Positions 1 through 64,000 of a stretch of 64,000 nucleotides of DNA are shown here, in pieces; within the stretch, counting starts at the first letter, position 1, and each line of letters opens with the position of its first letter. The stretch lies in assembly GCF_000719955.1 (NCBI RefSeq), contig NZ_JOII01000029.1:14063-78062 (forward strand), read 5' to 3'. Under the pieces are notes generated by a model, which was given only the letters and a program-made list of their open reading frames with translations, was not told the DNA's origin and searched no databases. The stretch comes from Streptomyces albidoflavus. GTDB taxonomy: Bacteria; Actinomycetota; Actinomycetes; Streptomycetales; Streptomycetaceae. The translations under genes were made by a program, and so were the position numbers.

Positions 1-1584
1 GGGCTCGGCCAGATCCCGGCCACCGCCCACGGCACCGAGGTCGCGGTGATCGGCGGCGGCCTCTCGGGGATCGTCACCGCGTACGAGCTGATGAAGATGG
101 GGCTCAAGCCGGTCGTCTACGAGGCCGACCAGATCGGCGGGCGGCTGCGGACCGTCGGCTTCGACGGGTGCGACCCGGGGCTGCGCGCCGAGATGGGCGC
201 CATGCGCTTCCCGCCCTCCTCGACCTCGCTCCAGCACTACATCGACCTGGTGGGCCTTCAGACCAGGCCGTTCCCCAACCCGCTCTCCCCGGCGACCCCG
301 TCCACCGTGGTCGACCTGAAGGGGGAGAGCCACTACGCCCGCACCCTGGACGACCTGCCGCAGGTCTACCGCGACGTGGCCGACGCCTGGCAGCGGTGCC
401 TGGACGAGGGCGCCGAGTTCGGCGACATGAACGAGGCGCTGCGCACCCGCGACATCCCGCGCATCCGCGAGATCTGGGCCCGGCTGGTGGAACGCCTCGA
501 CGACCAGACCTTCTACGGCTTCCTCGCCGGCTCCGAGGCGTTCCGCTCCTTCAAGCACCGGGAGATCTTCGGCCAGGTCGGCTTCGGCACCGGTGGCTGG
601 GACACCGACTTCCCCAACTCCATCCTGGAGATCCTGCGGGTCGTCTACACCGAGGCCGACGACCACCACCGCGGCATCGTCGGCGGCAGCCAGCAGCTTC
701 CGCTCCGGCTCTGGGAGCGGGCCCCGGGCAAGCTCGTCCACTGGACCCAGGGCACCTCGCTCGCCTCGCTCCACGAGGGCGGCGCCCCGCGCGGCGCGGT
801 GACCCGGCTGCACCGGACGGCGGGCGGCGGCATCACCGTCACCGACGCCTCCGGCGCCATCCGCACCTACCCGGCGGCCGTCTTCACCGGCCAGTCCTGG
901 CTGCTGCTCTCCAAGATCGCCTGCGACGAGACGCTCTTCCCCATGGACCACTGGACGGCCATGGAGCGCACCCACTACATGGAGTCGAGCAAGCTCTTCG
1001 TCCCCGTCGACCGGCCGTTCTGGCTCGACAAGGACCCGGCCACCGGCCGCGACCGGATGTCGATGACGCTGACCGACCGGATGACCCGGGGCACCTACCT
1101 GCTGGACGACGGCCCCGACAAGCCGGCCGTCATCTGCCTCTCCTACACCTGGTGCGACGACAGCCTGAAGTGGCTGCCGCTCTCCCCGGCGGAGCGCATG
1201 GAGGTCATGCTCGCCTCGCTCGGCGAGATCTACCCGGACGTCGACATCCGCCGCCACATCATCGGCAGCCCCGTCACCGTCTCCTGGGAGAACGAGCCCT
1301 GGTTCATGGGCGCGTTCAAGGCCAACCTGCCCGGCCACTACCGCTACCAGCGGCGGCTGTTCACCCACTTCATGCAGGACGGGCTGCCCGCCGACCGGCG
1401 CGGCATCTTCCTCGCCGGGGACGACATCTCCTGGACGGCCGGCTGGGCGGAGGGCGCCGTGCAGACCGCGCTCAACGCCGTCTGGGGCGTCATGCACCAC
1501 TTCGGCGGCACCACCGACCCGACCAACCCGGGTCCGGGCGACCGGTTCGACGAACTCGCGCCGGTGGAACTCCCCGAGGACTGA
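1..1584 (+). CDS. Flavin-dependent amine oxidase (tryptophan 2-monooxygenase/L-amino-acid oxidase type), 5' end missing
   Basis: The frame is open from base 1, so the start lies left of the window; 527 residues are visible. A Rossmann FAD fold begins with IGGGLSG (visible residues 17-23), followed by an acidic residue at the end of beta-2 (VVYEADQIGGR). The GAMRFPP segment at visible residues 66-72 is typical of IaaM-type tryptophan 2-monooxygenases and related L-amino-acid oxidases, and the C-terminal WTAGWAEGAVQTALNA (near residue 475) is the usual second FAD-contact segment of the amine oxidase family. It would oxidise an aromatic or basic amino acid using FAD and O2. The substrate cannot be told from the sequence. 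No amidase (iaaH) lies nearby in the window, so auxin synthesis is only one possibility. The GTG at 46 is internal (the Rossmann strand starts before it) and is not the start. Confidence 0.85.
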   Translation, partial: GLGQIPATAHGTEVAVIGGGLSGIVTAYELMKMGLKPVVYEADQIGGRLRTVGFDGCDPGLRAEMGAMRFPPSSTSLQHYIDLVGLQTRPFPNPLSPATPSTVVDLKGESHYARTLDDLPQVYRDVADAWQRCLDEGAEFGDMNEALRTRDIPRIREIWARLVERLDDQTFYGFLAGSEAFRSFKHREIFGQVGFGTGGWDTDFPNSILEILRVVYTEADDHHRGIVGGSQQLPLRLWERAPGKLVHWTQGTSLASLHEGGAPRGAVTRLHRTAGGGITVTDASGAIRTYPAAVFTGQSWLLLSKIACDETLFPMDHWTAMERTHYMESSKLFVPVDRPFWLDKDPATGRDRMSMTLTDRMTRGTYLLDDGPDKPAVICLSYTWCDDSLKWLPLSPAERMEVMLASLGEIYPDVDIRRHIIGSPVTVSWENEPWFMGAFKANLPGHYRYQRRLFTHFMQDGLPADRRGIFLAGDDISWTAGWAEGAVQTALNAVWGVMHHFGGTTDPTNPGPGDRFDELAPVELPED

Positions 1585-1600
1585 GAGCCGCCCGAGGGGT

Positions 1601-2296
1601 TCAGCGGCGCAGCGGCGTGAGCAGCATGCGCGCCACCAGCCCCACCGAGGTGTCCAGGCGCCGGACGAACTCCTCGCCCAGCTCCTCCACCCCGCGCACC
1701 ACCCACAGGGTCCGGGCCGCCGCCCACGCGCCGTCCCGGGCCCTGTCCAGGCTCCACGCCCCGGCCAGGTGGGTCAGCGGATCGGCCAGCTCCAGCAGGT
1801 CGGGACCGGGCATCAGCTCCTCCCTGACCCGCTCCTCCAGCGAGCGCAGCACCTCGCCGACGGTGTCGAACTCGTCCTCCAGCGCCGCCGGACGACAGCC
1901 CAGCGCGCGGCAGGAGTCCACCACCGCCAGCGGCAGGTCGTGCCCCACGTGCGCCTGGATGCCGGCCAGCGCGAACTGGAGCGGACGCACCCCGGGGTGA
2001 CGCCGCTGGGCGAAGAGCGGCCGCCAGCACGCCGGCACCCGCTCACCCGCCGCCTCCGCCGACACCGCGTCCAGATAGCGCCCGGCGAAGAGCGTGGTGA
2101 GGGTCGACGCGGCCCGTACGTCGGGGAACGCGCCGGCGCCGATCCGCCGGGCCAGCTCCTCGGTGACCGTCAGATAGACCGAGTTGAAGACCCCGACGCC
2201 GTCCGGGGGCGGGCAGCCGGCACCGACCTCACGCATCCGCGCCACCGTGGCGTCCAGGGAGCCGGCGTCACGCGCGGTTCCGCTCGTCCGTTTCAT
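1601..2296 (-). CDS. DUF5995 family protein
   Basis: This 231-residue, mostly helical protein has no signal peptide or membrane segment. The pattern VARMREVG near the N-terminus, VFNSVYLTVTEELARRI and a central block reading ALAGIQAHVGHDLPLAVV match what I remember of the DUF5995 family, which is common in actinomycetes and has no established function. The conserved His-x-x-x-His-Asp-type residues in the central block (AHVGHD) could be metal ligands, but that is a guess. It ends 16 nt from the convergent amine oxidase, with no obvious terminator between them, so the two transcripts may overlap at their 3' ends. The ATG start at 2296 gives the usual family length. Confidence 0.7.
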   Translation of the reverse strand: MKRTSGTARDAGSLDATVARMREVGAGCPPPDGVGVFNSVYLTVTEELARRIGAGAFPDVRAASTLTTLFAGRYLDAVSAEAAGERVPACWRPLFAQRRHPGVRPLQFALAGIQAHVGHDLPLAVVDSCRALGCRPAALEDEFDTVGEVLRSLEERVREELMPGPDLLELADPLTHLAGAWSLDRARDGAWAAARTLWVVRGVEELGEEFVRRLDTSVGLVARMLLTPLRR

Positions 2297-2393
2297 GACG
2301 GCAGCGTGCCAGCCCGGGCCCGCGCCACGGGCGGCACGCCCGGCGACGTCCCCACAACGAGGGACCGGGCGGCCCGGCGCGCCGCCTCGCGCC

Positions 2394-3320
2394 TCAACTC
2401 CCGTACGGGTGTGCGGAAAAGGAGCCGCCCAGGGGTCCGGCCGCCTCGCGCAGCGCGGTGAGCAGGCCGGTCAGGGCCGGGGTGCGCGGGGCGCCGGAGC
2501 GGAGTGCGGCGCGGATGGTGCGGGCCGGTTCCGGGCCGCGTACCGGGCGGACCGTCACCCCGGGGTGCGGTACGGCCAGGCCCAGTCGCGGCAGGAGGGC
2601 GACGCCGAGGCCGGCGGCGACGAAGCCCTGGGCCGTCGTGTAGTCCTGGCACTCCACCGCCACCTCGGGGGTGAACCCGGCGGCCGCGCACCCCTGCAGG
2701 ACCGCGTGGAGACACGGCCCGGGCGGCTCGCTGCCGATCCAGGGCTCCTCCGCGAGGTCGGCCAGGTCGACCACCTCCCGTCCCGCCAGCGGGTGGTCCG
2801 GGGGGAGCGCCACCCGGTACGGGTCGTCGAGGAGGCGGACCAGGTCGACGCCGGGCGGCGGGGGCGCGTCGGGCCGCACCACGAGGCCGAGGTCGGCCCG
2901 GCCCTCCGCGACCTCCGCGAGCGGGTCGTCGGGCTCGCTGAGCCGCAACTCCACGCCGACCCCCGGGTGCTGGTCCCGGAACCGGGCGAGGGCGGGGGCC
3001 AGCAGCCCCGGTCCCGCGGTGGCGAAGTACCGCACGGTGAGCCGCCCGGTCCGCCCCGCCCGCAGGTCGGCGAGGGCCGCCTCCGCGAGCGCCACCTGAC
3101 CGCCGATCAGCTCCGCGTGCCCGGCGAGCAGCGTGCCGGCCTCGGTCGGCCGGACGCCCCGGCCCACCCGTTCCAGCAGGGGTGTGCCCGCCTGGGCCTC
3201 CAGGGCCGCCACCTGCTGGCTCACCGCCGACGGGGTGTAGCCCAGCCGCCCGGCCGCCGCCGTCACCGAGCCGGTCTCCACCACGGCGCGCAGCACCTGC
3301 ATCCTCCGTACATCCAGCAT
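2394..3320 (-). CDS. LysR-family transcriptional regulator
   Basis: This 308-residue protein has the LysR layout. An N-terminal winged helix-turn-helix (residues about 1-60; MQVLRAVVETGSVTAAAGRLGYTPSAVSQQ) is followed by a linker helix and a two-lobed periplasmic-binding-protein-like effector domain (about 88-300). It is transcribed away from the EamA exporter gene that starts at 3452, and the 131-bp gap between them must hold both promoters. This is the classic arrangement of a LysR regulator controlling a divergent transport gene and its own synthesis. The inducing compound is not evident. Confidence 0.9.
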   Translation of the reverse strand: MLDVRRMQVLRAVVETGSVTAAAGRLGYTPSAVSQQVAALEAQAGTPLLERVGRGVRPTEAGTLLAGHAELIGGQVALAEAALADLRAGRTGRLTVRYFATAGPGLLAPALARFRDQHPGVGVELRLSEPDDPLAEVAEGRADLGLVVRPDAPPPPGVDLVRLLDDPYRVALPPDHPLAGREVVDLADLAEEPWIGSEPPGPCLHAVLQGCAAAGFTPEVAVECQDYTTAQGFVAAGLGVALLPRLGLAVPHPGVTVRPVRGPEPARTIRAALRSGAPRTPALTGLLTALREAAGPLGGSFSAHPYGS

Positions 3321-3451
3321 GTAGTGCAGCTTAACGGTACGTGCAGAACCTTTCGCTTGTCCTGTCGGATCGGGTGCGGAACCGTGAGAAGCGACCGGAG
3401 AAGACGGCCGGGCGTGGAGCGGTCCGCGCCCGGGGGAGAGGGGCGGGCGCG

Positions 3452-4399
3452 ATGCGGGACGGCAGCGGTGGCGGGGTGCGGGCAGGGGGCCGGGTGGCGG
3501 TGCTGGCGCTGCTCTGGGGCTCGACCTTCCTCTGGATCGATCTCGCGCTGGAGGGGTTCAGCCCGGTGCAGATCACCTTCGTCCGCTGTGCCCTCGGCGC
3601 CGCCCTGCTGCTGGTGCTGGCCCGGCGTGCCGGGGTGCGCCTGCCGCGCGGCCGCAGGGCGGTGGGGCGCCTGCTGGTGGCCGCCTTCCTCTGCAACACC
3701 CTGCCGTTCGCCCTGTTCAGCCTCGGCCAGCAGTCCGTGGACTCCGGCGTCGCGGGCGTCCTCAACGCCACCACGCCGCTCTGGTCCCTGCTGATCGGCC
3801 TCCTGGCGGGGGAGCGCGGGGCCCTGGGCGCCCGCCGCCTGGCCGGGCTCGCCACCGGGTTCGCCGGTACGGTTCTGATCTTCGCCCCGTGGCAGCCGGG
3901 CGCCCTCGCCGGCTGGGCCGCCCTCGCCCTGCTGGGCGCCGCCGTGAGCTACGCCCTCGCCTTCACCTGGATGGGCCGGATGCCCGCCGGGCAGGGGGTG
4001 CCGGCCATCGGCCTGTCGGCGGCGCAGCTCACGGCGGCCACGGTCCTCGCCGCCCTGCTGCTGCCCTGGGGCGGGCCGCCGCCCCGGGCGCCGGGCGCGG
4101 TCCCCGTCCTCGCCCTGCTGGTCCTCGGGATCTTCGCCACCGGCGTCACCTTCCACCTCACCTACCGGACGATCCTCGCCGAGGGCCCGACCCAGGCGGC
4201 GGCCGTCGGCTACCTGCTGCCCGTGGTGTCGGTCCTGCTGGGCGCCGTGGTCCTCGGGGAGCGGGTCGGCTGGCGGGTGGTGGCGGGGATGGCCGTGGTG
4301 CTGGGCGGGGTGGTCCTCACCCGCTGGGGTGCGGGCTCCCGGCCGAAGGCCCCGGCCGGGGGCGACGGGGAGCGCCCCGAGCCGCTGCCCGCGCGCTGA
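3452..4399 (+). CDS. EamA/DMT-family transporter (drug/metabolite exporter)
   Basis: This 315-residue integral membrane protein has about ten predicted helices arranged as two EamA repeats. The first begins VAVLALLWGSTFLWIDLALEGF and the second ends with a repeat of the same fold (YLLPVVSVLLGAVVLGERVGW, the typical last EamA block). The frame is open from 3341, but an ATG at 3452 follows a GGGAGAGG element by about 10 nt and puts the first helix near the N-terminus as in the family, so I chose it. The basic tail after the last helix is cytoplasmic. It is divergent from the LysR gene, its probable regulator. Likely substrates are amino acids or small drugs; none can be assigned. Confidence 0.88.
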   Translation: MRDGSGGGVRAGGRVAVLALLWGSTFLWIDLALEGFSPVQITFVRCALGAALLLVLARRAGVRLPRGRRAVGRLLVAAFLCNTLPFALFSLGQQSVDSGVAGVLNATTPLWSLLIGLLAGERGALGARRLAGLATGFAGTVLIFAPWQPGALAGWAALALLGAAVSYALAFTWMGRMPAGQGVPAIGLSAAQLTAATVLAALLLPWGGPPPRAPGAVPVLALLVLGIFATGVTFHLTYRTILAEGPTQAAAVGYLLPVVSVLLGAVVLGERVGWRVVAGMAVVLGGVVLTRWGAGSRPKAPAGGDGERPEPLPAR

Positions 4400-4404
4400 A
4401 CGTG

Positions 4405-4443
4405 CCGGAGCCCGGCACCCACGGGGGAGGTGCCGGGCTCCGG
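4405..4443. terminator. Bidirectional hairpin terminator between EamA gene and permease gene
   Basis: CCGGAGCCCGGCAC (4405-4418) pairs perfectly with GTGCCGGGCTCCGG (4430-4443) across an 11-nt loop. It lies between two convergent genes (stops at 4399 and 4460) and can serve both. There is no T-run, as is usual in Streptomyces. Confidence 0.75.
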
Positions 4444-4459
4444 ACGCGTGCGGGCGGGG

Positions 4460-5872
4460 CTACTTCCCGTCCGTCTTCCCGTCCTCGCCGAAGAGCGGGT
4501 CCTTCTCGTCGTAGGCCGAGGTGCCCGCGTCCAGGAGCGGCCCGTCGGGCTTGAGGTGGGCCGGGGCGAAGGCCCGCAGCACGTGGTAGCCGGTGATGAC
4601 GACCAGGGTGCCCAGTGCGATGCCGCCCAGCTCGAAGTTGTCGCTGATCTTCAGGCTGACGCCGCCGACGCCGATGATGATGCCCGCGGCGGCCGGGACC
4701 AGGTTGAGCGGGTTGCGCAGGTCGACCTTGGCGTTGGTCCAGATCTGGGCGCCGAGCAGGCCGATCATGCCGTACAGGATGACGGTGATGCCGCCGAGGA
4801 CGCCGCCGGGGATGGCGGCGACGACCGCGCCGAACTTCGGGCAGAGGCCGAAGAGGAGGGCGAAGCAGGCGGCGGCCCAGTAGGCGGCGGTGGAGTAGAC
4901 GCGGGTGGCCGCCATGACGCCGATGTTCTCGGAGTACGTGGTGTTGGGCGGGCCGCCGACCGCGGTGGAGAGCACCGAGGCGGCGCCGTCGGCCGCGATG
5001 GCGGTGCCCAGCTTGTCGTCCAGGTCGTCGCCGGTCATCTCGCCGACCGCCTTGACGTGCCCGGCGTTCTCCGCGATGAGGGCGATGACCACGGGCAGCG
5101 CCACCAGGATCGCCGACCACTCGAAGCTCGGGGCGTGGAAGGAGGGCAGCCCGACCCAGTCGGCCTGCCCGACGGCGGACAGGTCCAGGCGCCAGTGGTC
5201 GACCGCCTCGGCACCGCCGGCCGGGCTGTGGATCTTGCCGAAGACGAGGTCGAGGACCCAGGAGAGCAGGTAGCCGAAGACCAGGCCGAGGAAGATCGCG
5301 ATGCGGGAGAGGAAGCCGCGCAGGCAGACCACGGCCAGGCCGGTGAAGAGCATCACCAGCAGCGCCGTCCACTGGTCCTGCGGCCAGTAGGTGGTGGCCG
5401 TGACCGGGGCGAGGTTGAAGCCGATCAGCATGACGACGGCACCGGTGACCACCGGCGGCATCGCCGTGTGGATGACCCGCGCGCCGAACTTGCGCACCAC
5501 GAGGCCGGCGAGGAAGAGGACCGCCGCCACGACCAGCACGGCGCCGGTGACGGTGGCGCTGTCGCCGCCGCTCGCCCGGATCGCCGCCGCCACGCCGACG
5601 AACGACAGGGAGCAGCCCAGATAGCTGGGCACCTTCCCGCGGGTGGCCAGCAGGAAGATCATGGTGGCGACACCCGACATCATGATCGCGAGGTTGGGGT
5701 CGAGCCCCATCAGGACGGGTGCCACGAACGAGGCGCCGAACATGGCCACGACGTGCTGGGCGCCGAGGCCCGCCGTCCGGGGCCAGCTCAGCCGCTCGTC
5801 GGGGCGTACCACGGCCCCCGGGGCGGGTGTCCGTCCGTCGCCGTGCAAGGTCCAGCGCACGCCGAGGCCCAT
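4460..5872 (-). CDS. Uracil-xanthine permease (NCS2/UraA type)
   Basis: This 470-residue membrane protein has 12-14 hydrophobic segments typical of nucleobase:cation symporter-2. Visible family blocks are QHVVAMFGASFVAPVLMG at the N-terminus, a central block with AENAGHVKAVGEMTG (substrate-binding helix region) and GGPPNTTYSENIGVMAATRVYS, which strongly matches UraA/PbuX transporters. The frame is open to 6049, but ATG 5872 is preceded by AAGGAGCG at a good distance and gives the conserved N-terminus MGLGVRWTLHGDG, so it is chosen. It should import uracil or xanthine with a proton. The C-terminal soluble tail is rich in Asp/Glu/Lys. No pyr or pur gene is adjacent. Confidence 0.9.
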   Translation of the reverse strand: MGLGVRWTLHGDGRTPAPGAVVRPDERLSWPRTAGLGAQHVVAMFGASFVAPVLMGLDPNLAIMMSGVATMIFLLATRGKVPSYLGCSLSFVGVAAAIRASGGDSATVTGAVLVVAAVLFLAGLVVRKFGARVIHTAMPPVVTGAVVMLIGFNLAPVTATTYWPQDQWTALLVMLFTGLAVVCLRGFLSRIAIFLGLVFGYLLSWVLDLVFGKIHSPAGGAEAVDHWRLDLSAVGQADWVGLPSFHAPSFEWSAILVALPVVIALIAENAGHVKAVGEMTGDDLDDKLGTAIAADGAASVLSTAVGGPPNTTYSENIGVMAATRVYSTAAYWAAACFALLFGLCPKFGAVVAAIPGGVLGGITVILYGMIGLLGAQIWTNAKVDLRNPLNLVPAAAGIIIGVGGVSLKISDNFELGGIALGTLVVITGYHVLRAFAPAHLKPDGPLLDAGTSAYDEKDPLFGEDGKTDGK

Positions 5873-6236
5873 GGTCGCTCCTTGTTGATCGCGAGAAGTC
5901 CGCTGAGATGGCCGAAACCTGACTGAAACACAGGGGGACGTGTCGCAGCGCCGCGGCCCACCGGCGTGGGTGCCGGAGAAAATATCAGCCACATGGTAAT
6001 GCCGTCCCCGCCTCTCCTTGCGCCAGGACGAGCGGGTACGTCGTGTCACGAGGCAGGGGCGGGTGCCCCGACGTGCTGAGCGGTTGCTTAGGGTGGCGGG
6101 CGGAAACCCCGGCCGTGGCCGCCGCCCGGCGTCCGTCGCCCCCGCGAGTGAGTCTCTTTTCGGTCATCCGTCGAAGCGGCTCCCTCCGTGTGCCGGGACG
6201 TTCCTCCACCACGCCCCGACCTCCAGGAGACCGCTC
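5873..6236. other. Intergenic region between permease and thioesterase genes (364 bp)
   Basis: This divergent spacer holds the promoters of both neighbours. It has a relatively A/T-rich patch (about 5980-6000, GAGAAAATATCAGCC) that could be the core promoter of the permease on the minus strand, and a short stem CCCAC/GTGGG near 5955-5970. On the plus strand TTAGGGT near 6087-6093 resembles a -10 box for the thioesterase gene. None of these is strong enough to call separately, and I see no coding potential. Confidence 0.4.
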
Positions 6237-6707
6237 GTGACCGCCGCCCCGCTCGCCGACGCGCCGACCGCCCCCGAGGCGGACGGCATCCTCGTCCCCG
6301 TCGAGGTCCACTTCGACGACCTGGACGCCCTCGGCCTGCTCCACAACGCCCGCTACCCGCTCCTCGTCGAGCGCGCCTGGGGCGCCCACTGGGCCGGGCT
6401 CGGCCACGGCTACGCCGGGGACTGGCACGCCGCGGGCGACGCCTGCAACGCGGTGAAGGAGTTCCGCATCACCTACGAGCGCCCGGTCACCCGGACCGGC
6501 GGCTACGCCGTCCACCTCTGGCTGGAGCGCCTGGGCCGCACGGGCCTCACCTACGGCTTCCGGCTCTGCTCCGCCGACGGCACCGTCAACACCGTCACCC
6601 ACGCGAGCGGCCACCGCGTCCTGGTCCGCCTGGACCCGGACACGATGCGCCCCGCGCCGTGGACCGAGGCGTTCAGGGACGCGGCGCGTCCGCTGCTGCG
6701 GGCGTAG
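6237..6707 (+). CDS. Acyl-CoA thioesterase, hot-dog fold (4HBT family)
   Basis: This 156-residue protein reads as one hot-dog domain. The segment HFDDLDALGLLHNARYPLL (residues about 24-42) is the 4-hydroxybenzoyl-CoA-thioesterase motif with the catalytic-type Asp, a His-Asn pair and a conserved Tyr. FRITYERPVTRTGGYAVHLWLERLG and a beta-rich C-terminus follow. The GTG at 6237 lies 6 nt after AGGAGA and begins VTAAPLAD; longer upstream frames lack a ribosome site. It would hydrolyse an acyl-CoA or acyl-ACP; the substrate is unknown. Its last 35 nt overlap the convergent MFS gene. Confidence 0.85.
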   Translation: MTAAPLADAPTAPEADGILVPVEVHFDDLDALGLLHNARYPLLVERAWGAHWAGLGHGYAGDWHAAGDACNAVKEFRITYERPVTRTGGYAVHLWLERLGRTGLTYGFRLCSADGTVNTVTHASGHRVLVRLDPDTMRPAPWTEAFRDAARPLLRA

Positions 6708-7899
6708 CCGGGCTGCCGCCCGCAGCCGCCTTCGGCCTGGTCCGCAGCACGCCCGCGCCCAGCACCAGGCCGAAGGCCAGCACCGTCACCAGCCCGAACG
6801 ACGCCACCAGCGAGGAGAGGTCGGCCACCCCGCCGATCGCCGAGGGGGCGATCAGGCCCGAGGTGTACGTGATGGTGGCGACGCCGGCGATGGCCTGTGC
6901 CGGACGGGGCCCGCTGCGGGCCGCCGCCGCGAAGGTCAGTGGCACCACCACGGCCACGCCCAGGCCGATCAGTCCGAACCCGGCCAGCGCGGTCACCGTC
7001 CCGGTAGCGGTCACCACCAGGAGCCCGCCCACGGTGGCCAGGGTGCCGCCCACCCGCACGGTGCCCACCGCGCCGAACCGGTCCACGATGCGGTCGCCGC
7101 TGAGCCGGGCCGCCGCCATGGTCAGGGCGAACGCCGTGGTGGAGGCCGCCGCGACGCCGGGCGAGCCGCCGAGCACGTCCCGCAGGTAGACCCCGGACCA
7201 GTCCATCGCCGCGCCCTCCGCGAAGACCGCGCAGAAGCCGACGGCGCCGATCAGCAGCGCGGACCGAGGCGGCAGCGCGAAGCGGGGCGGGGGAGTCTCG
7301 TCCGGCTCGCTGCGCACGTCCGGGACGCCCTGGCAGACCGTGACCGCGATCGCGGTGAGCACCAGGGCGGCGCCCGCGTGGTGCAGCCGGGCGTCGACGT
7401 GCAGATGGGCGGCGACGGTCCCGGCCGCCGAGCCCAGGAGCGCCCCCACGCTCCACATGCCGTGCAGGCTCGACATCACCGACCGGCCGATACGGTTCTC
7501 GACCTCCACGCCCAGCGCGTTCATCGTGACGTCCGACATCCCGGCGCTCGCCCCGAAGACGAAGAGCGCCAGGCAGAGCGTCAGCAGATCGGGGGCGAGC
7601 GAGGGCAGGGCCAGGGCGAGCGTCCACAGCGCGACCAGGCCGCGCAGCGCCGCCCGGGAGCCGAACCGGTGGCTGACCGACCCGGCCAGCGGCATCGCCA
7701 GCGCCGCGCCGACGGCGGGGAAGGCGAGCGCCAGGCCGAGCTGCCCGGCGCTGATCTGGGCGTGTTCCTGAATCCACGGCACCCGGGTCGCGAAGCTCCC
7801 CGTCACCGCGCCGTGCGCGCAGAAGACGGCGGCGACGGCGTACCGGGCGCGCCGCACCCCGCCGCCGTCCTTCACCGGAAGTTCCGCGTCGGCTGTCAT
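6673..7899 (-). CDS. MFS transporter, partner of the ROK regulator
   Basis: This 408-residue protein has 12 predicted helices. It starts MTADAELPVKDGGG, and the first helix is AVAAVFCAHGAVTGSFATRVPW. AGGAGGGG precedes ATG 7899. The combination of this first helix (AH.A..GSF..R.PWI) with a charged loop after helix 2 is typical of the FucP-like/YbjJ-like MFS proteins often encoded beside ROK regulators in Streptomyces (family knowledge; the export or uptake direction is unknown). It is divergent from the ROK gene with a 116-bp spacer carrying a perfect palindrome, so it is probably that regulator's main target. The 3' end overlaps the thioesterase gene by 35 nt on the other strand. Confidence 0.88.
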   Translation of the reverse strand: MTADAELPVKDGGGVRRARYAVAAVFCAHGAVTGSFATRVPWIQEHAQISAGQLGLALAFPAVGAALAMPLAGSVSHRFGSRAALRGLVALWTLALALPSLAPDLLTLCLALFVFGASAGMSDVTMNALGVEVENRIGRSVMSSLHGMWSVGALLGSAAGTVAAHLHVDARLHHAGAALVLTAIAVTVCQGVPDVRSEPDETPPPRFALPPRSALLIGAVGFCAVFAEGAAMDWSGVYLRDVLGGSPGVAAASTTAFALTMAAARLSGDRIVDRFGAVGTVRVGGTLATVGGLLVVTATGTVTALAGFGLIGLGVAVVVPLTFAAAARSGPRPAQAIAGVATITYTSGLIAPSAIGGVADLSSLVASFGLVTVLAFGLVLGAGVLRTRPKAAAGGSPATPAAADAPRP

Positions 7900-7965
7900 C
7901 GGTTCCCCTCCTGGGTGTCGGCACGGACCCGTCCGGACGGTCCGGTCGACGTGCCGGGCGGTAAA

Positions 7966-7988
7966 CTATCAGGAACCCTGCCTGATAG
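7966..7988. promoter_or_regulatory. Palindromic operator candidate for the ROK regulator
   Basis: CTATCAGG (7966-7973) and CCTGATAG (7981-7988) form a perfect 8-bp inverted repeat with a 7-nt spacer, placed between the divergent MFS and ROK genes. It is markedly richer in A/T than its surroundings. ROK repressors bind such palindromes. Binding by the adjacent regulator is inferred from position only. Confidence 0.65.
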
Positions 7989-8015
7989 ATAAGTGGTTTC
8001 TGGAAGGATCGCGGC

Positions 8016-9212
8016 ATGCCCGCCTCACCGCGTACCGCCCGGGTCATCAACGACCGGCTCGCCCTCGACCACCTCCTGCGCGAGGGGCCGCTCACCGCGG
8101 CCCGCCTCAAGGAGCTGACCGGCCTCTCCCGGCCCACCGTCGCGGACCTGGTCGACCGGCTCACCGGTGCCGGGCTGATCCGGATCGTGGGGGAGAGCGG
8201 CGCCGACCGGCGCGGGCCCAACGCCCGCCTCTACGGACTGGTCGCCGAGCGGGCCCACCTCGCCGCCCTCGACGTGCGGACCAGCGGCCTCGCCCTCGTC
8301 GTCACCGACCTCCTGGGCACCCCGCTCGCCGAGGCGCGGCTGCCCATCGACGGAGCCCTCGGGACCGTGCCCGCCGTGGAACGCGCCGTCAGCCTCCTCG
8401 ACGCCACCCTGGCCGAGGTGGGCGTGGACGAGCTGCAGAGCGTCTGCGTCGGCGCGCCCGGCCTGGTCGACCCCGCCACCGGCGAACTGCGCGACTCCAC
8501 CGGGCTGCCCGGCTGGCACCGGCGCCTGGTCCGCGCCCTCCAGGGCCACCGCTCGGCCCGCGTCCTGGTCGAGAACGAGACCAACCTCGCCGCCGTCGCC
8601 GAACGCCGCCACGGCGCGGCCCAGGACCACGACACCTTCGTCCTGCTCTGGCTCGGCCACGGCGTCGGCGCCGCCGTCGTCCTCGACGGGACGCTCCGGC
8701 GCGGCGCCGGGGGAGGAGCGGGCGAGATCGGTTTCCTGCCCGTCCCGCTGACCTCCTCCCTGCCCTCGGCCACCGACTGTGGCGGCGGCTTCCACTCCCT
8801 GGCCGGGGCGGCGGCCGTGCACGAACTGGCCCGCCGCCACGGGATCCCCGTCACCGGCGCCCGCGACGACGCCGACGGCCGCGAGGAGCCCGCCTCCGCG
8901 ACCGCCGTCCGCGCCGCCTTCGAGGCGGGCACCGCCGGGGAACTCTTCCTGGACGAGCTGGCCGACCGTGTCGCCCTGGGCGCCGCCGCCGTCGCCGCCG
9001 TCCTGGACCCCGGCTGCGTCGTCCTCGCCGGCGAGACCGGCGAGGCGGGCGGCGAAGCCCTCGCCGCCCGCGTCGGCAAGCGCCTCGCCGCCCTCTCCCC
9101 CCTCCGCACCGACGTCCGCCCCACCCGCCTCGGCGGCACAGCCGTCCTCACCGGCGCCCTCCTCACAGCCCAGGAGGACGCCCGCGACGCGGTATTCCCG
9201 GCAGCCTCGTGA
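8016..9212 (+). CDS. ROK-family transcriptional regulator
   Basis: This 398-residue protein has an N-terminal winged helix (residues about 10-75; LTAARLKELTGLSRPTVADLVDRLTGAGLI) and a sugar-kinase-like ROK domain with the phosphate-binding strand pair LAALDVRTSGLALVVTDLLG. GGAAGGA lies just upstream of ATG 8016. The zinc motif expected of ROK proteins (CxCGxxGC) is reduced to ATDCGGGFHS, and the usual kinase catalytic Asp-Asn-Asp segment reads ENETNLAA. It is therefore a regulator and not a sugar kinase, and it may bind its sugar without zinc. The divergent MFS gene and the shared palindrome suggest local repression. Its stop codon is at the first unit of an 18-nt tandem repeat. Confidence 0.88.
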   Translation: MPASPRTARVINDRLALDHLLREGPLTAARLKELTGLSRPTVADLVDRLTGAGLIRIVGESGADRRGPNARLYGLVAERAHLAALDVRTSGLALVVTDLLGTPLAEARLPIDGALGTVPAVERAVSLLDATLAEVGVDELQSVCVGAPGLVDPATGELRDSTGLPGWHRRLVRALQGHRSARVLVENETNLAAVAERRHGAAQDHDTFVLLWLGHGVGAAVVLDGTLRRGAGGGAGEIGFLPVPLTSSLPSATDCGGGFHSLAGAAAVHELARRHGIPVTGARDDADGREEPASATAVRAAFEAGTAGELFLDELADRVALGAAAVAAVLDPGCVVLAGETGEAGGEALAARVGKRLAALSPLRTDVRPTRLGGTAVLTGALLTAQEDARDAVFPAAS

Positions 9213-9275
9213 GCCCGGCCGCACCCATGAGCCCGGCCGCACCCATGAGCCCTGCCGCACCCATGAGCCCGGCCG
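9211..9275 (+). repeat. 18-nt tandem repeat, three units plus a partial fourth
   Basis: The unit GAGCCCGGCCGCACCCAT occurs at 9211-9228, 9229-9246 and, with one change, 9247-9264; GAGCCCGGCCG at 9265-9275 starts a fourth unit that runs into the dispersed repeat at 9266. The array begins at the ROK stop codon. The first 11 nt of the unit equal the start of the dispersed element, so the tandem copies probably arose from it. Confidence 0.85.
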
Positions 9276-9295
9276 GCGTTTGAGGCCATCGGTGA
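9266..9295 (+). repeat. Dispersed intergenic repeat, copy 1
   Basis: This 30-nt copy reads AGCCCGGCCGGCGTTTGAGG followed by CCATCGGTGA. Nearly identical copies lie at 9352-9387 and 56408-56440, and shorter ones in reverse orientation make up the array at 25599-25860. Such GC-rich elements with a TTGAGG core are common between Streptomyces genes (recall); their role is unknown. Confidence 0.8.
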
Positions 9296-9351
9296 GCCGC
9301 CATGAAACGGCGCTCAAGCTGCCGACGACACCACGCGTCCAAGCCACCCCT

Positions 9352-9387
9352 CAGCCCGGCCGGCGCCTGAGGCCATCAGTGACGGCC
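9352..9387 (+). repeat. Dispersed intergenic repeat, copy 2
   Basis: It begins CAGCCCGGCCGGCGCCTGAG and continues GCCATCAGTGACGGCC. It is the same element as at 9266 and 56408, with two or three base changes. It lies 86 nt after copy 1 in the 246-bp gap between the ROK gene and the convergent NAD(P)-binding protein gene. No other structure is seen in that gap. Confidence 0.8.
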
Positions 9388-9458
9388 ACCGTCGCACCAC
9401 GGGCACGCGGCCCGGCGCAGCCGCACCCCACCCGGGCCGGAGAGCCAGAGCCCAGCTC

Positions 9459-10196
9459 TCAGGCCCCCCGCTCCGCCAGGAACTCCTCGAAGGTGACGAC
9501 CCCCTTGTCCCCGCCGGGAGCCAGATGCTTCCCCTCCCGGAACGCCCGATAGGCCCGCCCCGCCAGGGGCACCCCCACCCGCTTACGCCCCCGGCCGGAG
9601 GCCGCCTCCCACGCGTCCGCCAGCGACTCCAGATCCCGCACCTCGGGCCCGCCCAGGTCGGCCACCCGCCCCGCGGGCCCCCCGAGCGCCAGCTCGGCGA
9701 GCCGTCCCGCCACCTCCTCGACCGCCACCGGCTGATCCTGGAGCCCCTTCGGCAGCAGCATCACCGGCGGCCGCCCCAGCGCCCGCAGCACGGACCGCAC
9801 CAGATCGTGGAACTGGGTGGCCCGCAGCACCGTCCACCCGATACCCGACTCCTCGACCATCCGCTCGACCTGGTGCTTCACCCGGTAGTACGGGTACGGG
9901 ATCTGGTCCACCCCGACGATCGAGATGTACACCAGGTGCTCCACCCCGGCCCGGCCCGCGGCGGCCAGCAGATTCCCGGCCGCCTCCGCGTCGCCGCCCA
10001 TCGGGGAGGAGGCGCAGTGCACCACGGTCCCCACTCCGGCCAGCGCCGCGTCGAGCCCCTGGCCCTTGCGCAGATCGACCGGATGGTGCGGATCGCGGCG
10101 GCTCAGCACCCGTACGTCCTGCCCGTCCTCGCGGAGCCGCGCCACCAGCGGCCGCCCCAGTTTTCCCGTCCCGCCCGTGACCAGAATCGTCGTCAT
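9459..10196 (-). CDS. NAD(P)H-binding atypical SDR (NmrA-like) protein
   Basis: This 245-residue protein starts MTTILVTGGTGKLGRPLVARL, a dinucleotide-binding TGGTGxLG motif at residues 7-14. It continues with a short DVRVLSRR strand and a DAALAGVGTVVHCASS segment, then the YISIVGVDQIPYPYYRVKHQVE block, whose YxxxK is the atypical-SDR signature. It therefore resembles NmrA/quinone-reductase-2-type proteins acting on NADPH or small quinones. The frame is open much further upstream (to 11447), but that part lies antisense to ribD and its promoter region; ATG 10196 gives the correct Rossmann start. It is divergent from the rib operon, and no shared function is evident. Confidence 0.87.
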   Translation of the reverse strand: MTTILVTGGTGKLGRPLVARLREDGQDVRVLSRRDPHHPVDLRKGQGLDAALAGVGTVVHCASSPMGGDAEAAGNLLAAAGRAGVEHLVYISIVGVDQIPYPYYRVKHQVERMVEESGIGWTVLRATQFHDLVRSVLRALGRPPVMLLPKGLQDQPVAVEEVAGRLAELALGGPAGRVADLGGPEVRDLESLADAWEAASGRGRKRVGVPLAGRAYRAFREGKHLAPGGDKGVVTFEEFLAERGA

Positions 10197-10278
10197 GGAC
10201 GCCAGCCTGGCACCGCCGGGGCCCGCTCGCGCGCCGGTCGGCGAGCCTGTGAGTCGGACCACAGGCGGACGACGGCCC

Positions 10279-10308
10279 TTGACCGGCGTGGCACACTGGC
10301 GGGAGTAG
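10279..10308 (+). promoter_or_regulatory. Candidate promoter of the riboflavin operon
   Basis: TTGACC (10279-10284) is followed 18 nt later by a weak -10 (GAGTAG, 10303-10308), immediately upstream of the FMN riboswitch. The -35 is good and the -10 poor. The position fits transcription starting at the riboswitch 5' end. Confidence 0.4.
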
Positions 10309-10315
10309 TCAAGCA

Positions 10316-10443
10316 GCGCACTCCGGGGTCGGTGTAATTCCGAACCGGCGGTAACAGTCCGCGACCCGTCCGCATCCAGTGGGCGGTTGACCAGGTGGAA
10401 TTCCTGGACCGACGGTGAAAGTCCGGATGGGAGGCAGTGCGCG
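10316..10443 (+). promoter_or_regulatory. FMN riboswitch (RFN element) controlling ribD-ribE-ribM-ribBA-ribH
   Basis: The conserved RFN blocks are all readable: GCGCACTCCGGGGTCGGTG at the 5' side, CCGAACCGGCGGTAACAGTC with CGCGACCC, a variable arm, GGTGGAATTCCTGGACCGAC, GGTGAAAGTCCGGATGGGAG and the closing GCAGTGCGC. The 5' GCGCA and 3' TGCGC close the multi-branch junction. FMN binding would reduce expression of the riboflavin genes. About 145 nt lie between the aptamer and the ribD GTG. That stretch has further short stems (for example GCGGGAG/CTCCCG near 10477-10491), which could act as the terminator or translation-sequestering switch; I cannot tell which. Confidence 0.95.
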
Positions 10444-10587
10444 GCGGGCGAGGACGTGCCGCCGTAGGCCGTGTTCGCGGGAGAACTCCCGGGACCGGTT
10501 CTGTCCGGCGTCGTGCGTGCCGTCGTCCGTGTCGCTGTCTTCACGACAGGCCCCGGAGTCCGTGCCCGAAGAGGCAGGAGGACCCGG

Positions 10588-11724
10588 GTGGCCACCCCCC
10601 AGGCGAACGAGCGGGAACGCGTCGCGATGCGCCGCGCCCTGGAACTCGCCGCACGCGGTCTCGGCACCACAAGCCCCAACCCCGTCGTCGGCTGCGTCGT
10701 CCTCGACGCCCACGGCGAGCAGGCCGGCGAGGGCTGGCACCGGCGGGCCGGCGGCCCGCACGCCGAGATCCACGCCCTGCGCGAGGCGGGCGACCGGGCC
10801 CGTGGCGGCACCGCGCTCGTCACCCTGGAGCCCTGCAACCACACCGGCCGCACCGGCCCCTGTGCCCAGGCCCTCCTCGACGCCGGGATCAGCCGCGTCG
10901 TGTACGCGGTCGCCGACCCGGACCCGCTGGCCGAGGGCGGCGCCGCCACCCTGCGCGCCGCGGGCGCCGAGACCGGCCAGGGGCTCCTCGCCGCCGAGGC
11001 CGAGCAGGTCAACGCCGCCTGGCTCACCTCGGTCCGCCGCGGCCGCCCCCACGTGACCTGGAAGTACGCGGCCACCCTCGACGGCCGCACCGCCGCCGCC
11101 GACTCCACCAGCCGCTGGATCACCTCCGCCGAGGCCCGCGCCGACGTCCACCGCCTGCGCGCCGAGGCCGACGCGGTCCTGGTCGGCGCCGGCACCGCCC
11201 GCGCCGACGACCCGCACCTCGCCGCCCGGCTCCCCGCCCCGGCGCCGGACGCCCCCGCGCCCGTACAGCCCCTGCGGATCGTCCTGGACAGCGACGCCAC
11301 CGCCGTACGCCCCGGCGCCCGCGTCCTCGACGACGCCGCGCCCACCCTGGTCGCGGTGGCCGAGGACGCCGACGCCCGGCACCTCGAAGGCCACCCGCAC
11401 GCCGAGCTCCTGCGCCTGCCGCGGACCGGCGGCGGCCTCGACCTCACCGCGCTCCTCGCCGCCCTGCACGCCCGCTCCGTCCGCTCGGTCCTGCTGGAGG
11501 GCGGGGCGCGGCTGGCCGGTGCCTTCGTCGCCGCCGGGGCCGTCGACCGGGTCGTCGGCTACCTGGCGCCCGCGCTGCTCGGCGCCGGGCCGCAGGTGCT
11601 GACCGGCGGCGGAATCTCCACCATCGCCGACGCGTTGCGACTCGACATCACCGACGCCCGCCGCATCGGACCCGACCTGCGGATCACCGCCGTCCCCGCC
11701 ACCCCCCTCACGAAGGAGCACTGA
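10588..11724 (+). CDS. ribD: Bifunctional riboflavin biosynthesis protein RibD (deaminase/reductase)
   Basis: This 378-residue protein deaminates 2,5-diamino-6-ribosylamino-pyrimidinone 5'-phosphate and then reduces the ribosyl side chain with NADPH. The deaminase domain (about 1-150) shows PHAEIHA with zinc ligand H58 and catalytic E60, and EPCNHTGRTGPC with zinc ligands C83 and C92. The reductase domain starts near residue 155 (RPHVTWKYAATLDGRTAA) and ends with LLEGGARLAGAFVAAGAVDRV. GTG 10588 is 6 nt after AGGAGG (10576-10581); the more distal ATG-like starts lack this and would enter the riboswitch expression platform. It is first gene of the FMN-controlled operon, directly abutting ribE. 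Confidence 0.95.
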   Translation: MATPQANERERVAMRRALELAARGLGTTSPNPVVGCVVLDAHGEQAGEGWHRRAGGPHAEIHALREAGDRARGGTALVTLEPCNHTGRTGPCAQALLDAGISRVVYAVADPDPLAEGGAATLRAAGAETGQGLLAAEAEQVNAAWLTSVRRGRPHVTWKYAATLDGRTAAADSTSRWITSAEARADVHRLRAEADAVLVGAGTARADDPHLAARLPAPAPDAPAPVQPLRIVLDSDATAVRPGARVLDDAAPTLVAVAEDADARHLEGHPHAELLRLPRTGGGLDLTALLAALHARSVRSVLLEGGARLAGAFVAAGAVDRVVGYLAPALLGAGPQVLTGGGISTIADALRLDITDARRIGPDLRITAVPATPLTKEH

Positions 11725-12348
11725 GTGTTCACCGGAATCGTCGAAGAACTCGGGGAAGTCACCGCCGTCGAGGACCTCGGTGACGCCGCCCGCTTCCGGC
11801 TGCGCGGCCCGGTCGTCACCGAAGGCGCCCGGCACGGCGACTCCATCGCCGTCAACGGCGTCTGCCTGACCGTGGTCGACCACGACAGTGACTCCTTCAC
11901 CGCCGACGTGATGGCCGAGACCCTCACCCGCTCCAGCCTCGGCGCGCTCGCCCCCGGCTCCCGCGTCAACCTCGAACGCCCCACCGCCGTCGGCGGCCGC
12001 CTCGGCGGCCACCTCGTCCAGGGCCACGTGGACGGCGTCGGCACCCTCACCGCCCGCGAGCCCTCCGCACACTGGGAACTGGTCACCGTCTCCCTCCCCG
12101 CCCACCTGGCGCGGTACGTCGTGGAGAAGGGCTCGATCACCGTGGACGGCGTCAGCCTGACCGTGGTCGAGGCGGGCGAGGAGCACTTCACCATCAGCCT
12201 CATCCCGACCACCCTCGCCCTGACCACCCTCGGCCACAAGCAGCCCGGCGACCCGGTCAACCTGGAGGTCGACGTGATCGCCAAGTACGTCGAGCGGATG
12301 CTCGGCCACCGCGCCGCCCCCGCCACCGCCGGGGAGGAGTCCCGGTGA
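11725..12348 (+). CDS. ribE: Riboflavin synthase alpha chain
   Basis: This 207-residue protein dismutates two molecules of 6,7-dimethyl-8-ribityllumazine to riboflavin. It has two lumazine-binding repeats. The first begins [10 protein letters not shown] and contains VNGVCLTV; the second contains [22 protein letters not shown]. The MFTGIVE start is diagnostic. The GTG start follows the ribD TGA with no gap, so translation is coupled. The name ribC is used for the same protein in some organisms. Confidence 0.95.
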
Positions 12349-12991
12349 GCGCCTTCGACTGGCTCAACACGGAGGCGTTCACCGCTTTCGGCCAGCACGT
12401 CATCTGGTCCGACATGGTCGGCAACACCGTCGGCCTGATCGCCCTCGCCCTCGGCTGGCGGCGCTCCATATGGACCTGGCCGGCCCAGTTCCTCTCCGGC
12501 CTGATCCTGGTCGGCGCCTACGCCTCGGCCCAGCTCAGCGGCGGCGTCGGCAAGCAGCTCCTGGTCATCGGCGTCGCCCTGTGGGGCTGGCGGCAGTGGA
12601 ACCGGGGCAAGCAGCAGGCCCAGGACGGCTCCATCGCGGTCCGCTTCGCCACCTGGCGCGAGCGCGGCCTGCTCCTCGCCGGGACGGCCGCCGGAACCCT
12701 CGCGGTCGGCCTCCTCTTCACCGCCGTGCCGACCCTCTCCTGGAACCCGTGGCCCGACGCGTACATCTTCGTCGGCACCCTCGCCGCGATGGTCGCGCAG
12801 GCCCGCGGACTGGTCGAGTTCTGGTTCGCCTGGCTCCTCGTCGACATCGTCGGCGTCCCCCTCGCCTTCAGCAGCGGCCTGGCCTTCTCCGGCCTGGTCT
12901 ACGTGATCTACCTCGCCCTCGTCCTGTGGGGCATGCGCGACTGGTGGCAGCGCTCCCGCGCCACCGCCGCCGCACTGGAAGGAGCACCGGC

Positions 12992-12995
<4 letters not shown>
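12345..12995 (+). CDS. ribM: PnuC-family riboflavin transporter RibM (PnuX)
   Basis: This 216-residue membrane protein has about six helices. It starts [27 protein letters not shown] and carries the PnuC-type blocks [22 protein letters not shown] and [20 protein letters not shown]. PnuC proteins carry nicotinamide riboside. A member inside a riboflavin operon under an FMN riboswitch matches the RibM/PnuX group known in Streptomyces and Corynebacterium, which takes up riboflavin by facilitated diffusion. Its GTG overlaps the ribE stop (GTGA), and its own stop overlaps the ribBA start (ATGA), so all three are translationally coupled. Confidence 0.9.
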
Positions 12996-14293
<1,298 letters not shown>

Positions 14294-14349
14294 CACGTAC
14301 GTCACCCCGACACCCACCACGACCACGACACGACCACGAGGAGAAGCGA

Positions 14350-14835
14350 GTGAGCGGCAAGGGCGCCCCCGAACTGAGTGTGAAGAACTGCCAGGACCTG
14401 CGGGTCGCGGTGATCGCCGCGCAGTGGCACGAGCAGGTCATGGACGGCCTGGTCGACGGCGCCCTGCGCGCCCTCGGCGAACTGGGCATCAGCGAGCCCA
14501 CCCTGCTGCGGGTCCCCGGCAGCTTCGAACTCCCCGTCGTCGCCAAGGTGCTGGCCTCGCGCGGCTACGACGCGATCGTCGCCCTCGGCGTCGTCATCCG
14601 CGGCGGCACCCCCCACTTCGAGTACGTGTGCCAGGGGGTCACCCAGGGGCTCACCCAGGTCTCCGTCGACACCGGCGTCCCCGTCGGCTTCGGCGTCCTC
14701 ACCTGCGACACCGAGGAGCAGGCGCTCGACCGGGCCGGTATCGCCGGCTCCAGCGAGGACAAGGGGCACGAAGCGGTCACCGCCGCCGTCGCCACCGCCG
14801 CCGCGCTGCGGACCGTCGCCGAACCCTGGCGCTGA
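14350..14835 (+). CDS. ribH: 6,7-dimethyl-8-ribityllumazine synthase
   Basis: This 161-residue protein condenses the RibA/RibD-derived pyrimidine with dihydroxybutanone phosphate. Family blocks visible are [59 protein letters not shown] and [18 protein letters not shown], the last containing the catalytic-region sequence. The GTG at 14350 follows GAGGAG in the short spacer after ribBA. That 56-nt spacer has an ACGACCACGAC-type tandem repeat just before the ribosome site. It is the last rib gene; hisE follows 34 nt later on the same strand. Confidence 0.95.
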
Positions 14836-14869
14836 CCGCTCCCGGGAAGCGCGTAGGGTGGGGGACACC

Positions 14870-15142
14870 ATGTCCAAGAAGACGTTCGAGGAGCTCTTCA
14901 CCGAGCTCCAGCAGAAGGCCGCGCACGGCGACCCCACCACCTCCCGCACCGCCGAACTGGTGGACAAGGGCGTCCATGCCATCGGCAAGAAGGTCGTCGA
15001 AGAGGCCGCCGAGGTGTGGATGGCCGCCGAGTACGAGGGCAAGGAAGCCGCCGCCGAGGAGATCTCCCAGCTCCTGTACCACGTACAGGTGATGATGGTC
15101 GCCCGCGGCATCTCCCTCGACGACGTGTACGCCCATCTCTGA
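14870..15142 (+). CDS. hisE: Phosphoribosyl-ATP pyrophosphatase
   Basis: This 90-residue all-helical protein carries out the second step of histidine synthesis, PR-ATP to PR-AMP. The conserved [18 protein letters not shown] and [15 protein letters not shown] blocks carry the Glu residues of the MazG-like metal site. ATG 14870 (MSKKTFEEL) is preferred over the GTG at 14858, which would sit on the GGTGGGGGA ribosome site. It lies 71 nt before hisG, so the two form a pair, and may be read through from the rib operon. Confidence 0.93.
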
Positions 15143-15213
15143 GCGCCCCGCCCCGCGCTCCTCCCGCTCCTTTCTCCGTACCGCACTCTCTCCCGCACGA
15201 AGGGTCCGTCCTC

Positions 15214-16071
15214 ATGCTGCGCATCGCCGTCCCGAACAAGGGTTCTCTCTCCGGACCTGCGTCGGCGATCCTCCATGAGGCCGGATACCAGCAGCGCAAG
15301 GAGTCCAAGGAACTCGTCCTGGTCGACCCGGTCAACGAGGTCGAGTTCTTCTACCTGCGCCCGCGCGACATTGCGATCTACGTCGCCACCGGCCGCCTCG
15401 ACATCGGCATCACCGGCCGCGACCTGCTGGTGGACTCCGGCGCCGACGCGGAGGAGATCCTCCCGCTCGGCTTCGCCCGCTCCACCTTCCGGTTCGCCGC
15501 CCGGCCCGGCACCGCCGAGTCCGCCGACGACCTCAAGGGCCGCACCGTCGCCACCTCCTACGAGGGCATCGTCGCCCGCCACCTGGCGGAGCACGGGGTC
15601 GACGCCTCCGTCGTCCACCTCGACGGCGCCGTGGAGACCGCCATCGAGCTGGGCGTGGCCCAGGTCATCGCCGACGTGGTGGAGACCGGCACCTCCCTGC
15701 GCAACGCGGGCCTGGAGGTCTTCGGCGAGCCGATCATGCACTCCGAGGCGGTCGTCATCCGCCGCACCGGCGCCGGCTCCGAGGACGCCGCCGAGCCCAA
15801 GGTGCAGCAGTTCCTCCGCCGCATCCAGGGCGTCCTGGTCGCCCGCGCCTACGTGATGATGGACTACGACTGCCGCGCCGAGCACCTGGAGCAGGCCGTC
15901 GCCCTCACCCCCGGCCTGGAGTCGCCCACCGTCTCCCCGCTGCACAACGAGGGCTGGGTCGCGGTCCGCGCCATGGTCCCCGCCAAGGACGCCCAGCGCA
16001 TCATGGACGACCTCTACGCCCTGGGCGCCCGCGCCATCCTCACCACCGCCATCCACGCCTGCCGGCTCTGA
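15214..16071 (+). CDS. hisG: ATP phosphoribosyltransferase, long form
   Basis: This 285-residue enzyme joins ATP and PRPP, the first and feedback-controlled step of histidine synthesis. It starts MLRIAVPNKGSLS and has the YLRPRDIAIYVATGRLDIGITGRDLL and QVIADVVETGTSLRNAGLEVF blocks (PRPP-binding). The C-terminal 75 residues (ending ALGARAILTTAIHACRL) are the ACT-like histidine-binding regulatory domain, so this is the long, HisZ-independent form. GAAGGG lies just upstream of ATG 15214. The genes hisE and hisG are separated here from the other his genes, none of which is in the window. Confidence 0.95.
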   Translation: MLRIAVPNKGSLSGPASAILHEAGYQQRKESKELVLVDPVNEVEFFYLRPRDIAIYVATGRLDIGITGRDLLVDSGADAEEILPLGFARSTFRFAARPGTAESADDLKGRTVATSYEGIVARHLAEHGVDASVVHLDGAVETAIELGVAQVIADVVETGTSLRNAGLEVFGEPIMHSEAVVIRRTGAGSEDAAEPKVQQFLRRIQGVLVARAYVMMDYDCRAEHLEQAVALTPGLESPTVSPLHNEGWVAVRAMVPAKDAQRIMDDLYALGARAILTTAIHACRL

Positions 16072-16103
16072 GCCCCCGGCACGACGGACTCCCGGAGCCA
16101 GCC

Positions 16104-16571
16104 ATGAGCACCGAGCACGGCACCCCCGAACTCCCCCCGCTGCCCGTCGACTTCCGGCCGGCGAAGACCCGGGCGGTGCTCCTTGCCGCGGCGGTCGCGA
16201 TCTTCGTCGTGGTCAGCGCCGTCGCGCTGCTCCTGGACAGCCTCAGTCCCGCCGAGAAGACCAGCTTCGTCTTCACCGCCGCCCTGCTCGCGGGCATCCT
16301 GGTCCTGCTGGCCAGGCCCCGCGTGCGGGCCGACGAGGACGGGGTCACCGTCGTCAACATCACCCGGGTCCGGCGCCTCGCCTGGGCGGAGATCGTCCGG
16401 GTCAACCTGCGGACCGGCGACGCCTGGGTCTTCCTCGACCTCAGCGACGGCACCAGCATGCCGGTCCTCGGCATCCAGCCCGGCAACGGCCGCGCCGCCG
16501 CCGTCCGCGACGCCCGCCTCCTGCGCGCCCTGGCCGAACGCCACTCCAGCGAGCTGCCCTCCGGCGGCTGA
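16104..16571 (+). CDS. Membrane-anchored PH-domain protein
   Basis: This 155-residue protein has two hydrophobic helices at about residues 25-45 and 52-68 (AVLLAAAVAIFVVVSAVALLL; FVFTAALLAGILVLLA). They are followed by a compact beta-rich domain starting RVRADEDGVTVVNITRVRRLAWAEIVRVNL, the pattern of the bacterial PH (bPH6-type) domain, and a C-terminal helix. Such proteins are common beside hisG in actinomycetes (recall), and their function is unknown. The gap to hisG is 32 nt, so it may be part of the same transcript. Confidence 0.8.
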   Translation: MSTEHGTPELPPLPVDFRPAKTRAVLLAAAVAIFVVVSAVALLLDSLSPAEKTSFVFTAALLAGILVLLARPRVRADEDGVTVVNITRVRRLAWAEIVRVNLRTGDAWVFLDLSDGTSMPVLGIQPGNGRAAAVRDARLLRALAERHSSELPSGG

Positions 16572-16608
16572 CCCGCACCACCGCCGTACCCCGGACCCGC
16601 CGTCGCCG

Positions 16609-18477
16609 CTACAGCGCCGGCGGGTTCTGCGGTCCGCGCCCCGACAGCACCTCGCCGTACGCCTGCATCAGGTCCGGCAGCCGCAGGGTGGCCAGGTCCT
16701 CCCGGCCGGGGGTGTGCGGGAAGGCGGTCAGCCGCAGGTCCCGGTAGGCGCAGCTCTTCTCGTACAGGGTGCGCAGGAAGCGGCCGTTGCCGAGTTCGTC
16801 GATCCAGCCCTGCTCGACCACGTGCCCGCTGATGGAGCGCAGCTCCTCCAGCGCCTCCTCGTCCCAGCCGTCGCCGTTCTCCGCCGCCAGCACCCCGCCG
16901 ATCGCGGTCAGCTCGGCGGGCCGGTACGAGGGGAAGTCGACGCGGGTGGTGAAGCGCGAACCGAGTCCCGGGTTGGCGGTCAGTAACTGGTCCATGCCCT
17001 CCGGATAGCCGGCCAGGATCACCACCAGCCGGTCCCGGTTGTCCTCGGCCCGCTTCAGCAGCACCTGGAGCGCCTCGTCGCCGTAGGCGTCCCCGCGCCC
17101 GTAGGCGCCGTTGGAGAGGCTGTACGCCTCGTCGACGAAGAGGACGCCGCCCAGCGCCGAGTCGATCAGCTCGTTGGCCTTCACCGCGGTCTGGCCCAGG
17201 TACTCGCCGACCAGGTCCGAGCGCTGCGCCTCCACCAGGTGGTCGCCGCCCAGCAGCCCCAGCGCGTAGAAGACCCGGCCCAGGATGCGGGCCACCGTGG
17301 TCTTGCCGGTGCCGGAGGGGCCGGAGAAGACGAAATGGCGCTTCGGGGGCCGCACCGGCAGTCCCTGCCCGGCCCGCAGCCGGGCCATGTTGAGCTGCGC
17401 CGACAAGGCCTTCACCTGGCGTTTGACGGGCTCAAGACCCACCATCCGCTCCAGCTCGGCGAGGGCCTGCTCCAGCGCCACCGGGTCGGCCGAACCGGTC
17501 GGCAGCCAGCCGCCGGGCCGCCGGGCGGAGGCCGCCTTCTCGCGGGCGGCGTCCGGCGGTACGGGCACGGCCACCGGGTCGGGGACCGCCTCCGTCCGCA
17601 GCTCGCGGCCGCCCGGGTCGGTGCCGTACCCCGGCTCCGCCTGCTCGGGCGCCTCCACGTTCTGCGCCACCGCCACCGTGGAGAGGTCCACCGCGTCGGC
17701 CAGGTCCGCGTACCCGTCCCCCTCGGTGATGGCCGCCAGCCGGGCCGCGGTGTCCATGAAGGCGGGGTCCACCCGGTGCACGGCCCGGTAGAGCGGCAGC
17801 GCCGCCGCCGACCGGCCGGTGCCCTCGTGGGCGCGGGCCAGCCAGTACCGCAACTCCTTGCGCTGCGGCTGCTCGCTGCGACAGCGCATCAGCGCCGCCG
17901 AGAGCAGCGGTTCGGCGTGGCCGAACATCTCCAGCCGCACCCGCGCCATGCCGCCGAAGAGACCGGCCTCGATGCCCAGCAGCGGATCGTCGCGCAACGG
18001 GTCGGTGTGGCGGACCAGCTGCTCCCAGTCCTTGACCAGGTAGGCCCGGCAGGCGTGCAGGAAGCGCACCTGGGCGTCGGCCTCGACCGGCGGCAGCCCC
18101 GCCAGCGCCCGGTCCAGCTCCGGCACATGGCGCCCGTCGAGCCAGTGCGAGGCGTGGGCGAGCAGCAGGTCCCGGCTGCTCTCCAGCACGGGCTGGACCC
18201 ACCAGCCGAGCCAGTACCAGGAGTTGAGGGTGCGACGGTGGCGGGCGCGCTGCTCGCCGAAGCGGTCGCGGTGCTCGTACATGTGGAGCAGCGCGGTGGT
18301 GGTGTCGATGCGCAGGGCGTGCAGCCCGAGCCAGCCGTCGGCCATCCGGGGGTCCAGCCGGACCGCTTCCCGGAACTCCTCCTCGGCCTGCGGATACGCG
18401 CCCATCGTGTAGGCGTCGACCCCTCGCAGCCAGGCGAGGTCGGCCGGGGCCCGAGAGCCCTGCGTGCCGAAGTCCAT
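16609..18477 (-). CDS. EccA-like TPR/AAA+ ATPase (CbxX/CfxQ family)
   Basis: This 622-residue protein has an N-terminal TPR-like helical domain (about 1-300; MGAYPQAEEEFREAVRLDPRMADGWLG is a typical TPR), a charged linker (300-345), and one AAA+ module. The module has Walker A GPSGTGKTT near residue 385, Walker B GVLFVDEAYSL near 445 and a sensor block DRLVVILAGYPEGMDQLL. This architecture is that of EccA of type VII secretion and of CbxX/CfxQ. No other esx/ecc gene is in the window, so it is an orphan member here. ATG 18477 and an in-frame GTG one codon upstream are equivalent starts; GGGGAC lies just before. ATPase activity is inferred from intact motifs. Confidence 0.88.
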   Translation of the reverse strand: MDFGTQGSRAPADLAWLRGVDAYTMGAYPQAEEEFREAVRLDPRMADGWLGLHALRIDTTTALLHMYEHRDRFGEQRARHRRTLNSWYWLGWWVQPVLESSRDLLLAHASHWLDGRHVPELDRALAGLPPVEADAQVRFLHACRAYLVKDWEQLVRHTDPLRDDPLLGIEAGLFGGMARVRLEMFGHAEPLLSAALMRCRSEQPQRKELRYWLARAHEGTGRSAAALPLYRAVHRVDPAFMDTAARLAAITEGDGYADLADAVDLSTVAVAQNVEAPEQAEPGYGTDPGGRELRTEAVPDPVAVPVPPDAAREKAASARRPGGWLPTGSADPVALEQALAELERMVGLEPVKRQVKALSAQLNMARLRAGQGLPVRPPKRHFVFSGPSGTGKTTVARILGRVFYALGLLGGDHLVEAQRSDLVGEYLGQTAVKANELIDSALGGVLFVDEAYSLSNGAYGRGDAYGDEALQVLLKRAEDNRDRLVVILAGYPEGMDQLLTANPGLGSRFTTRVDFPSYRPAELTAIGGVLAAENGDGWDEEALEELRSISGHVVEQGWIDELGNGRFLRTLYEKSCAYRDLRLTAFPHTPGREDLATLRLPDLMQAYGEVLSGRGPQNPPAL

Positions 18478-18751
18478 CACGTCCCCCACAAACTGCCCCC
18501 TGGTGTCCCGCCGGGCCCCGGCGGACGACTGACCCTCCAGCCAACCACCCTCCCGCGCACGGTCGTTGCCCGCCGGAACGGCGAGCCGTCCGAGGTCGCA
18601 CCGAGGGGCATCGTACCTGTGGGAGGGGGGTGGCCGAAGGGGACGTGGCCGCGCCGCGGAGGTGCGTCGGCGGGGGAGTCGCGGGGCTCGTGGTGACGGT
18701 GGGTGAGCGGGCGCCTGCGCAAAGCGGTACGAAACGGGGGTGCGGGCAGAA

Positions 18752-18827
18752 CGAAGCCCCCGGTCACGGGGGAACAACCGGGGGCTTCGTGTCTGCGGGA
18801 GCGGCCCCGCTCGGACCGCTCCCGCAG
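18752..18827. terminator. Two tandem perfect hairpins in the 450-bp gap upstream of the EccA-like gene
   Basis: Hairpin 1 pairs CGAAGCCCCCGGT (18752-18764) with ACCGGGGGCTTCG (18777-18789). Hairpin 2 pairs CTGCGGGAGCGG (18793-18804) with CCGCTCCCGCAG (18816-18827). They stand between the end of the uridine-kinase-like gene (18928, minus strand) and the start of the EccA-like gene (18477, minus strand), so they should terminate the former. The rest of the 18478-18927 gap shows no coding or RNA signal I recognise. Confidence 0.75.
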
Positions 18828-18927
18828 AACGTATGACCTGCACCGGGCCCCGGTCAAGCGGCCGTGAGCCCCGGCTGACGGGCTTTCGGTCAAGATCGGC
18901 GCAGCGCCGACGGAGCGTCACCCACCG

Positions 18928-19551
18928 TTACGGAGAAGGGGGTTGGCGGCCGTCGCGACCGGGGCCGGAAAGAAGCGCCGGTTCGGCCGCGCCGGGCCGC
19001 ACCAGCGTGTCGGCGAAGGGCCGCGAGGGGTCGGAGGCGAAGTGCCGTCGCTCGGCCGGGACCCACCCGCGCCAGAAGGCGGCCTGTTCCGCCCCGTCCC
19101 GCGCCTGGCCCCGCCCGTGCGCGGTCCGGGCGTCGACCTCCATCCACAGCAGCCGGGCCAGTACCGGCCGCACCGCGCGGCGGCCCGCGCCCACCCCTTC
19201 GAGCAGGACCACCGGGGCCGCCGGCAGCGGCCGGGGCGGGCCGAAGGCGCGGCGGTGCCAGTCGTAGGGCCGGTAGCGGGCCTCCTCGCCCCTGCCGAGC
19301 GGGGCCAGTACCTGCTCGCGCAGCCGCGCCGTCCAGGCGAACGGCTCCTCGTGGGTGGCGAGGTCGTCCAGGTGGAGGACGGGCGCCCCGCCGAGCGCCT
19401 CGGCCAGCTGCCCCGCGAAGGTGGTCTTGCCCGACCCGGCGTGCCCGTCCACGGCGACGAGCCGGACCGGGCCGAGGGAGGGGCGGGCCGCCCGTACCTC
19501 GGCGGCGAGGCGGGGGAGGGGGCCGGGGCTGCCGAGGGGGTCCTGTCGCAC
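18928..19551 (-). CDS. Uridine-kinase-like P-loop NTPase
   Basis: This 207-residue protein carries Walker A GHAGSGKTT near residue 38, a DLATHEEPFAW segment after the LHLDD strand, and YRPYDWHRRAFG (the substrate-lid pattern seen in uridine kinase/phosphoribulokinase-type proteins). VVLLEGVGAGRRAVRPVL follows. It probably phosphorylates a small molecule; the substrate is not known, and true uridine kinase activity is doubtful because the sequence is short. The GTG start at 19551 has no ribosome site, but TACGCT (19558-19563, minus strand) lies 6 nt upstream, fitting a leaderless mRNA. Confidence 0.75.
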   Translation of the reverse strand: MRQDPLGSPGPLPRLAAEVRAARPSLGPVRLVAVDGHAGSGKTTFAGQLAEALGGAPVLHLDDLATHEEPFAWTARLREQVLAPLGRGEEARYRPYDWHRRAFGPPRPLPAAPVVLLEGVGAGRRAVRPVLARLLWMEVDARTAHGRGQARDGAEQAAFWRGWVPAERRHFASDPSRPFADTLVRPGAAEPALLSGPGRDGRQPPSP

Positions 19552-19684
19552 CGCGTCAGCGTACGGGGGCGGCTCGCGCCGGGGCGGTGAGGGTGGGCGT
19601 GGCCCTGCCCGGGCCCGGCGCCGCCGCCCGGGTGGGGTGCGGAGCGGGACCCGCGCGGCGCGGCCGGGGTGCCAGTGGTTCAGG

Positions 19685-19694
19685 CCAATATTGG
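19685..19694. promoter_or_regulatory. A/T-rich palindrome upstream of the C39-like peptidase gene
   Basis: CCAATATTGG is a perfect 10-bp palindrome in otherwise very GC-rich DNA, 118 nt before the start at 19812. It could be an operator. No regulator is linked to it by the sequence. Confidence 0.35.
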
Positions 19695-19811
19695 TCCACC
19701 CCTGGCAGCCGGGAAGACTGGCAGAAGGGTTGAGGCACCGGCCATAGTGGGCACTTGTCGTGCACCTGCCGTGCTTTTCGTGCTGATCCGACGTCGACTG
19801 GGGGACCTCCC

Positions 19812-21173
19812 ATGACCCGATCCGAACTCCCCCGCAGGGCCCTGCTGACGGCCGCCGCAGCCGTCGCCGCCACCGCGGCCGCCGGCCCCGCCGCCGCCTC
19901 CGGCGCGCTCCCGCGCCCCTCGGCCGCCGGGCGGCAGGAGCCCGCCACCATCGACAACCACTTCTGGAGCACCGCCTCCGACTGGCTCCAGGGCCGCGCC
20001 TCCGGCATCCGCGTCGTCGCCGGGTCCCGCCCCGGCATCCGCATCGCCGCGCCGGCCGGGGTCGCCGAGTACGCCGACCCGCACACCGGCACCGCCGCCG
20101 CCTGGGAGTACGCCACCTGGACCTCCCCGCTGCACCGCAGCAAGGTCCCCGCCACCGAGCTGATCGCCTCCTGGAACGCCCGTACCCCGGCCGGGACCTG
20201 GCTCCAGATCGAGGCGGAGGGCGTCTACGCGGACGGCGCCCGCACCCCCTGGTACGTGCTCGGTCGGTGGGCCTCGGGCGATCAGGACATCCGGCGCACC
20301 TCCGTCGACGACCAGGGCGACGACCGCACCAGCGTCTGGACCGACACGGTCTCGGTGGACGACGCCGCCTCCGGCACCCGGATCGTCGCGTACCGCCTGC
20401 GCCTGACGCTCTACCGCACCCCGGGCAGCGGTGCCACGCCCGTCGTCTGGCGGGCCGGGGCGATGACCTCCGACATCCCCGACCGCTTCACCGTCCCCGC
20501 GACCAGCCCCGGCCGCGCCCGCGAACTGGCCGTGCCGCGCTACTCGCAGAACACCCACGTCGGCCAGTACCCGGAGTACGACAACGGCGGCGAGGCGTGG
20601 TGCAGCCCCACCTCCTCGCAGATGATCATCGAGTACTGGGGCCGCCGCCCCACCGCCGAGGACCTGGCCTGGGTCAACCCGGACTACGACGACCCGCAGG
20701 TCTGCCACGCGGCCCGCTTCACCTACGACTACCAGTACGAGGGGTGCGGCAACTGGCCCTTCAACGCCGCCTACGCCGCCACCTACGACGACCTGCGCGC
20801 CGTCGTCACCCGGCTCGGCTCCCTCAGCGACCTGCACCGGCTGGTCAGCGCCGGCATCCCGGTCATCACCTCGCAGTCCTTCCTCGCCGAGGAACTGACC
20901 GGAGCGGGGTACGGCACCTCCGGCCACCTGATGACCGTCATCGGCTTCACCGAGGCGGGCGACATCATCGCCAACGACCCGGCCTCGCCCAGCAACGAGG
21001 CGGTCCGCCGGGTCTACGACCGCACCGAGTGGTCCAACATCTGGCTCCGCACCAAGCGGTACGCCGCCGACGGGCGGGTCCTCTCCGGTACCGGAGGCGT
21101 CTGCTACCTGTACTTCCCCGCCGACGCGAGCGCCGCCCAGCGTGCCGCGCTCGCCTCGGTCGGCATCCGCTGA
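19812..21173 (+). CDS. Secreted C39-like cysteine peptidase family protein
   Basis: This 453-residue exported protein has an N-terminal signal with a twin-arginine-like start (ELPRRALLTAAAAVAATAAAG), ending near residue 38. A beta-rich middle (about 45-230) is followed by a Peptidase_C39_2 domain. The catalytic Cys is probably C264 (GEAWCSPTSS), with H372 (SGHLMTVIGF) and an Asx at ANDPAS near 389. ATG 19812 follows GGGGACC; the upstream in-frame ATG at 19755 would bury the signal peptide. It presumably acts in the cell wall or medium; the substrate is unknown. A strong palindromic terminator follows. Confidence 0.85.
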   Translation: MTRSELPRRALLTAAAAVAATAAAGPAAASGALPRPSAAGRQEPATIDNHFWSTASDWLQGRASGIRVVAGSRPGIRIAAPAGVAEYADPHTGTAAAWEYATWTSPLHRSKVPATELIASWNARTPAGTWLQIEAEGVYADGARTPWYVLGRWASGDQDIRRTSVDDQGDDRTSVWTDTVSVDDAASGTRIVAYRLRLTLYRTPGSGATPVVWRAGAMTSDIPDRFTVPATSPGRARELAVPRYSQNTHVGQYPEYDNGGEAWCSPTSSQMIIEYWGRRPTAEDLAWVNPDYDDPQVCHAARFTYDYQYEGCGNWPFNAAYAATYDDLRAVVTRLGSLSDLHRLVSAGIPVITSQSFLAEELTGAGYGTSGHLMTVIGFTEAGDIIANDPASPSNEAVRRVYDRTEWSNIWLRTKRYAADGRVLSGTGGVCYLYFPADASAAQRAALASVGIR

Positions 21174-21185
21174 CGCGGACCAGCA

Positions 21186-21229
21186 CGCCGAAGGGGGCGC
21201 GGGCCGGCCGGCCCGCGCCCCCTTCGGCG
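21186..21229. terminator. Perfect 44-bp palindrome, bidirectional terminator
   Basis: The 22-nt arm 21186-21207 (starting CGCCGAAGGGGGCGCGGG) is followed at once by its exact reverse complement 21208-21229 (ending CCCCTTCGGCG). It sits between the convergent peptidase (stop 21173) and chitinase (stop 21245) genes. Confidence 0.9.
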
Positions 21230-21244
21230 CTTCCCGCCCGGTGG

Positions 21245-22504
<1,260 letters not shown>

Positions 22505-22588
22505 GGTGTCTCCTCGTGGGGGAGGTGGACGGGCGGCGGGGCGGACGTCACTTGTCATGCTCGCGACGCCTCGCTCACCGTTGCCGGA

Positions 22589-22617
22589 ACCTTAGGAGGA
22601 CTAGACCAGTCGGTCAA
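22589..22617 (-). promoter_or_regulatory. Chitinase promoter with DasR-type (dre) box between -35 and -10
   Basis: On the minus strand TTGACC (22617-22612), a 17-nt spacer and TAAGGT (22594-22589) form a good SigHrdB-type promoter. The spacer contains ACTGGTCTAGTCCT (22610-22597), close to the dre consensus built on TGGTCTAGACCA. DasR bound there would block RNA polymerase. The rest of the 365-bp gap to the acyl-CoA dehydrogenase shows nothing further that I can name. Confidence 0.8.
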
Positions 22618-22869
22618 TGGTTCGTACCAATGCGCGGGACGGTCCTCCAGGAGGGTCCCGGCCGCTCACCCGTGACGGGAGGGCCTCGATCGGGCATACT
22701 CAACGCGCCACAGCCGCTGGTCAGGCCCGGTGCACGCCCCACAGGGGCGGGACAGGGGCCGACGGTCCGCGACCCGGACCGCCGGCCGGCTGCGGCAGCG
22801 AGACCGGCGATGGCGCCACACCCCGTGCGCGGACGCCGGCATGCCCTGACACGGAGGAGAGCGCCCGCC

Positions 22870-24042
22870 ATGAACGACCGCGCCCCGCAGGCGGTGGACC
22901 GTCAACTGCCCACCGAGGAGGCCCGGGACCTGATCTCGCTCGTCCGCGAGATGGTCCGCCGCGACATCGCACCGGCCACCGCGGAAGAGGAGGAGGCCGG
23001 CCGCTTCCCCCGCGAGACCTTCACCCGGCTCTCCGAGTCCGGACTGCTCGGCCTGCCCTACCCCGTCGAGTACGGGGGCGGGGACCAGCCCTACGAGGTC
23101 TACCTCCAGGTGCTGGAGGAGCTGGCCGCCGCCCGGCTCACCGTCGGCCTCGGTGTCAGCGTGCACACCCTCGCCTGCCACGCCCTCGCCGCCTTCGGCA
23201 CCGACGAGCAGCGCGCCGCCCACCTGCCCGCGATGACCGGCGGCGGCCTGCTGGGCGCCTACGGCCTCTCCGAGCCGGCCGCCGGCTCCGACGCGGCCTC
23301 GCTGCGTACCCGGGCCCGCCGCGACGGCGACGACTGGGTGATCGACGGCTCCAAGGCATGGATCACCCACGGCGGGATCGCCGACTTCTACACCGTGATG
23401 GCCCGCACCGGTGAGGACGGCCCGCGCGGCATCACCGCCTTCTTCGTCCCCGGCGACGCCCCCGGCCTCAGCGCCGCCGCCCCCGAGCGGAAGATGGGCA
23501 TGAAGGGCTCACCGACCGCCCAGATACACCTGGACGGCGTCCGGGTCGGCGACGACCGCCGCCTCGGCGACGAGGGGCAGGGCTTCGCCGTGGCGCTGGC
23601 CGCCCTGGACTCCGGGCGCCTGGGCATCGCCGCCTGCGCGACCGGGGTGGCCCAGGCCGCGCTGGACGCCGCGCTGGAGTACGCCTCGGGCCGGCGGCAG
23701 TTCGGCCGGCCGATCGCCGACTTCCAGGGGCTGCGCTTCCTCCTCGCCGACATGGCCACCCAGGTCGAGGCCGGACGGGCGCTCTACCTCGCGGCGGCGC
23801 GGCTGCGCGACGCCGGGCTCCCCTTCTCCCGGCAGGCCGCCATGGCCAAGCTCTTCTGCACGGACGCGGCCATGAAGGTCACCACCGACGCCGTCCAGGT
23901 GCTCGGCGGGTACGGCTACACGGCCGACTTCCCCGTCGAGCGGCTGATGCGCGAGGCGAAGGTGCTCCAGATCGTCGAGGGCACCAACCAGATTCAGCGC
24001 ATGGTCATCGCCCGTCACCTGGCCGGGCCGGAGAGCCGCTGA
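22870..24042 (+). CDS. Acyl-CoA dehydrogenase
   Basis: This 390-residue flavoprotein has the three-part acyl-CoA dehydrogenase layout. The helical N-terminus is followed by the middle beta domain (LGAYGLSEPAAGSDAASLRTRA, WVIDGSKAWITHGGIADFY). The C-terminal helices have GRRQFGRPIADFQGLRFLLADM and the end block EAKVLQIVEGTNQIQRMVIARHL, whose Glu in EGTNQIQR is the catalytic base. GGAGGA (22853-22858) supports ATG 22870. It would oxidise a short- or branched-chain acyl-CoA; the exact substrate is not readable. Its 3' end overlaps a small convergent hypothetical gene by 38 nt. Confidence 0.92.
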   Translation: MNDRAPQAVDRQLPTEEARDLISLVREMVRRDIAPATAEEEEAGRFPRETFTRLSESGLLGLPYPVEYGGGDQPYEVYLQVLEELAAARLTVGLGVSVHTLACHALAAFGTDEQRAAHLPAMTGGGLLGAYGLSEPAAGSDAASLRTRARRDGDDWVIDGSKAWITHGGIADFYTVMARTGEDGPRGITAFFVPGDAPGLSAAAPERKMGMKGSPTAQIHLDGVRVGDDRRLGDEGQGFAVALAALDSGRLGIAACATGVAQAALDAALEYASGRRQFGRPIADFQGLRFLLADMATQVEAGRALYLAAARLRDAGLPFSRQAAMAKLFCTDAAMKVTTDAVQVLGGYGYTADFPVERLMREAKVLQIVEGTNQIQRMVIARHLAGPESR

Positions 24043-24247
24043 ACCGGAAGACCGGGGCCGCCGCCAGCCGGGACCACTCGGGGTCGCGGCGGCCCGGCAG
24101 GGTCCGTCCGTGGCGGGCCCACTGCTGGAACAGCGCCCGGTAGATGGGCGGGTCGGCCACAGGGGGAACCGATTCTTCCGACGAGCTGGGCGGCGGCACG
24201 GTCAGCCCGTGCCGGCGCCGTCCGTTCGCGGAGGGCGAAGAGGTCAT
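24005..24247 (-). CDS. Small hypothetical protein (80 residues)
   Basis: The core reads PPIYRALFQQWARHGRTLPGRRDPEWSRLAA, a pattern (bulky hydrophobics, RT-P-G--D-EW) that I recall from small conserved Streptomyces proteins of unknown function; the Ser/Pro-rich N-terminus is variable. It has no membrane segment. The last 38 nt overlap the acyl-CoA dehydrogenase 3' end on the opposite strand. Because the conserved core is present I think it is real, but codon shadows in GC-rich DNA can mimic genes. Confidence 0.5.
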   Translation of the reverse strand: MTSSPSANGRRRHGLTVPPPSSSEESVPPVADPPIYRALFQQWARHGRTLPGRRDPEWSRLAAAPVFRFSGSPARPGDGR

Positions 24248-24372
24248 GCCAGGCGAACGCCGTGCCCCGCCGGGGGGTCACGGGTGAGCCGCCGTTCGGG
24301 GGCCGCCCGGACCACGGGCGCGACGGGGTCCGGCGGGCGGCGCGTACGCCGCCACGCGCAGGACGTCGGAGC

Positions 24373-24801
24373 TCAGGCGGCCTGGCCGCGCACCCGCTGG
24401 AGGCCGATCGGCCGCGAACCGGGGCCGCCCACGTGAGAGAAGGGCTGCGTCCGCCAGTCCAGCGTCTGCGGCAGCGTCAGCAGCACGGCGGCGTCCTGGG
24501 CGTGACGGCCCGTCTCCTCCCCGGCGGGCAGCGCCTCGCCGGCCGGACGGCCGGTGCCGGAGCAGACGGTGAGCCCGAACGGGTCCCACGGGGTGGCGCA
24601 CAGGGCGTGCTGCGGCAGCGTCTCCTCGTCGGCGAGGAGGGCGATGGGCTGCGCGCAGTCCGGGCACACGACGCGGAACATCCCGAAGGTCTCGTACGCG
24701 TCGAGCTCCTCCTCGGACTCCTCGACCGGGTCGGGCACCAGCTCGACGGCGGGCTGCTGCCTGCTGCGGGCAGCGCGATGGGAACGCTTGGCACTCTGCA
24801 T
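24373..24801 (-). CDS. Hypothetical protein with putative zinc-ribbon cysteines
   Basis: This 142-residue acidic protein has a basic N-terminus (MQSAKRSHRAARSR), an acidic stretch EESEEELDAYETFGMF, then CPDCAQPIALL and QHALCATPWDPFG (three Cys and one His that could bind zinc). It ends DWRTQPFSHVGGPGSRP. I do not recognise a named domain. A GAGGGGGAGA element precedes ATG 24801. The Lrp/AsnC gene lies divergently 263 bp away. The spacer between them is the only promoter space for both, and no clear operator was seen in it. Confidence 0.65.
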   Translation of the reverse strand: MQSAKRSHRAARSRQQPAVELVPDPVEESEEELDAYETFGMFRVVCPDCAQPIALLADEETLPQHALCATPWDPFGLTVCSGTGRPAGEALPAGEETGRHAQDAAVLLTLPQTLDWRTQPFSHVGGPGSRPIGLQRVRGQAA

Positions 24802-25064
24802 GGGATTCTCCCCCTCGGGTGGGCCGACAAGGCGACTGCGGCCTCGGCCACAGCAAGCACTTCCCTGAGAGATCGACGGGTAATCACTTCGCGGGCGAGG
24901 ACACGGCCGCATGGATGTGGCCTTGGTCACATGCCGGGCGCATTGTGCCGCGAACGGCGTAACGTTCGCGCCCCCGTCTGCGCGCGAGCCCCCGTCGTAC
25001 GCCACCGTCCGCCTGCTGGTCCTCGGCTGCGGAGCGCCGTGAGCGCCCTGTAGGTTCTTGCGCC

Positions 25065-25505
25065 ATGGAGGACCTGGACCGTCAGATCGTGCAGTTGCTC
25101 GTCGCTGACGGGCGGATGAGCTACACCGACCTGGGCAAGGCCACCGGCCTGTCCACCTCCGCCGTGCACCAGCGGGTGCGCCGGCTGGAGCAGCGCGGGG
25201 TGATCCGCGGCTACGCCGCCGTGGTCGACCCCGAGGCGGTGGGGCTGCCGCTGACCGCCTTCATCTCGGTCAAACCCTTCGACCCCAGCGCCCCCGACGA
25301 CATCGCCGAACGCCTCGCCGGCGTCCCGGAGATCGAGGCGTGCCACAGCGTCGCGGGGGACGAGAACTACATCCTCAAGGTCCGCGTCACCGCCCCCGTC
25401 GCCCTGGAGGACCTGCTCTCCCGGGTCCGCTCCCTGGCCGGCGTCTCCACCCGCACCACCGTCGTCCTCTCCACCCCTTACGAGGCGCGGCCGCCCCAGC
25501 TCTGA
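25065..25505 (+). CDS. Lrp/AsnC-family transcriptional regulator
   Basis: This 146-residue protein has an N-terminal AsnC helix-turn-helix (residues about 2-55; MEDLDRQIVQLLVADGRMSYTDLGKATGLSTSAVHQRV) and a RAM effector domain (about 65-140; IEACHSVAGDENYILKVRV is the typical ligand loop). TAGGTT at 25051-25056 lies 8 nt before the ATG, with no ribosome site, so the mRNA is probably leaderless. It likely responds to an amino acid. Candidate targets include itself and the divergent hypothetical gene. Confidence 0.92.
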   Translation: MEDLDRQIVQLLVADGRMSYTDLGKATGLSTSAVHQRVRRLEQRGVIRGYAAVVDPEAVGLPLTAFISVKPFDPSAPDDIAERLAGVPEIEACHSVAGDENYILKVRVTAPVALEDLLSRVRSLAGVSTRTTVVLSTPYEARPPQL

Positions 25506-25598
25506 CCGCTCCCGCTCGGGGGGTCGGGCCCCTGGCGGGCTGTTCTGCCGGGCTCCGTCGCGGCGTCCCGGACCGTGACCGTGCCGGTCACCGATCGG

Positions 25599-25860
25599 CC
25601 TCAAGCGCCGGCCGGGCTGTTTTCTGCCGGGCTCCGTCCCTGACCTGCGGGGATCGGCCGGTCGCCCGTGGTGGCCTCAAGCGCCGGCCGGGCTGATCGT
25701 CCTCATGCCGGACGGGCCGTGTCCTCAAGCGCCGGACGGGCTGGGAAGTACGTCACCAAGCGCCGGACGGGCTGCGAAGGGTGTCTTCGAGCGCCGGACG
25801 AGGTTGGGAAGCGTCCACAAACGCCGGACAGGCTGAAGGGGTGTCCTCGGATGCCGGAGG
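25599..25860 (-). repeat. Array of about eight dispersed-repeat units
   Basis: Copies of a 20-nt core close to CTCAAGCGCCGGACGGGCTG start near 25600, 25676, 25701 (degenerate), 25724, 25755, 25786, 25816 and 25845 (partial). From 25724 on they recur every 30-31 nt with about 10 nt of unrelated sequence between. They are the reverse complement of the element at 9266, 9352 and 56408. The array fills most of the 438-bp gap between the Lrp and amidohydrolase genes. There are no cas genes, and the spacers are too short for CRISPR. It might form many small hairpins (GCCGGCCGGGC is nearly self-complementary). Confidence 0.8.
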
Positions 25861-25943
25861 TCTCGCGCCCCCCAGCGCACCACGGCGCGCGGGAGGTGGA
25901 CCCGCGCGCCGTGCCCGGGTTCCGAGGGGCGAGACTGTTCCGC

Positions 25944-27596
25944 ATGAGTGACAGCACCGCCCCGCCCCGGACCGAGCCCTCCGCCACCCGCACCGTGCTG
26001 CTGCGCGGCGGCGAGGTGCACAGCCCCGCCGACCCGTTCGCCACCGCGATGGTCGTCGAGCGCGGCCAGGTCGCCTGGGTCGGCTCGGAGGGCGCCGCCG
26101 ACGCCTTCGCCGACGGCGTGGACGAGGTCGTGCACCTGGACGGCGCCCTGGTGACCCCCGCCTTCACCGACGCCCACGTCCACGTCACCAGCACCGGCCT
26201 GGCCCGCACCGGCCTCGACCTCTCCGGCACCCGCACCGTCGAGCAGGCCCTCGACCTGGTCCGCGCCCACGCCGAGGCCCGCCCGCACGACCGGGTGCTG
26301 CTCGGCCACGGCTGGGACGCCGCCCGCTGGCCCGGCCAGTTCCCGCCCGGCCGCGCCCAGCTGGACGAGGCGTCCGGCGGGCGCCCCCTGTACCTCTCCC
26401 GCATCGACGTCCACTCGGCGGTCGTCAGCACCGCCCTGCTGGACCTGGTGCCCGGGGTCACCGAGCGCGCCGGATACCGCCCGGACGCGCCCCTCACGGG
26501 CGACGCCCACCACGCCGTACGCGCCGCCGCCCTCGGCGCCGTGACGCCCGCTCAGCGGGCCGAGGCTCAGCGCGCCGCCCTGCGGGAGGCCGCCTCCCTG
26601 GGCGTCGGCTCCCTCCACGAGTGCGCGGGCCCCGAGATCAGCAGCGAGGACGACTTCACCGGCCTGCTCCGGCTCGCCGCCGAGGAGGCGGGGCCGCGCG
26701 TCACCGGCTACTGGGGCGAACTGGTCACCGGCCCCGAGGGCATCGACCGTATCCGCGACCTCGGGGCCCACGGGGCCGCCGGGGACCTGTTCGTGGACGG
26801 CGCCCTCGGCTCCCACACCGCCTGCCTGCACGCCCCCTACGAGGACGCGGGCCACACCGGGACCGCCCACCTCGACGCCGCCGCCGTCGCCGCCCACGTC
26901 GTCGCCTGCACCGAGGCCGGACTCCAGGCGGGGTTCCACGCCATCGGGGACGCCGCGCTGACCGCCGTCGTCGAGGGCGTCCGCGCCGCCGCCGAGAAGG
27001 CCGGCCTCGCCCGGATCAGGGCCGCCCGGCACCGCGTCGAGCACGCCGAGATGCTGACCGACGAGACCCTCGCCGCCCTCGCCGAACTCGGCATCACCGC
27101 CTCCGTGCAGCCCGTCTTCGACGCCCTGTGGGGCGGCGAGGACGGCATGTACGCCCAGCGGCTCGGCACCGAACGCGCCCGCACCCTCAACCCGTTCGCC
27201 GCCATGCTCCGCGCCGGCATCCCGCTCGCCTTCGGCTCCGACAGCCCCGTCACCCCCGTCGCGCCCTGGGAGGCCGTCCGCGCCGCCGCCTTCCACCGCA
27301 CCCCGGAGCACCGCGTCTCCGTCCGCGCCGCCTTCACCGCCCACACCCGGGGCGGCTGGCGGGCGATCGGCCGGGACGACGCGGGCGTCCTCGTCCCCGG
27401 CGCCCCCGCCGACTACGCACTCTGGCGCACCGAGGAACTGCTGGTCCAGGCCCCGGACGACCGGGTCGCCCGCTGGTCGACCGACCCGCGCTCCGGCACC
27501 CCCGGGCTGCCCGACCTCACCCCCGGCGCCGAACTGCCGGTCTGCCTGGAGACGGTGGTCGGCGGCGAGACCGTGTACGTGCGCCCACCCGAGTGA
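25944..27596 (+). CDS. YtcJ-like amidohydrolase (Amidohydro_3 family)
   Basis: This 550-residue TIM-barrel metal hydrolase shows TDAHVHVTSTG (metal-binding HxH, residues about 76-84), a GFHAIGDAALTAVVEG block (His ligand), ARHRVEHAEML (second His ligand) and FGSDSPVTP (catalytic Asp). The final beta segment is typical of amidohydrolase 3 proteins. It should hydrolyse an N-acyl or amide bond; no substrate can be named. ATG 25944 is chosen because the frame upstream runs through the repeat array. GAGACT about 8 nt before it suggests a leaderless start. No partner gene is apparent. Confidence 0.88.
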   Translation: MSDSTAPPRTEPSATRTVLLRGGEVHSPADPFATAMVVERGQVAWVGSEGAADAFADGVDEVVHLDGALVTPAFTDAHVHVTSTGLARTGLDLSGTRTVEQALDLVRAHAEARPHDRVLLGHGWDAARWPGQFPPGRAQLDEASGGRPLYLSRIDVHSAVVSTALLDLVPGVTERAGYRPDAPLTGDAHHAVRAAALGAVTPAQRAEAQRAALREAASLGVGSLHECAGPEISSEDDFTGLLRLAAEEAGPRVTGYWGELVTGPEGIDRIRDLGAHGAAGDLFVDGALGSHTACLHAPYEDAGHTGTAHLDAAAVAAHVVACTEAGLQAGFHAIGDAALTAVVEGVRAAAEKAGLARIRAARHRVEHAEMLTDETLAALAELGITASVQPVFDALWGGEDGMYAQRLGTERARTLNPFAAMLRAGIPLAFGSDSPVTPVAPWEAVRAAAFHRTPEHRVSVRAAFTAHTRGGWRAIGRDDAGVLVPGAPADYALWRTEELLVQAPDDRVARWSTDPRSGTPGLPDLTPGAELPVCLETVVGGETVYVRPPE

Positions 27597-27706
27597 TCTG
27601 GCGGCGCGGCGCACCGCGGGCCAGGCCGCCGTCCCTGCCCGGCCCCGCCGCGGGCGCCCCGCCCCTGACCTGGACGTTCCCGAAGACGCCCCAGGTGGCA
27701 CGGGTG

Positions 27707-27737
27707 TTGACAGAACCGCGAGGCGGACGGGTAGGTT
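27707..27737 (+). promoter_or_regulatory. Strong candidate promoter for the ppm transcript
   Basis: TTGACA (27707-27712) and TAGGTT (27732-27737) are separated by 19 nt. It is the best -35/-10 match in the 528-bp gap and points at the glycosyltransferase gene 388 nt downstream. Confidence 0.6.
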
Positions 27738-28124
27738 CGGCCGGGTCCACCACTGGACGCCCGACCGGGGAACCCCCGAACCGTCGCCGTACGCCACTGG
27801 GTCAGGGGCGGTACGCCACCAGGCGCACCGCCACTGGGAGCCAGGCCCAGCGCCCGCGCCCGGGGACGAGGGAAGGTTCCGGCCGGCCGGCGGGTGCGAC
27901 CCGGGTGGGGCCCGGAGGTTCAGTAGACAACGGTTTTCGGTCGACCCGCAGCCAGCGGGTCCCGGGCCGGCCCGAAGGACACCGGGCCCCCATTCCGTGC
28001 CGATCCCGGCACCGGGCCCAGCGCCCCGCCCGCACCCGCGGCACTCCCGGCGTCCGATCGGCTCCGCCCCCGGGACCATGAGCATTATGGTGGTGCCCTG
28101 TGCACGGACAGGTAAGGGGCAAAG
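27738..28124 (+). other. Long 5' leader of the polyprenol-phosphate mannosyltransferase gene
   Basis: If the promoter at 27707-27737 is used, about 380 nt of RNA precede the GTG at 28125. The region has recurring CCACTGG/CCACCAGG segments (four between about 27750 and 27845) and two GGTACGCCA or CGTACGCCA copies, which may fold. It does not match an RNA class I can recognise (no RNase P, tmRNA, FMN, cobalamin or T-box core seen). No protein-coding gene is convincing here except the short upstream ORF at the end. Confidence 0.4.
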
Positions 28125-28128
28125 GTGA
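28078..28128 (+). CDS. Short upstream ORF overlapping the ppm start
   Basis: ATG 28078 opens a 16-codon frame, MSIMVVPCARTGKGQR, whose TGA (28126-28128) overlaps the GTG start of the mannosyltransferase by 3 bases (GTGA). This is the geometry of translational coupling. The ribosome site (GGGACC) is weak, so it may be chance. Confidence 0.3.
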   Translation: MSIMVVPCARTGKGQR

Positions 28129-28913
28129 ACGACGGCGGTGACAGGGCTTCAGCGGCCCCGCGCGAGGAGTACGGTCCGCTCGGAACCACGCTGGTGATCA
28201 TCCCGACGTACAACGAGGCCGACAATCTCGCGCCTGTCGTCGCCCGGGTCCGCGCAGCCGTCCCGGAGGCCCACGTACTGGTCGCCGACGACAACAGCCC
28301 CGACGGCACCGGGAAGATCGCCGACGAACTCGCCGCCGACGACGAGCAGGTCCACGTCCTGCACCGGGCCGGCAAGGAAGGGCTCGGCGCCGCCTACCTC
28401 GCCGGGTTCCGCTGGGGTCTGGAGCGGGAGTACGGCGTCCTGGTCGAGATGGACGCCGACGGCTCCCACCAGCCCGAGGAGCTGCCCCGCCTGCTCACCG
28501 CCCTCAAGGGCGCCGACCTGGTCCTCGGCTCCCGCTGGGTGCCCGGCGGCCGGGTCGTCAACTGGCCGCGCGGCCGCCAGCTCCTCTCCCGCGGCGGCAG
28601 CACCTACTCGCGGCTGCTGCTGGACGTGCCGCTGCGCGACATCACCGGCGGTTACCGCGCCTTCCGCCGCGAGACCCTGGAGAAGCTCGGCCTGACCGAG
28701 GTCGCCTCGCAGGGGTACTGCTTCCAGGTCGACCTCGCCCGCCGCGCCGTCCAGTCCGGCTGCACGGTGGTGGAGGTCCCCATCACCTTCGTCGAGCGCG
28801 AACACGGCGACAGCAAGATGAGCCGCGACATCGTCGTGGAAGCCCTCTGGCGCGTCACCGCCTGGGGCGTCGGCGGCCGCGTCAGCAAGGCCCTCGGGCG
28901 TACGCCGGGCTGA
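28125..28913 (+). CDS. ppm: Polyprenol monophosphomannose synthase (GT2)
   Basis: This 262-residue family-2 glycosyltransferase transfers mannose from GDP-mannose to polyprenyl phosphate. Visible are TLVIIPTYNEADNLAPVV, VADDNSPDGTGKIADEL (nucleotide-binding Asp residues), VEMDADGSHQPEELPRLL (DxD-like metal site), DLVLGSRWVPGG and EVPITFVEREHGDSKMS, matching DPM1/Ppm1. There is no C-terminal membrane domain, so, as in other Streptomyces, it is the soluble catalytic unit. Its lipid-linked mannose would feed protein O-mannosylation and glycolipids. AAGGGG precedes GTG 28125. Confidence 0.9.
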   Translation: MNDGGDRASAAPREEYGPLGTTLVIIPTYNEADNLAPVVARVRAAVPEAHVLVADDNSPDGTGKIADELAADDEQVHVLHRAGKEGLGAAYLAGFRWGLEREYGVLVEMDADGSHQPEELPRLLTALKGADLVLGSRWVPGGRVVNWPRGRQLLSRGGSTYSRLLLDVPLRDITGGYRAFRRETLEKLGLTEVASQGYCFQVDLARRAVQSGCTVVEVPITFVEREHGDSKMSRDIVVEALWRVTAWGVGGRVSKALGRTPG

Positions 28914-28976
28914 TCCGCGCGGGGCCTTGATCATCCCGCCTCCGCGTCCCGGGCACCGGACAGGCACACTGGAGGC

Positions 28977-29552
28977 ATGACGACTGGCGCACCGCCTCCC
29001 TCCCGCAACGCTCCGCGCTCCCGCCTGAGAACCTTCCTGCCGCTCGCCCTGGTGGCGTGGCTGATCCTGGAGGTCTGGCTGCTCACCCGGGTCGCCGAGG
29101 CGACCAGCGGGTTCATCGTGTTCCTGCTGCTCCTGGCCGGTGTCGTGGCCGGCTCCGCGCTGATCAAGCGGGCCGGCCGGCGCGCCCTGCGGAAGTTCCA
29201 GGAGACCGTCGCCCAGCAGCAGCAGGGCATCACCCCCGAGACCGACCGCAGCGGCGGCAACGCCTTCCTGCTCATCGCCGGGCTGCTGCTCATCCTGCCG
29301 GGACTGATTTCCGACGTGTTCGGCCTGGTCCTGCTGCTGCCCCCGGTCCGTACCGCGCTGGCGCGCCGCGCCGAACGTTCACTGGAACGGCGGATGGCCG
29401 CGGCCGGACCCGGCACCTTCGGCGGCGCCTTCCAGCAGGCCCGGATGCGAGCCCCCGACGGCAAGGTCGTCCAGGGCGAGGTCGTCCGCGACGACGAGCC
29501 GCCCCGGCCCGAGGGGCGCGACGACGACCCCCGGCCGCCGCTCACCCCCTGA
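28977..29552 (+). CDS. fxsA: FxsA-family membrane protein
   Basis: This 191-residue protein has three or four hydrophobic segments (FLPLALVAWLILEVWLL; GFIVFLLLLAGVVAGSALI; FLLIAGLLLILPGLISDVFGLVLLLPPVR). The GLLLILPGLISD-GL-LLLPPVR block is the FxsA hallmark. E. coli FxsA relieves phage T7 exclusion; its role in actinomycetes is unknown. The C-terminus is soluble and acidic. CACACT lies 6 nt before ATG 28977 and GGAGG is too close to act, so a leaderless start is likely. A hairpin terminator follows, shared with rbpA. Confidence 0.88.
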   Translation: MTTGAPPPSRNAPRSRLRTFLPLALVAWLILEVWLLTRVAEATSGFIVFLLLLAGVVAGSALIKRAGRRALRKFQETVAQQQQGITPETDRSGGNAFLLIAGLLLILPGLISDVFGLVLLLPPVRTALARRAERSLERRMAAAGPGTFGGAFQQARMRAPDGKVVQGEVVRDDEPPRPEGRDDDPRPPLTP

Positions 29553-29576
29553 GCCACAGGCCCCGAGCACGAAAAA

Positions 29577-29622
29577 GCCCGTGGGTCGTGCCGCCCGGTG
29601 AAAGGTGGCACGGCCCACGGGC
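29577..29622. terminator. Bidirectional terminator between fxsA and rbpA
   Basis: GCCCGTGGGTCGTGCC (29577-29592) pairs with GGCACGGCCCACGGGC (29607-29622), one mismatch. On the minus strand it is followed by TTTTTC, so it is an intrinsic terminator for rbpA. It also closes fxsA on the other strand. Confidence 0.85.
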
Positions 29623-29655
29623 CGAGAACGGTGCGTCAGGCGCACCGGAAGCGCC

Positions 29656-30030
29656 TCAGGCGGACTTCCGGCTGTCCCGCGGGTGCACCGCGATGTTCAT
29701 GGCGCCGGAACGAAGGACCGCCAGCCGCTCGGCCAGCACCTCCTCCAGCTCCTCCCGCGTGCGCCGCTCCATCAGCATGTCCCAGTGCGTACGCGCGGGC
29801 TTGCCCTTCTTCTCCTCAGGTCCGTCGCCGTCCACCAGAAGTGCCTGGGCGCCGCAGACCTTGCACTCCCACTCCGGCGGAATCTCGGCCTCAACCGAGA
29901 ACGGCATCTCGAATCGATGTCCGTTCTGGCATGCGTACTCCACGGCCTGGCGCGGGGCCAGGTCGATGCCGCGGTCGGTCTCGTAGCTCGTCACCACGAG
30001 GCGCGTGCCGCGAAGAGCTCGCTCACTCAT
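29656..30030 (-). CDS. rbpA: RNA polymerase-binding protein RbpA
   Basis: This 124-residue actinobacterial transcription factor binds the sigma factor and core polymerase and stabilises the open complex at HrdB-type promoters. The zinc ligands C34, H38, C56 and C59 (ACQNGHRF; ECKVCGA) are present, as is the C-terminal sigma-interaction helix region (THWDMLMERRTREELEEVLAERLAVLR). The N-terminus MSERALRGTRLVVTSYETDRG is the family start. A SigR-type promoter and a second housekeeping-type promoter lie upstream, so expression should rise under thiol-oxidative stress. Confidence 0.96.
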   Translation of the reverse strand: MSERALRGTRLVVTSYETDRGIDLAPRQAVEYACQNGHRFEMPFSVEAEIPPEWECKVCGAQALLVDGDGPEEKKGKPARTHWDMLMERRTREELEEVLAERLAVLRSGAMNIAVHPRDSRKSA

Positions 30031-30091
30031 GAATCGTGCCTCCCGGGCTTGTCGCCCACAGGACAGGTGTCGCTGTCGTCGTCATCCGGTC

Positions 30092-30118
30092 AACGTCCGG
30101 TCGGCGGTAAAGATTCCC
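30092..30118 (-). promoter_or_regulatory. SigR-type promoter of rbpA
   Basis: The minus strand reads GGGAAT (30118-30113), exactly 18 nt, then GTT (30094-30092), a perfect SigR consensus (GGAAT-N18-GTT). rbpA of S. coelicolor is a known SigR target. Confidence 0.85.
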
Positions 30119-30154
30119 GTTCAGGGTCATGCGTCGCCGTCGTAGCCGCCCCTT

Positions 30155-30184
30155 GTTGTACCCACCATCGCCCGGTTTGTCACA
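30155..30184 (-). promoter_or_regulatory. Second, housekeeping-type promoter of rbpA
   Basis: The minus strand reads TGTGAC (30184-30179), 18 nt, then TACAAC (30160-30155). It lies upstream of the SigR promoter and would give basal expression. Confidence 0.5.
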
Positions 30185-30284
30185 TCTGACAGGGGATGCG
30201 CGCCCACACCGCACGTATTTCACGCGCAGTAACGGTACGCCTGGCGAGCCAAACGCGTACACTACCGCCGTTTTGCCGTCCGCG

Positions 30285-31637
30285 CTAAATCCGCCCCGGC
30301 ACGGGATTGCCCGCGTCCAGGACGGCTCTGCGTACGGGTACCCGGGCCAGCAGCACGAAACCGATCACGAAGAAGAGGATCAGGGAGAGGATCGCGTCCC
30401 GGTAGCTCCCCGTGAACTGGTAGGTGAGGCCGAAGAGCAGCGGGCCCAGCCAGCTCATGCCCCGGTCGCTCATCTCGAAGGCCGCGAAGTACTCCGCCTC
30501 CTTGCCCGCGGGCACCAGGTGGGAGAAGAGCGAGCGGGAGAGCGCCTGGGTGCCGCCCAGCACGGTGCCGATGAAGGCCGCCAGCACGAAGAACCAGACG
30601 GGCGAGCCGGCCGGCAGGAAGTACCCGGCGGCCAGGATCAGCGTCCACACCACCAGCGAGCCCAGGATCGTGTTCCGCGCGCCGTGGCTCCGGGCCAGCC
30701 GCCCCATGCCGAGCGCCCCCGCCACCGCGAGGACCTGCACCAGCAGCACCGCCACGATCAGTGTCGACTGGTCCAGCCCCAGCTCCTCGGAGCCGAAGAC
30801 CGACGCCTGGCTGATCACCGTCTGCACGCCGTCGTTGTACATCAGGTACGCCAGCAGGAACCCCAGGGTCAGCGGATGGCGCCGCATGTCCTTGACGGTC
30901 GCCACCAGCTGGCCCCAGCCGCCGCGCCGGGCCCCTACCGCCTCGGCGGGCAGCCGGCGGTCGCGCAGCCTGCGCAGCGGGACCAGCGTGAACGCGCCCC
31001 ACCAGACGCCCGCCGAGGCGAGGCAGATCCGGACCGCCGTCGTCTCGTCCAGCCCGAAGGAGTCGTGCGCGGTGTACAGCACCAGGTTGGCCAGCAGCAC
31101 CAGGGCGCCCGAGGCGTAGCCGAAGGCCCAGCCCTTGGAGGAGACGGCGTCGCGCTCCTCCGGCTCGGCGATCTGCGGCAGGTAGGAGTTGTAGAGGACC
31201 ATCGAGACGGCGAGCGAGGCGTTGGCGACCACCAGTAGCAGGCCGCCCAGGAGGTAGCGGTCGCCGTCGAGGAAGAACATGCCGGCCGTCGCGGCGGCGC
31301 CCAGGTAGGCGGAGAGGGCCAGCAGCGGCTTCTTGCGCCCGGTGCGGTCCGCGGCGGCGCCCGCGAGCGGCATCACCACGATCGCCAGGATCACCGAGAG
31401 GGAGACGGTGTAGGCGAAGAAGGAGCCCGCGGCGACCGGGATGCCGAGCGGGTGGACGTATCCCTCGGAGTCGGCGGCCGTCTTGGCCACCGAGGTGAGG
31501 TAGGGGCCGAGGAAGACGGTCAGGACGCTGGTCGAGTAGACCGAGCAGGCCCAGTCGTAGACGTACCAGCCGCGCTGCTCGCGGCGTCTGGCCGCCGCCC
31601 GGCCGGACTCCTCGGCAGGTACCGTCCCGCTGCTCAT
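30285..31637 (-). CDS. UMF1/Atg22-type MFS transporter
   Basis: This 450-residue protein has 12 predicted membrane helices. The first helix block REQRGWYVYDWACSVYSTSVLTVFLGPYL matches the UMF1 family (W-x-YDWA--A/S), as do LVLYNSYLPQIAEPEERDAVSSKGWAFGYASG and GGTQALSRSLFSHLVPAGKEAEYFAAFEM. Yeast Atg22, in the same family, exports amino acids from vacuoles; the bacterial substrate is unknown. GAGGGGGA precedes ATG 31637; the longer upstream frame is antisense of the next gene. The gap to the GDPD gene is only 35 nt, so it may be third in the yczE-GDPD operon. Confidence 0.88.
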   Translation of the reverse strand: MSSGTVPAEESGRAAARRREQRGWYVYDWACSVYSTSVLTVFLGPYLTSVAKTAADSEGYVHPLGIPVAAGSFFAYTVSLSVILAIVVMPLAGAAADRTGRKKPLLALSAYLGAAATAGMFFLDGDRYLLGGLLLVVANASLAVSMVLYNSYLPQIAEPEERDAVSSKGWAFGYASGALVLLANLVLYTAHDSFGLDETTAVRICLASAGVWWGAFTLVPLRRLRDRRLPAEAVGARRGGWGQLVATVKDMRRHPLTLGFLLAYLMYNDGVQTVISQASVFGSEELGLDQSTLIVAVLLVQVLAVAGALGMGRLARSHGARNTILGSLVVWTLILAAGYFLPAGSPVWFFVLAAFIGTVLGGTQALSRSLFSHLVPAGKEAEYFAAFEMSDRGMSWLGPLLFGLTYQFTGSYRDAILSLILFFVIGFVLLARVPVRRAVLDAGNPVPGRI

Positions 31638-31672
31638 CGTCTTCCCCCTCGCTCCTGGCCGCCGCGTGCGGC

Positions 31673-32449
31673 TCAGGCCCACTGCCCCCGGTCGCGCAGC
31701 ACGTCGCGCAGTGTGCCGATGTGATCGGTCATGATGCCATCGACGCCGAGGTCCAGGAGCGCCGCCATCCGCCGGGGGTCGTTGACGGTCCAGACGTGCA
31801 CCTGGAGGCCGCGTGCGTGCGCCGCCCGCAGGAAGCGGCGGTCCACCACCGGGACGCCGTACTGCGCCTCGGGGACCTGCACGCAGACCGCCGAGCCGCG
31901 CACCGGCGCCGGCAGCCCCCAGGACCGTAGCCGCAGGCCGAGGACGCCCCCGATGCCGTACGAGGTGGCCAGGCGCGGGCCGCCCAGGCGCTGGGCGCGG
32001 GCCACCCGGCTCTCCGAGAAGGAGCCGACGCAGACCCGGTCCCAGGCACCGGTGCGCCTGATCAGCTCCAGCAGCGGGACCAGCGCGGGCTCCGCCTTCA
32101 CGTCGACGTTCCAGCGGGCCTCGGGGAAGCGTTCCAGCAGTTCCTCGAAGCGCGGCACCGGTTCGCTGCCCGCCACCCTGGCGCGGGCCACCTCGCTCCA
32201 CGGCAGGTCGGCGATGCGGCCCGCCCGGTCGGTCACCCGGTCCAGGGTCGGGTCGTGGAAGGCGGCGAGCACGCCGTCGGCGGTGAGGTGGACGTCGGTC
32301 TCCAGGTACCGGTAGCCCGCCGCGACGGCCTCCGCGAAGGCGGCGGCCGTGTTCTCGCGGCCGCCCGCGGCCCCGCCGCGGTGGGCGAAGGGCAGCGGGC
32401 CGGGATGGTCCAGGTACGGATGGCGGGCCACAGGGGCGGAAGCGGTCAC
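31673..32449 (-). CDS. Glycerophosphodiester phosphodiesterase
   Basis: This 258-residue TIM-barrel enzyme hydrolyses glycerophosphodiesters to glycerol 3-phosphate and an alcohol. The active-site segments are PFAHRGGAAGGRENTAAAF (catalytic His, Arg, Glu), LETDVHLTADGVLAAFHDPTLDR (second His and metal Asp) and VWTVNDPRRMAALLDLGVDGIMTD at the C-terminus. There is no signal peptide, so it is cytoplasmic. GTG 32449 overlaps the stop of the YczE gene (GTGA), giving coupled translation. Confidence 0.92.
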   Translation of the reverse strand: MTASAPVARHPYLDHPGPLPFAHRGGAAGGRENTAAAFAEAVAAGYRYLETDVHLTADGVLAAFHDPTLDRVTDRAGRIADLPWSEVARARVAGSEPVPRFEELLERFPEARWNVDVKAEPALVPLLELIRRTGAWDRVCVGSFSESRVARAQRLGGPRLATSYGIGGVLGLRLRSWGLPAPVRGSAVCVQVPEAQYGVPVVDRRFLRAAHARGLQVHVWTVNDPRRMAALLDLGVDGIMTDHIGTLRDVLRDRGQWA

Positions 32450-33105
32450 GGACGCAGTATGGCGCCGCCGGGTGCGGGCGCCGGGGCCGGGGCGGATGCG
32501 GCCGGGACCGCGAAGAGCCGCAGGAACCACTGGGCGAGCGGGCCTATGGACAGGGCGTACACCACCGTGCCGATGCCGACGGTGCCGCCGAGGAGGAAAC
32601 CGCTCGCGACCACCAGCACCTCGATGCCGGTGCGGACCAGCCGCACCGAACGGCCGGTGGCCTGGTGGAGGCCGGTCATCAGGCCGTCGCGCGGGCCGGG
32701 GCCGAACCGGGCGGCTATGTACAGGCCGGTCGCGGCGCCGTTCAGGACGACGCCCGAGATCATCAGCGCCACGCGGGCGGCCAGGGGCTCGACGGCGGGG
32801 AGGACGGCGAGGGTCACGTCCAGGGCGAGGCCGACGACGAAGACGTTGCAGACCGTGCCGAAGCCCGGTCGCTGCCGCAGCGGTATCCACAGCAGCAGCA
32901 CCGCCGCGCCCACCACGACCGAGACCGTGCCCATCGTCAGCCCGGTCAGCTCCGAGAGGCCCTGCTGGAACACCCCCCACGGCTCCAGCCCCAGCCCGCC
33001 CCGCACCAGCAGCGCGACGCTCACCCCGTACAGCGTGAGGCCGGTGAACAGCTGGAAGAGGCGGCGGGGGAGCCTGCGGGTGTGCGGGCGCGGCGCGAGG
33101 AACAC
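32446..33105 (-). CDS. YczE/YyaS/YitT-like integral membrane protein
   Basis: This 219-residue protein has five or six helices. RLPRRLFQLFTGLTLYGVSVALLVRGGLGLEPWGVFQQGLS at the start and GLYIAARFGPGPRDGLMTGLHQATG in the middle match the YczE family. GGAGG stands 5 nt before GTG 33105, which I choose. In many bacteria YczE genes sit beside MocR/PdxR-type regulators, exactly as here (divergent at 33205). The family may be membrane transporters tied to pyridoxal phosphate or amino acid control; the function is unproven. Confidence 0.85.
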   Translation of the reverse strand: MFLAPRPHTRRLPRRLFQLFTGLTLYGVSVALLVRGGLGLEPWGVFQQGLSELTGLTMGTVSVVVGAAVLLLWIPLRQRPGFGTVCNVFVVGLALDVTLAVLPAVEPLAARVALMISGVVLNGAATGLYIAARFGPGPRDGLMTGLHQATGRSVRLVRTGIEVLVVASGFLLGGTVGIGTVVYALSIGPLAQWFLRLFAVPAASAPAPAPAPGGAILRP

Positions 33106-33123
33106 CACAACCTCCAAGGTGGT

Positions 33124-33200
33124 GAAAGTGGACTGGTGCGTGTCACTCTGTGGCGGGCGAATGGTGGCCGCACAGGGCCAATTCGGGGAAGGTGGACTGA
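33124..33200. promoter_or_regulatory. Direct repeats between yczE-like and MocR genes
   Basis: GAAAGTGGACTGG (33124-33136) and GAAGGTGGACTGA (33188-33200) are near-identical direct repeats flanking the divergent promoter space, 64 nt apart. MocR proteins bind direct repeats. That this regulator binds these is inferred. Confidence 0.5.
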
Positions 33201-33204
33201 CTTC

Positions 33205-34731
33205 ATGACCGAGTGGACCTCGGTGACCGGCGCGGCTCAACTGGCCCGCCTGCTCGCCTCGCAGTCCTGGCAGACCCGGACCGGTCCCGGCGGACGCCGC
33301 CCGCCCGCCTACCGCGCCCTCGCCGACGGCGTCCGCCTGCTCATCCTGGAGGGCCGCCTCCCGGTCGCCGCCCGCCTCCCCGCCGAACGCGAGCTGGCCC
33401 TCGCCCTCGCCGTCAGCCGCACCACCGTCGCCGCCGCCTACGAGGCGCTCCGGAACGAAGGGTTCCTCGCCTCCCGGCGCGGCGCCGGCAGCTGGACCGC
33501 CGTCCCGGCCGGCAACCCGCTGCCCGCCCGGGGCCTCGAACCGCTGCCCCCCGAGGCGCTCGGCGCCCTGATCGACCTCGGCTGCGCCTCGCTGCCGGCC
33601 CCCGAACCGTGGCTGACCCGCGCCGTCACCGGCGCCCTGGAGTCCCTGCCGCCGTACGCCATGACCCACGGGGACTACCCGGCGGGCCTGCCCGACCTGC
33701 GGGCCACGCTCGCCGAGCGGTACACGCGGCTGGGCATCCCGACCATGCCCGAGCAGATCATGGTCACCACCGGGGCGATGGGCGCCATCGACGCCATCTG
33801 CCACCTCTTCGCCCCGCAGGGCGAGCGCATCGCCGTCGAGTCACCGAGCTACGCCAACATCCTCCAGCTCATGCGGGAGGCGGGCGCCCGGCTGGTCCCG
33901 GTCGCCATGGCCGACCAGCTGCGCGGCTGGGACCTGGACCGCTGGCGCCAGGTGCTGCGGGACGCCGCGCCCCGGCTCGCCTACGTCGTCGCCGACTTCC
34001 ACAACCCGACCGGCGCCCTCGCCGACGAGGAGCAGCGCCGCGCCCTGGTGGAGGCGGCCCGCTCGGCGGGGACCGTGCTGGTCGTCGACGAGACCATGAC
34101 CGAACTGGCCCTCGACCCGGAGCTGGCCCCCGCCCCCGACGGCACCTCGGCCCTGCCGCGCCGGGTCTGCGCCTTCGACCCGGCGGGCTCGACCGTGATC
34201 ACCGTCGGCTCGGCCAGCAAGGCGTTCTGGGCCGGGATGCGGATCGGCTGGGTCCGGGCCGCCCCGGACGTCATCCGCCGCCTGGTCTCCGCCCGCGCCT
34301 ACGCCGACCTCGGCACCCCCGTCCTGGAACAGCTCGCCGTGCACTGGCTGCTCTCCGGGGGCGGCTGGGAGGAGGCGGTCCGGCTCCGCCGCGACCAGGC
34401 GCGCGAGAACCGCGACACCCTGGTCGCCGCCGTCCGCCGGGAACTGCCCGACTGGAGCTTCGAGGTGCCGCGCGGCGGGCTCACCCTCTGGGTGCGCACC
34501 GGCGGCCTCTCCGGCTCCCGGATCGCCGCCCTCGGCGAACAGGTCGGCATCCGCGTCCCCTCCGGCCCCCGCTTCGGCGTCGACGGGGCCTTCGAGGGGT
34601 ACGTACGGCTGCCGTTCACCGTCGGGGGAGCGGTGGCCGACGAGGCGGCGGTCCGGCTCGCCGCCGCCGCCCGGCTGGTCCGGGACGGGGTGCGCGGCGG
34701 CGCGGAGTCCCCGCGCAGCGTCGTCGCCTGA
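33205..34731 (+). CDS. MocR-type transcriptional regulator (GntR HTH fused to aminotransferase)
   Basis: This 508-residue protein has an N-terminal GntR winged helix (residues about 25-95; ALADGVRLLILEGRLPVAARLPAERELALALAVSRTTVAAAYEALRNEGF) and a C-terminal fold-type I aminotransferase-like domain. The PLP lysine lies in VGSASKAFWAGMRIGWV, and ADFHNPTGALADEEQRRALVEAA is the Asn/Pro-containing PLP loop. Such proteins sense PLP or its adduct with an amino acid. Target genes are probably its own and the divergent yczE-GDPD pair. GGAAGG lies 13 nt upstream of ATG 33205. Confidence 0.92.
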   Translation: MTEWTSVTGAAQLARLLASQSWQTRTGPGGRRPPAYRALADGVRLLILEGRLPVAARLPAERELALALAVSRTTVAAAYEALRNEGFLASRRGAGSWTAVPAGNPLPARGLEPLPPEALGALIDLGCASLPAPEPWLTRAVTGALESLPPYAMTHGDYPAGLPDLRATLAERYTRLGIPTMPEQIMVTTGAMGAIDAICHLFAPQGERIAVESPSYANILQLMREAGARLVPVAMADQLRGWDLDRWRQVLRDAAPRLAYVVADFHNPTGALADEEQRRALVEAARSAGTVLVVDETMTELALDPELAPAPDGTSALPRRVCAFDPAGSTVITVGSASKAFWAGMRIGWVRAAPDVIRRLVSARAYADLGTPVLEQLAVHWLLSGGGWEEAVRLRRDQARENRDTLVAAVRRELPDWSFEVPRGGLTLWVRTGGLSGSRIAALGEQVGIRVPSGPRFGVDGAFEGYVRLPFTVGGAVADEAAVRLAAAARLVRDGVRGGAESPRSVVA

Positions 34732-34740
34732 GGCACGGGC

Positions 34741-34772
34741 GCGCCCCGCGGCCGGCCGGGCTCGCGGGGCGC
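34741..34772. terminator. Bidirectional terminator after the MocR gene
   Basis: GCGCCCCGCG (34741-34750) pairs with CGCGGGGCGC (34763-34772). It lies between convergent genes ending at 34731 and 34785. Confidence 0.75.
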
Positions 34773-34784
34773 GGGGCGTACGGG

Positions 34785-36359
34785 TCAGAGGTCGGCGCCC
34801 GCCGGGACCGCGGGGGGCTCGGTGGGGGCCGGTGGCACCGGGAGCGGCTGGGGGCGCGGCGGCAGCAGCTCCAGCACGGCGCGCCGGTCGGCCTCGGCCG
34901 TCCCCTCGTCGTACGGGTCGGGCGCGGCCGGCACCTGGAGGCGCTGGACGGGGCCGTCGCCGAGCCGCACCCAGCCCCGGCCGGGCGGGGCGGCGACGGG
35001 GGTCGAGGTGTTCGGCGGGGCGCCGAGCACCAGGGCCACCTGCGCGGCGGAGGCGCGGCCCAGCACGACACGGGCCCGGGTGTGGCGGCGTACCGGCTCG
35101 GTGAGGGCCTCGGTGGAGTCGAACTGCTCGGCCACCACCACGGTGACCTGGGCGGCCCGCCCGTGCCGCAGCGGGACCTGGAGCAGGCTCTGCGGGTCGG
35201 TCCTGCCCTGGGCCTCGGCCAGGTGGGCGAGGGCGGCCGGGCGGTCGAGCAGGATCCACAGCGGGCGCCGGGTGTCCGGGGGCGGCGGGTGGCCCTCCTG
35301 CCGGGCCCGTCCCGCGGCGATGAGGCGGCGCTCGGTCTCGTGGCAGGCCCACTCCAGGCCGGTGAGCGCGCCGTCGAGGTCGCACTCGACGGCGAGGACG
35401 CCCTCCCGGCCGGTCAGGCACGCGTACTCGCCGGCCCCGCCGCCGTCGACCACCAGCACGTCGCCGTGGCGCAGCGCCTGGAGGGCGAGGGAACGCAGCA
35501 GCGAGGTGGTGCCGCTGCCGGGGTGACCGACGGCGAGCAGGTGCGGCTCGGTGGCGCGGGCGCCGGTGCGCCACAGCACGGGGGGCTCGTCCCGGGGGTC
35601 GCCGTCGGGGCCGGTGACCGGCAGGGTGCGGGCGGTGTCGGCGGCGTCGGTGAAGCCGAGCAGGTGCTCGCCGGGGGGGGTGGCGAAGGGCTGCGCGGTC
35701 AGGTCGCAGGGGAGCGGGGCGACGGCGGTGACGGTCAGCTCGTTGCCCTGCTCGTTCCAGTCGAAGCGGTACTCGCGGCCGCGTCCGAGCTTGGCGGCCA
35801 GGACCTGCTCGACGCGGAGCCGGGACTCGGGTTCGGCGTCGGTGAAGTAGCCGGGGTAGCGCAGCACCAGACGGTCGGGGTGGCCGCTCTCGTCGAAGCT
35901 GTGCGCGGCGAACGCCTTCTCCCGGTCGCCGCCGTAGGTGTAGAGGGGCGCCGGGTCGTCCGGGACGGAGAAGTAGGGGACGAGCGACTCGTAGAGCGAG
36001 GTGAGCCGCTGGCTCCGGGCGTCGTCGTCGCCCGCCGGCGCGGCGGGTTTGCGGTCGCGGCCCGTCCAGGCGGCCACCGCGAGCAGGGCGGCCCCGGCCA
36101 GCGGCAGGCCGTACCGGAGCAGCGAGAGGACCAGCAGGACCGCGGCGATCAGAAAGAGCAGGGGGCCGCGCCGGTCCTTGGGGGTGGCGGCCCACTTGCG
36201 CCGTCCGGCGGCTGCCAGGCGGCGCAGGCCGCGGCCGATCGTGATCAGCGGATGGAGGACGTCCGTGGCGTTGTCCGCCGCCGACCGGGCCAGCTCACGG
36301 CTCCGGACGATCGGGGCGGTGCCGCCGCGCAGAATGCTGGGGAGTGGGCGCCGGGCCAC
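34785..36359 (-). CDS. FtsK/SpoIIIE-like membrane protein with altered Walker A
   Basis: This 524-residue protein starts MARRPLPSILRGGTAP. Two hydrophobic helices lie at about 67-85 and 87-100 (LLFLIAAVLLVLSLLRYGLPLAGAALLAVAA), then a regulatory region (about 110-270), and a P-loop domain. The Walker A equivalent reads GHPGSGTTSLLRSL, with Thr where Lys is required for standard ATP binding. Walker B is PLWILLDRP. The overall shape is that of chromosomally conserved Streptomyces proteins related to SpoIIIE/TraSA. With the lysine missing, it may be a non-hydrolysing scaffold. A 64-residue membrane protein gene lies 31 nt upstream on the same strand. Confidence 0.75.
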   Translation of the reverse strand: MARRPLPSILRGGTAPIVRSRELARSAADNATDVLHPLITIGRGLRRLAAAGRRKWAATPKDRRGPLLFLIAAVLLVLSLLRYGLPLAGAALLAVAAWTGRDRKPAAPAGDDDARSQRLTSLYESLVPYFSVPDDPAPLYTYGGDREKAFAAHSFDESGHPDRLVLRYPGYFTDAEPESRLRVEQVLAAKLGRGREYRFDWNEQGNELTVTAVAPLPCDLTAQPFATPPGEHLLGFTDAADTARTLPVTGPDGDPRDEPPVLWRTGARATEPHLLAVGHPGSGTTSLLRSLALQALRHGDVLVVDGGGAGEYACLTGREGVLAVECDLDGALTGLEWACHETERRLIAAGRARQEGHPPPPDTRRPLWILLDRPAALAHLAEAQGRTDPQSLLQVPLRHGRAAQVTVVVAEQFDSTEALTEPVRRHTRARVVLGRASAAQVALVLGAPPNTSTPVAAPPGRGWVRLGDGPVQRLQVPAAPDPYDEGTAEADRRAVLELLPPRPQPLPVPPAPTEPPAVPAGADL

Positions 36360-36390
36360 GTCTTGCTCCTCGGGGTGCGGGTGCGGACGG

Positions 36391-36585
36391 TCAGAACTTG
36401 ATCCCGCCGAGCAGCCCGGCGAGGCTCGCGCCGCCCGCCGTGATGCTGGGGGCGATGGCGGTGCCCGCCAGGTAGAAGCCGAAGAGCGCGCAGACCACGG
36501 CGTGCGACGCCTTGAGGCCGTCCTTCCGGAAGAACAGGAAGACGATGATGCCGAGGAGGACGACGCCGGACATGGACAGGATCAT
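36391..36585 (-). CDS. Small integral membrane protein (64 residues)
   Basis: It has two hydrophobic helices (GVVLLGIIVFLFF near the N-terminus, and VVCALFGFYLAGTAIAP in the middle) separated by a short basic loop RKDGLKASH, and ends GGASLAGLLGGIKF. The ATG at 36585 follows GGGAGAA by about 8 nt. It precedes the FtsK-like gene and is probably in one transcript with it. I recall similar pairs in Streptomyces genomes, where the small protein is annotated only as hypothetical. The upstream 293 bp are unusually A/T-rich on the minus strand (TTTTGTCGTACAG near 36645-36660) and likely hold the promoter. Confidence 0.75.
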   Translation of the reverse strand: MILSMSGVVLLGIIVFLFFRKDGLKASHAVVCALFGFYLAGTAIAPSITAGGASLAGLLGGIKF

Positions 36586-36878
36586 GAGAGTTCTCCCTGG
36601 TGGGTGGGGGCAATCACCATCAGTTGTTCCAGGCTCACAGCATGTATCTGTACGACAAAAGGTGCAAACGGGGTAACTAGGGGTGTTTTCACTCGACTGG
36701 TACGTGTCAGGAGGCCCCCGGCGCCGGTCGGCGGCAGCCTCGGCCGGGGTGCGCCCAGGCGGCCCGGCGGGGGCAGTACCCTGGCGATTCACCCGGACGG
36801 CCCCACTGCCGTCCCGCCGGCCGGGCGCCCGCCCGGCCGCGCAGCCACCCCCACGAGAACGCGAAGGGCGTACCGCCG

Positions 36879-37292
36879 ATGAGTGAGGCACCCGACCCCG
36901 AGGTCGTCGAGCTGGCCACCAAGATCTTCGACCTGGCACGCCAGGGGCAGGCCGCCCAGCTGGCCGCCTACGTCGACGCCGGAGTGCCGGTCAACCTCAC
37001 CAACGACCAGGGCCACACCCTCGTCATGCTCGCCGCCTACCACGGCCACGCGGACGCCGTCCGCCTCCTGCTGGAGCGCGGCGCCGACCCCGACCGCGCC
37101 AACGACCGGGGCCAGACCCCGCTCGCCGGAGCCGTCTTCAAGGGCGAGGACGAGGTGGTCACCGCCCTCCTCGACGGCGGCGCCGATCCGGCCGCCGGAG
37201 CCCCCTCCGCCCTGGACACGGCCCGCATGTTCGGCAAGGACGAGCTGCTCGCCCGGTTCACCGCCGCCCAGGACGGTCCTGGCACGGCCTGA
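36879..37292 (+). CDS. Ankyrin-repeat protein
   Basis: This 137-residue cytoplasmic protein has three or four ankyrin repeats. Diagnostic segments are GHTLVMLAAYHGHADAVRLLLERGADPDRAND and GQTPLAGAVFKGEDEVVTALLDGGADP. It would bind another protein; none is suggested by position. Stand-alone single-domain ankyrin proteins of this size are frequent in Streptomyces. GAAGG lies about 11 nt before ATG 36879. Confidence 0.9.
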   Translation: MSEAPDPEVVELATKIFDLARQGQAAQLAAYVDAGVPVNLTNDQGHTLVMLAAYHGHADAVRLLLERGADPDRANDRGQTPLAGAVFKGEDEVVTALLDGGADPAAGAPSALDTARMFGKDELLARFTAAQDGPGTA

Positions 37293-37481
37293 ACCCTGCC
37301 GACCGGGGACGCCCGTTAAATCTGGTCGCGGCGCCGCGAGCCGCTGAGCCATCATGACGTCGTGATTCACGAGCGCGCGAGCTGGGCAGGAGCCGCATCA
37401 TCGCGCGCACCGTGAACCGGCCCTCCCCGTGCCCCGTGGTGCGGGGACACCCTTGGGGCCACGGACGAGAGGCAGACAACG

Positions 37482-37550
37482 ATGGACATCAGCACCCGCC
37501 GGCGGACGAGCGTGAAGAACGTCAAGACCTGTTGCGGCGCGGCCAGGTAG
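37482..37550 (+). CDS. Candidate 22-residue peptide upstream of the HEAT-repeat gene
   Basis: ATG 37482 opens a short frame beginning MDISTRRRTSVKNVK and ending TCCGAAR before TAG at 37548. GAGAGG lies about 9 nt upstream. The two adjacent Cys codons near the end recall the Cys-containing leader peptides in front of some Streptomyces sulfur genes, though the downstream gene is not a sulfur gene. It lies in the 303-bp gap between the ankyrin and HEAT genes. The rest of that gap shows only short G/C stems (37425-37460). It may be a leader peptide, a small secreted-type signal, or noise. Confidence 0.3.
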   Translation: MDISTRRRTSVKNVKTCCGAAR

Positions 37551-37595
37551 TGCACCGTCCCCGGTTGCGTCGACAGCTTGATGTGAGGCTCATCC

Positions 37596-39020
37596 ATGTG
37601 TGATTCCGTCGATCCGGTCATAGCGCCCAGCGGTACTCTCCTCGGCCTGCTCCAGCGGGGCAGGGGAGACGGCACGCTGCACGCCCTGACCGCCCCCCGT
37701 TCCGAGGCGCTCGCCGCCCTCGACCAGTGCGTCCTGCGCGACCCCCGCCACGACTGGCAGGTGGAGAACCGCTCCCTCTACTACGCCCGGCTCTACCTCG
37801 ACCTGGACGGCTCCCTGGACGCCGTCGAGGCGCACCTCTTCGCGCCCGAGGACCACACCGCCACCGGCGAGGAGCGCACCGGCCTGGCCGTCAGCGTCCT
37901 CGGCCACCTCGCCTCCTACGGGCGCGACGACGCCCTGGCCCTGCTGCGCCGGTACGCCGCGCACGGCGCCAACTGGCGCTGGGCCCTGGACGAACTGGCC
38001 GTACGCGACGACGACGCCGCCCTCGGCGCACTGGCCGCGCCCGTCCTCGCCCGGTTCCCCGCCACCCCCGAGGGGGAGACGGAACTGGCCGCGGCGGCCG
38101 CCGACAGCTACGAGCCGAGGCCCTGGCACCTGTGGGCCGAGGACCCCGACCCGGCGATCGGCCCCCGCGTCCGGGCCGCCCTGGAGCGGACCTCCTTCGG
38201 CCTGTGGCAACGCCAGCTCGCCACCCCCGACCGCCCCCAGTGGAGCGTCGACGGGGTCCTGACCTGGGCCCAGGAGGGCCACGACCGGGGCAACGACCGC
38301 CATGTGCCGGCCGCCCGGTGCCTGGCCACCGTCGCCACCGCCACCGACCGCCCGGCGCTGCTCGCCGCCGCCCGCGGCGGGCTGGACGGCGCCCGCGCCG
38401 CCGCCCTCAGCCACCTCGCCCGCAGCGGCGACCCGGCGGCGCTCGACCTCATCGAGGCCGCCGTCGCCGACGGGGCGCCCGTGGTCCGGGAGGCGGCGCT
38501 CGAGTCGCTGGGCCGGATGGACGGCACCCCCGTCCTGGTCCGCGCCCGTGGCTGGGCACGCCGCCCCGACGCCCTCGGCGCCGCCGCCGGACAACTCCTC
38601 GCCTGCCGGGGCTCGGCCGACGACGGCCCCCTGGTCCTGGCCGCCCTCCGCGAGGCGGTGCGCGGCACCGGCCCCGACGGGCCCGCCCTGTGGAGCCTGG
38701 TGGACGGCGCGGGACGCCTCGGCATCGCGCAGGCCGCCCCGGTTTTGCGCCACCTCTACCGCGAGACCGCCTCCTCCCACCTGCGCGGCCGCACCGCCCA
38801 GGCACTCGCCGCCACCGACGCCACCTTCGCCCGTGGCTTCGCCGTCGAATGCCTCTGGGACTGCGAGGAGACCACCCGCGAGGTCGGCGCCCGCCACGCC
38901 GCCACCGGCGACCAGCGCGTCGTCGGCCGCCTCCGCCGCCTCGCCGCCGACCCGGCCGAGGAGGCCGAGGTACAGACGGCGGTCCGCAGCCGCATCGGCC
39001 CGGACACCGCGGCGATCTGA
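37596..39020 (+). CDS. HEAT-repeat protein
   Basis: This 474-residue protein is made of helical repeats. The N-terminal part reads LGLLQRGRGDGTLHALTAPRSEALAALDQCVLRDPRHDWQVENR. From about residue 250 repeated units of 30-35 residues follow (for example AARGGLDGARAAALSHLARSGDPAALDLIEAAVADGAPVVREAALESLGRM). HEAT proteins are scaffolds for other proteins. It is followed by a strong terminator, so it is a separate unit from the SMC operon despite being adjacent. ATG 37596 has only a weak ribosome site (GTGAGG). No enzymatic motif is seen. Confidence 0.85.
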   Translation: MCDSVDPVIAPSGTLLGLLQRGRGDGTLHALTAPRSEALAALDQCVLRDPRHDWQVENRSLYYARLYLDLDGSLDAVEAHLFAPEDHTATGEERTGLAVSVLGHLASYGRDDALALLRRYAAHGANWRWALDELAVRDDDAALGALAAPVLARFPATPEGETELAAAAADSYEPRPWHLWAEDPDPAIGPRVRAALERTSFGLWQRQLATPDRPQWSVDGVLTWAQEGHDRGNDRHVPAARCLATVATATDRPALLAAARGGLDGARAAALSHLARSGDPAALDLIEAAVADGAPVVREAALESLGRMDGTPVLVRARGWARRPDALGAAAGQLLACRGSADDGPLVLAALREAVRGTGPDGPALWSLVDGAGRLGIAQAAPVLRHLYRETASSHLRGRTAQALAATDATFARGFAVECLWDCEETTREVGARHAATGDQRVVGRLRRLAADPAEEAEVQTAVRSRIGPDTAAI

Positions 39021-39023
39021 CGA

Positions 39024-39052
39024 ACCGCCGGGGGAGGGGGACCCCCGGCGGT
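39024..39052 (+). terminator. Terminator after the HEAT-repeat gene
   Basis: ACCGCCGGGGG (39024-39034) pairs perfectly with CCCCCGGCGGT (39042-39052), with a 7-nt loop. It separates the HEAT gene from the SMC-type operon. Confidence 0.8.
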
Positions 39053-39178
39053 CGCACGGCGGAAGAGGGCGCCCGCCTCCGGGGACCGTGGTCCGGACGC
39101 GAGAGCGAGGACGGCCGACGGAACGCCCCGGCCCGGCCCCCTCATCGGTGCGTTTCGCCCGATGTCGGAGCAAGGATC

Positions 39179-39184
39179 TAGGCT
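39179..39184 (+). promoter_or_regulatory. -10 box of the SMC-type operon (leaderless start)
   Basis: TAGGCT stands 7 nt before the GTG at 39192. A TTCGCC-like -35 (39154-39159) is about 19 nt further up. Transcription would begin at or next to the start codon. Confidence 0.55.
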
Positions 39185-39191
39185 GTCCCCC

Positions 39192-40727
39192 GTGACTTCG
39201 CCCGCCTCCACGGAACCCGCTCCGTCCCAGCTCAGCGCGGGGCCGCGCCCCGCGCCGGGCCCGGCCGCCGACGAGGGCCTGGCGCGGCGGCTGCGGGCGC
39301 TGGCCTGCACCGCGCCGCTGCACGACCTGGACACGCGTAAGGCCAACCTGGCGGGGGAGTACGCGGGGTACGCGATGGCCGAGGTGGCGCTGGCCGCCAT
39401 CGACCTGGTCACGCTCCACATGGACTTCGACACCGGCGCGGACCACGAGCAGATAGTGGCCAGGCTGCTGCCCCGCATCGCCGCCCAGGCCCCCGGCCGC
39501 CCCGCCGCCGAGCACGAGCGCGTCGCCCGCTGGGTCCTGGAGAACCTCATCAACGTCGGCAGCGTCGACCGCGGTTTCCGCGCCGTCTACGGCACCTTCG
39601 GGCCCGACGGGAGCTACGTCCGCCGGGACTACGACTTCAAACTGGTCGAGGAGGTCCCCGGACGCGGCGGCAGCGTCTACCTCCGCACCACCGACGAGGC
39701 GGTCAACGTCCTGGTCGGCGCCCTCGACACGGACGTCACCAGCGCCCAGATCGCCGCCGAGGTCAAGCTGGAGGTGCTGATCAACCGGGGCCGTCTCGCC
39801 GACGCCCAGCTCGCCGCCGAACAGGCCAGGTACCGCACCGTCCAGTACTCGGAGACACTGCGCCGCGCCCTCGACGCCACCCGGCGCAACGTCCGGGCCG
39901 TCGACTGGCTCGGCGCCGTCCCCGACATGATCGCCGAGGCGCTCGACCACGTGGCCGACCGGTACCGCCACGAGAACGCCATCCTCACCAACATCCGCAA
40001 GGCGCGCGACGAGTCCGAGGACCCCGAGCAGAAACGGCGCGCCGCCGAACTGGTCGACATCGTCAAGGACTGCATCCGCCGCCACACCCAGCTCCAGGCC
40101 AGGCTCCTGGAGGCGGGCCCGCTCTTCCGCGCCGAACAGGACCGCCAGGCGTTCGCCGCCCCCACCGCCCGCACCGGCGTCGACCTCTACGGCCAGCTCC
40201 TCGCCCCCCTTCTGCCGCTCCCTGTCGAGCAGGCGCTGCGCGCCACCGACGCCTGGTTCGCCCACGGCACCGGACTGCGCACCCCGGCCTGTGTCCGCGT
40301 CGGCGACCTGGTCGACCTGCTGCTCACCCCGCCCGTCGAACGCGCCCACCTGGGCGCCGAGATGCCCGAGCCCGACCTGATCGCCACCCCGGACGACAGC
40401 CGCTTCAGCGAGGAGCAGCTCGCCGCCGCCCGCGACCTCCTCGACCTGGAGTGGGACGCGCCCCGCCGCCTCTCCGGCCTGCTCGCCGAGGCCCGCCGCC
40501 GCGACGAGGACCCGTACGGCCTGGCGTACCTGGTGGCCCTCATCGCCGTGCACGCCGCCTCCCCGCCGGTCGGCACCGCCTACCGGCAGGGCGAGCGCCG
40601 GCTGCTGTTCGCCGTGGACGACGGCACCGCACTCGACGACCCGCACTTCGGCGGCGCCGATCTCATCGTCGGCAGCGCCCTGCTCGACGCCGCCGGCATG
40701 GCGGCCGACCGCACGGAGTCCGCGTGA
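39192..40727 (+). CDS. Kleisin-like subunit (MksF/JetA-like) of an SMC-type complex
   Basis: This 511-residue soluble protein has an N-terminal helical and winged-helix part (about 40-160; a beta-hairpin wing in RRDYDFKLVEEVPGRGGSVYLRTTDEAVNVL). A long alpha-helical neck follows (about 165-325; DVTSAQIAAEVKLEVLINRGRLADAQLAAEQARYRTVQYSETLRRAL), then a C-terminal winged-helix-like part (about 400-490). The LTDEA..L...LD.D...-Q...EVKLE.LI.RG....A block is what I recall from MksF/JetA proteins. It would bridge the two heads of the SMC dimer. GTG 39192 is preferred over ATG 39162 because a TAGGCT box lies 7 nt upstream. It is first of three genes in one direction with 80-nt gaps. Confidence 0.75.
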   Translation: MTSPASTEPAPSQLSAGPRPAPGPAADEGLARRLRALACTAPLHDLDTRKANLAGEYAGYAMAEVALAAIDLVTLHMDFDTGADHEQIVARLLPRIAAQAPGRPAAEHERVARWVLENLINVGSVDRGFRAVYGTFGPDGSYVRRDYDFKLVEEVPGRGGSVYLRTTDEAVNVLVGALDTDVTSAQIAAEVKLEVLINRGRLADAQLAAEQARYRTVQYSETLRRALDATRRNVRAVDWLGAVPDMIAEALDHVADRYRHENAILTNIRKARDESEDPEQKRRAAELVDIVKDCIRRHTQLQARLLEAGPLFRAEQDRQAFAAPTARTGVDLYGQLLAPLLPLPVEQALRATDAWFAHGTGLRTPACVRVGDLVDLLLTPPVERAHLGAEMPEPDLIATPDDSRFSEEQLAAARDLLDLEWDAPRRLSGLLAEARRRDEDPYGLAYLVALIAVHAASPPVGTAYRQGERRLLFAVDDGTALDDPHFGGADLIVGSALLDAAGMAADRTESA

Positions 40728-40809
40728 CGGGCGGCCGCCGCACCCAGGCTCTCCCCTCCCCGGCCCCGCACGCCCGCCCGGGCACGTCCCACCACCAGGA
40801 GCACCACCC

Positions 40810-41691
40810 GTGACCGAGCAGACCACCGAGCCCGTACGGGAGGGCGCCGCCACCCCGGCGCCGCACACTCCCGCCGTCACCCCGGCCGACGCCGCCGACG
40901 CCGCCCGGCTGGTCTCCTTCGGCCTCCAGCCCCGGCTCCAGCCCGCCCGGGACGCCGAGTACGGCGAACTGCTGCGGCGGTACCGCGAGGACCCGCCCTT
41001 CGCCCGGCTCGCCGACGCCGTCGCCACCGGCCTCGGGCTGATCGTGCTGGAGGTCTCCGACCGCGCCGGCATGGCCGTCACCGCCGACGAGGACTCCGTC
41101 TTCGCCGTCCGCATGGGCGACTACGCCCGGCGCGCCGCCACCGACTCCGCCGACCGCTTCCTGCACGGCCTGGCCCATCTCGCCCTGGCCGCCATGGCGT
41201 TCCCCCGCCCCGAGGACCTCGCCGACGACGGCTACATCGGCCGCGTCACCGTCAACGGCGTGGACGCCTTCGTCCGCCAGGCCTGCCGCAAGCTGGAGGA
41301 GCGCGCCGAGGAGCAGGGCGACAACACCGACCCCGTCTCGGACGCCCCCGGCCTGGAGGCCGCCTGGCGCGTCTGGGCCCGGCGCAGCTCCACCGGCGCC
41401 ACCAAGGACGCCCGCAGGCTCGCCGGTTCCACCACCGGCATCGTCGGCAAGGCCGCCGCCTTCCTCACCGAGTCCGGCTTCCTCCAGCGCACCGGCGACG
41501 AGTCCGGCGGGACGTACCGCACCACCGCCCGCTACCAGCTCCAGGTCCGCGACCTCGCGGGCGGCGCGGCCATGAGCGAACTCCTCGGCCTCGGCATCGT
41601 CCCCGTCAGCGACGGCACCGCCACCCTGCTCCCGCCCGACGAGGGCGACGACCTCGACCTGGTCGCCGACGCCGGACTGCCCTTCTCCTGA
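40810..41691 (+). CDS. KITE-like subunit (MksE/JetB-like) of an SMC-type complex
   Basis: This 293-residue protein reads as tandem winged-helix domains: FARLADAVATGLGLIVLEVSDRAGMAVTADEDSVFAVRMGDY, a second helical block (FLHGLAHLALAAMAFPRPEDL...VTVNGVDAFVRQACRKLEERAEE) and a C-terminal wing (FLTESGFLQRTGDESGGTYRTTARYQLQVRDL). The size, order and position between a kleisin-like and an SMC-like gene match MukE/MksE/JetB. AGGAG precedes GTG 40810. In the known complexes two KITE subunits bind the kleisin and control DNA entrapment. No membrane or catalytic motif is seen. Confidence 0.75.
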   Translation: MTEQTTEPVREGAATPAPHTPAVTPADAADAARLVSFGLQPRLQPARDAEYGELLRRYREDPPFARLADAVATGLGLIVLEVSDRAGMAVTADEDSVFAVRMGDYARRAATDSADRFLHGLAHLALAAMAFPRPEDLADDGYIGRVTVNGVDAFVRQACRKLEERAEEQGDNTDPVSDAPGLEAAWRVWARRSSTGATKDARRLAGSTTGIVGKAAAFLTESGFLQRTGDESGGTYRTTARYQLQVRDLAGGAAMSELLGLGIVPVSDGTATLLPPDEGDDLDLVADAGLPFS

Positions 41692-41771
41692 CCGGCCGCC
41701 CGCCGCCCCACCGCAAGCCCCGCCCTCCGGCCGCCGCCGGACCGTACCGATCGCAACGAGAGTCCGCCGCC

Positions 41772-44700
41772 ATGTACGAGTTGTCCCGGGTCCGCCTCTA
41801 CTCCATCGGACCCGCAGGCGCCCGGTACGCCGACACCGTCCTGGACCTGCGCGGGGTCGGCAAGGCCGTGCCCAGACCGGCCCCCGCCCAGGCGGAGTTC
41901 TTCGAGGAGGAGCCGGTCGGCCCGCCGCGCAGGCCCGCCCCCGCCGGCGTCCTCTTCCTGGAGAACGGCGGCGGCAAGTCCGTCCTGCTCAAGCTGATCT
42001 TCTCGGTGATGCTCCCCGGCCACCGCAACACGCTCGGAGGCGCCAGCTCCGGCGTGCTCCGCAAGTTCCTCCTCGCCGACGACTGCGGCCATGTCGCCCT
42101 GGAGTGGCAGCACACCCTCACCGGAGAGACCGTCGTCGTCGGCAAGGTCAGCGAGTGGCGCGGCCGCCAGGTCTCCAACGACCCGCGGAAGTTCGCCGAA
42201 GCCTGGTACTCCTTCCGCCCCGGCCCCGGCCTCAGCCTCGACTCGCTGCCCGTCGCCGAGTCCACCACCGTCCCCGCCCCCGTCGAGGGCGCCTCCGGGG
42301 CGCGCGGCCGGCGCCGCACCATGAAGGGGTTCCGCGACGCCCTCACCGACGCCGGGAAGTTCTACCTCCACCTCGACGTGCACTGGGAGGAGACCCACGA
42401 ACGCTGGACCGAGCACCTCGGCGAACTCGGCCTCGACCCCGAACTCTTCCGCTACCAGCGGGAGATGAACGCCGACGAGGGCGAGGCCGCCGGCCTCTTC
42501 GCGGTCAAGAAGGACTCCGACTTCACCGACCTGCTGCTGCGCGCCGTCACCGACACCCGCGACACCGACGGCCTCGCCGACCTCGTCCACGGCTTCGGCC
42601 ACAAACTCGGCCGCCGCGCCGAACTCATCGCCGAACGCGACTTCACCGCCGGCTCCGTCGACCTGCTCGGCCGCATCGTCGAGACCACCGCCGAACGCGA
42701 CCGCAGCCGCGACATCCACGCCGCCGCCGAACGCCGCACCCGCACCCTCGCCCGCAGCCTCTCCCTGCGCGCCCGCCACGAACGCGCCCGCACCGGCGAC
42801 CTCGCCCAGCAGGTCACCACCGCCGCCCACCGCGTCACTGGGGCCGAGGACACCCGCTCCCGGGCTGCCCTGATCGCCGCCGAACTCGCCTACCGGCACG
42901 CCTCGCTCGCCCTCACCGTCGCCGAGAAGGCCGCCGCCGCCCAGCGTCGCGAACTCGCCGACGCCCGCACCCTGCACGCCGCCTGGCAGGCCGCCGAGGC
43001 CGTCCTGCGCCACCGCGCCGCCGCCGACCGCTCCACCCGCGTCGCCGACGCCATCCGCGAGGCCGAACGCGACGCCGCCCCCGCCCTCGCCGCCCGCTCG
43101 AAGGCCGCCACCGCCCTGGTCCGCGCCCTCGACGCCGCCGCCCGGGACGGCGAACGGGTCGCCACCGAACTGGAGGAGCGCGCCGCCCACCTCCAGGACG
43201 AGGGCGAGGCCGCCCACCGCGACGCCACCGCCGCCGCCACCGAGGCCCAGCGCGCCCGCAGCGAGACCGGCCACCTGCGCCAGCGCCTCGCCGAGGTCGA
43301 GCAGGAGACCGAGGAAGCCGTACGGGCCGGCTGGCTGGAGGCCGGCGCCGCCGACAGCGACCCCGCCCGGGCCGCCCTCGCCGCCACCGATGCCGAGCAG
43401 GAGGCGGCCGGCGCCTGGGAGAGCGCCCGCGAACGCGCCCACCGCGCCGCCGACCACGCCAAGGAGTGCGCCGCCGACGAGGCCCGCGCCGACCTCGCCG
43501 CCGCCCGCGCCCACGACGCCGCCGACGCCGCCGCCCGCGCCCACGAGGCCGAACAGCGCACCGCCGCCGCCCTCGCCGCCGAACCCCGGCTCGCCGAACT
43601 CCTCGGCCTGCCCGCGCCCGACAGCGAGGAGGGTCCGCTCACCGCCGCCGAACTCGACCGCTCCGCCGACCGCCTCGCCGCCCTCCTGGACGAGGGCGTC
43701 ACCGCCGCGGAACGCCAGCTCTTCGACCTGCGGACCGCCGCCGCCGACGACACCCGCATCCTCGGCGCCCTCGGCGACGGCGGGCTGCTGCCGCCCGGCC
43801 CCGACGTCCTCGCCACCGTCGAGTACCTCGGCGAACAGGGCATCCCCGCCCTCCCCGGCTGGCGCTACCTCGCCCAGGCCGTCGACCCGGCCGAGCACGC
43901 CGCCGTCCTCGCCGCCCGGCCCGAACTGGTCGACGGCGTCGTCATCACCGACCCCGACACCCACAGCCGGGCCCGCGCCGTCCTCGCCGACGCCGCCCTG
44001 CTGCCCCGCTCCGCCGTCGCCGTCGGCACCTCCGCCGCCCTGCTCGCCCCGGCACCGCGTACGGGCGGTTCCGACGCCGCCGACCAGGGCGTCTTCCTCG
44101 TCCCGCCCAACCCGGCCATGCACGACGAGTACGCCGCCGACGAGGAGCGCCAGGCCCTGCGCGCCCGCGCCGCCGCCCGCGACGAGGAGATCCGGGCGCT
44201 CGCCGCCCGCCTCGCCAAGGACCGCGAACTCGCCGCCCGGCTCACCTCCTGGCGTACCGGCTGCCCGGCGGGCCACCTCACCGAGCTGGGCGCCACCGCG
44301 GACCAGGCCCAGGAGCACGCCGACACCGCCGCCCACACCCTCCAGCAGGCCCGCACCGCCCGCGCCGAGGCCGACGAGGCCGCCGGCGAGGCGGCCCGGG
44401 TCCGCGACGACAGCCAGGAACGCGCCCAGCGGGCCCGGCGCGCCGCCGACGCCCTCGCCGGCCTCGCCCACCGGCTGCGCGAGCGCCCCCGCTGGCAGGC
44501 CGCCCTGCGCGAACTGGCCGAGACCGCCGCCACCAGCGAGGAGCGCGCCCAGACCTGCCTGGACCGGGCCCGCTCCGCCGACGAGGACCGCCGCGCCGCC
44601 CAGCGCGCCGCCGACGACGCCCGCCGCACCGCCCGCGCCCTGCGCGCCGAACGCGCCGAGATCGCCGGTGTCCCCGACGACGCCGAACTCCCCGCCTCCA

Positions 44701-46379
44701 CCGACACCCCGCGCGTCTCGCTGCCCGCCCTGCGCGAGGCGTACCGCTCCGCCTCCCAGCTGTACGAGAAGGTCGGCGTCGGCGCCGACCTCCGGGCCGA
44801 GCAGGCCCGCGCCGAGAGCGACGAGTCGGCGGCCCGCGCCGAACTCGACCGGCTCAGCAACAAGGTCCGCAACCGCGCCGCCCAGCTCCTGGAGGACCCC
44901 GACGGCGCCGACGGGCCCTCCCGCCAGGCCGCCGCCGCCCGCGCCGAGGCGCTCGTCCAGATGCTGGAGACCCGCTCGGCCGCCGCCAGCGAACAGCTCG
45001 GCCGGCTGCGCGGCGAGGCGGAGCGGCACGCCCCCGAGGAGGGCGAGGCCCACACCGAGCTGCCGCCCGAGCAGGTGCCCGCCGATGTCGAGGCGGCCCA
45101 GCGGCTGCTGCGCGCCGCCACCGCCGAACTCGCCGGGCGCACCGACGAACTGGCCGCCGCCCGCGAGGCGCACGGCGAACTCCTCCACGCCCACCGCGCC
45201 GCCGAGGAGGCCACCGCGGGCTTCGAGGAGACCGCCTCCCTCCTGCGCGACCTGCTCCGCGATCCGCAGGACACCCGCGACACCGACGACGAGAGCGGCG
45301 TCCAGGCCCCGGACCAGTACACGGGCAGCCTGGACGAGGCCCGACGCGCCGCCGCCGAGGCCCGCCGCTCCCTGCGCGGCTGCGCCGCCGACCTCTCCGG
45401 CGCCGAGTCGGCCCTCCGCGAGACCAGCGACATCCTGGTCCGGCACGCCAACTCCAGCCGCTACGAGCAGGTCCGCACCCCCGCCCGCGCCCAGATCCGC
45501 GAACTCCCCGCCGCCGCGCTGCCGGAACACGCCGCCAAGTGGGCCGAGGCGTTCGCGCCGAGGCTCCGGGTCCTCACCGACGAACTCGACCAGCTGGAAC
45601 GCAACCGCGACTCGATCGTGGACCGGCTGCGCGGCCTGGTCGAGTCCTCCCTGGCCACCCTCCGCTCCGCCCAGCGGCTCTCCCGGCTGCCCGAGGGGCT
45701 GGGGGAGTGGTCGGGCCAGGAGTTCCTGCGCATCCGCTTCGAGGAGCCCGACCAGACCACCCTGGTGGAGCGGCTCGGCGAGGTCATCGACGAGGCCACC
45801 AGCACCGCCGTCCGCAAGAACGCCGACCTGCGCCGGGACGGCATGTCCCTGCTGCTGCGCGGCGTCCACGCCGCCCTCCAGCCGCGCGGCGTCTCCGTCG
45901 AGATCCTCAAGCCGGACGCCGTGCTGCGCGCGGAGCGCGTCCCCGTCGGCCAGATGGGCGACGTCTTCTCCGGCGGCCAGCTGCTCACCGCCGCCATCGC
46001 CCTCTACTGCACGATGGCCGCCCTGCGCAGCAACGACCGGGGCCGCGACAAGCACCGCCACGCCGGCACGCTCTTCCTCGACAACCCCATCGGCCGCGCC
46101 AACGCCACCTACCTGCTGGAACTCCAGCGTGCCGTCGCCGACGCCCTCGGCGTCCAGCTCCTGTACACCACCGGCCTCTTCGACACGACCGCGCTCGCCG
46201 AGTTCCCCCTGGTCATCCGCCTCCGCAACGACGCCGACCTCCGCGCGGGCCTGAAGTACATCAGCGTCGAGGAACACCTCCGCCCCGGCCTGCCCCAGCA
46301 GGACCCGCAGGAGGAGACGGTGCATGGGGAGATCACGGCCACCCGGATGTACGTCAAGCCGCGGGAGGACGAGGCGTGA
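41772..46379 (+). CDS. SMC-like ATPase (MksB/JetC-like), 1535 residues
   Basis: The largest gene of the window encodes an SMC-type protein. The N-terminal head starts MYELSRVRLYSIGPAG, with Walker A LFLENGGGKSVLL at residues 61-73. Long Ala/Glu/Arg-rich coiled coils (about 270-600 and 780-1260) are split by a globular hinge-like part (about 610-770, with ALPGWRYLAQAVDPAEHAAVL). The C-terminal head has the ABC signature FSGGQ at 1399-1403 and Walker B GTLFLDNPIG with D1437. The residue after this Asp is Asn, where ATPases of this class normally have the catalytic Glu. It should form a dimer and, with the two preceding proteins, a Muk/Mks-type complex. No MksG/JetD nuclease gene follows. Confidence 0.85.
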   Translation: MYELSRVRLYSIGPAGARYADTVLDLRGVGKAVPRPAPAQAEFFEEEPVGPPRRPAPAGVLFLENGGGKSVLLKLIFSVMLPGHRNTLGGASSGVLRKFLLADDCGHVALEWQHTLTGETVVVGKVSEWRGRQVSNDPRKFAEAWYSFRPGPGLSLDSLPVAESTTVPAPVEGASGARGRRRTMKGFRDALTDAGKFYLHLDVHWEETHERWTEHLGELGLDPELFRYQREMNADEGEAAGLFAVKKDSDFTDLLLRAVTDTRDTDGLADLVHGFGHKLGRRAELIAERDFTAGSVDLLGRIVETTAERDRSRDIHAAAERRTRTLARSLSLRARHERARTGDLAQQVTTAAHRVTGAEDTRSRAALIAAELAYRHASLALTVAEKAAAAQRRELADARTLHAAWQAAEAVLRHRAAADRSTRVADAIREAERDAAPALAARSKAATALVRALDAAARDGERVATELEERAAHLQDEGEAAHRDATAAATEAQRARSETGHLRQRLAEVEQETEEAVRAGWLEAGAADSDPARAALAATDAEQEAAGAWESARERAHRAADHAKECAADEARADLAAARAHDAADAAARAHEAEQRTAAALAAEPRLAELLGLPAPDSEEGPLTAAELDRSADRLAALLDEGVTAAERQLFDLRTAAADDTRILGALGDGGLLPPGPDVLATVEYLGEQGIPALPGWRYLAQAVDPAEHAAVLAARPELVDGVVITDPDTHSRARAVLADAALLPRSAVAVGTSAALLAPAPRTGGSDAADQGVFLVPPNPAMHDEYAADEERQALRARAAARDEEIRALAARLAKDRELAARLTSWRTGCPAGHLTELGATADQAQEHADTAAHTLQQARTARAEADEAAGEAARVRDDSQERAQRARRAADALAGLAHRLRERPRWQAALRELAETAATSEERAQTCLDRARSADEDRRAAQRAADDARRTARALRAERAEIAGVPDDAELPASTDTPRVSLPALREAYRSASQLYEKVGVGADLRAEQARAESDESAARAELDRLSNKVRNRAAQLLEDPDGADGPSRQAAAARAEALVQMLETRSAAASEQLGRLRGEAERHAPEEGEAHTELPPEQVPADVEAAQRLLRAATAELAGRTDELAAAREAHGELLHAHRAAEEATAGFEETASLLRDLLRDPQDTRDTDDESGVQAPDQYTGSLDEARRAAAEARRSLRGCAADLSGAESALRETSDILVRHANSSRYEQVRTPARAQIRELPAAALPEHAAKWAEAFAPRLRVLTDELDQLERNRDSIVDRLRGLVESSLATLRSAQRLSRLPEGLGEWSGQEFLRIRFEEPDQTTLVERLGEVIDEATSTAVRKNADLRRDGMSLLLRGVHAALQPRGVSVEILKPDAVLRAERVPVGQMGDVFSGGQLLTAAIALYCTMAALRSNDRGRDKHRHAGTLFLDNPIGRANATYLLELQRAVADALGVQLLYTTGLFDTTALAEFPLVIRLRNDADLRAGLKYISVEEHLRPGLPQQDPQEETVHGEITATRMYVKPREDEA

Positions 46380-46951
46380 GCACCGGCAGTGGGCGGGAAG
46401 GGGACATGAACGGCCGGGTCGCAGAGGTGAGCCGCAACGAGACGTACGCCTTCTCCAAGCCCGTCAGGGAGTCGGTCACCCTGCTCGCCGGCCTCGGGGT
46501 CGAGGGCGACGTGCACGCGGGGAGGACGATCCGCCACCAGTTCCGCATGACCTACGAGCCGGACCTGCCCAACCTGCGCCAGGTCCACCTGATGCACGCG
46601 GAACTCTTCGACGAACTGGCGCTCAAGGGCTACCACGTCACGGCGGGCCGGCTCGGCGAGAACATCACCACCCGCGGCGTCGACCTGCTGGGCCTTCCCA
46701 CCGGCACGCTGCTGCGGCTGGGCGCGGAGGCCGTGGTCGAGGTGACCGGCCTGCGCAACCCGTGCGCCAAGATCAACGATTTCCGCCCGGGCCTGCTCGC
46801 CGAGGTCTTCGCCCTGGACCCCGCATCGGGTGACTTCACCTTCAAGTCCGGGGTGATGGGCGTGGTCCACACCGGCGGCGTGGTCCGCCCGGGGGACCCC
46901 GTCGTGGCCGAACTGCCGACGGGGCCGCACCGGCCCTTGGAGCGGGTCTAG
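46376..46951 (+). CDS. MOSC-domain protein
   Basis: This 191-residue protein is a MOSC domain (beta-strand-rich, binds molybdenum or sulfur carriers). Visible are SVTLLAGLGVEGDVHAG, GRLGENITTRGVDLLGLPTGTLLRLG and the Cys in VTGLRNPCAKINDF, the position that is functional in MoCo sulfurase and YiiM-type proteins. The GTG at 46376 overlaps the SMC-gene TGA by 4 nt (GTGA). An ATG at 46406 with GGAAGGGG just before it is an alternative start. It is possibly an accidental neighbour, though coupled translation suggests co-expression with the SMC-type genes. MOSC proteins are often involved in detoxifying N-hydroxylated bases. Confidence 0.87.
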   Translation: MSTGSGREGDMNGRVAEVSRNETYAFSKPVRESVTLLAGLGVEGDVHAGRTIRHQFRMTYEPDLPNLRQVHLMHAELFDELALKGYHVTAGRLGENITTRGVDLLGLPTGTLLRLGAEAVVEVTGLRNPCAKINDFRPGLLAEVFALDPASGDFTFKSGVMGVVHTGGVVRPGDPVVAELPTGPHRPLERV

Positions 46952-46979
46952 GGAGTGTCCCGCCGCGACCGGGAGACGG

Positions 46980-47369
46980 TCAGGCGGCAGGGTCGACCTC
47001 CGGGTGCGTGAACCGCACCGGCCTGCCCAGCGACCGGGCGTAGGTGATCTCGGCCCGGGTGCTGTCCCCGATGTAGTCGCCGACCACGAGCACCTCGTCG
47101 GCAAGCCGGATCTTCGCCCGGTGCAGCTCGTCGAGGCGCGCCTTCACCGCCTCGGCCTCGACGGGGTCGGACCAGAGGGCGTGCGGCGACTTCATGTCAC
47201 AGCCCGGTTTGACGACGATCCTGCCGGCCGCGGTCTCCCGCAGATCAGCCTCGTTCATCTCCGCCATGAAGCGGGTGGAACCGCAGATCACGACGATGTG
47301 CGGGAGGCTCAACCGCCTCTTCGCCTCGGAGAGTTCCTGCTCGGGGGTGGGCTGTGACGGGTACGACAC
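46980..47369 (-). CDS. Nucleoside 2-deoxyribosyltransferase-like (DUF4406-type) protein
   Basis: This 129-residue protein contains VVICGSTRFMAEMNEADLRETAAGRIVV near the N-terminus and RLDELHRAKIRLADEVLVVGDYIGDSTRAEITYARSLGRPV in the second half. The GSTRF strand with the later conserved Asp and Glu is the pattern of nucleoside deoxyribosyltransferase-fold proteins. AGGAGG lies 5 nt before GTG 47369, so it is the chosen start. The family can bind nucleotides or metabolise NAD-like molecules; the activity here is unknown. It converges with the MOSC gene 28 nt away. Confidence 0.7.
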   Translation of the reverse strand: MSYPSQPTPEQELSEAKRRLSLPHIVVICGSTRFMAEMNEADLRETAAGRIVVKPGCDMKSPHALWSDPVEAEAVKARLDELHRAKIRLADEVLVVGDYIGDSTRAEITYARSLGRPVRFTHPEVDPAA

Positions 47370-47470
47370 CGGTTCCTCCTGGTGACGGGGGCCGAGAGCC
47401 ATGCCGTTCCGGCGCCTGGGCGCCGTCGGCCTCGACCTGGCAGAACGACGCCCCGGCCTAGGATCGGCCC

Positions 47471-47848
47471 ATGATCGCCGAACTGCAGTGCGTGGTGCTG
47501 GACTGTTCCGAGCCGCTGGAACTCGCCCGCTTCTACCGGTCCTTGCTCGGCGGGACCGTGAACCGGGAGGACCGGCGCTGGGCGGTCGGCGAGGAGTGGG
47601 CGACGCTGCACACGCCGTCCGGGCTCGTACTCGCCTTCCAGCGGGTGACGCCGTACCAGCCGCCACGGTGGCCTGATGCGTCCCGCCCCCAGCAGTTCCA
47701 CCTCGACTTCGGTGTGCCCGACCTTGACCAGGCCCAGGAACAGGCGCTGGCCTCGGGGGCGACGCTGCTGGACGACGGTGCCGGCGAACGGAGCTGGAGT
47801 GTCCTCGCCGACCCGGCCGGGCACCCCTTCTGCCTCGTCCGGCACTGA
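47471..47848 (+). CDS. VOC-family (glyoxalase-like) protein
   Basis: This 125-residue protein contains paired betaalphabetabetabeta modules: IAELQCVVLDCSEPLELARFYRSLLGG and QQFHLDFGVPDLDQAQEQALASGATLLDD, ending FCLVRH. The His in QFHLDFGV and the Glu-like positions at the metal site fit a divergent VOC protein without a clear substrate. TAGGAT (47459-47464) is 6 nt before the ATG and there is no ribosome site, so it is probably leaderless. Confidence 0.88.
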   Translation: MIAELQCVVLDCSEPLELARFYRSLLGGTVNREDRRWAVGEEWATLHTPSGLVLAFQRVTPYQPPRWPDASRPQQFHLDFGVPDLDQAQEQALASGATLLDDGAGERSWSVLADPAGHPFCLVRH

Positions 47849-47853
47849 GGGGG

Positions 47854-47890
47854 GGCGGTACGACGAACCTGACGGAGCCGCCGTACCGCC
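47854..47890. terminator. Bidirectional terminator after the VOC gene
   Basis: GGCGGTACG (47854-47862) pairs with CGTACCGCC (47882-47890) around a 19-nt loop, between convergent gene ends at 47848 and 47897. Confidence 0.65.
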
Positions 47891-47896
47891 GCCCGT

Positions 47897-48559
47897 TCAG
47901 GACGAGTGGGTCAACTCCCGCTCCCGCTCCGGGGCCTTCACCGTGGCCGGCGCGGAGCCTGCCCGGTCGCGTCCGTCGGGCCGTGCGCCGGAGCCGCTCC
48001 CCTTCACGGTGGCCTCCGGGGTGGTGTCGCCGCCCGGTGCCGTGCCGGTCGTCCGTGGCTTCCGCGCCCCGTCGGGGGCGGTGGCCGGCGCCCCGCCCGA
48101 CGGGTCGGGTATCCGTACCCCGGCCTTGGCCGCGCGCCGGGCCGCACGCCGCTCCCGGCGGCGTTCGCGGCGGCGCTCCCGGGCCGTGCTGCCCGGGGCC
48201 GAGACGACGCCGTGCCGCTGGTTCCACACCTGCCGGGTGACCCAGACGTCCAGTACCGCCCAGGTCGCCGCGATGGTGCTCGCCACGCTGCTGAGCACCA
48301 TCGGGAAGGCCAGCCAGGATTCCGCCAGGGTCGCCAGGAAGGCGACCATCGCCTGTATCAGCGTCAGTGCCACGATCAGCACCGCCCGCACCGCCGCCGT
48401 CCGTACCGGATCGGGCATGCGGGGTCGCGCCGCGGGCTCGTCCACCCACAGCGGTGCCCGCTCCGGCTCCCCGCTCCCCTCCGCCCGGCGCGGGCCGGGC
48501 ACCTGTCCACCCGGCTCGCCCCGCTCCGCAGGGGTCCTCCGCCGCTCCGCCGTCGCCAT
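47897..48559 (-). CDS. Hypothetical membrane protein with basic C-terminal tail
   Basis: This 220-residue protein has two hydrophobic helices (about 55-77, AAVRAVLIVALTLIQAMVAFLATL; and 80-100, WLAFPMVLSSVASTIAATWAVLDVWVT). A very basic stretch (ARERRRERRRERRAARRAAKAG) and a long Pro/Gly/Thr-rich tail follow. I do not recognise a domain. The start at 48559 is the ATG nearest the folded part; 156 nt more of open frame lies upstream. It is divergent from the conservon cvnA gene 490 bp away, and co-regulation is possible but unshown. Confidence 0.6.
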   Translation of the reverse strand: MATAERRRTPAERGEPGGQVPGPRRAEGSGEPERAPLWVDEPAARPRMPDPVRTAAVRAVLIVALTLIQAMVAFLATLAESWLAFPMVLSSVASTIAATWAVLDVWVTRQVWNQRHGVVSAPGSTARERRRERRRERRAARRAAKAGVRIPDPSGGAPATAPDGARKPRTTGTAPGGDTTPEATVKGSGSGARPDGRDRAGSAPATVKAPERERELTHSS

Positions 48560-49049
48560 CAGTCCGTCACTCCCCGCCGCCTTGCAGTCAGCCGACCGGT
48601 GCCGCGTGGAACCGGCCCCGTCTTCAGTCTGGCTGCCCGCCTTCGTCCGCTTTACGCTGCCGCCGCCGAGATCCGGCGGCCGCCGGTCCACGCCGGCGCA
48701 CCCCTCCCGTACCAACTCCGCACACCTCGTCCACGACTTGTACAGAAGGACGCACGGAGTCCCCGGATGATTCCCGACCAGGCGGGCGAGATGTCGGAAC
48801 TGGCCGGGAAGATGTCCGCAATCAGCCGGTCCGGGAGAGGTCCAGTCTGCCTGAGAGGACGCGGGAGGGCGGCCCGAGGGTCACCTGATCGTCGCCGAAC
48901 GGCGGGAACCGGACGCCGATGCCCCGTTCCGGGCCGAAAACCTCCCGGACGTCTCTTCGATCAACCCTGTGTCAGTAGTAGGCTCGCGCCGTTTATTGAC
49001 GCACGGATGTGCACCCCGGACACCATCGGGGGACGGACTGGGGGAGGCC
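48560..49049 (+). promoter_or_regulatory. Promoter region of the conservon (490-bp gap)
   Basis: TAGGCT (48979-48984) with TTCGAT (48956-48961) 17 nt upstream forms a plausible promoter 66 nt before cvnA. A second possible -10, TACAGA, lies at 48740-48745. The G/C-rich remainder has no gene I can support. Confidence 0.5.
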
Positions 49050-51662
49050 ATGCGCTTTCGCGGCAGGACGATCCGGCGGAAGATCGTGGCGTTGCTGCTC
49101 GTGCCGCTGGTCTCCCTCACCGCGATCTGGGGCTTCGCCACGGTGCTGACAGGCCGTGAGGCCGCCGAGATCCTGAAGATCGGCGAGGCCGACGACCGGG
49201 TCGGCCGGCCCGTCGAGGAGGCCGCCCGGGTCCTCCAGGACGAACGGCGCCGCACCCTCGTCCACCTCGCCGACCCGCGTGCCTCGGCCGCCCTCGGTGA
49301 GCTGCGCCGCTCGCGGACCGCCACCGACCAGGCCCTGGCCCGCGTCCGGGCCGGTGCCGAGGACACCGACGCCACCGAAGGGCTCAGCGCCGACTCCCGG
49401 CGGCGGCTCACCGCGCTCCTCGAATCCTTCGAGGGCATCGCCACCCTGCGCCGCTCCGTCGAGGACAACACGGTCACCCGCGCCGCCGCCCTCGACCTCT
49501 ACAACCGCCTCGTCGACCCCTGCTTCGTCTTCCTCACCCACCTGCACACCATCGAGGACGTCGAACTCGACAAGCAGAACCGGGCCCTGGTCTCCCTGGC
49601 CCGCGCCCGCGACCTGCTCTCCCGCGAGGACGCCCTGGTCGCCTCGGCCCTGGTCGGCGAACGCTTCGACAAGGCCGACCTGCGCCAGGTCTCCGACCTC
49701 CTGGCCCAGCGCACCCTCCTCTTCGAGACCAGCCTGCCGCTCCTGCCCGACGACGAGGAAGCCCGCTACGAGCGGTACTGGCAGGGCGCGGAGACCGCGC
49801 CCCTGCGCGACCTGGAGACCTCCGTCGCCGCCTCCCCGCCCGGGCCGCCGCACGGCGTCACCGCCAAGAGCTGGGACACGGCCGCGGGCAAGGTCCTCGA
49901 CGGGCTCGCCGAACGCGGCAGCGCCGCCGCCGACCGCTACGAGGAGCGCGTCCGGCCCGTCGCCGTCGGCATCCTCGTCCGCGCCGCCGCCACCGGGGTC
50001 CTCGGCTTCGCCGCCCTCGTCCTCTCGCTCTACCTCTCGGTACGCATCGGCCGCAGCCTCATCCGCGACCTCTCCCGCCTGCGCCACCAGGCCCACGAGG
50101 CGTCCGGCGTCCGGCTGCCCTCGGTCCAGCGCCGCCTGGCCGCGGGCGAACAGGTCGACGTCGACACCGAGGCCCCCCGGCTGGAGTACGCGAAGAACGA
50201 GATCGGCCAGGTCGGCCAGGCCCTCAACACCCTGCAGCGGGCCGCCGTCGAAGGCGCCGTCAAACAGGCCCAGATGCGGCGCGGCGTCTCCGAGGTCTTC
50301 GTCAACCTCGCCCGCCGCAGCCAGGTCCTCCTGCACAAGCAGCTCACCCTCCTGGACACCATGGAGCGGCGCACCGAGGACTCCGAGGAACTGGCCGACC
50401 TCTTCCGCCTCGACCACCTGACCACCCGTATGCGCCGCCACGCCGAGGGCCTGGTGATCCTCTCCGGCGCCGCGCCCTCCCGGCAGTGGCGCCGCCCGGT
50501 GCAGCTCATGGACGTGGTCCGCGCCTCCGTCGCCGAGGTGGAGGACTACGAGCGGATCGAGGTCCGCCGCCTGCCGAGGATCGCGGTGACCGGCCCCGCC
50601 GTCGCCGACCTCACCCACCTGACGGCGGAACTCCTGGAGAACGCCACGGTCTTCTCGCCCCCGCACACCGCCGTCCAGGTGCACGGCGAGTCCGTCGCCA
50701 ACGGCTTCACCCTGGAGATCCACGACCGGGGCCTGGGCATGGCCCCCGACGTCCTCCTCGACGCCAACCTCCGGCTCGCCGAGACCCCCGACTTCGAACT
50801 CTCCGACACCGACCGGCTCGGCCTCTTCGTGGTCAGCCGCCTCGCCCAGCGCCAGAACATCCGGGTCTCCCTCCAGAAGTCGCCCTACGGGGGTACCACC
50901 GCGGTCGTCTTCATCCCGGACGCCCTGCTCATCGAGACCGACGAGTCCGGCGGCTCCACCGACGGCCGCGGCCTCGCCCTCGACACCGCCGGCACCGGGG
51001 CGCGCGGCCCCGGCCGCCCCGCCCTGGCCCGCATCCCGACCTCCCGGACGCCCGCGCGCCCCCTCCTCCCCGACGGCCCCGTCGAACTGGAGGCCCCGGC
51101 GAACACCCCCGGCGTGGACGACGAGGACTTCCCCGGCGCCCTGCCCGACGACGACAGCGAACCGGGCGTCTTCCGGCCCAGGCGGCCCCTGGCCCCGGCG
51201 GCCGACCCCCGCGACCAGCACCAGCAGGCCCACGACGACCCGGCCGCCGGAGCCAGGCCCGGCGGACCGTCACCCGCGGGCGGGGGCCCGGCGCCGCTGC
51301 CGCGCCGCCGCACCCCGAAGCTGGTCAGCTCGCACGGCCGCACCGTCGCCCACGGCAGGCCCGACGAGCCCGCCCAGGACCAGGAGGAGGGCGGCACCCG
51401 CGACCGGGCCGCCGCGCCGCCCGCGAAGGGGCCCGCCGGCCTGCCGCGCCGGGTCCGGCAGGCCAGCCTCGCCCCGCAGTTGAAGGAGGCCCGCAGGGGC
51501 GCTCCGGACGCCCGCGACCAGGACACCGCCCACGACACCGACCGCGACGCCGACGAGGTCCGCAGCCGCATGGCCTCGCTCCAGCGAGGCTGGCAGCGCG
51601 GCCGCGACGAGAACGCGGGCTCCACAGCACCACGAACGACACCCGAGGGAGACGGTCGATGA
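49050..51662 (+). CDS. cvnA: Conservon sensor histidine-kinase-like protein CvnA (nitrate-sensing-type domain)
   Basis: This 870-residue membrane protein begins MRFRGRTIRRKIVALLLVPLVSLTAIWGF (helix 1, residues 10-30). An extracytoplasmic NIT-like domain of all-alpha type follows (about 40-305), a second helix (about 308-330; AATGVLGFAALVLSLYLSV), a HAMP-like segment and an ATPase domain (about 440-650). The ATPase has LTAELLENATVFSPPHTAV (N-box) and DRGLGMA (G-box). The last 220 residues are Pro/Arg-rich and probably disordered. The histidine acceptor is not obvious, as in other conservon kinases. GGGGAGG supports ATG 49050. First of four conservon genes; CvnB starts with a 4-nt ATGA overlap. 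Confidence 0.9.
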   Translation: MRFRGRTIRRKIVALLLVPLVSLTAIWGFATVLTGREAAEILKIGEADDRVGRPVEEAARVLQDERRRTLVHLADPRASAALGELRRSRTATDQALARVRAGAEDTDATEGLSADSRRRLTALLESFEGIATLRRSVEDNTVTRAAALDLYNRLVDPCFVFLTHLHTIEDVELDKQNRALVSLARARDLLSREDALVASALVGERFDKADLRQVSDLLAQRTLLFETSLPLLPDDEEARYERYWQGAETAPLRDLETSVAASPPGPPHGVTAKSWDTAAGKVLDGLAERGSAAADRYEERVRPVAVGILVRAAATGVLGFAALVLSLYLSVRIGRSLIRDLSRLRHQAHEASGVRLPSVQRRLAAGEQVDVDTEAPRLEYAKNEIGQVGQALNTLQRAAVEGAVKQAQMRRGVSEVFVNLARRSQVLLHKQLTLLDTMERRTEDSEELADLFRLDHLTTRMRRHAEGLVILSGAAPSRQWRRPVQLMDVVRASVAEVEDYERIEVRRLPRIAVTGPAVADLTHLTAELLENATVFSPPHTAVQVHGESVANGFTLEIHDRGLGMAPDVLLDANLRLAETPDFELSDTDRLGLFVVSRLAQRQNIRVSLQKSPYGGTTAVVFIPDALLIETDESGGSTDGRGLALDTAGTGARGPGRPALARIPTSRTPARPLLPDGPVELEAPANTPGVDDEDFPGALPDDDSEPGVFRPRRPLAPAADPRDQHQQAHDDPAAGARPGGPSPAGGGPAPLPRRRTPKLVSSHGRTVAHGRPDEPAQDQEEGGTRDRAAAPPAKGPAGLPRRVRQASLAPQLKEARRGAPDARDQDTAHDTDRDADEVRSRMASLQRGWQRGRDENAGSTAPRTTPEGDGR

Positions 51663-52090
51663 CCGCATCGAAGACCGCCGCGCACACCACCGGTTCCGGG
51701 GAGCTGAACTGGCTCCTCGACGACCTGGTCAACAGGGTCGCCGGCATCCGCAAGGTCCTGGTCCTGTCCGGCGACGGACTGCCCACCGGGGTCTCCCAGG
51801 ACCTCACCCGCGAGGACAGCGAACACCTGGCCGCCGTCGCCTCCGGCTTCCACAGCCTCGCCAAGGGCGTCGGCCGGCACTTCGACGCCGGACGCGTCCG
51901 GCAGACCGTCGTCGAGCTCGACGAGGCGTTCCTCTTCGTCACCGCCGCGGGCGACGGCAGCTGTCTCGCCGTCCTCGCCGACTCTGACTCCGACGTGGGG
52001 CTCGTGGCGTACGAGATGACGCTGCTGGTCAAGCGGGTCGGCGTGCATCTGGGCAGCGCGCCGCGCACGGATCTGCCCGCGGGCGGGTAG
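51659..52090 (+). CDS. cvnB: Conservon roadblock/LC7 protein CvnB
   Basis: This 143-residue roadblock/LC7 domain protein contains LNWLLDDLVNRVAGIRKVLVLSGDGLPTGVS and DEAFLFVTAAGDGSCLAVLADSDSDVGLVAYEMTLLVKRVG. In bacterial conservons it regulates the small GTPase CvnD, much like MglB for MglA. ATGA overlaps the cvnA stop. The order A-B-C-D with short gaps is the standard conservon operon. Confidence 0.95.
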   Translation: MTASKTAAHTTGSGELNWLLDDLVNRVAGIRKVLVLSGDGLPTGVSQDLTREDSEHLAAVASGFHSLAKGVGRHFDAGRVRQTVVELDEAFLFVTAAGDGSCLAVLADSDSDVGLVAYEMTLLVKRVGVHLGSAPRTDLPAGG

Positions 52091-52100
52091 TGAACCAGGC

Positions 52101-52496
52101 ATGAGCGAAGACGGGAACGGGGCGCACCGCTGGTTCGACGACGACGCCGGACCGGTGGTCCGCCCGTACGCCATGACGCGGGGCCGGACCACCGGCACCG
52201 GTCAGCACCGCCTGGACCTCATCGCGGTCGTCGTCGCGGAGCCGCGCGCCGACGGCCCGGAGGAGAACCGCACGCTGTCGCCGGAACACGTCGACATCGT
52301 CGTGCTGTGCCGCGAGGCACCCCAGTCCGTGGCGGAACTCGCCGCCGAGCTGGACCTGCCGGTCGGCGTCGTCCGGGTCCTGATCGGCGACCTCGTGGAG
52401 GAGGAGTTCGTGCACGTGAACCGTCCGGTGCCGCCGGCCGAGCTGCCCGACGAAAGCATTCTGCGCGAGGTGATCAGCGGGCTGCGCGCCCTCTGA
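52101..52496 (+). CDS. cvnC: Conservon DUF742 protein CvnC
   Basis: This 131-residue DUF742 protein starts MSEDGNGAHRWFDDDAGPVVRPYAMTRGRT and carries LDLIAVVV, the CREAPQSVAELAAELDLPVGVVRVLIGDL winged-helix-like block and VHVNRPV near the end. It is thought to bridge the conservon components. It lies 10 nt after cvnB. Confidence 0.95.
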   Translation: MSEDGNGAHRWFDDDAGPVVRPYAMTRGRTTGTGQHRLDLIAVVVAEPRADGPEENRTLSPEHVDIVVLCREAPQSVAELAAELDLPVGVVRVLIGDLVEEEFVHVNRPVPPAELPDESILREVISGLRAL

Positions 52497-52550
52497 CCGC
52501 CCGTCGGCACCCACCCCCCGAGAGATCAGCGAAGCAGGAGACGAGACTCC

Positions 52551-53156
52551 ATGAAGTTCGGGCGCTCACCGCGGGAGAAGGCTCCCGTCGAGCCGGTCAC
52601 CCTGAAGATCCTGGTGGCCGGGGGATTCGGCGTCGGCAAGACCACCCTGGTGGCCGCGGTCAGCGAGATCAAGCCGCTCAGGACCGAGGAGACGCTGAGC
52701 GAGGCCGGGCGCCCGGTGGACGACACCGGCGGCGTGGAGGCCAAGCACACCACCACCGTCGCCATGGACTTCGGCCGGATCACCCTCCGCGACGACCTCA
52801 CGCTCTACCTCTTCGGCACCCCCGGCCAGGACCGGTTCTGGTTCCTCTGGGACGAACTGGCCCAGGGCGCCCTCGGCGCCGTCGTCCTCGCCGACACCCG
52901 CCGCCTGGAGGACTGCTTCGCCGCCGTCGACTACTTCGAGCGCCGCGGCATCCCGTTCGTCGTCGGCGTGAACTGCTTCGACGACGCCGACCACTACCCG
53001 CCCGAGGACATCCGCACCGCCCTCGACCTCGACCCCGGCGTCCCCGTGGTCCTCTGCGACGCCCGCGAGCGCGCCTCCGCCAAGGAGGTCCTCATCGGGG
53101 TCGTCGAACACGCCATGGCCCGCGCCGCCGCACCCCGCGAGAGCGCCCCGCACTGA
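52551..53156 (+). CDS. cvnD: Conservon small GTPase-like protein CvnD
   Basis: This 201-residue protein is a Ras-like ATP/GTP-binding protein. Walker A GGFGVGKT lies at residues 24-31, GTPGQDRFWFLWDEL is the G3-like loop, and GVNCFDDADHY is the position of the NKxD base-recognition motif, here degenerate (NCFD). It cycles between states under control of CvnB. AGGAG precedes ATG 52551. Last gene of the conservon; a 52-nt terminator follows. Confidence 0.95.
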   Translation: MKFGRSPREKAPVEPVTLKILVAGGFGVGKTTLVAAVSEIKPLRTEETLSEAGRPVDDTGGVEAKHTTTVAMDFGRITLRDDLTLYLFGTPGQDRFWFLWDELAQGALGAVVLADTRRLEDCFAAVDYFERRGIPFVVGVNCFDDADHYPPEDIRTALDLDPGVPVVLCDARERASAKEVLIGVVEHAMARAAAPRESAPH

Positions 53157-53208
53157 CCCGGCACGCGGCTCGCACCCTCGCCGACCGGGGTGCGGGCCGC
53201 GTGCCGGG
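53157..53208 (+). terminator. Terminator of the conservon operon
   Basis: The 21-nt arms 53157-53177 and 53188-53208 (outer part CCCGGCACGCGG / CCGCGTGCCGGG) pair almost perfectly around a 10-nt loop. It starts at the base after the cvnD stop. Confidence 0.9.
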
Positions 53209-53271
53209 GAAGTGTTCTCCCGCCCCGGCCGGCCGTCAAGACACGGCGGGGCCCCGGGTGCGCGCCGCCGG

Positions 53272-53619
53272 TCAGCGGTTCTCCGCGAGCCACTTCCGGG
53301 CGGTCTCGGCCAGCTCGTGGTCCCGCCCCGCCAGCATCATCCGGATCATCTGCGCGTCGCCCCGCAGCGACCAGGCGGGGTGCCCGAAGGTCGCCGGGTT
53401 GTTCTTCTCTATGAGGAAGTGCGCGGGCCAGGCCGTCCCGTACCCGATCAGCGGCAGCGCCGCCAGGTACCGCTTACGTCCCCGCGCCAGCCCGTAGGCG
53501 CTGATCGCCAGCCCCGTCAGCGTCCCGGTCAGATGCACCCAGCGCGTCGCCGCCTTGGAGTGCATCGCCACGTAGTAGGGCCAGAATTCCTCGTACGAGT
53601 CAAAGCTCCGTTGCTCCAT
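53272..53619 (-). CDS. DUF962/Mpo1-like membrane protein
   Basis: This 115-residue protein begins MEQRSFDSYEEFWPYYVAMHSKAATRWVHLTGT. The HSKAATRW and His-rich WPAHFLIEKNNPATFGHPAW segments are the Mpo1/DUF962 motif (yeast Mpo1 is an Fe-dependent dioxygenase of 2-hydroxy fatty acids). Two or three hydrophobic segments lie between them. TACCGT (minus strand, 53631-53626) lies 6 nt upstream of the ATG, with no ribosome site, so a leaderless mRNA is likely. Whether it acts on fatty acids is inferred from family only. Confidence 0.85.
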   Translation of the reverse strand: MEQRSFDSYEEFWPYYVAMHSKAATRWVHLTGTLTGLAISAYGLARGRKRYLAALPLIGYGTAWPAHFLIEKNNPATFGHPAWSLRGDAQMIRMMLAGRDHELAETARKWLAENR

Positions 53620-53693
53620 GCGGGCACGGTAGCCGCCGCCGCGCCGCCCGGACCAGGTCCGCGACCGGGCGGGACGGCGGCGGCCCGGGTCGT

Positions 53694-54584
53694 TCAGTGG
53701 TGGTGACCTCCGGGCAGTGAGCGGCGTTCCACGGGGAAGTCGAAGTAGGTGTCGGGGAAGAGTTCCGGCTTGTGGGTGAAGTGCCACCACTCCTCGGGCA
53801 GGTTGGTGAACCCCTCGGCGGCCAGCGCCGACCGCAGCAGGTCGCGGTGGGCCCGCTGGGCGCCGGTGATCCGCGGGTCGTCGGTGTGCGAGAGCGTGTC
53901 GAAGCAGTCGAACCCGGTGCCCATGTCCACCGAGTTGTCCGGGAACCGCTGGTCACGCGGGGCGTAACAGGGCTTCAGCGGCTCGCCGGGGACGTACGGC
54001 CGGGTCGGCTTCGCCGGCAGCTTCACCAGCGTCAGGTCCACCGTGGAGCCGCGGCTGTGGCCGGACTTCTCCGCGATGTAGCCGTCCTCGAAGAGGCGCT
54101 CCTTCTCCACCCGGGGGTAGAACTCCGCCTTCATCCGCTCGTCCCGCACGTCCTCGGCCCAGCGCACGAAGTGGTCGACGGCGCGCTGTGGCCGGTAGCA
54201 GTCGTAGACCTTGAGCGAGTAGCCCTTGCGCAGCAGTCCGCGCTGGGCCCGCTTCAGCGCCTCGGCCGTCGGCCTGGTGACCACGCACATCGGCGCCCGG
54301 TAACCGTCGATCGGCTCGCCGACGAAGTTGTGCGGCGTCGTGTAGCGGATCTCCTGGAGGATCGTGGGCGCCACGTCGGAGAGGGCCACGAAGCCACGCG
54401 GGGCCTTGCCGCCGCCGGAGCGCCCGGCGTCCGCGTCGGGCGCCGCGGTGGCGGGGGAGGCGGCGGCGCCGGCGGTCAGCGCGAGAGCGGCGGCCGCCAC
54501 GCCCGCGCCGAGCGCGCGCACCGTACGGGAGGAGAACCGCGCGGAGGCCGGGGAAGGACGGGTGGAAGATCGGGTTCCTGTCAT
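53694..54584 (-). CDS. Secreted D-alanyl-D-alanine dipeptidase (VanX-like, M15D)
   Basis: This 296-residue protein has an N-terminal signal (basic residues, then VRALGAGVAAAALALTAGAAAS, ending near residue 47). VanX family motifs are KVYDCYRPQRAVDHF, EKSGHSRGSTVDLTLV (zinc ligands His and Asp) and EEWWHFTHKPELFP (catalytic Glu, third zinc His). It would cut D-Ala-D-Ala outside the membrane in cell-wall recycling. Because no vanHA or vanRS genes are present, a role in vancomycin resistance is not indicated. The C-terminus is His-rich. AAGGGCG precedes ATG 54584. Confidence 0.9.
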   Translation of the reverse strand: MTGTRSSTRPSPASARFSSRTVRALGAGVAAAALALTAGAAASPATAAPDADAGRSGGGKAPRGFVALSDVAPTILQEIRYTTPHNFVGEPIDGYRAPMCVVTRPTAEALKRAQRGLLRKGYSLKVYDCYRPQRAVDHFVRWAEDVRDERMKAEFYPRVEKERLFEDGYIAEKSGHSRGSTVDLTLVKLPAKPTRPYVPGEPLKPCYAPRDQRFPDNSVDMGTGFDCFDTLSHTDDPRITGAQRAHRDLLRSALAAEGFTNLPEEWWHFTHKPELFPDTYFDFPVERRSLPGGHHH

Positions 54585-54690
54585 GCGCCCTTCATCTATC
54601 AGCTCCGCCCGTCACGAGGGAAGAGCAACCCGCCGGGCCCGGCCTCCCGTTCACCGCTTCACCGGCCGCCCCCTCCGCTACAGTCCCCGC

Positions 54691-55248
54691 GTGCCCGACA
54701 CCACGCCCAGCCCCACGCCCACGCCCGTCCCCACCTCCCGGCCGCCCGTCCCCGGCTCCCACTGCTCGGCCTGCGGCACCCCCTACCCGGACCCCGGGGC
54801 CGACCGCCGCCTCTGCCCGGCCTGCGGGACGACCGCCTACCGCAACCCGCTCCCGGTCGCCGTGGCCCTCCTGCCGGTACGCGACGAGGAGGGCCCCGCG
54901 CTGCTCACCGTCGTCCGCGCCATCGCCCCGGCGCGCGGCACGACCGCCCTGCCCGGCGGCTTCATCGACGGAGACGAGGACTGGCGCCACGCCGTCGTCC
55001 GCGAGCTCCGCGAGGAGACCGGCGTCCTCGCCGGCCCCGACGAGGTCACCCTCGCCGACGCCATGAGCTCCGGCGACGGCCACCTCCTCCTCTTCGGCCT
55101 CCTCCCCGAGCGCCCCGCCGCGAGCCTGCCCGCCTTCACCCCCACCGCCGAGACCTCCGCCACCCGCCTCCTGCGCGCCCCCGCCGAACTCGGCTTCCCC
55201 CTGCACACCCGGGCGGCGGCCGCCTGGTTCGCCGGACGGTACGGGTGA
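54691..55248 (+). CDS. NUDIX hydrolase with zinc ribbon (NudC-like)
   Basis: This 185-residue protein has CSACGTPY and CPACGTTAYRNP, a four-Cys zinc ribbon (residues about 25-55), and then a Nudix box GGFIDGDEDWRHAVVRELREETGVL with the G...E..REL.EE pattern. It would hydrolyse a nucleoside-diphosphate derivative such as NADH or an RNA cap-like end. TACAGT (54679-54684) lies 6 nt before GTG 54691, no ribosome site exists, and the -10 box is perfect, so it is leaderless. The longer frame upstream is an antisense shadow of the vanX-like gene. Confidence 0.9.
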   Translation: MPDTTPSPTPTPVPTSRPPVPGSHCSACGTPYPDPGADRRLCPACGTTAYRNPLPVAVALLPVRDEEGPALLTVVRAIAPARGTTALPGGFIDGDEDWRHAVVRELREETGVLAGPDEVTLADAMSSGDGHLLLFGLLPERPAASLPAFTPTAETSATRLLRAPAELGFPLHTRAAAAWFAGRYG

Positions 55249-55305
55249 GCCCCGCCGCGCCGAAACCTGCTTGCCGCAGCCGCCCGCGCTGCCGACAGTG
55301 AGCCC

Positions 55306-56440
55306 ATGACCCACCCCGCCCCGGACTTCCTCCCCGGCCTGGAACTCTCCCGTCTCCTCTACGAGGAGGCCGTCCGCCCGCTGCTCGAGGAGGTCCACCC
55401 CGGCCTGAGGCACGCGGCCGCCCGGGTCGGCACGGGCTCGGAGGTGCTGGGCTTCGACACGCCCCGCTCCGCCGACCACGAATGGGGCCCCCGGCTCCAG
55501 CTCTTCCTCACCCCCGAGAACGCCGCCCGCCACACCGCCACCCTCCACGAACTGCTGCGGCAGCGGCTGCCGAAGGAGGTACGGGGCTGGCCGACCCACT
55601 TCCGCCCCGCCACCGCCGACGGACCGATCGGCCACATGACACCGACCGACGGACCGGTCGACCACCGCGTCGACCTCCTCGAGACCGACCGCTGGCTCAC
55701 CGGCCAACTGGGCCCGGGCGCCACCGCCGAGGAACCGACGGCCGCCGACTGGCTGGCCATGCCCCAGCAGCGGCTGGCCGAGGTCACCGGCGGGGCCGTC
55801 TTCCACGACGGCCCCGGCGCCCTCACCGCCGCCCGCCACCGCCTCGCCTGGTACCCGGACCAGGTCTGGCGCTACCTCCTCGCCTGCCAGTGGCAGCGTG
55901 TCTCCCAGGAGGAGGCGTTCGTCGGCCGCTGCGCCGAGGCCGGCGACGAGCTGGGCTCCGCCGTCACCGCCGCCCGCCTCGTCCGCGACCTGATGCGCCT
56001 CACCTTCCTCCTCGAACGCCGCTACGCCCCCTACGGAAAGTGGCTGGGCAGCGCCTTCGCCCGCCTCCCCGGCACGGACGCCCTGGCCTCCTCCCTGCGC
56101 GCCGCCCTCGCCGCCACCACGTACCCCGACCGCGAACGCCACCTCGGCGACGCCTACCGCCACCTCGCCGCCCGCCAGAACGCCACCGGCCTCACCGACC
56201 CCGTCGACCCGGCCCTGCGCCCCTACCACGACCGCCCGTACCAGGTCCTCCACGCCGAACGCTTCACCCAGGCCCTCACCGCCACCCTCACCGACCCGGC
56301 CCTGCGCGCCCTCCCCCTCACCGGCAGCATCGACCAGCAGACCGACAACACCGACGTCCTGACCCGGCCGGGCGGCCCCTACCTTCTGAACCTGGGCCGC
56401 GCATATCCAGCCCGGCCGGCGCTTGAGGCCATCGGTGACG
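55306..56440 (+). CDS. DUF4037-domain protein, native stop codon lost at an inserted repeat
   Basis: The conserved part (residues 1-367) starts MTHPAPDFLPGLELSRLLYEEAVRPLLEEV, contains GSEVLGFDTPRSADHEWGPRLQLFL (nucleotidyltransferase-like DUF4037 segment) and HDRPYQVLHAERFTQALTATL, and ends near SIDQQTDNTDVLTRPGGPYLLNLGRAY. At 56408 the dispersed repeat begins and reads in frame PARPALEAIGDA; no stop occurs until 58209, so the frame runs nearly 600 codons antisense to the GH31-like gene. The true protein end is uncertain; 56440 is only the repeat end. TTGCCG-N18-GACAGT just upstream of ATG 55306 suggests a leaderless start. Confidence 0.65.
56408..56440 (+). repeat. Dispersed intergenic repeat, copy 3, inside the DUF4037 reading frame
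   Basis: It reads CAGCCCGGCCGGCGCTTGAG, then GCCATCGGTGACG. It is 90-95% identical to copies at 9266 and 9352. It lies in frame at the 3' end of the DUF4037 gene and appears to have removed its stop codon. Confidence 0.85.
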
Positions 56441-56480
56441 CCCGCCAGGTCGGACGGACACCCGACGAACCTCCCGGCGC

Positions 56481-56497
56481 GAGGGGGCCGCCCCCTC
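56481..56497. terminator. Short palindrome overlapping the GH31-like stop codon
   Basis: GAGGGGGC and GCCCCCTC-type arms (56481-56497) form a 17-nt palindrome that includes the TGA (56498-56496, minus strand) of the GH31-like gene. It may end transcripts from both sides. Confidence 0.5.
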
Positions 56498-58145
56498 ACC
56501 CAACCCCCCGCACCCGGACCGGAACCGACACCTCCGCCCCACGCCCCGCAGGCAGCTCCTCCCGCACCACGACCCGCCCCTCCTCCCACCGGGAGACCAC
56601 CCGCTCCAGCACCCCGGACTCCCGCACCACCATCCCCGCACCGGTACGTCCGGGCGCGGGCGCCCACACCTCCCACTCGACCTCCCCGTCCGCCCCACGG
56701 ACCGGCACCACGGCCCCGGCCCGCGCGAACACCGGCAACCGGTCCGCCGCCACCTCCACCGGCACGGAGGCACTCCCCTGGTACGCCCGCCCGGTGGCCG
56801 TGTCGTACCACCGCCCGCCCGGCAACCGCACCGCCGCCGGCCCGCCCCCGGGCCCCAGCACCGGTACGACCAGGAACGCGTCCCCCAGCAGGAAGGCGTC
56901 CCCGCCCTCCCGCAGCCCCCGGTCCTCCGGGGTGTTCCACCACACCGGCCGCACCGCGGGCACCCCGGTCAGCCCGGCGAACGCGCCGAGCGCCGCGTGG
57001 TACGGCAGCAGCCGCCGCCGCTCGGCCAGCGCCACCCGGGCCAGCTCCGCCAGCGCGGGCCGCGCCTCCCACCCCTCGGGCCCCGCCCCCGTACGGAACA
57101 CCGGCAGATACGCCCCCAGCTGCCACCACCGCACCCACACCTCCGCCGGCGCCCCCTTCCCCGGGCCGTCCCCCTCGGCCCCGGCCGGTGCCGCCCCGCA
57201 CACCCCGAGCGCCGTCAGCCGGGCCAGCGCCGCCCGCATCGCCGCCCAGCCGTCACCGGCGGCCGCCCCCTGTCGGGGCACCCGCGTACGCGGCCGGGCG
57301 GCCGGGCCGCCGCTCCCGCCCACCCCGATCACGGAGACCGGCGCGACCTCGGGCGTCCCCGCCACCGCCGCCCACGAGGCCAGCGCCCGCGCGGGCGTCC
57401 CCACCGCCATCCAGTGGCGCGGCGGACCGCCCGCGCCCCGCCACTCCGCCCGCCCCGGCCGGTCGTGCCCCGACCCGGCGCCCTCGGCCCCCTCCGCCAG
57501 GCGCACCGTCCCCGCCTCGGTCCCGTCGGGGACGACCAGATGCGTACCGGCGTCGGCGAGCACCAGCTGCACCGGGGCGACCCCCGCGCCACCCGGCACC
57601 GGATGCACCCCGTCGCCCAGCCGCAGCCCGGCCCCGCTCCCGCCGAGCCCGAAGAAGCGCGCGTCCGCCCCGACCTCCGAGCGCCGCGCCCACCGCGCGG
57701 GCCCGCCCTCGTCCCGCTCCCACCAGCGCGGCGGCAGATCCCGGCGGAGCAGCACCCCGCCCGGCGTGCACAGCTCCACCGCACCGGCCGAGGAGACCGC
57801 CACCGTCAGCCGCTCGGACACCACCCGCCAGCCACCCGCCGTGTGCGGCTCCAGCCGGGCCCGCGCGTCCGGCTCGACCAGCTCCGCCCGGACCAGGGGA
57901 GAGGGCGTCGGCTCCGCCCCGTCCCAGCCGCAGAACACCGCCCCCGCCGTCGTCACCAGCACCCGCAGCGCCGACCGCTCGAACCGCACCACACCGCCCC
58001 CGGGCCCCGGCTCCGCGCCCACCGCGCGCCCGGGCACCCGCGCCCGCTCCACCGCGGCCGCGTCGCCGCGCCCGGGCCACCACGAGCGCACCAGCCCGAG
58101 CCCTGCCACCGCTGCCACCGAACGTACGAGGTCACGACCGTCCAT
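56496..58145 (-). CDS. GH31-like protein lacking a recognisable catalytic core
   Basis: This 549-residue protein starts MDGRDLVRSVAAVAGLGLVRSWWPGRG. The N-terminal part (about 60-250; RALRVLVTT-type strands) resembles the beta domain of GH31, and VWVRWWQLGAYLPVFRTG followed by a C-terminal beta domain (GDAFLLGDAFLVVPVLG, RWYDTATGRAY) matches the end of GH31 alpha-glucosidases. Between them only about 60 residues remain instead of the usual catalytic barrel, and the nucleophile motif (WxDMN) is not seen. It is therefore likely inactive as a glycosidase. ATG 58145 is chosen on recalled family starts; 58184 is an alternative. It has no signal peptide. Confidence 0.65.
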   Translation of the reverse strand: MDGRDLVRSVAAVAGLGLVRSWWPGRGDAAAVERARVPGRAVGAEPGPGGGVVRFERSALRVLVTTAGAVFCGWDGAEPTPSPLVRAELVEPDARARLEPHTAGGWRVVSERLTVAVSSAGAVELCTPGGVLLRRDLPPRWWERDEGGPARWARRSEVGADARFFGLGGSGAGLRLGDGVHPVPGGAGVAPVQLVLADAGTHLVVPDGTEAGTVRLAEGAEGAGSGHDRPGRAEWRGAGGPPRHWMAVGTPARALASWAAVAGTPEVAPVSVIGVGGSGGPAARPRTRVPRQGAAAGDGWAAMRAALARLTALGVCGAAPAGAEGDGPGKGAPAEVWVRWWQLGAYLPVFRTGAGPEGWEARPALAELARVALAERRRLLPYHAALGAFAGLTGVPAVRPVWWNTPEDRGLREGGDAFLLGDAFLVVPVLGPGGGPAAVRLPGGRWYDTATGRAYQGSASVPVEVAADRLPVFARAGAVVPVRGADGEVEWEVWAPAPGRTGAGMVVRESGVLERVVSRWEEGRVVVREELPAGRGAEVSVPVRVRGVG

Positions 58146-58371
58146 GCCGGTCAGCCTGCCATCCGCGGACGGCGTGGCGGACATCGTTCAGCCGCCGTTC
58201 ACCCAGTGATCAACCACACCGCCGGCCGGGCAGGTGTGTGGCCGCCACCCTGGTGCGGAAATCGATCACATGGCATCGTCGGCCCCATCGCACCGCCCTC
58301 GTACCCCGTCGGCCACCCACCCGGCGGCGCGGGGCGCGGGCACCGAGTACGCACCGCACGGGAGCCGCCCC

Positions 58372-60354
58372 ATGACGACCGCCGAACCGCAGCCCCAGCC
58401 GCTCTGGCAGCCCACCGAGGAGCGCGTCGCGCAAGCCGCGGTGACCCGTTTCCAGAGCTGGGCGGCCGAGCACCACGGCGCCCCCGCCGACGGCGGCTAC
58501 CCGGCCCTGCACCGCTGGTCCGTCGAGGAGCTCGACACCTTCTGGCAGGCCGTCACCGAGTGGTTCGGCGTCCGCTTCGACACCCCGGCCGAGCGCGTGC
58601 TGGGGGAGCGCTCCATGCCGGGCGCCCAGTGGTTCCCCGGCGCCACCCTGAACTACGCCGAACACGCCCTGCGCGCCGCCGCCGACCGGCCCGACGCCCC
58701 CGCCCTCCTGCACGTCGACGAGACCGGCACCGTCGGCCCCACCTCCTGGGCGGAGCTGCGCCGCCAGGTCGGCTCGCTCGCCGCCGAACTCCGCGCCCTC
58801 GGCGTCGAGCCGGGCGACCGGGTCAGCGGCTACCTGCCCAACATCCCGCAGGCCGTCGTCGCCCTGCTCGCCTCCGCCGCCGTCGGCGCCGTCTGGACCT
58901 CCTGCGCCCCCGACTTCGGCGCCCGCAGCGTCCTCGACCGCTTCCAGCAGGTCGAACCCGTCGTCCTCTTCACCGTCGACGGCTACCGCTACGGAGGCAA
59001 GGAGCACGACCGCCGCGACACCGTCGCCGAACTCCGCGCCGCCCTGCCCTCGCTGCGCGCCGTCGTCCACATCCCGCTCCTCGGCACCCCCGCCCCCGAG
59101 GGCGCCCGCGACTGGGCCGGCCTGGTCGCCGCCGACACCGAGCCGGTCTTCACCCCGGTCCCCTTCGACCACCCGCTGTGGGTCCTGTACTCCTCCGGGA
59201 CGACCGGCCTGCCCAAGGCCATCGTCCAGACGCAGGGCGGCATCCTCCTCGAACACCTCAAACAGCTCGGCCTCCACTGCGACCTGGGCCCCGAGGACCG
59301 CTTCTTCTGGTACACCTCCACCGGCTGGATGATGTGGAACTTCCTCGTCTCCGGCCTCCTCACCGGCACCACCGTCGTCCTCTACGACGGCAGCCCCGGC
59401 TATCCGGACACCGGCGCCCAGTGGCGCGTGGCCGAACGCACCGGCGCCACCCTCTACGGCACTTCGGCGGCGTACGTCATGGCCTGCCGCAAGGCCGGCG
59501 TCCACCCCGCCCGCGACCACGACCTCTCCCGCGTCCAGTGCGTCGCCACCACCGGCTCCCCGCTGCCGCCGGACGGATTCCGCTGGCTCCACGACGAGTT
59601 CGCCGAGGCCGGCTCCGACCTGTGGATCGCCTCCGTCAGCGGTGGCACCGACGTGTGCAGCTGCTTCGCCGGCGCCGTCCCCACCCTCCCCGTGCACATC
59701 GGTGAACTCCAGGCCCCCTGCCTCGGCACCGACCTCCAGGCCTGGGACCCCGCCGGCCGCCCGCTGACCGAGGAGGTCGGCGAACTGGTCGTCACCAACC
59801 CGATGCCGTCCATGCCGGTCCACTTCTGGAACGACCCCGACGGCAGCCGCTACCACGACAGTTACTTCGACACCTACGAGGGCGTCTGGCGGCACGGCGA
59901 CTGGATCACCGTCACCGACCGGGGCTCCGTCGTCATCCACGGCCGCTCCGACTCCACCCTCAACCGCCAGGGCGTCCGCATGGGGTCGGCCGACATCTAC
60001 GAGGTCGTGGAACGGCTTCCGGAGATCCGCGAATCCCTGGTCATCGGCGTGGAACAGGCCGACGGCGGCTACTGGATGCCGCTCTTCGTCCACCTCGCCG
60101 ACGGCGCCGTCCTCGACGACGGCCTCCGCGAGAAGATCAAGAAGGCGATCCGCCACAGCCTCTCCCCGCGCCACGTCCCGGACGAGGTCATCGAGGTCCC
60201 CGGCGTCCCGCACACCCTCACCGGCAAGCGCATCGAGGTCCCCGTCAAGCGCCTCATGCAGGGAACCCCGCTGGAGAAGGCGGTCAACCCGGGCTCCGTC
60301 GACCGCCTGGACCTCCTCCAGCACTACGCCGACCTGGCCCGCGCCCGCAGCTGA
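58372..60354 (+). CDS. Acetoacetyl-CoA synthetase
   Basis: This 660-residue adenylate-forming enzyme joins acetoacetate and CoA using ATP. Visible are the N-terminal acetoacetate-ligase segment (QWFPGATLNYAEHALR), the ATP-binding LYSSGTTGLPKAIVQ loop near residue 273, FFWYTSTGWMMWNFLVSG, GGTDVCSCFAG, HGDWITVTDRGSVVIHGRSDSTLNRQGVRMG and the C-terminal catalytic Lys in PHTLTGKRIEVPVKR. GGGAG precedes ATG 58372, and the frame open further upstream has no site. It allows use of acetoacetate. Followed by a gene of unknown function behind a long inverted repeat. Confidence 0.93.
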   Translation: MTTAEPQPQPLWQPTEERVAQAAVTRFQSWAAEHHGAPADGGYPALHRWSVEELDTFWQAVTEWFGVRFDTPAERVLGERSMPGAQWFPGATLNYAEHALRAAADRPDAPALLHVDETGTVGPTSWAELRRQVGSLAAELRALGVEPGDRVSGYLPNIPQAVVALLASAAVGAVWTSCAPDFGARSVLDRFQQVEPVVLFTVDGYRYGGKEHDRRDTVAELRAALPSLRAVVHIPLLGTPAPEGARDWAGLVAADTEPVFTPVPFDHPLWVLYSSGTTGLPKAIVQTQGGILLEHLKQLGLHCDLGPEDRFFWYTSTGWMMWNFLVSGLLTGTTVVLYDGSPGYPDTGAQWRVAERTGATLYGTSAAYVMACRKAGVHPARDHDLSRVQCVATTGSPLPPDGFRWLHDEFAEAGSDLWIASVSGGTDVCSCFAGAVPTLPVHIGELQAPCLGTDLQAWDPAGRPLTEEVGELVVTNPMPSMPVHFWNDPDGSRYHDSYFDTYEGVWRHGDWITVTDRGSVVIHGRSDSTLNRQGVRMGSADIYEVVERLPEIRESLVIGVEQADGGYWMPLFVHLADGAVLDDGLREKIKKAIRHSLSPRHVPDEVIEVPGVPHTLTGKRIEVPVKRLMQGTPLEKAVNPGSVDRLDLLQHYADLARARS

Positions 60355-60381
60355 GACGCCACTGTCAGTGACGGTGGTTAC

Positions 60382-60414
60382 GGTGAGTGAGTAAGTCGGT
60401 ACTGCTCACTCACC
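60382..60414 (+). promoter_or_regulatory. 10-bp inverted repeat upstream of hypothetical gene 60428
   Basis: GGTGAGTGAG (60382-60391) and CTCACTCACC (60405-60414) form a perfect inverted repeat with a 13-nt centre, TAAGTCGGTACTG. It ends 13 nt before the start codon and overlaps the likely promoter. An operator or a translation-blocking hairpin are both possible. Confidence 0.6.
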
Positions 60415-60427
60415 AGGGGGACCCTGC

Positions 60428-61315
60428 ATGACCACGACCCACCCGACCCCGCGCCAGCTGCTGCGCCGCGAGATCGCCGGCACCCTCGGCCTGCTCGCCT
60501 CCGCCGACGACCTCGCGGCCATGCGCCGCTACCGCACCTTCCTCTTCGAGGACCATCGCACCTACCTCCAGCAGGCCGAGGCACTGCTCCGCTCCCTCGC
60601 GGCCCAGGGCCGCACCACCTCCGTCGTCCTCTTCGACCCTGCCGAGTTCGCCCGCTTCTGCGCCCAGGAGGGCCTGGACCCGGACACGACCGACAGCAGG
60701 GCCCGGTACACGGCGGAGGCCGCCGCCCTCGGCCCCTGCATCCTCCACGAGGGCGAACCCCTCCCCGAGCTGCTCGGGAGCCTGGTCGCCGAATCCCTCC
60801 GCCAGGCCACCTGGGAGTACGCGAGCGACCTCCTGGACGAGCTGGGCGACTGCCCGCGCTGCGCCACCCCGCTCGCCCACCACGCCCAGCGCCGGGCCGC
60901 GCACCTCCTGGGCGCCGCCCTCGACACCACCGCCCCCGGCCACCACCAGCTCGTCTGCTCCCTGACCACCGCGGGCCGCACCCTGCTCGCCGCCCTGCAC
61001 GCCGACACCCGCACCGCCGGCGAAGCCCTGCTCGACCACGAGGAGACCGTCGACTTCACCACCCTGCTCGCCTGCGCCCTCGCCCTGCCCGCCCCCGCCG
61101 GACTCGTCATGCGCAGCAGGGTGGAGGGAGAGCCCGAAGAGGTCCGCGGCTGGCGCCTCAGGGCGGGCCGCGCCCAGCCACTGACCGCCGCCGAGGTCTT
61201 CGACGCCTACTGCACCGACCCCGTCACCGGCGAACCGGTCGCTCCCGAACCGGGCGTCGAGTACCGCGCGGGCACCCCGCTCGACGATGACCACGGCCCG
61301 GACACCTGCCACTGA
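60428..61315 (+). CDS. Hypothetical protein of 295 residues
   Basis: This soluble protein has a helical N-terminus (PTPRQLLRREIAGTLGLLASADDLAAMRRYRTFLFEDHRTYLQQAEALLRSL), a central LDELGDCPRCATPLAHHAQRR segment (two Cys plus His that could bind zinc) and an acidic C-terminus. I recognise no domain and cannot assign a function. AGGGGGACC lies just before ATG 60428. The inverted repeat directly upstream suggests specific regulation. Convergent to ptsI with a perfect palindromic terminator between. Confidence 0.75.
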   Translation: MTTTHPTPRQLLRREIAGTLGLLASADDLAAMRRYRTFLFEDHRTYLQQAEALLRSLAAQGRTTSVVLFDPAEFARFCAQEGLDPDTTDSRARYTAEAAALGPCILHEGEPLPELLGSLVAESLRQATWEYASDLLDELGDCPRCATPLAHHAQRRAAHLLGAALDTTAPGHHQLVCSLTTAGRTLLAALHADTRTAGEALLDHEETVDFTTLLACALALPAPAGLVMRSRVEGEPEEVRGWRLRAGRAQPLTAAEVFDAYCTDPVTGEPVAPEPGVEYRAGTPLDDDHGPDTCH

Positions 61316-61327
61316 CCGCACACAGCG

Positions 61328-61357
61328 GGGGCGTCCTCCCGGCCGGGAGGACGCCCC
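61328..61357. terminator. Perfect 30-bp palindrome between hypothetical gene and ptsI
   Basis: GGGGCGTCCTCCCGG (61328-61342) is followed directly by CCGGGAGGACGCCCC (61343-61357). It serves both convergent transcripts. Confidence 0.85.
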
Positions 61358-61392
61358 TGAGCAGGCGGGTGAGGCAGACCCCACCGCCGGTG

Positions 61393-63063
61393 TCACTCCC
61401 CGGACAGCACCGCCTGCGCCGCCGCCCGCGCCTCGTCCGCCGACTCGGTGGCCCGCGCCGCCGCGGCGGCCCGCTCGCACTGCGCCAGCGTGTACTTGGC
61501 CAGCGTCGTCCGCACGTACGGGATCGAGGCCGCGCCCATCGACAAGGAGGTGACCCCCAGCCCGGTCAGCACACAGGCCAGCAGCGGATCGGAGGCCGCC
61601 TCGCCACACACCCCGCAGCTCTTCCCCTCGGCCCGGCCCGCCTCGGCCGCCATCGCGACCAGGTCCAGCAACGCCGGCTGCCACGGGTCCTGGAGCCGCG
61701 ACACCGCGCCCACCTGCCGGTCGGCGGCGAAGGTGTACTGCGCCAGGTCGTTGGTGCCCAGCGACAGGAACTCGACCTCCTGGAGCACCGAGCGCGCCCG
61801 CAGCGCCGCCGACGGGATCTCCACCATGGCCCCGAACTTGGCGTGCAGCCCCGCCTCCCGGCAGGCGTCCGCGAACGCCTTGGCGTCGGCGCGGTCGGCG
61901 ACCATCGGCGCCATGACCTCCAGGTGCACCGGAAGCCCCTCCGCCGCACGCGCCAGCGCGGTCAGTTGGGTCCGCAGCACGTCCGGGTGGTCCAGCAGGC
62001 TGCGCAGCCCGCGCACCCCGAGCGCCGGGTTGGGCTCGTCGGCGGGGGTGAGGAACTCCAGCGGCTTGTCCGCGCCCGCGTCCAGCACCCGCACCACGAC
62101 CCGCCCCTGCGGGAATGCCTCCAGCACCTGCCGGTACGCGGCCGTCTGCTTCTCCTCCGAGGGCGCGCGGGCACTGTCGTCCAGGAAGAGGAACTCGGTC
62201 CGGAACAGCCCGACGCCCTCCGCGCCGGCCTCGACCGCCGCCGCCACGTCACCGGGCCCGCCGATGTTGGCCAGCAGCGGCACCGTGTGCCCGTCCGAGG
62301 TCGCACCGGGGCCGCTCGACGCCGACAGCGCCGCCTTGCGTGCCGCCGCGTCCGCCTCCAGCGCCGCCCGCTTCTCGGCACTCGGGTCCACGAAGACCTC
62401 GCCGGAACTCCCGTCGATCGCGATCTCGGTGCCCTCGCCCAGCTCCCCGGCCCCGGGAAGCGCCACGATCGCCGGGACCCCGAGCGCCCGCGCCAGGATG
62501 GCGCTGTGGCTGGTCGGCCCGCCCTCCTCGGTCACGAAGCCCAGCACCAGCGTCGGGTCGAGCAGCGCGGTGTCCGCCGGCGCCAGATCCCGCGCGATCA
62601 GGATGTACGGCTCGTCGCTGTCCGGCACCCCCGGCATCGGCACACCCAGCAGCCGCGCCACGATCCGGTTCCGCACGTCGTCCAGGTCGGCGACCCGGCC
62701 CGCCAGATACTCACCGGCCCCGGCCAGCAGCGCCCGGTACGAGGCGAAGGCGTCGTAGACGGCACGCTCGGCGGTGCTGCCCACCGCGATCCGCCGCTCC
62801 ACGTCGGCGATCAGCTCCGGGTCCTGCGCCATCATGGCCTGGGCCTCCAGCACGGCCTGGGCCTCGCCGCCCGCCAGATTCCCGCGCGCCATCAGGTCGG
62901 CGGCCACCGCCTCCACGGCCCGCCGCGCCCTGGCCTGCTCGCGCTCCGCCTCCTCGGCGGGGATCTGCTTGGCCGGCGGCTCCAGCACCGCCGTCCCCAT
63001 GTGCCGTACCTCGCCGATGGCCACTCCGTGGCTCACGCCGACGCCTCGCAGCGTTGTCTCCAT
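61393..63063 (-). CDS. ptsI: PTS enzyme I (phosphoenolpyruvate-protein phosphotransferase)
   Basis: This 556-residue enzyme starts the phosphotransferase relay by taking phosphate from phosphoenolpyruvate onto a histidine and passing it to HPr. The phosphorylated histidine is H186 in GGPTSHSAILAR. The PEP-binding region shows AEGVGLFRTEFLFLDD and the metal-binding FLSLGTNDLAQYTFAADR, and GKSCGVCGEAASDPLL carries the catalytic Cys. GGAGA lies just before ATG 63063. It is downstream of crr with a 75-nt gap, and both are probably one transcript. Confidence 0.96.
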   Translation of the reverse strand: METTLRGVGVSHGVAIGEVRHMGTAVLEPPAKQIPAEEAEREQARARRAVEAVAADLMARGNLAGGEAQAVLEAQAMMAQDPELIADVERRIAVGSTAERAVYDAFASYRALLAGAGEYLAGRVADLDDVRNRIVARLLGVPMPGVPDSDEPYILIARDLAPADTALLDPTLVLGFVTEEGGPTSHSAILARALGVPAIVALPGAGELGEGTEIAIDGSSGEVFVDPSAEKRAALEADAAARKAALSASSGPGATSDGHTVPLLANIGGPGDVAAAVEAGAEGVGLFRTEFLFLDDSARAPSEEKQTAAYRQVLEAFPQGRVVVRVLDAGADKPLEFLTPADEPNPALGVRGLRSLLDHPDVLRTQLTALARAAEGLPVHLEVMAPMVADRADAKAFADACREAGLHAKFGAMVEIPSAALRARSVLQEVEFLSLGTNDLAQYTFAADRQVGAVSRLQDPWQPALLDLVAMAAEAGRAEGKSCGVCGEAASDPLLACVLTGLGVTSLSMGAASIPYVRTTLAKYTLAQCERAAAAARATESADEARAAAQAVLSGE

Positions 63064-63138
63064 CTCACTGTCTCCGCTCGTGCGGCGAGCCCGCCGCGTT
63101 GGATGTGGTCGCCCGCCGTAATCCGGCGCCGGGAGCGG

Positions 63139-63588
63139 TCAGTTCCAGCTGAACAGCGGCTGGCCCGCCGCCACGTCCCCATCCTCACGAACACCGGACA
63201 ACTGGTCGGCGACCGCCTCCAGCGCCACCACCGGGCAGACCGGCGACTTGCCGGCGGTCTCCACGGCCGAAGGGTCCCACCGCACCACGGGCTGCCCCTG
63301 GGCAACGGTGTCGCCCTTGCGTACCAGCAGCTCGAACCCCTCACCGTTGAGCTGCACGGTGTCGATCCCGAGGTGGGTGAGCACCCCGCGCCCGGCCTCG
63401 TCCACCACGACGAACGCGTGCGGGTGCAGGGAGACCACGACACCGGCGACCGGGGAGACGGCCTCCGAGGGCTCGCGCACCGGGTCGATCGCGGTACCGG
63501 GCCCCACCATCGCGCCCGAGAAGACCGGGTCGGGCACCGAGGCCAGCCCGACGGCCTGGCCGCTGAGCGGGGACATCACTTCGGTCAT
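63139..63588 (-). CDS. crr: PTS EIIA-Crr (glucose-type IIA)
   Basis: This 149-residue soluble beta-barrel protein carries phosphate to sugar permeases and regulates carbon use. Its two active-site histidines, equivalent to H75 and H90 of E. coli, are H57 (SLHPHAFVVVD) and H72 (VLTHLGIDTV), 15 residues apart. GGAGG lies just before ATG 63588. First gene of crr-ptsI. On the minus strand, weak promoter-like boxes occur near 63660-63720 but cannot be assigned surely. Confidence 0.96.
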   Translation of the reverse strand: MTEVMSPLSGQAVGLASVPDPVFSGAMVGPGTAIDPVREPSEAVSPVAGVVVSLHPHAFVVVDEAGRGVLTHLGIDTVQLNGEGFELLVRKGDTVAQGQPVVRWDPSAVETAGKSPVCPVVALEAVADQLSGVREDGDVAAGQPLFSWN

Positions 63589-63745
63589 GGCGGAACCTCC
63601 GAGAAGATGAGCAGGTCTGAGAAGGACAGGAGAACCGCCGGGCGGACCTGGACGGCACGTTGCCGAGTAGCGTAAGTCATACGAAGTCACGATTCCGCCC
63701 AAGACGTCCTGTTGAAGACGTGGGCCCGTCGCGAGCAGAAACGAT

Positions 63746-63775
63746 TTGCATCGCGACTCCGCGCCTGGGTACAGT
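63746..63775 (+). promoter_or_regulatory. rRNA operon promoter
   Basis: TTGCAT (63746-63751), 18 nt and TACAGT (63770-63775) form a SigHrdB-type promoter reading toward the right edge. A second -10-like box, TAGAGT, lies at 63906-63911. Multiple tandem promoters are normal in Streptomyces rrn operons. Confidence 0.7.
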
Positions 63776-64000
63776 CGACTCCTGCCCAGCGCCGAGCACG
63801 ACATTCGAGCGTGCCGACGGGGCGACCCAAACTCAGCAGATTCCCTGAATCCACTGCATATCCGCATGCCTGCGGACGGTGGTCGGAGGCAGGAAAAAGA
63901 ACTGATAGAGTCGGGAACACGAAATACCGAAGGGAAGCGCCCGGAGGAAAGCCCGAGAGGGTGAGTACAAAGGAAGCGTCCGTTCCTTGAGAACTCAACA
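63776..64000 (+). other. Leader (5' external spacer) of a 16S-23S-5S rRNA operon
   Basis: The end of the window, reading GTACAAAGGAAGCGTCC then GTTCCTTGAGAACTCAACA, matches the conserved spacer just before 16S rRNA in Streptomyces, which includes the CTTGAGAACTCAACA element. Mature 16S sequence (AGAGTTTGATC) is not reached by base 64000. The leader has no ORF worth calling. Confidence 0.8.

Follow-up and report, generated by a model that had tools for sequence, protein, structure and literature searches.

A JetABC gene set of the Wadjet type III lineage without JetD in the Streptomyces core genome, preceded by a PafBC-type promoter motif

The jetABC locus and its subunits

The window analysed here, a 64-kb stretch of Streptomyces albidoflavus DNA, holds three adjacent genes on the + strand (39192-46379) that encode a kleisin, a KITE protein and an SMC ATPase from the Wadjet type III lineage. 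The first, jetA (39192..40727, + strand), begins with GTG and encodes a MukF-like kleisin of 511 aa, assigned by the PADLOC JetA3 profile and its predicted fold; jetB (40810..41691, + strand) encodes a 293-aa MukE-like KITE protein of tandem winged helices, assigned by its identity to other JetB proteins and its predicted fold; and jetC (41772..46379, + strand) encodes an SMC ATPase of 1535 aa, assigned by the PADLOC JetC3 profile and its motifs. The initial annotation had described three same-strand neighbours of 511, 293 and 1535 residues in a gene order of the Jet/Mks kind, and this description holds: all three reading frames are open and strongly biased in their coding (G+C at codon position 3 of 0.95, 0.97 and 0.96), and the A-B-C order is that of Wadjet type III. 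Read from its first ATG, the jetA frame would span 39162-40727 (521 aa), but the GTG at 39192 that the annotation had chosen is the better start, because the ATG at 39162 overlaps a conserved promoter. All 37 Streptomyces genomes compared, the window's own included, have a JetA with 83-100% identity, and the locus is therefore not a product of chance, while NG86 dN/dS values for JetA of 0.13-0.30 (10 pairs) indicate constraint.

JetA matched the JetA3 profile (PDLC00567) with 622 bits over residues 34-518 of the 521-aa frame, and JetC matched JetC3 (PDLC00588) with 1405 bits over residues 1-1534. JetB found no match among the PADLOC profiles, and the JetB proteins from two JetD-bearing operons (L013, L014) likewise scored low, at 12-17 bits; with one of these two, from a Wadjet III operon, the JetB of the window shares 49% identity. 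In an alignment of 69 JetC proteins the ATPase motifs are intact (Walker A ENGGGKS, signature FSGGQ, Walker B LFLDNP), and the length and profile coverage of JetC suggest a hinge and a coiled-coil rod. Sequence searches of the PDB returned only designed TIM barrels for the JetA profile and no chain at E 0.1 for JetC, and a comparison of all three proteins with NCBIfam brought up no more than a single match at E 0.11. Structure prediction, named in the initial annotation as the means by which a missing kleisin or KITE fold would come to light, yielded a predicted MukF-type kleisin fold for JetA, with MukBEF and MukE-MukF entries ranking first (a model of modest confidence, pLDDT 66.5, pTM 0.47), and a predicted MukE-type tandem winged-helix fold for JetB, with MukE/JetB entries (MukE, JetABC) ranking first, none of the Foldseek matches falling below E 0.001. 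Together with the JetA3 and JetC3 profiles, these models agree with the kleisin-like, tandem winged-helix and SMC-like identities first proposed.

The genes flanking the trio were also listed in that annotation. The HEAT-repeat gene upstream (37596..39020, + strand; 474 aa) and the MOSC gene, which starts 26 nt past jetC, can be kept, with 26.2 bits to HEAT_2 (slightly below the cut-off of 27.7) and 50 bits, respectively; the 'deoxyribosyltransferase-like' neighbour has to be given up, as it matched only DUF7768, below cut-off. Neither of the two flanking genes was retained as a further component. The HEAT gene, a neighbour at many but not all core loci, was considered as a replacement subunit, but it lies inside the fetched stretch at 16 of 23 further core loci and borders jetA directly at no more than six loci, that of the window and L075, L078, L088, L091 and L093; elsewhere, 5-oxoprolinase-type genes, recognised by eye, separate the two. 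In 20 Frankiaceae loci tblastn did not find the HEAT gene, and inspection by eye of six listed Pseudonocardiaceae loci did not reveal it either. MOSC as a fourth operon gene was set aside after no MOSC was detected at 1e-8 in 29 other loci.

Conservation of the trio and absence of JetD

JetA matches were present in 147 of 150 Streptomyces genomes, and JetB in 120 of 121 Streptomycetaceae genomes representing 17 of 17 genera, one JetB-positive genome (G182) having solely a JetD-bearing accessory copy (L083). The locus is thus a core chromosomal gene set rather than an island, although a few core copies appear broken or partly lost (G184, G239, G249, G012). Nuclease-less JetABC relatives also occur in Frankiaceae, where JetA was found in 19 of 35 genomes, and in some Pseudonocardiaceae; 11 Amycolatopsis loci were included. 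This family-wide core status and the recurrence of nuclease-less copies in other families, like the damage-type promoter described below, go beyond the initial annotation.

The annotation had also noted that a TOPRIM nuclease was missing on both sides of the trio and had called for a genome-wide search. We found no JetD within the window, and in the whole genome the search gave 0 matches to JetD_C (PF09983) and 0 first-look candidates with JetD3 (PDLC00594), so that no JetD of the same system turned up elsewhere. Nor did any of the 23 core JetABC loci read carry a JetD. Four-gene Wadjet III systems are present as separate, rarer and divergent copies: JetD follows JetC immediately at 18 of the 21 accessory loci (11 of these 18 also contributed rows to the JetD profile), and of the remaining three, two are cut by contig ends and one consists of JetA only. 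Compared with core copies from the same taxa, the accessory copies are 26-57% identical in JetA, 32-58% in JetB and, for one pair at full length, 37% in JetC. A strong JetD3 match occurs in just 11 of 150 Streptomyces genomes, and in all 11 it follows a second JetC that belongs with it; in general, therefore, the core JetABC is unlikely to use a JetD supplied in trans.

The Streptomycetaceae orphans form one clade (support 100/99). A single loss of JetD for all orphans was permitted by the first trees, but the wider JetA tree, in which long branches are in play, rejects a single orphan clade (AU p 0.00135), and JetD has therefore probably been lost more than once.

The promoter upstream of jetA

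Upstream of jetA lies a PafBC-type promoter, TGTCGG-N10-TAGGCT (39163..39184, + strand), which ends 7 nt before the GTG start and would give a leaderless transcript. It fits exactly the PafBC motif TGTCRG-N10-TANNNT, as quoted in the accessible text of PMC8151990, and is one of two exact matches on both strands of the window. The exact motif precedes JetA in 25 of 25 readable Streptomyces loci, including this one (31 were given, six of them without an anchor). Across families, in counts that include some genomes twice, it stands at 17 of 24 and 11 of 13 Streptomycetaceae core loci, compared with 115 of 30000 random 300-nt stretches, and is missing from the other 7 and 2 as well as from 29 of 33 Frankiaceae and 14 of 16 Pseudonocardiaceae orphan loci. 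Given these gaps, control by damage is not a trait of orphans at large. The JetD group of 26 loci, which includes three with no JetD seen (L015, L103, L016), has the motif at 10, and the promoter alone is therefore no mark of a non-defence role.

A longer form of the motif was found at 9, 34, 24 and 26 sites in four genomes, whereas the reversed pattern was found at 0, 0, 0 and 1. The sites read (30 of 93) include ones preceding genes for UvrD, MgsA/RarA, UvrB, RecA, UDG, O6-methylguanine methyltransferase and DNA polymerase III, and many sites stand before genes without a known repair role. PafC itself is encoded in the genome to which the window belongs (HTH_PafC, 108 bits, contig 27). According to the portions of PMC9380542 available, Streptomyces encodes PafBC homologues, a first motif search suggested that S. 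venezuelae has not conserved the PafBC motif of mycobacteria, and the existence of a LexA-independent damage response in Streptomyces was left open; the accessible part of PMC11804915 contains nothing on the motif. Judging from the promoter motif, jetABC is probably damage-induced.

A possible role in chromosome maintenance

The Streptomyces locus shares with Wadjet type III (JetABCD) the JetA3 and JetC3 profiles and the A-B-C order; unlike it, the locus is without JetD, belongs to the core chromosome and has a jetB-jetC gap of 48-188 nt (8 Streptomycetaceae core loci) as against -8 to 28 nt (16 JetD-bearing loci), a gap that is tight also in Frankiaceae and in most Pseudonocardiaceae orphans measured. 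MksBEFG/EptABCD of corynebacteria and mycobacteria are likewise actinobacterial SMC-kleisin-KITE operons but have MksG/JetD as their nuclease, and the accessible part of PMC10586767 assigns JetD of Corynebacterium to type I. The lack of a JetD-type nuclease subunit is a trait shared with MukBEF and MksBEF. In the comparison with MukBEF of E. coli, the JetA and JetB models match MukBEF and MukE-MukF entries best or near best, whereas the sequence of JetC found no PDB chain at E 0.1. MksBEF of Pseudomonas aeruginosa provides a precedent, from which the Streptomyces complex differs in being actinobacterial, of the Wadjet III lineage and under a damage-type promoter. Streptomyces also uses Smc (PMC13121528, in the text available).

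Based on these data, we favour, with moderate confidence, a Wadjet-derived, MukBEF-like complex that lost JetD before the Streptomycetaceae radiated and took on a role at the host chromosome under a promoter of the PafBC damage class. The nuclease-less JetABC would then have been fixed as a chromosomal gene set and would act on host DNA as a DNA-entrapping motor of the MukBEF/MksBEF kind, with loop extrusion expected from its SMC family. Because the promoter fits the PafBC class, we propose that damage yields single-stranded DNA, that PafBC redirects RNA polymerase to the jetABC promoter, and that the JetABC so made compacts damaged sister chromosomes or holds them together until recombination repair and segregation are completed; a part in repair or segregation is suggested by this regulation and by the Pseudomonas MksBEF precedent.

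JetABC might still defend without cutting, sensing small circular DNA by its total extrusion and silencing or sequestering it in the manner of Smc5/6 acting on viral episomes; the accessible text of PMC10586767 describes Smc5/6 as compacting circular DNA and so preventing viral gene expression. The trio does share its lineage and an intact ATPase with JetD-bearing Wadjet III, and the damage promoter with some Wadjet operons. However, we regard such a defence as unlikely, since the locus is near-universal, slowly evolving and accompanied by recurring neighbours, as opposed to the patchy JetD copies, and since Streptomyces hosts small circular high-copy plasmids such as pIJ101.

A nuclease encoded elsewhere, or one unrelated to JetD, could also complete a split defence or repair machine, given that the four-gene relatives need JetD and that weak JetD3-profile matches (20-32 bits) lie elsewhere in 10 of 150 Streptomyces genomes. 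We think this less likely again: the searches detected no JetD in the genome of the window, nor at E 1e-3 in 16 of 20 Frankiaceae and Pseudonocardiaceae genomes with orphan copies, and in the loci read the gene after JetC depends on the genus, no single gene filling JetD's place. Least probable in our judgement is a general-purpose condensin for sporulation or housekeeping, secondary to Smc-ScpAB and without a special link to damage, for which the motif would be an ordinary strong promoter. Orphans do occur in mycelial actinobacteria, the trio lies directly after whiA, as seen by eye, at two loci from Haloechinothrix and one from a MAG (L149, L168, L146), and most orphans outside Streptomycetaceae are without the exact motif; against this, all 25 readable Streptomyces loci have the exact published motif, and the longer form of the motif is found at repair genes as well, recA and uvrB among them.

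Extending the favoured chromosomal role, we tentatively suggest a second, hitherto unrecognised bacterial condensin in Streptomyces, in which an SMC complex captured from Wadjet was stripped of its nuclease, placed under a PafBC-type damage promoter and used to hold or compact damaged chromosomes, with independent disarming in Pseudonocardiaceae and perhaps Frankiaceae. If so, the conversion of immunity SMC complexes to housekeeping would be recurrent and testable, and the chromosome biology of the bacteria that make most antibiotics would gain both a further SMC complex and a damage regulon independent of LexA. We found no description of the locus in the accessible portions of PMC10482375, PMC10586767, PMC13121528, PMC11804915, PMC9380542 and PMC8151990, or among the titles and abstracts returned by literature searches, which took in few subscription papers or preprints. 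An origin of MukBEF and MksBEF from Wadjet-type immunity was called 'tempting to speculate' in the available text of PMC10586767, and our data suggest an immune machine turned chromosome-care machine. Such a conversion can be tested directly by gene swaps, because a single genus, Streptomyces, contains relatives with and without the nuclease from one and the same SMC lineage, those without it as part of the core genome.

The JetABC trio and its missing nuclease

The three adjacent same-strand genes that the initial annotation took for a kleisin/KITE/SMC operon are jetA (39192-40727; 511 aa from GTG), jetB (40810-41691; 293 aa) and jetC (41772-46379; 1535 aa), in a window of 74.6% G+C. That reading holds, as JetA and JetC match Wadjet type III at 622 and 1405 bits, respectively (PADLOC). 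JetB has no PADLOC profile match; the JetB proteins of two JetD-bearing operons also score just 12-17 bits, and the window's JetB is 49% identical to one of these two. We consider the identity of the trio as JetABC firm. A protein listed under Streptomyces diastaticus shares 98% identity with JetA, from which we take the window's genus to be Streptomyces.

The absence of JetD beside the trio, as first described, was borne out, and none was found elsewhere in the genome. JetD_C (PF09983) has zero matches across the window's genome; since this profile performs poorly on type III (E values of 0.14 to 2.8e-6 for three type III JetD, or JetD3), we used the JetD3 profile PDLC00594, which gave zero candidates across the same genome. 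With our own profile, built from 11 streptomycete JetD3, no score above 7.9 bits was obtained in the window or in 23 more core loci. Of the latter, L020 (genome G012) has JetA and lacks JetB and JetC in the 19 kb read, possibly through natural loss, so that JetD is missing from all 23 core JetABC. At the separate accessory Wadjet III loci, JetD lies directly behind JetC in 18 of 21 (17 of 20, plus L083), at 242-484 bits, with 11 of these 18 coming from genomes that supplied the profile, so that their scores are not independent and seven are. Two of the remaining three are cut by contig ends and one has JetA alone. The absence of JetD from the core trio is firm.

Judging from its motifs, orphan JetC would be a motor that still works: in an alignment of 69 JetC, the orphan rows retain the Walker A, signature and Walker B motifs insofar as these are covered, the Walker A position being gapped in four orphan rows. 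JetA is under constraint (NG86 dN/dS 0.13-0.30, 10 pairs), with values of 0.22-0.42 for JetB, 0.26-0.70 for JetC and 0.39-0.54 (4 pairs) for the neighbouring HEAT gene, synonymous sites being biased at such G+C.

Distribution and history of the orphan complex

JetABC is a core gene set in Streptomyces and no island gene. JetA is matched in 147 of 150 genus genomes, including G145 with a lower-scoring match (E 3.7e-63), and the three genomes without a match are assemblies 82%, 98% and 78% complete. Across the family, JetB is matched in 120 of 121 genomes and in every one of the 17 genera; it is fragmented in three genomes (G184, G239, G249), and G182 carries solely a JetD-bearing accessory system (L083). 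Strong JetD3 occurs in 11 of the 150 genus genomes, in each of them elsewhere than the core JetA; at E 1e-3 the count is 21, ten of these at just 20-32 bits. Surveys demanding complete systems would presumably detect the accessory copies only. Streptomyces Wadjet systems are described in PMC10482375 as enriched towards chromosome ends.

Orphan JetABC extends to other families. In Frankiaceae, JetA is matched in 19 of 35 genomes and JetD is absent from 18 of 20 fetched loci, with the DNA behind JetC visible in just 11 of those 18; further JetABC, none with JetD, come from 11 Amycolatopsis, 3 Haloechinothrix and 2 Actinophytocola-labelled loci. A JetD3 search in 20 orphan-bearing genomes (16 Pseudonocardiaceae, 4 Frankiaceae) found strong JetD3 elsewhere in two Amycolatopsis, weak matches in two Frankiaceae and none in the other 16. 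In L149, L168 (Haloechinothrix) and the MAG locus L146, the trio directly follows whiA of uvrC-rapZ-yvcK-whiA (names by eye).

The core copies form one clade (JetA support 100/99, 45 rows; JetC SH-aLRT 100, 39 rows), and JetD-bearing rows flank the midpoint root on both sides. A 64-row tree grouped Streptomycetaceae and Frankiaceae orphans (SH-aLRT 91), a grouping without resolution in the 44-row tree to which Pseudonocardiaceae were added. The latter rejects a single clade of all orphans (AU p 0.00135) and requires three changes in JetD presence; therefore, two or more losses of JetD are probable, on trees that involve long branches and rows hand-picked from larger sets. JetD may also have been regained rather than lost.

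A putative damage promoter

A conserved box with a -10 lies seven bases 5' of the JetA GTG (27 genus upstream regions aligned, of 34 given; 39163-39184 (+) in the window), which we take to be a RecA-independent damage promoter. The mycobacterial PafBC motif is TGTCGG-N10-TA-N3-T, also with TGTCAG and TGTCAC (PMC8151990). Exact TGTCRG-N10-TANNNT precedes JetA at all 25 genus loci that could be read (of 31 given, six having no anchor). Across the family it does so at 17 of 24 core loci and at 11 of 13 named loci, and the three sets share some genomes. Frankiaceae have it at 4 of 33 loci, from two genomes that were each included twice; among Pseudonocardiaceae it is present at 2 of 11 Amycolatopsis loci and none of the 5 others. 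Random 300-nt stretches contain it in 115 of 30,000 cases. A gene-by-gene control relying on a simple home-made gene caller covered 288 upstream regions; the longer box was matched at 8 or 9 of 9 in 11 of them, ten of which belong to JetA. Damage control of jetABC in Streptomyces is likely. The exact motif occurs in 10 of the 26 loci of the JetD group, and DNA damage may activate part of accessory Wadjet III defence.

Four Streptomycetaceae genomes (the window's own, G000, and G006, G138 and G185) contain 9, 34, 24 and 26 copies of the longer motif and 0, 0, 0 and 1 of the reversed pattern, respectively; the window's JetA site, at 7 of 9, falls outside its genome's nine. We read 30 of the 93 sites (two left unlocated) and checked ten proteins against Pfam. 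Genes recognised behind them include UvrD (two), MgsA/RarA, UvrB, a WGR protein, RecA, UDG, O6-methylguanine methyltransferase, DNA polymerase III alpha and JetA itself; other sites precede genes without an evident repair role. PafC is encoded in the window's genome. A first motif search had suggested that S. venezuelae does not conserve the PafBC motif (PMC9380542); for the four family genomes our counts point the other way, and a LexA-independent PafBC-type regulon, including recA and uvrB, would appear to exist in Streptomycetaceae, a point that PMC9380542 left open.

The simplest account would be an immunity complex that was disarmed and then retained for the chromosome, and that in Streptomyces is probably called up by DNA damage. 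We infer this cellular job for JetABC; Pseudomonas MksBEF is a precedent (PMC10586767).

Accessory Wadjet III loci with the motif before JetA include L095, L096, L099, L100, L103 (JetD itself out of view), L104, L108, L109 and L154. The window's other exact motif (60363-60384 (+)) lies 43 nt 5' of an ORF (60428-61315; 295 aa) with no Pfam match at E 0.01. Upstream of jetA, the HEAT-repeat gene (37596-39020) recurs in the stretch read of 16 of the 23 further core loci and is directly adjacent to jetA in five deep-branching ones. Downstream of jetABC lies a conservon-type operon (CvnA-D-like, by eye; 48969-53156), and a CvnA-like gene is also present at 12 of the 23.
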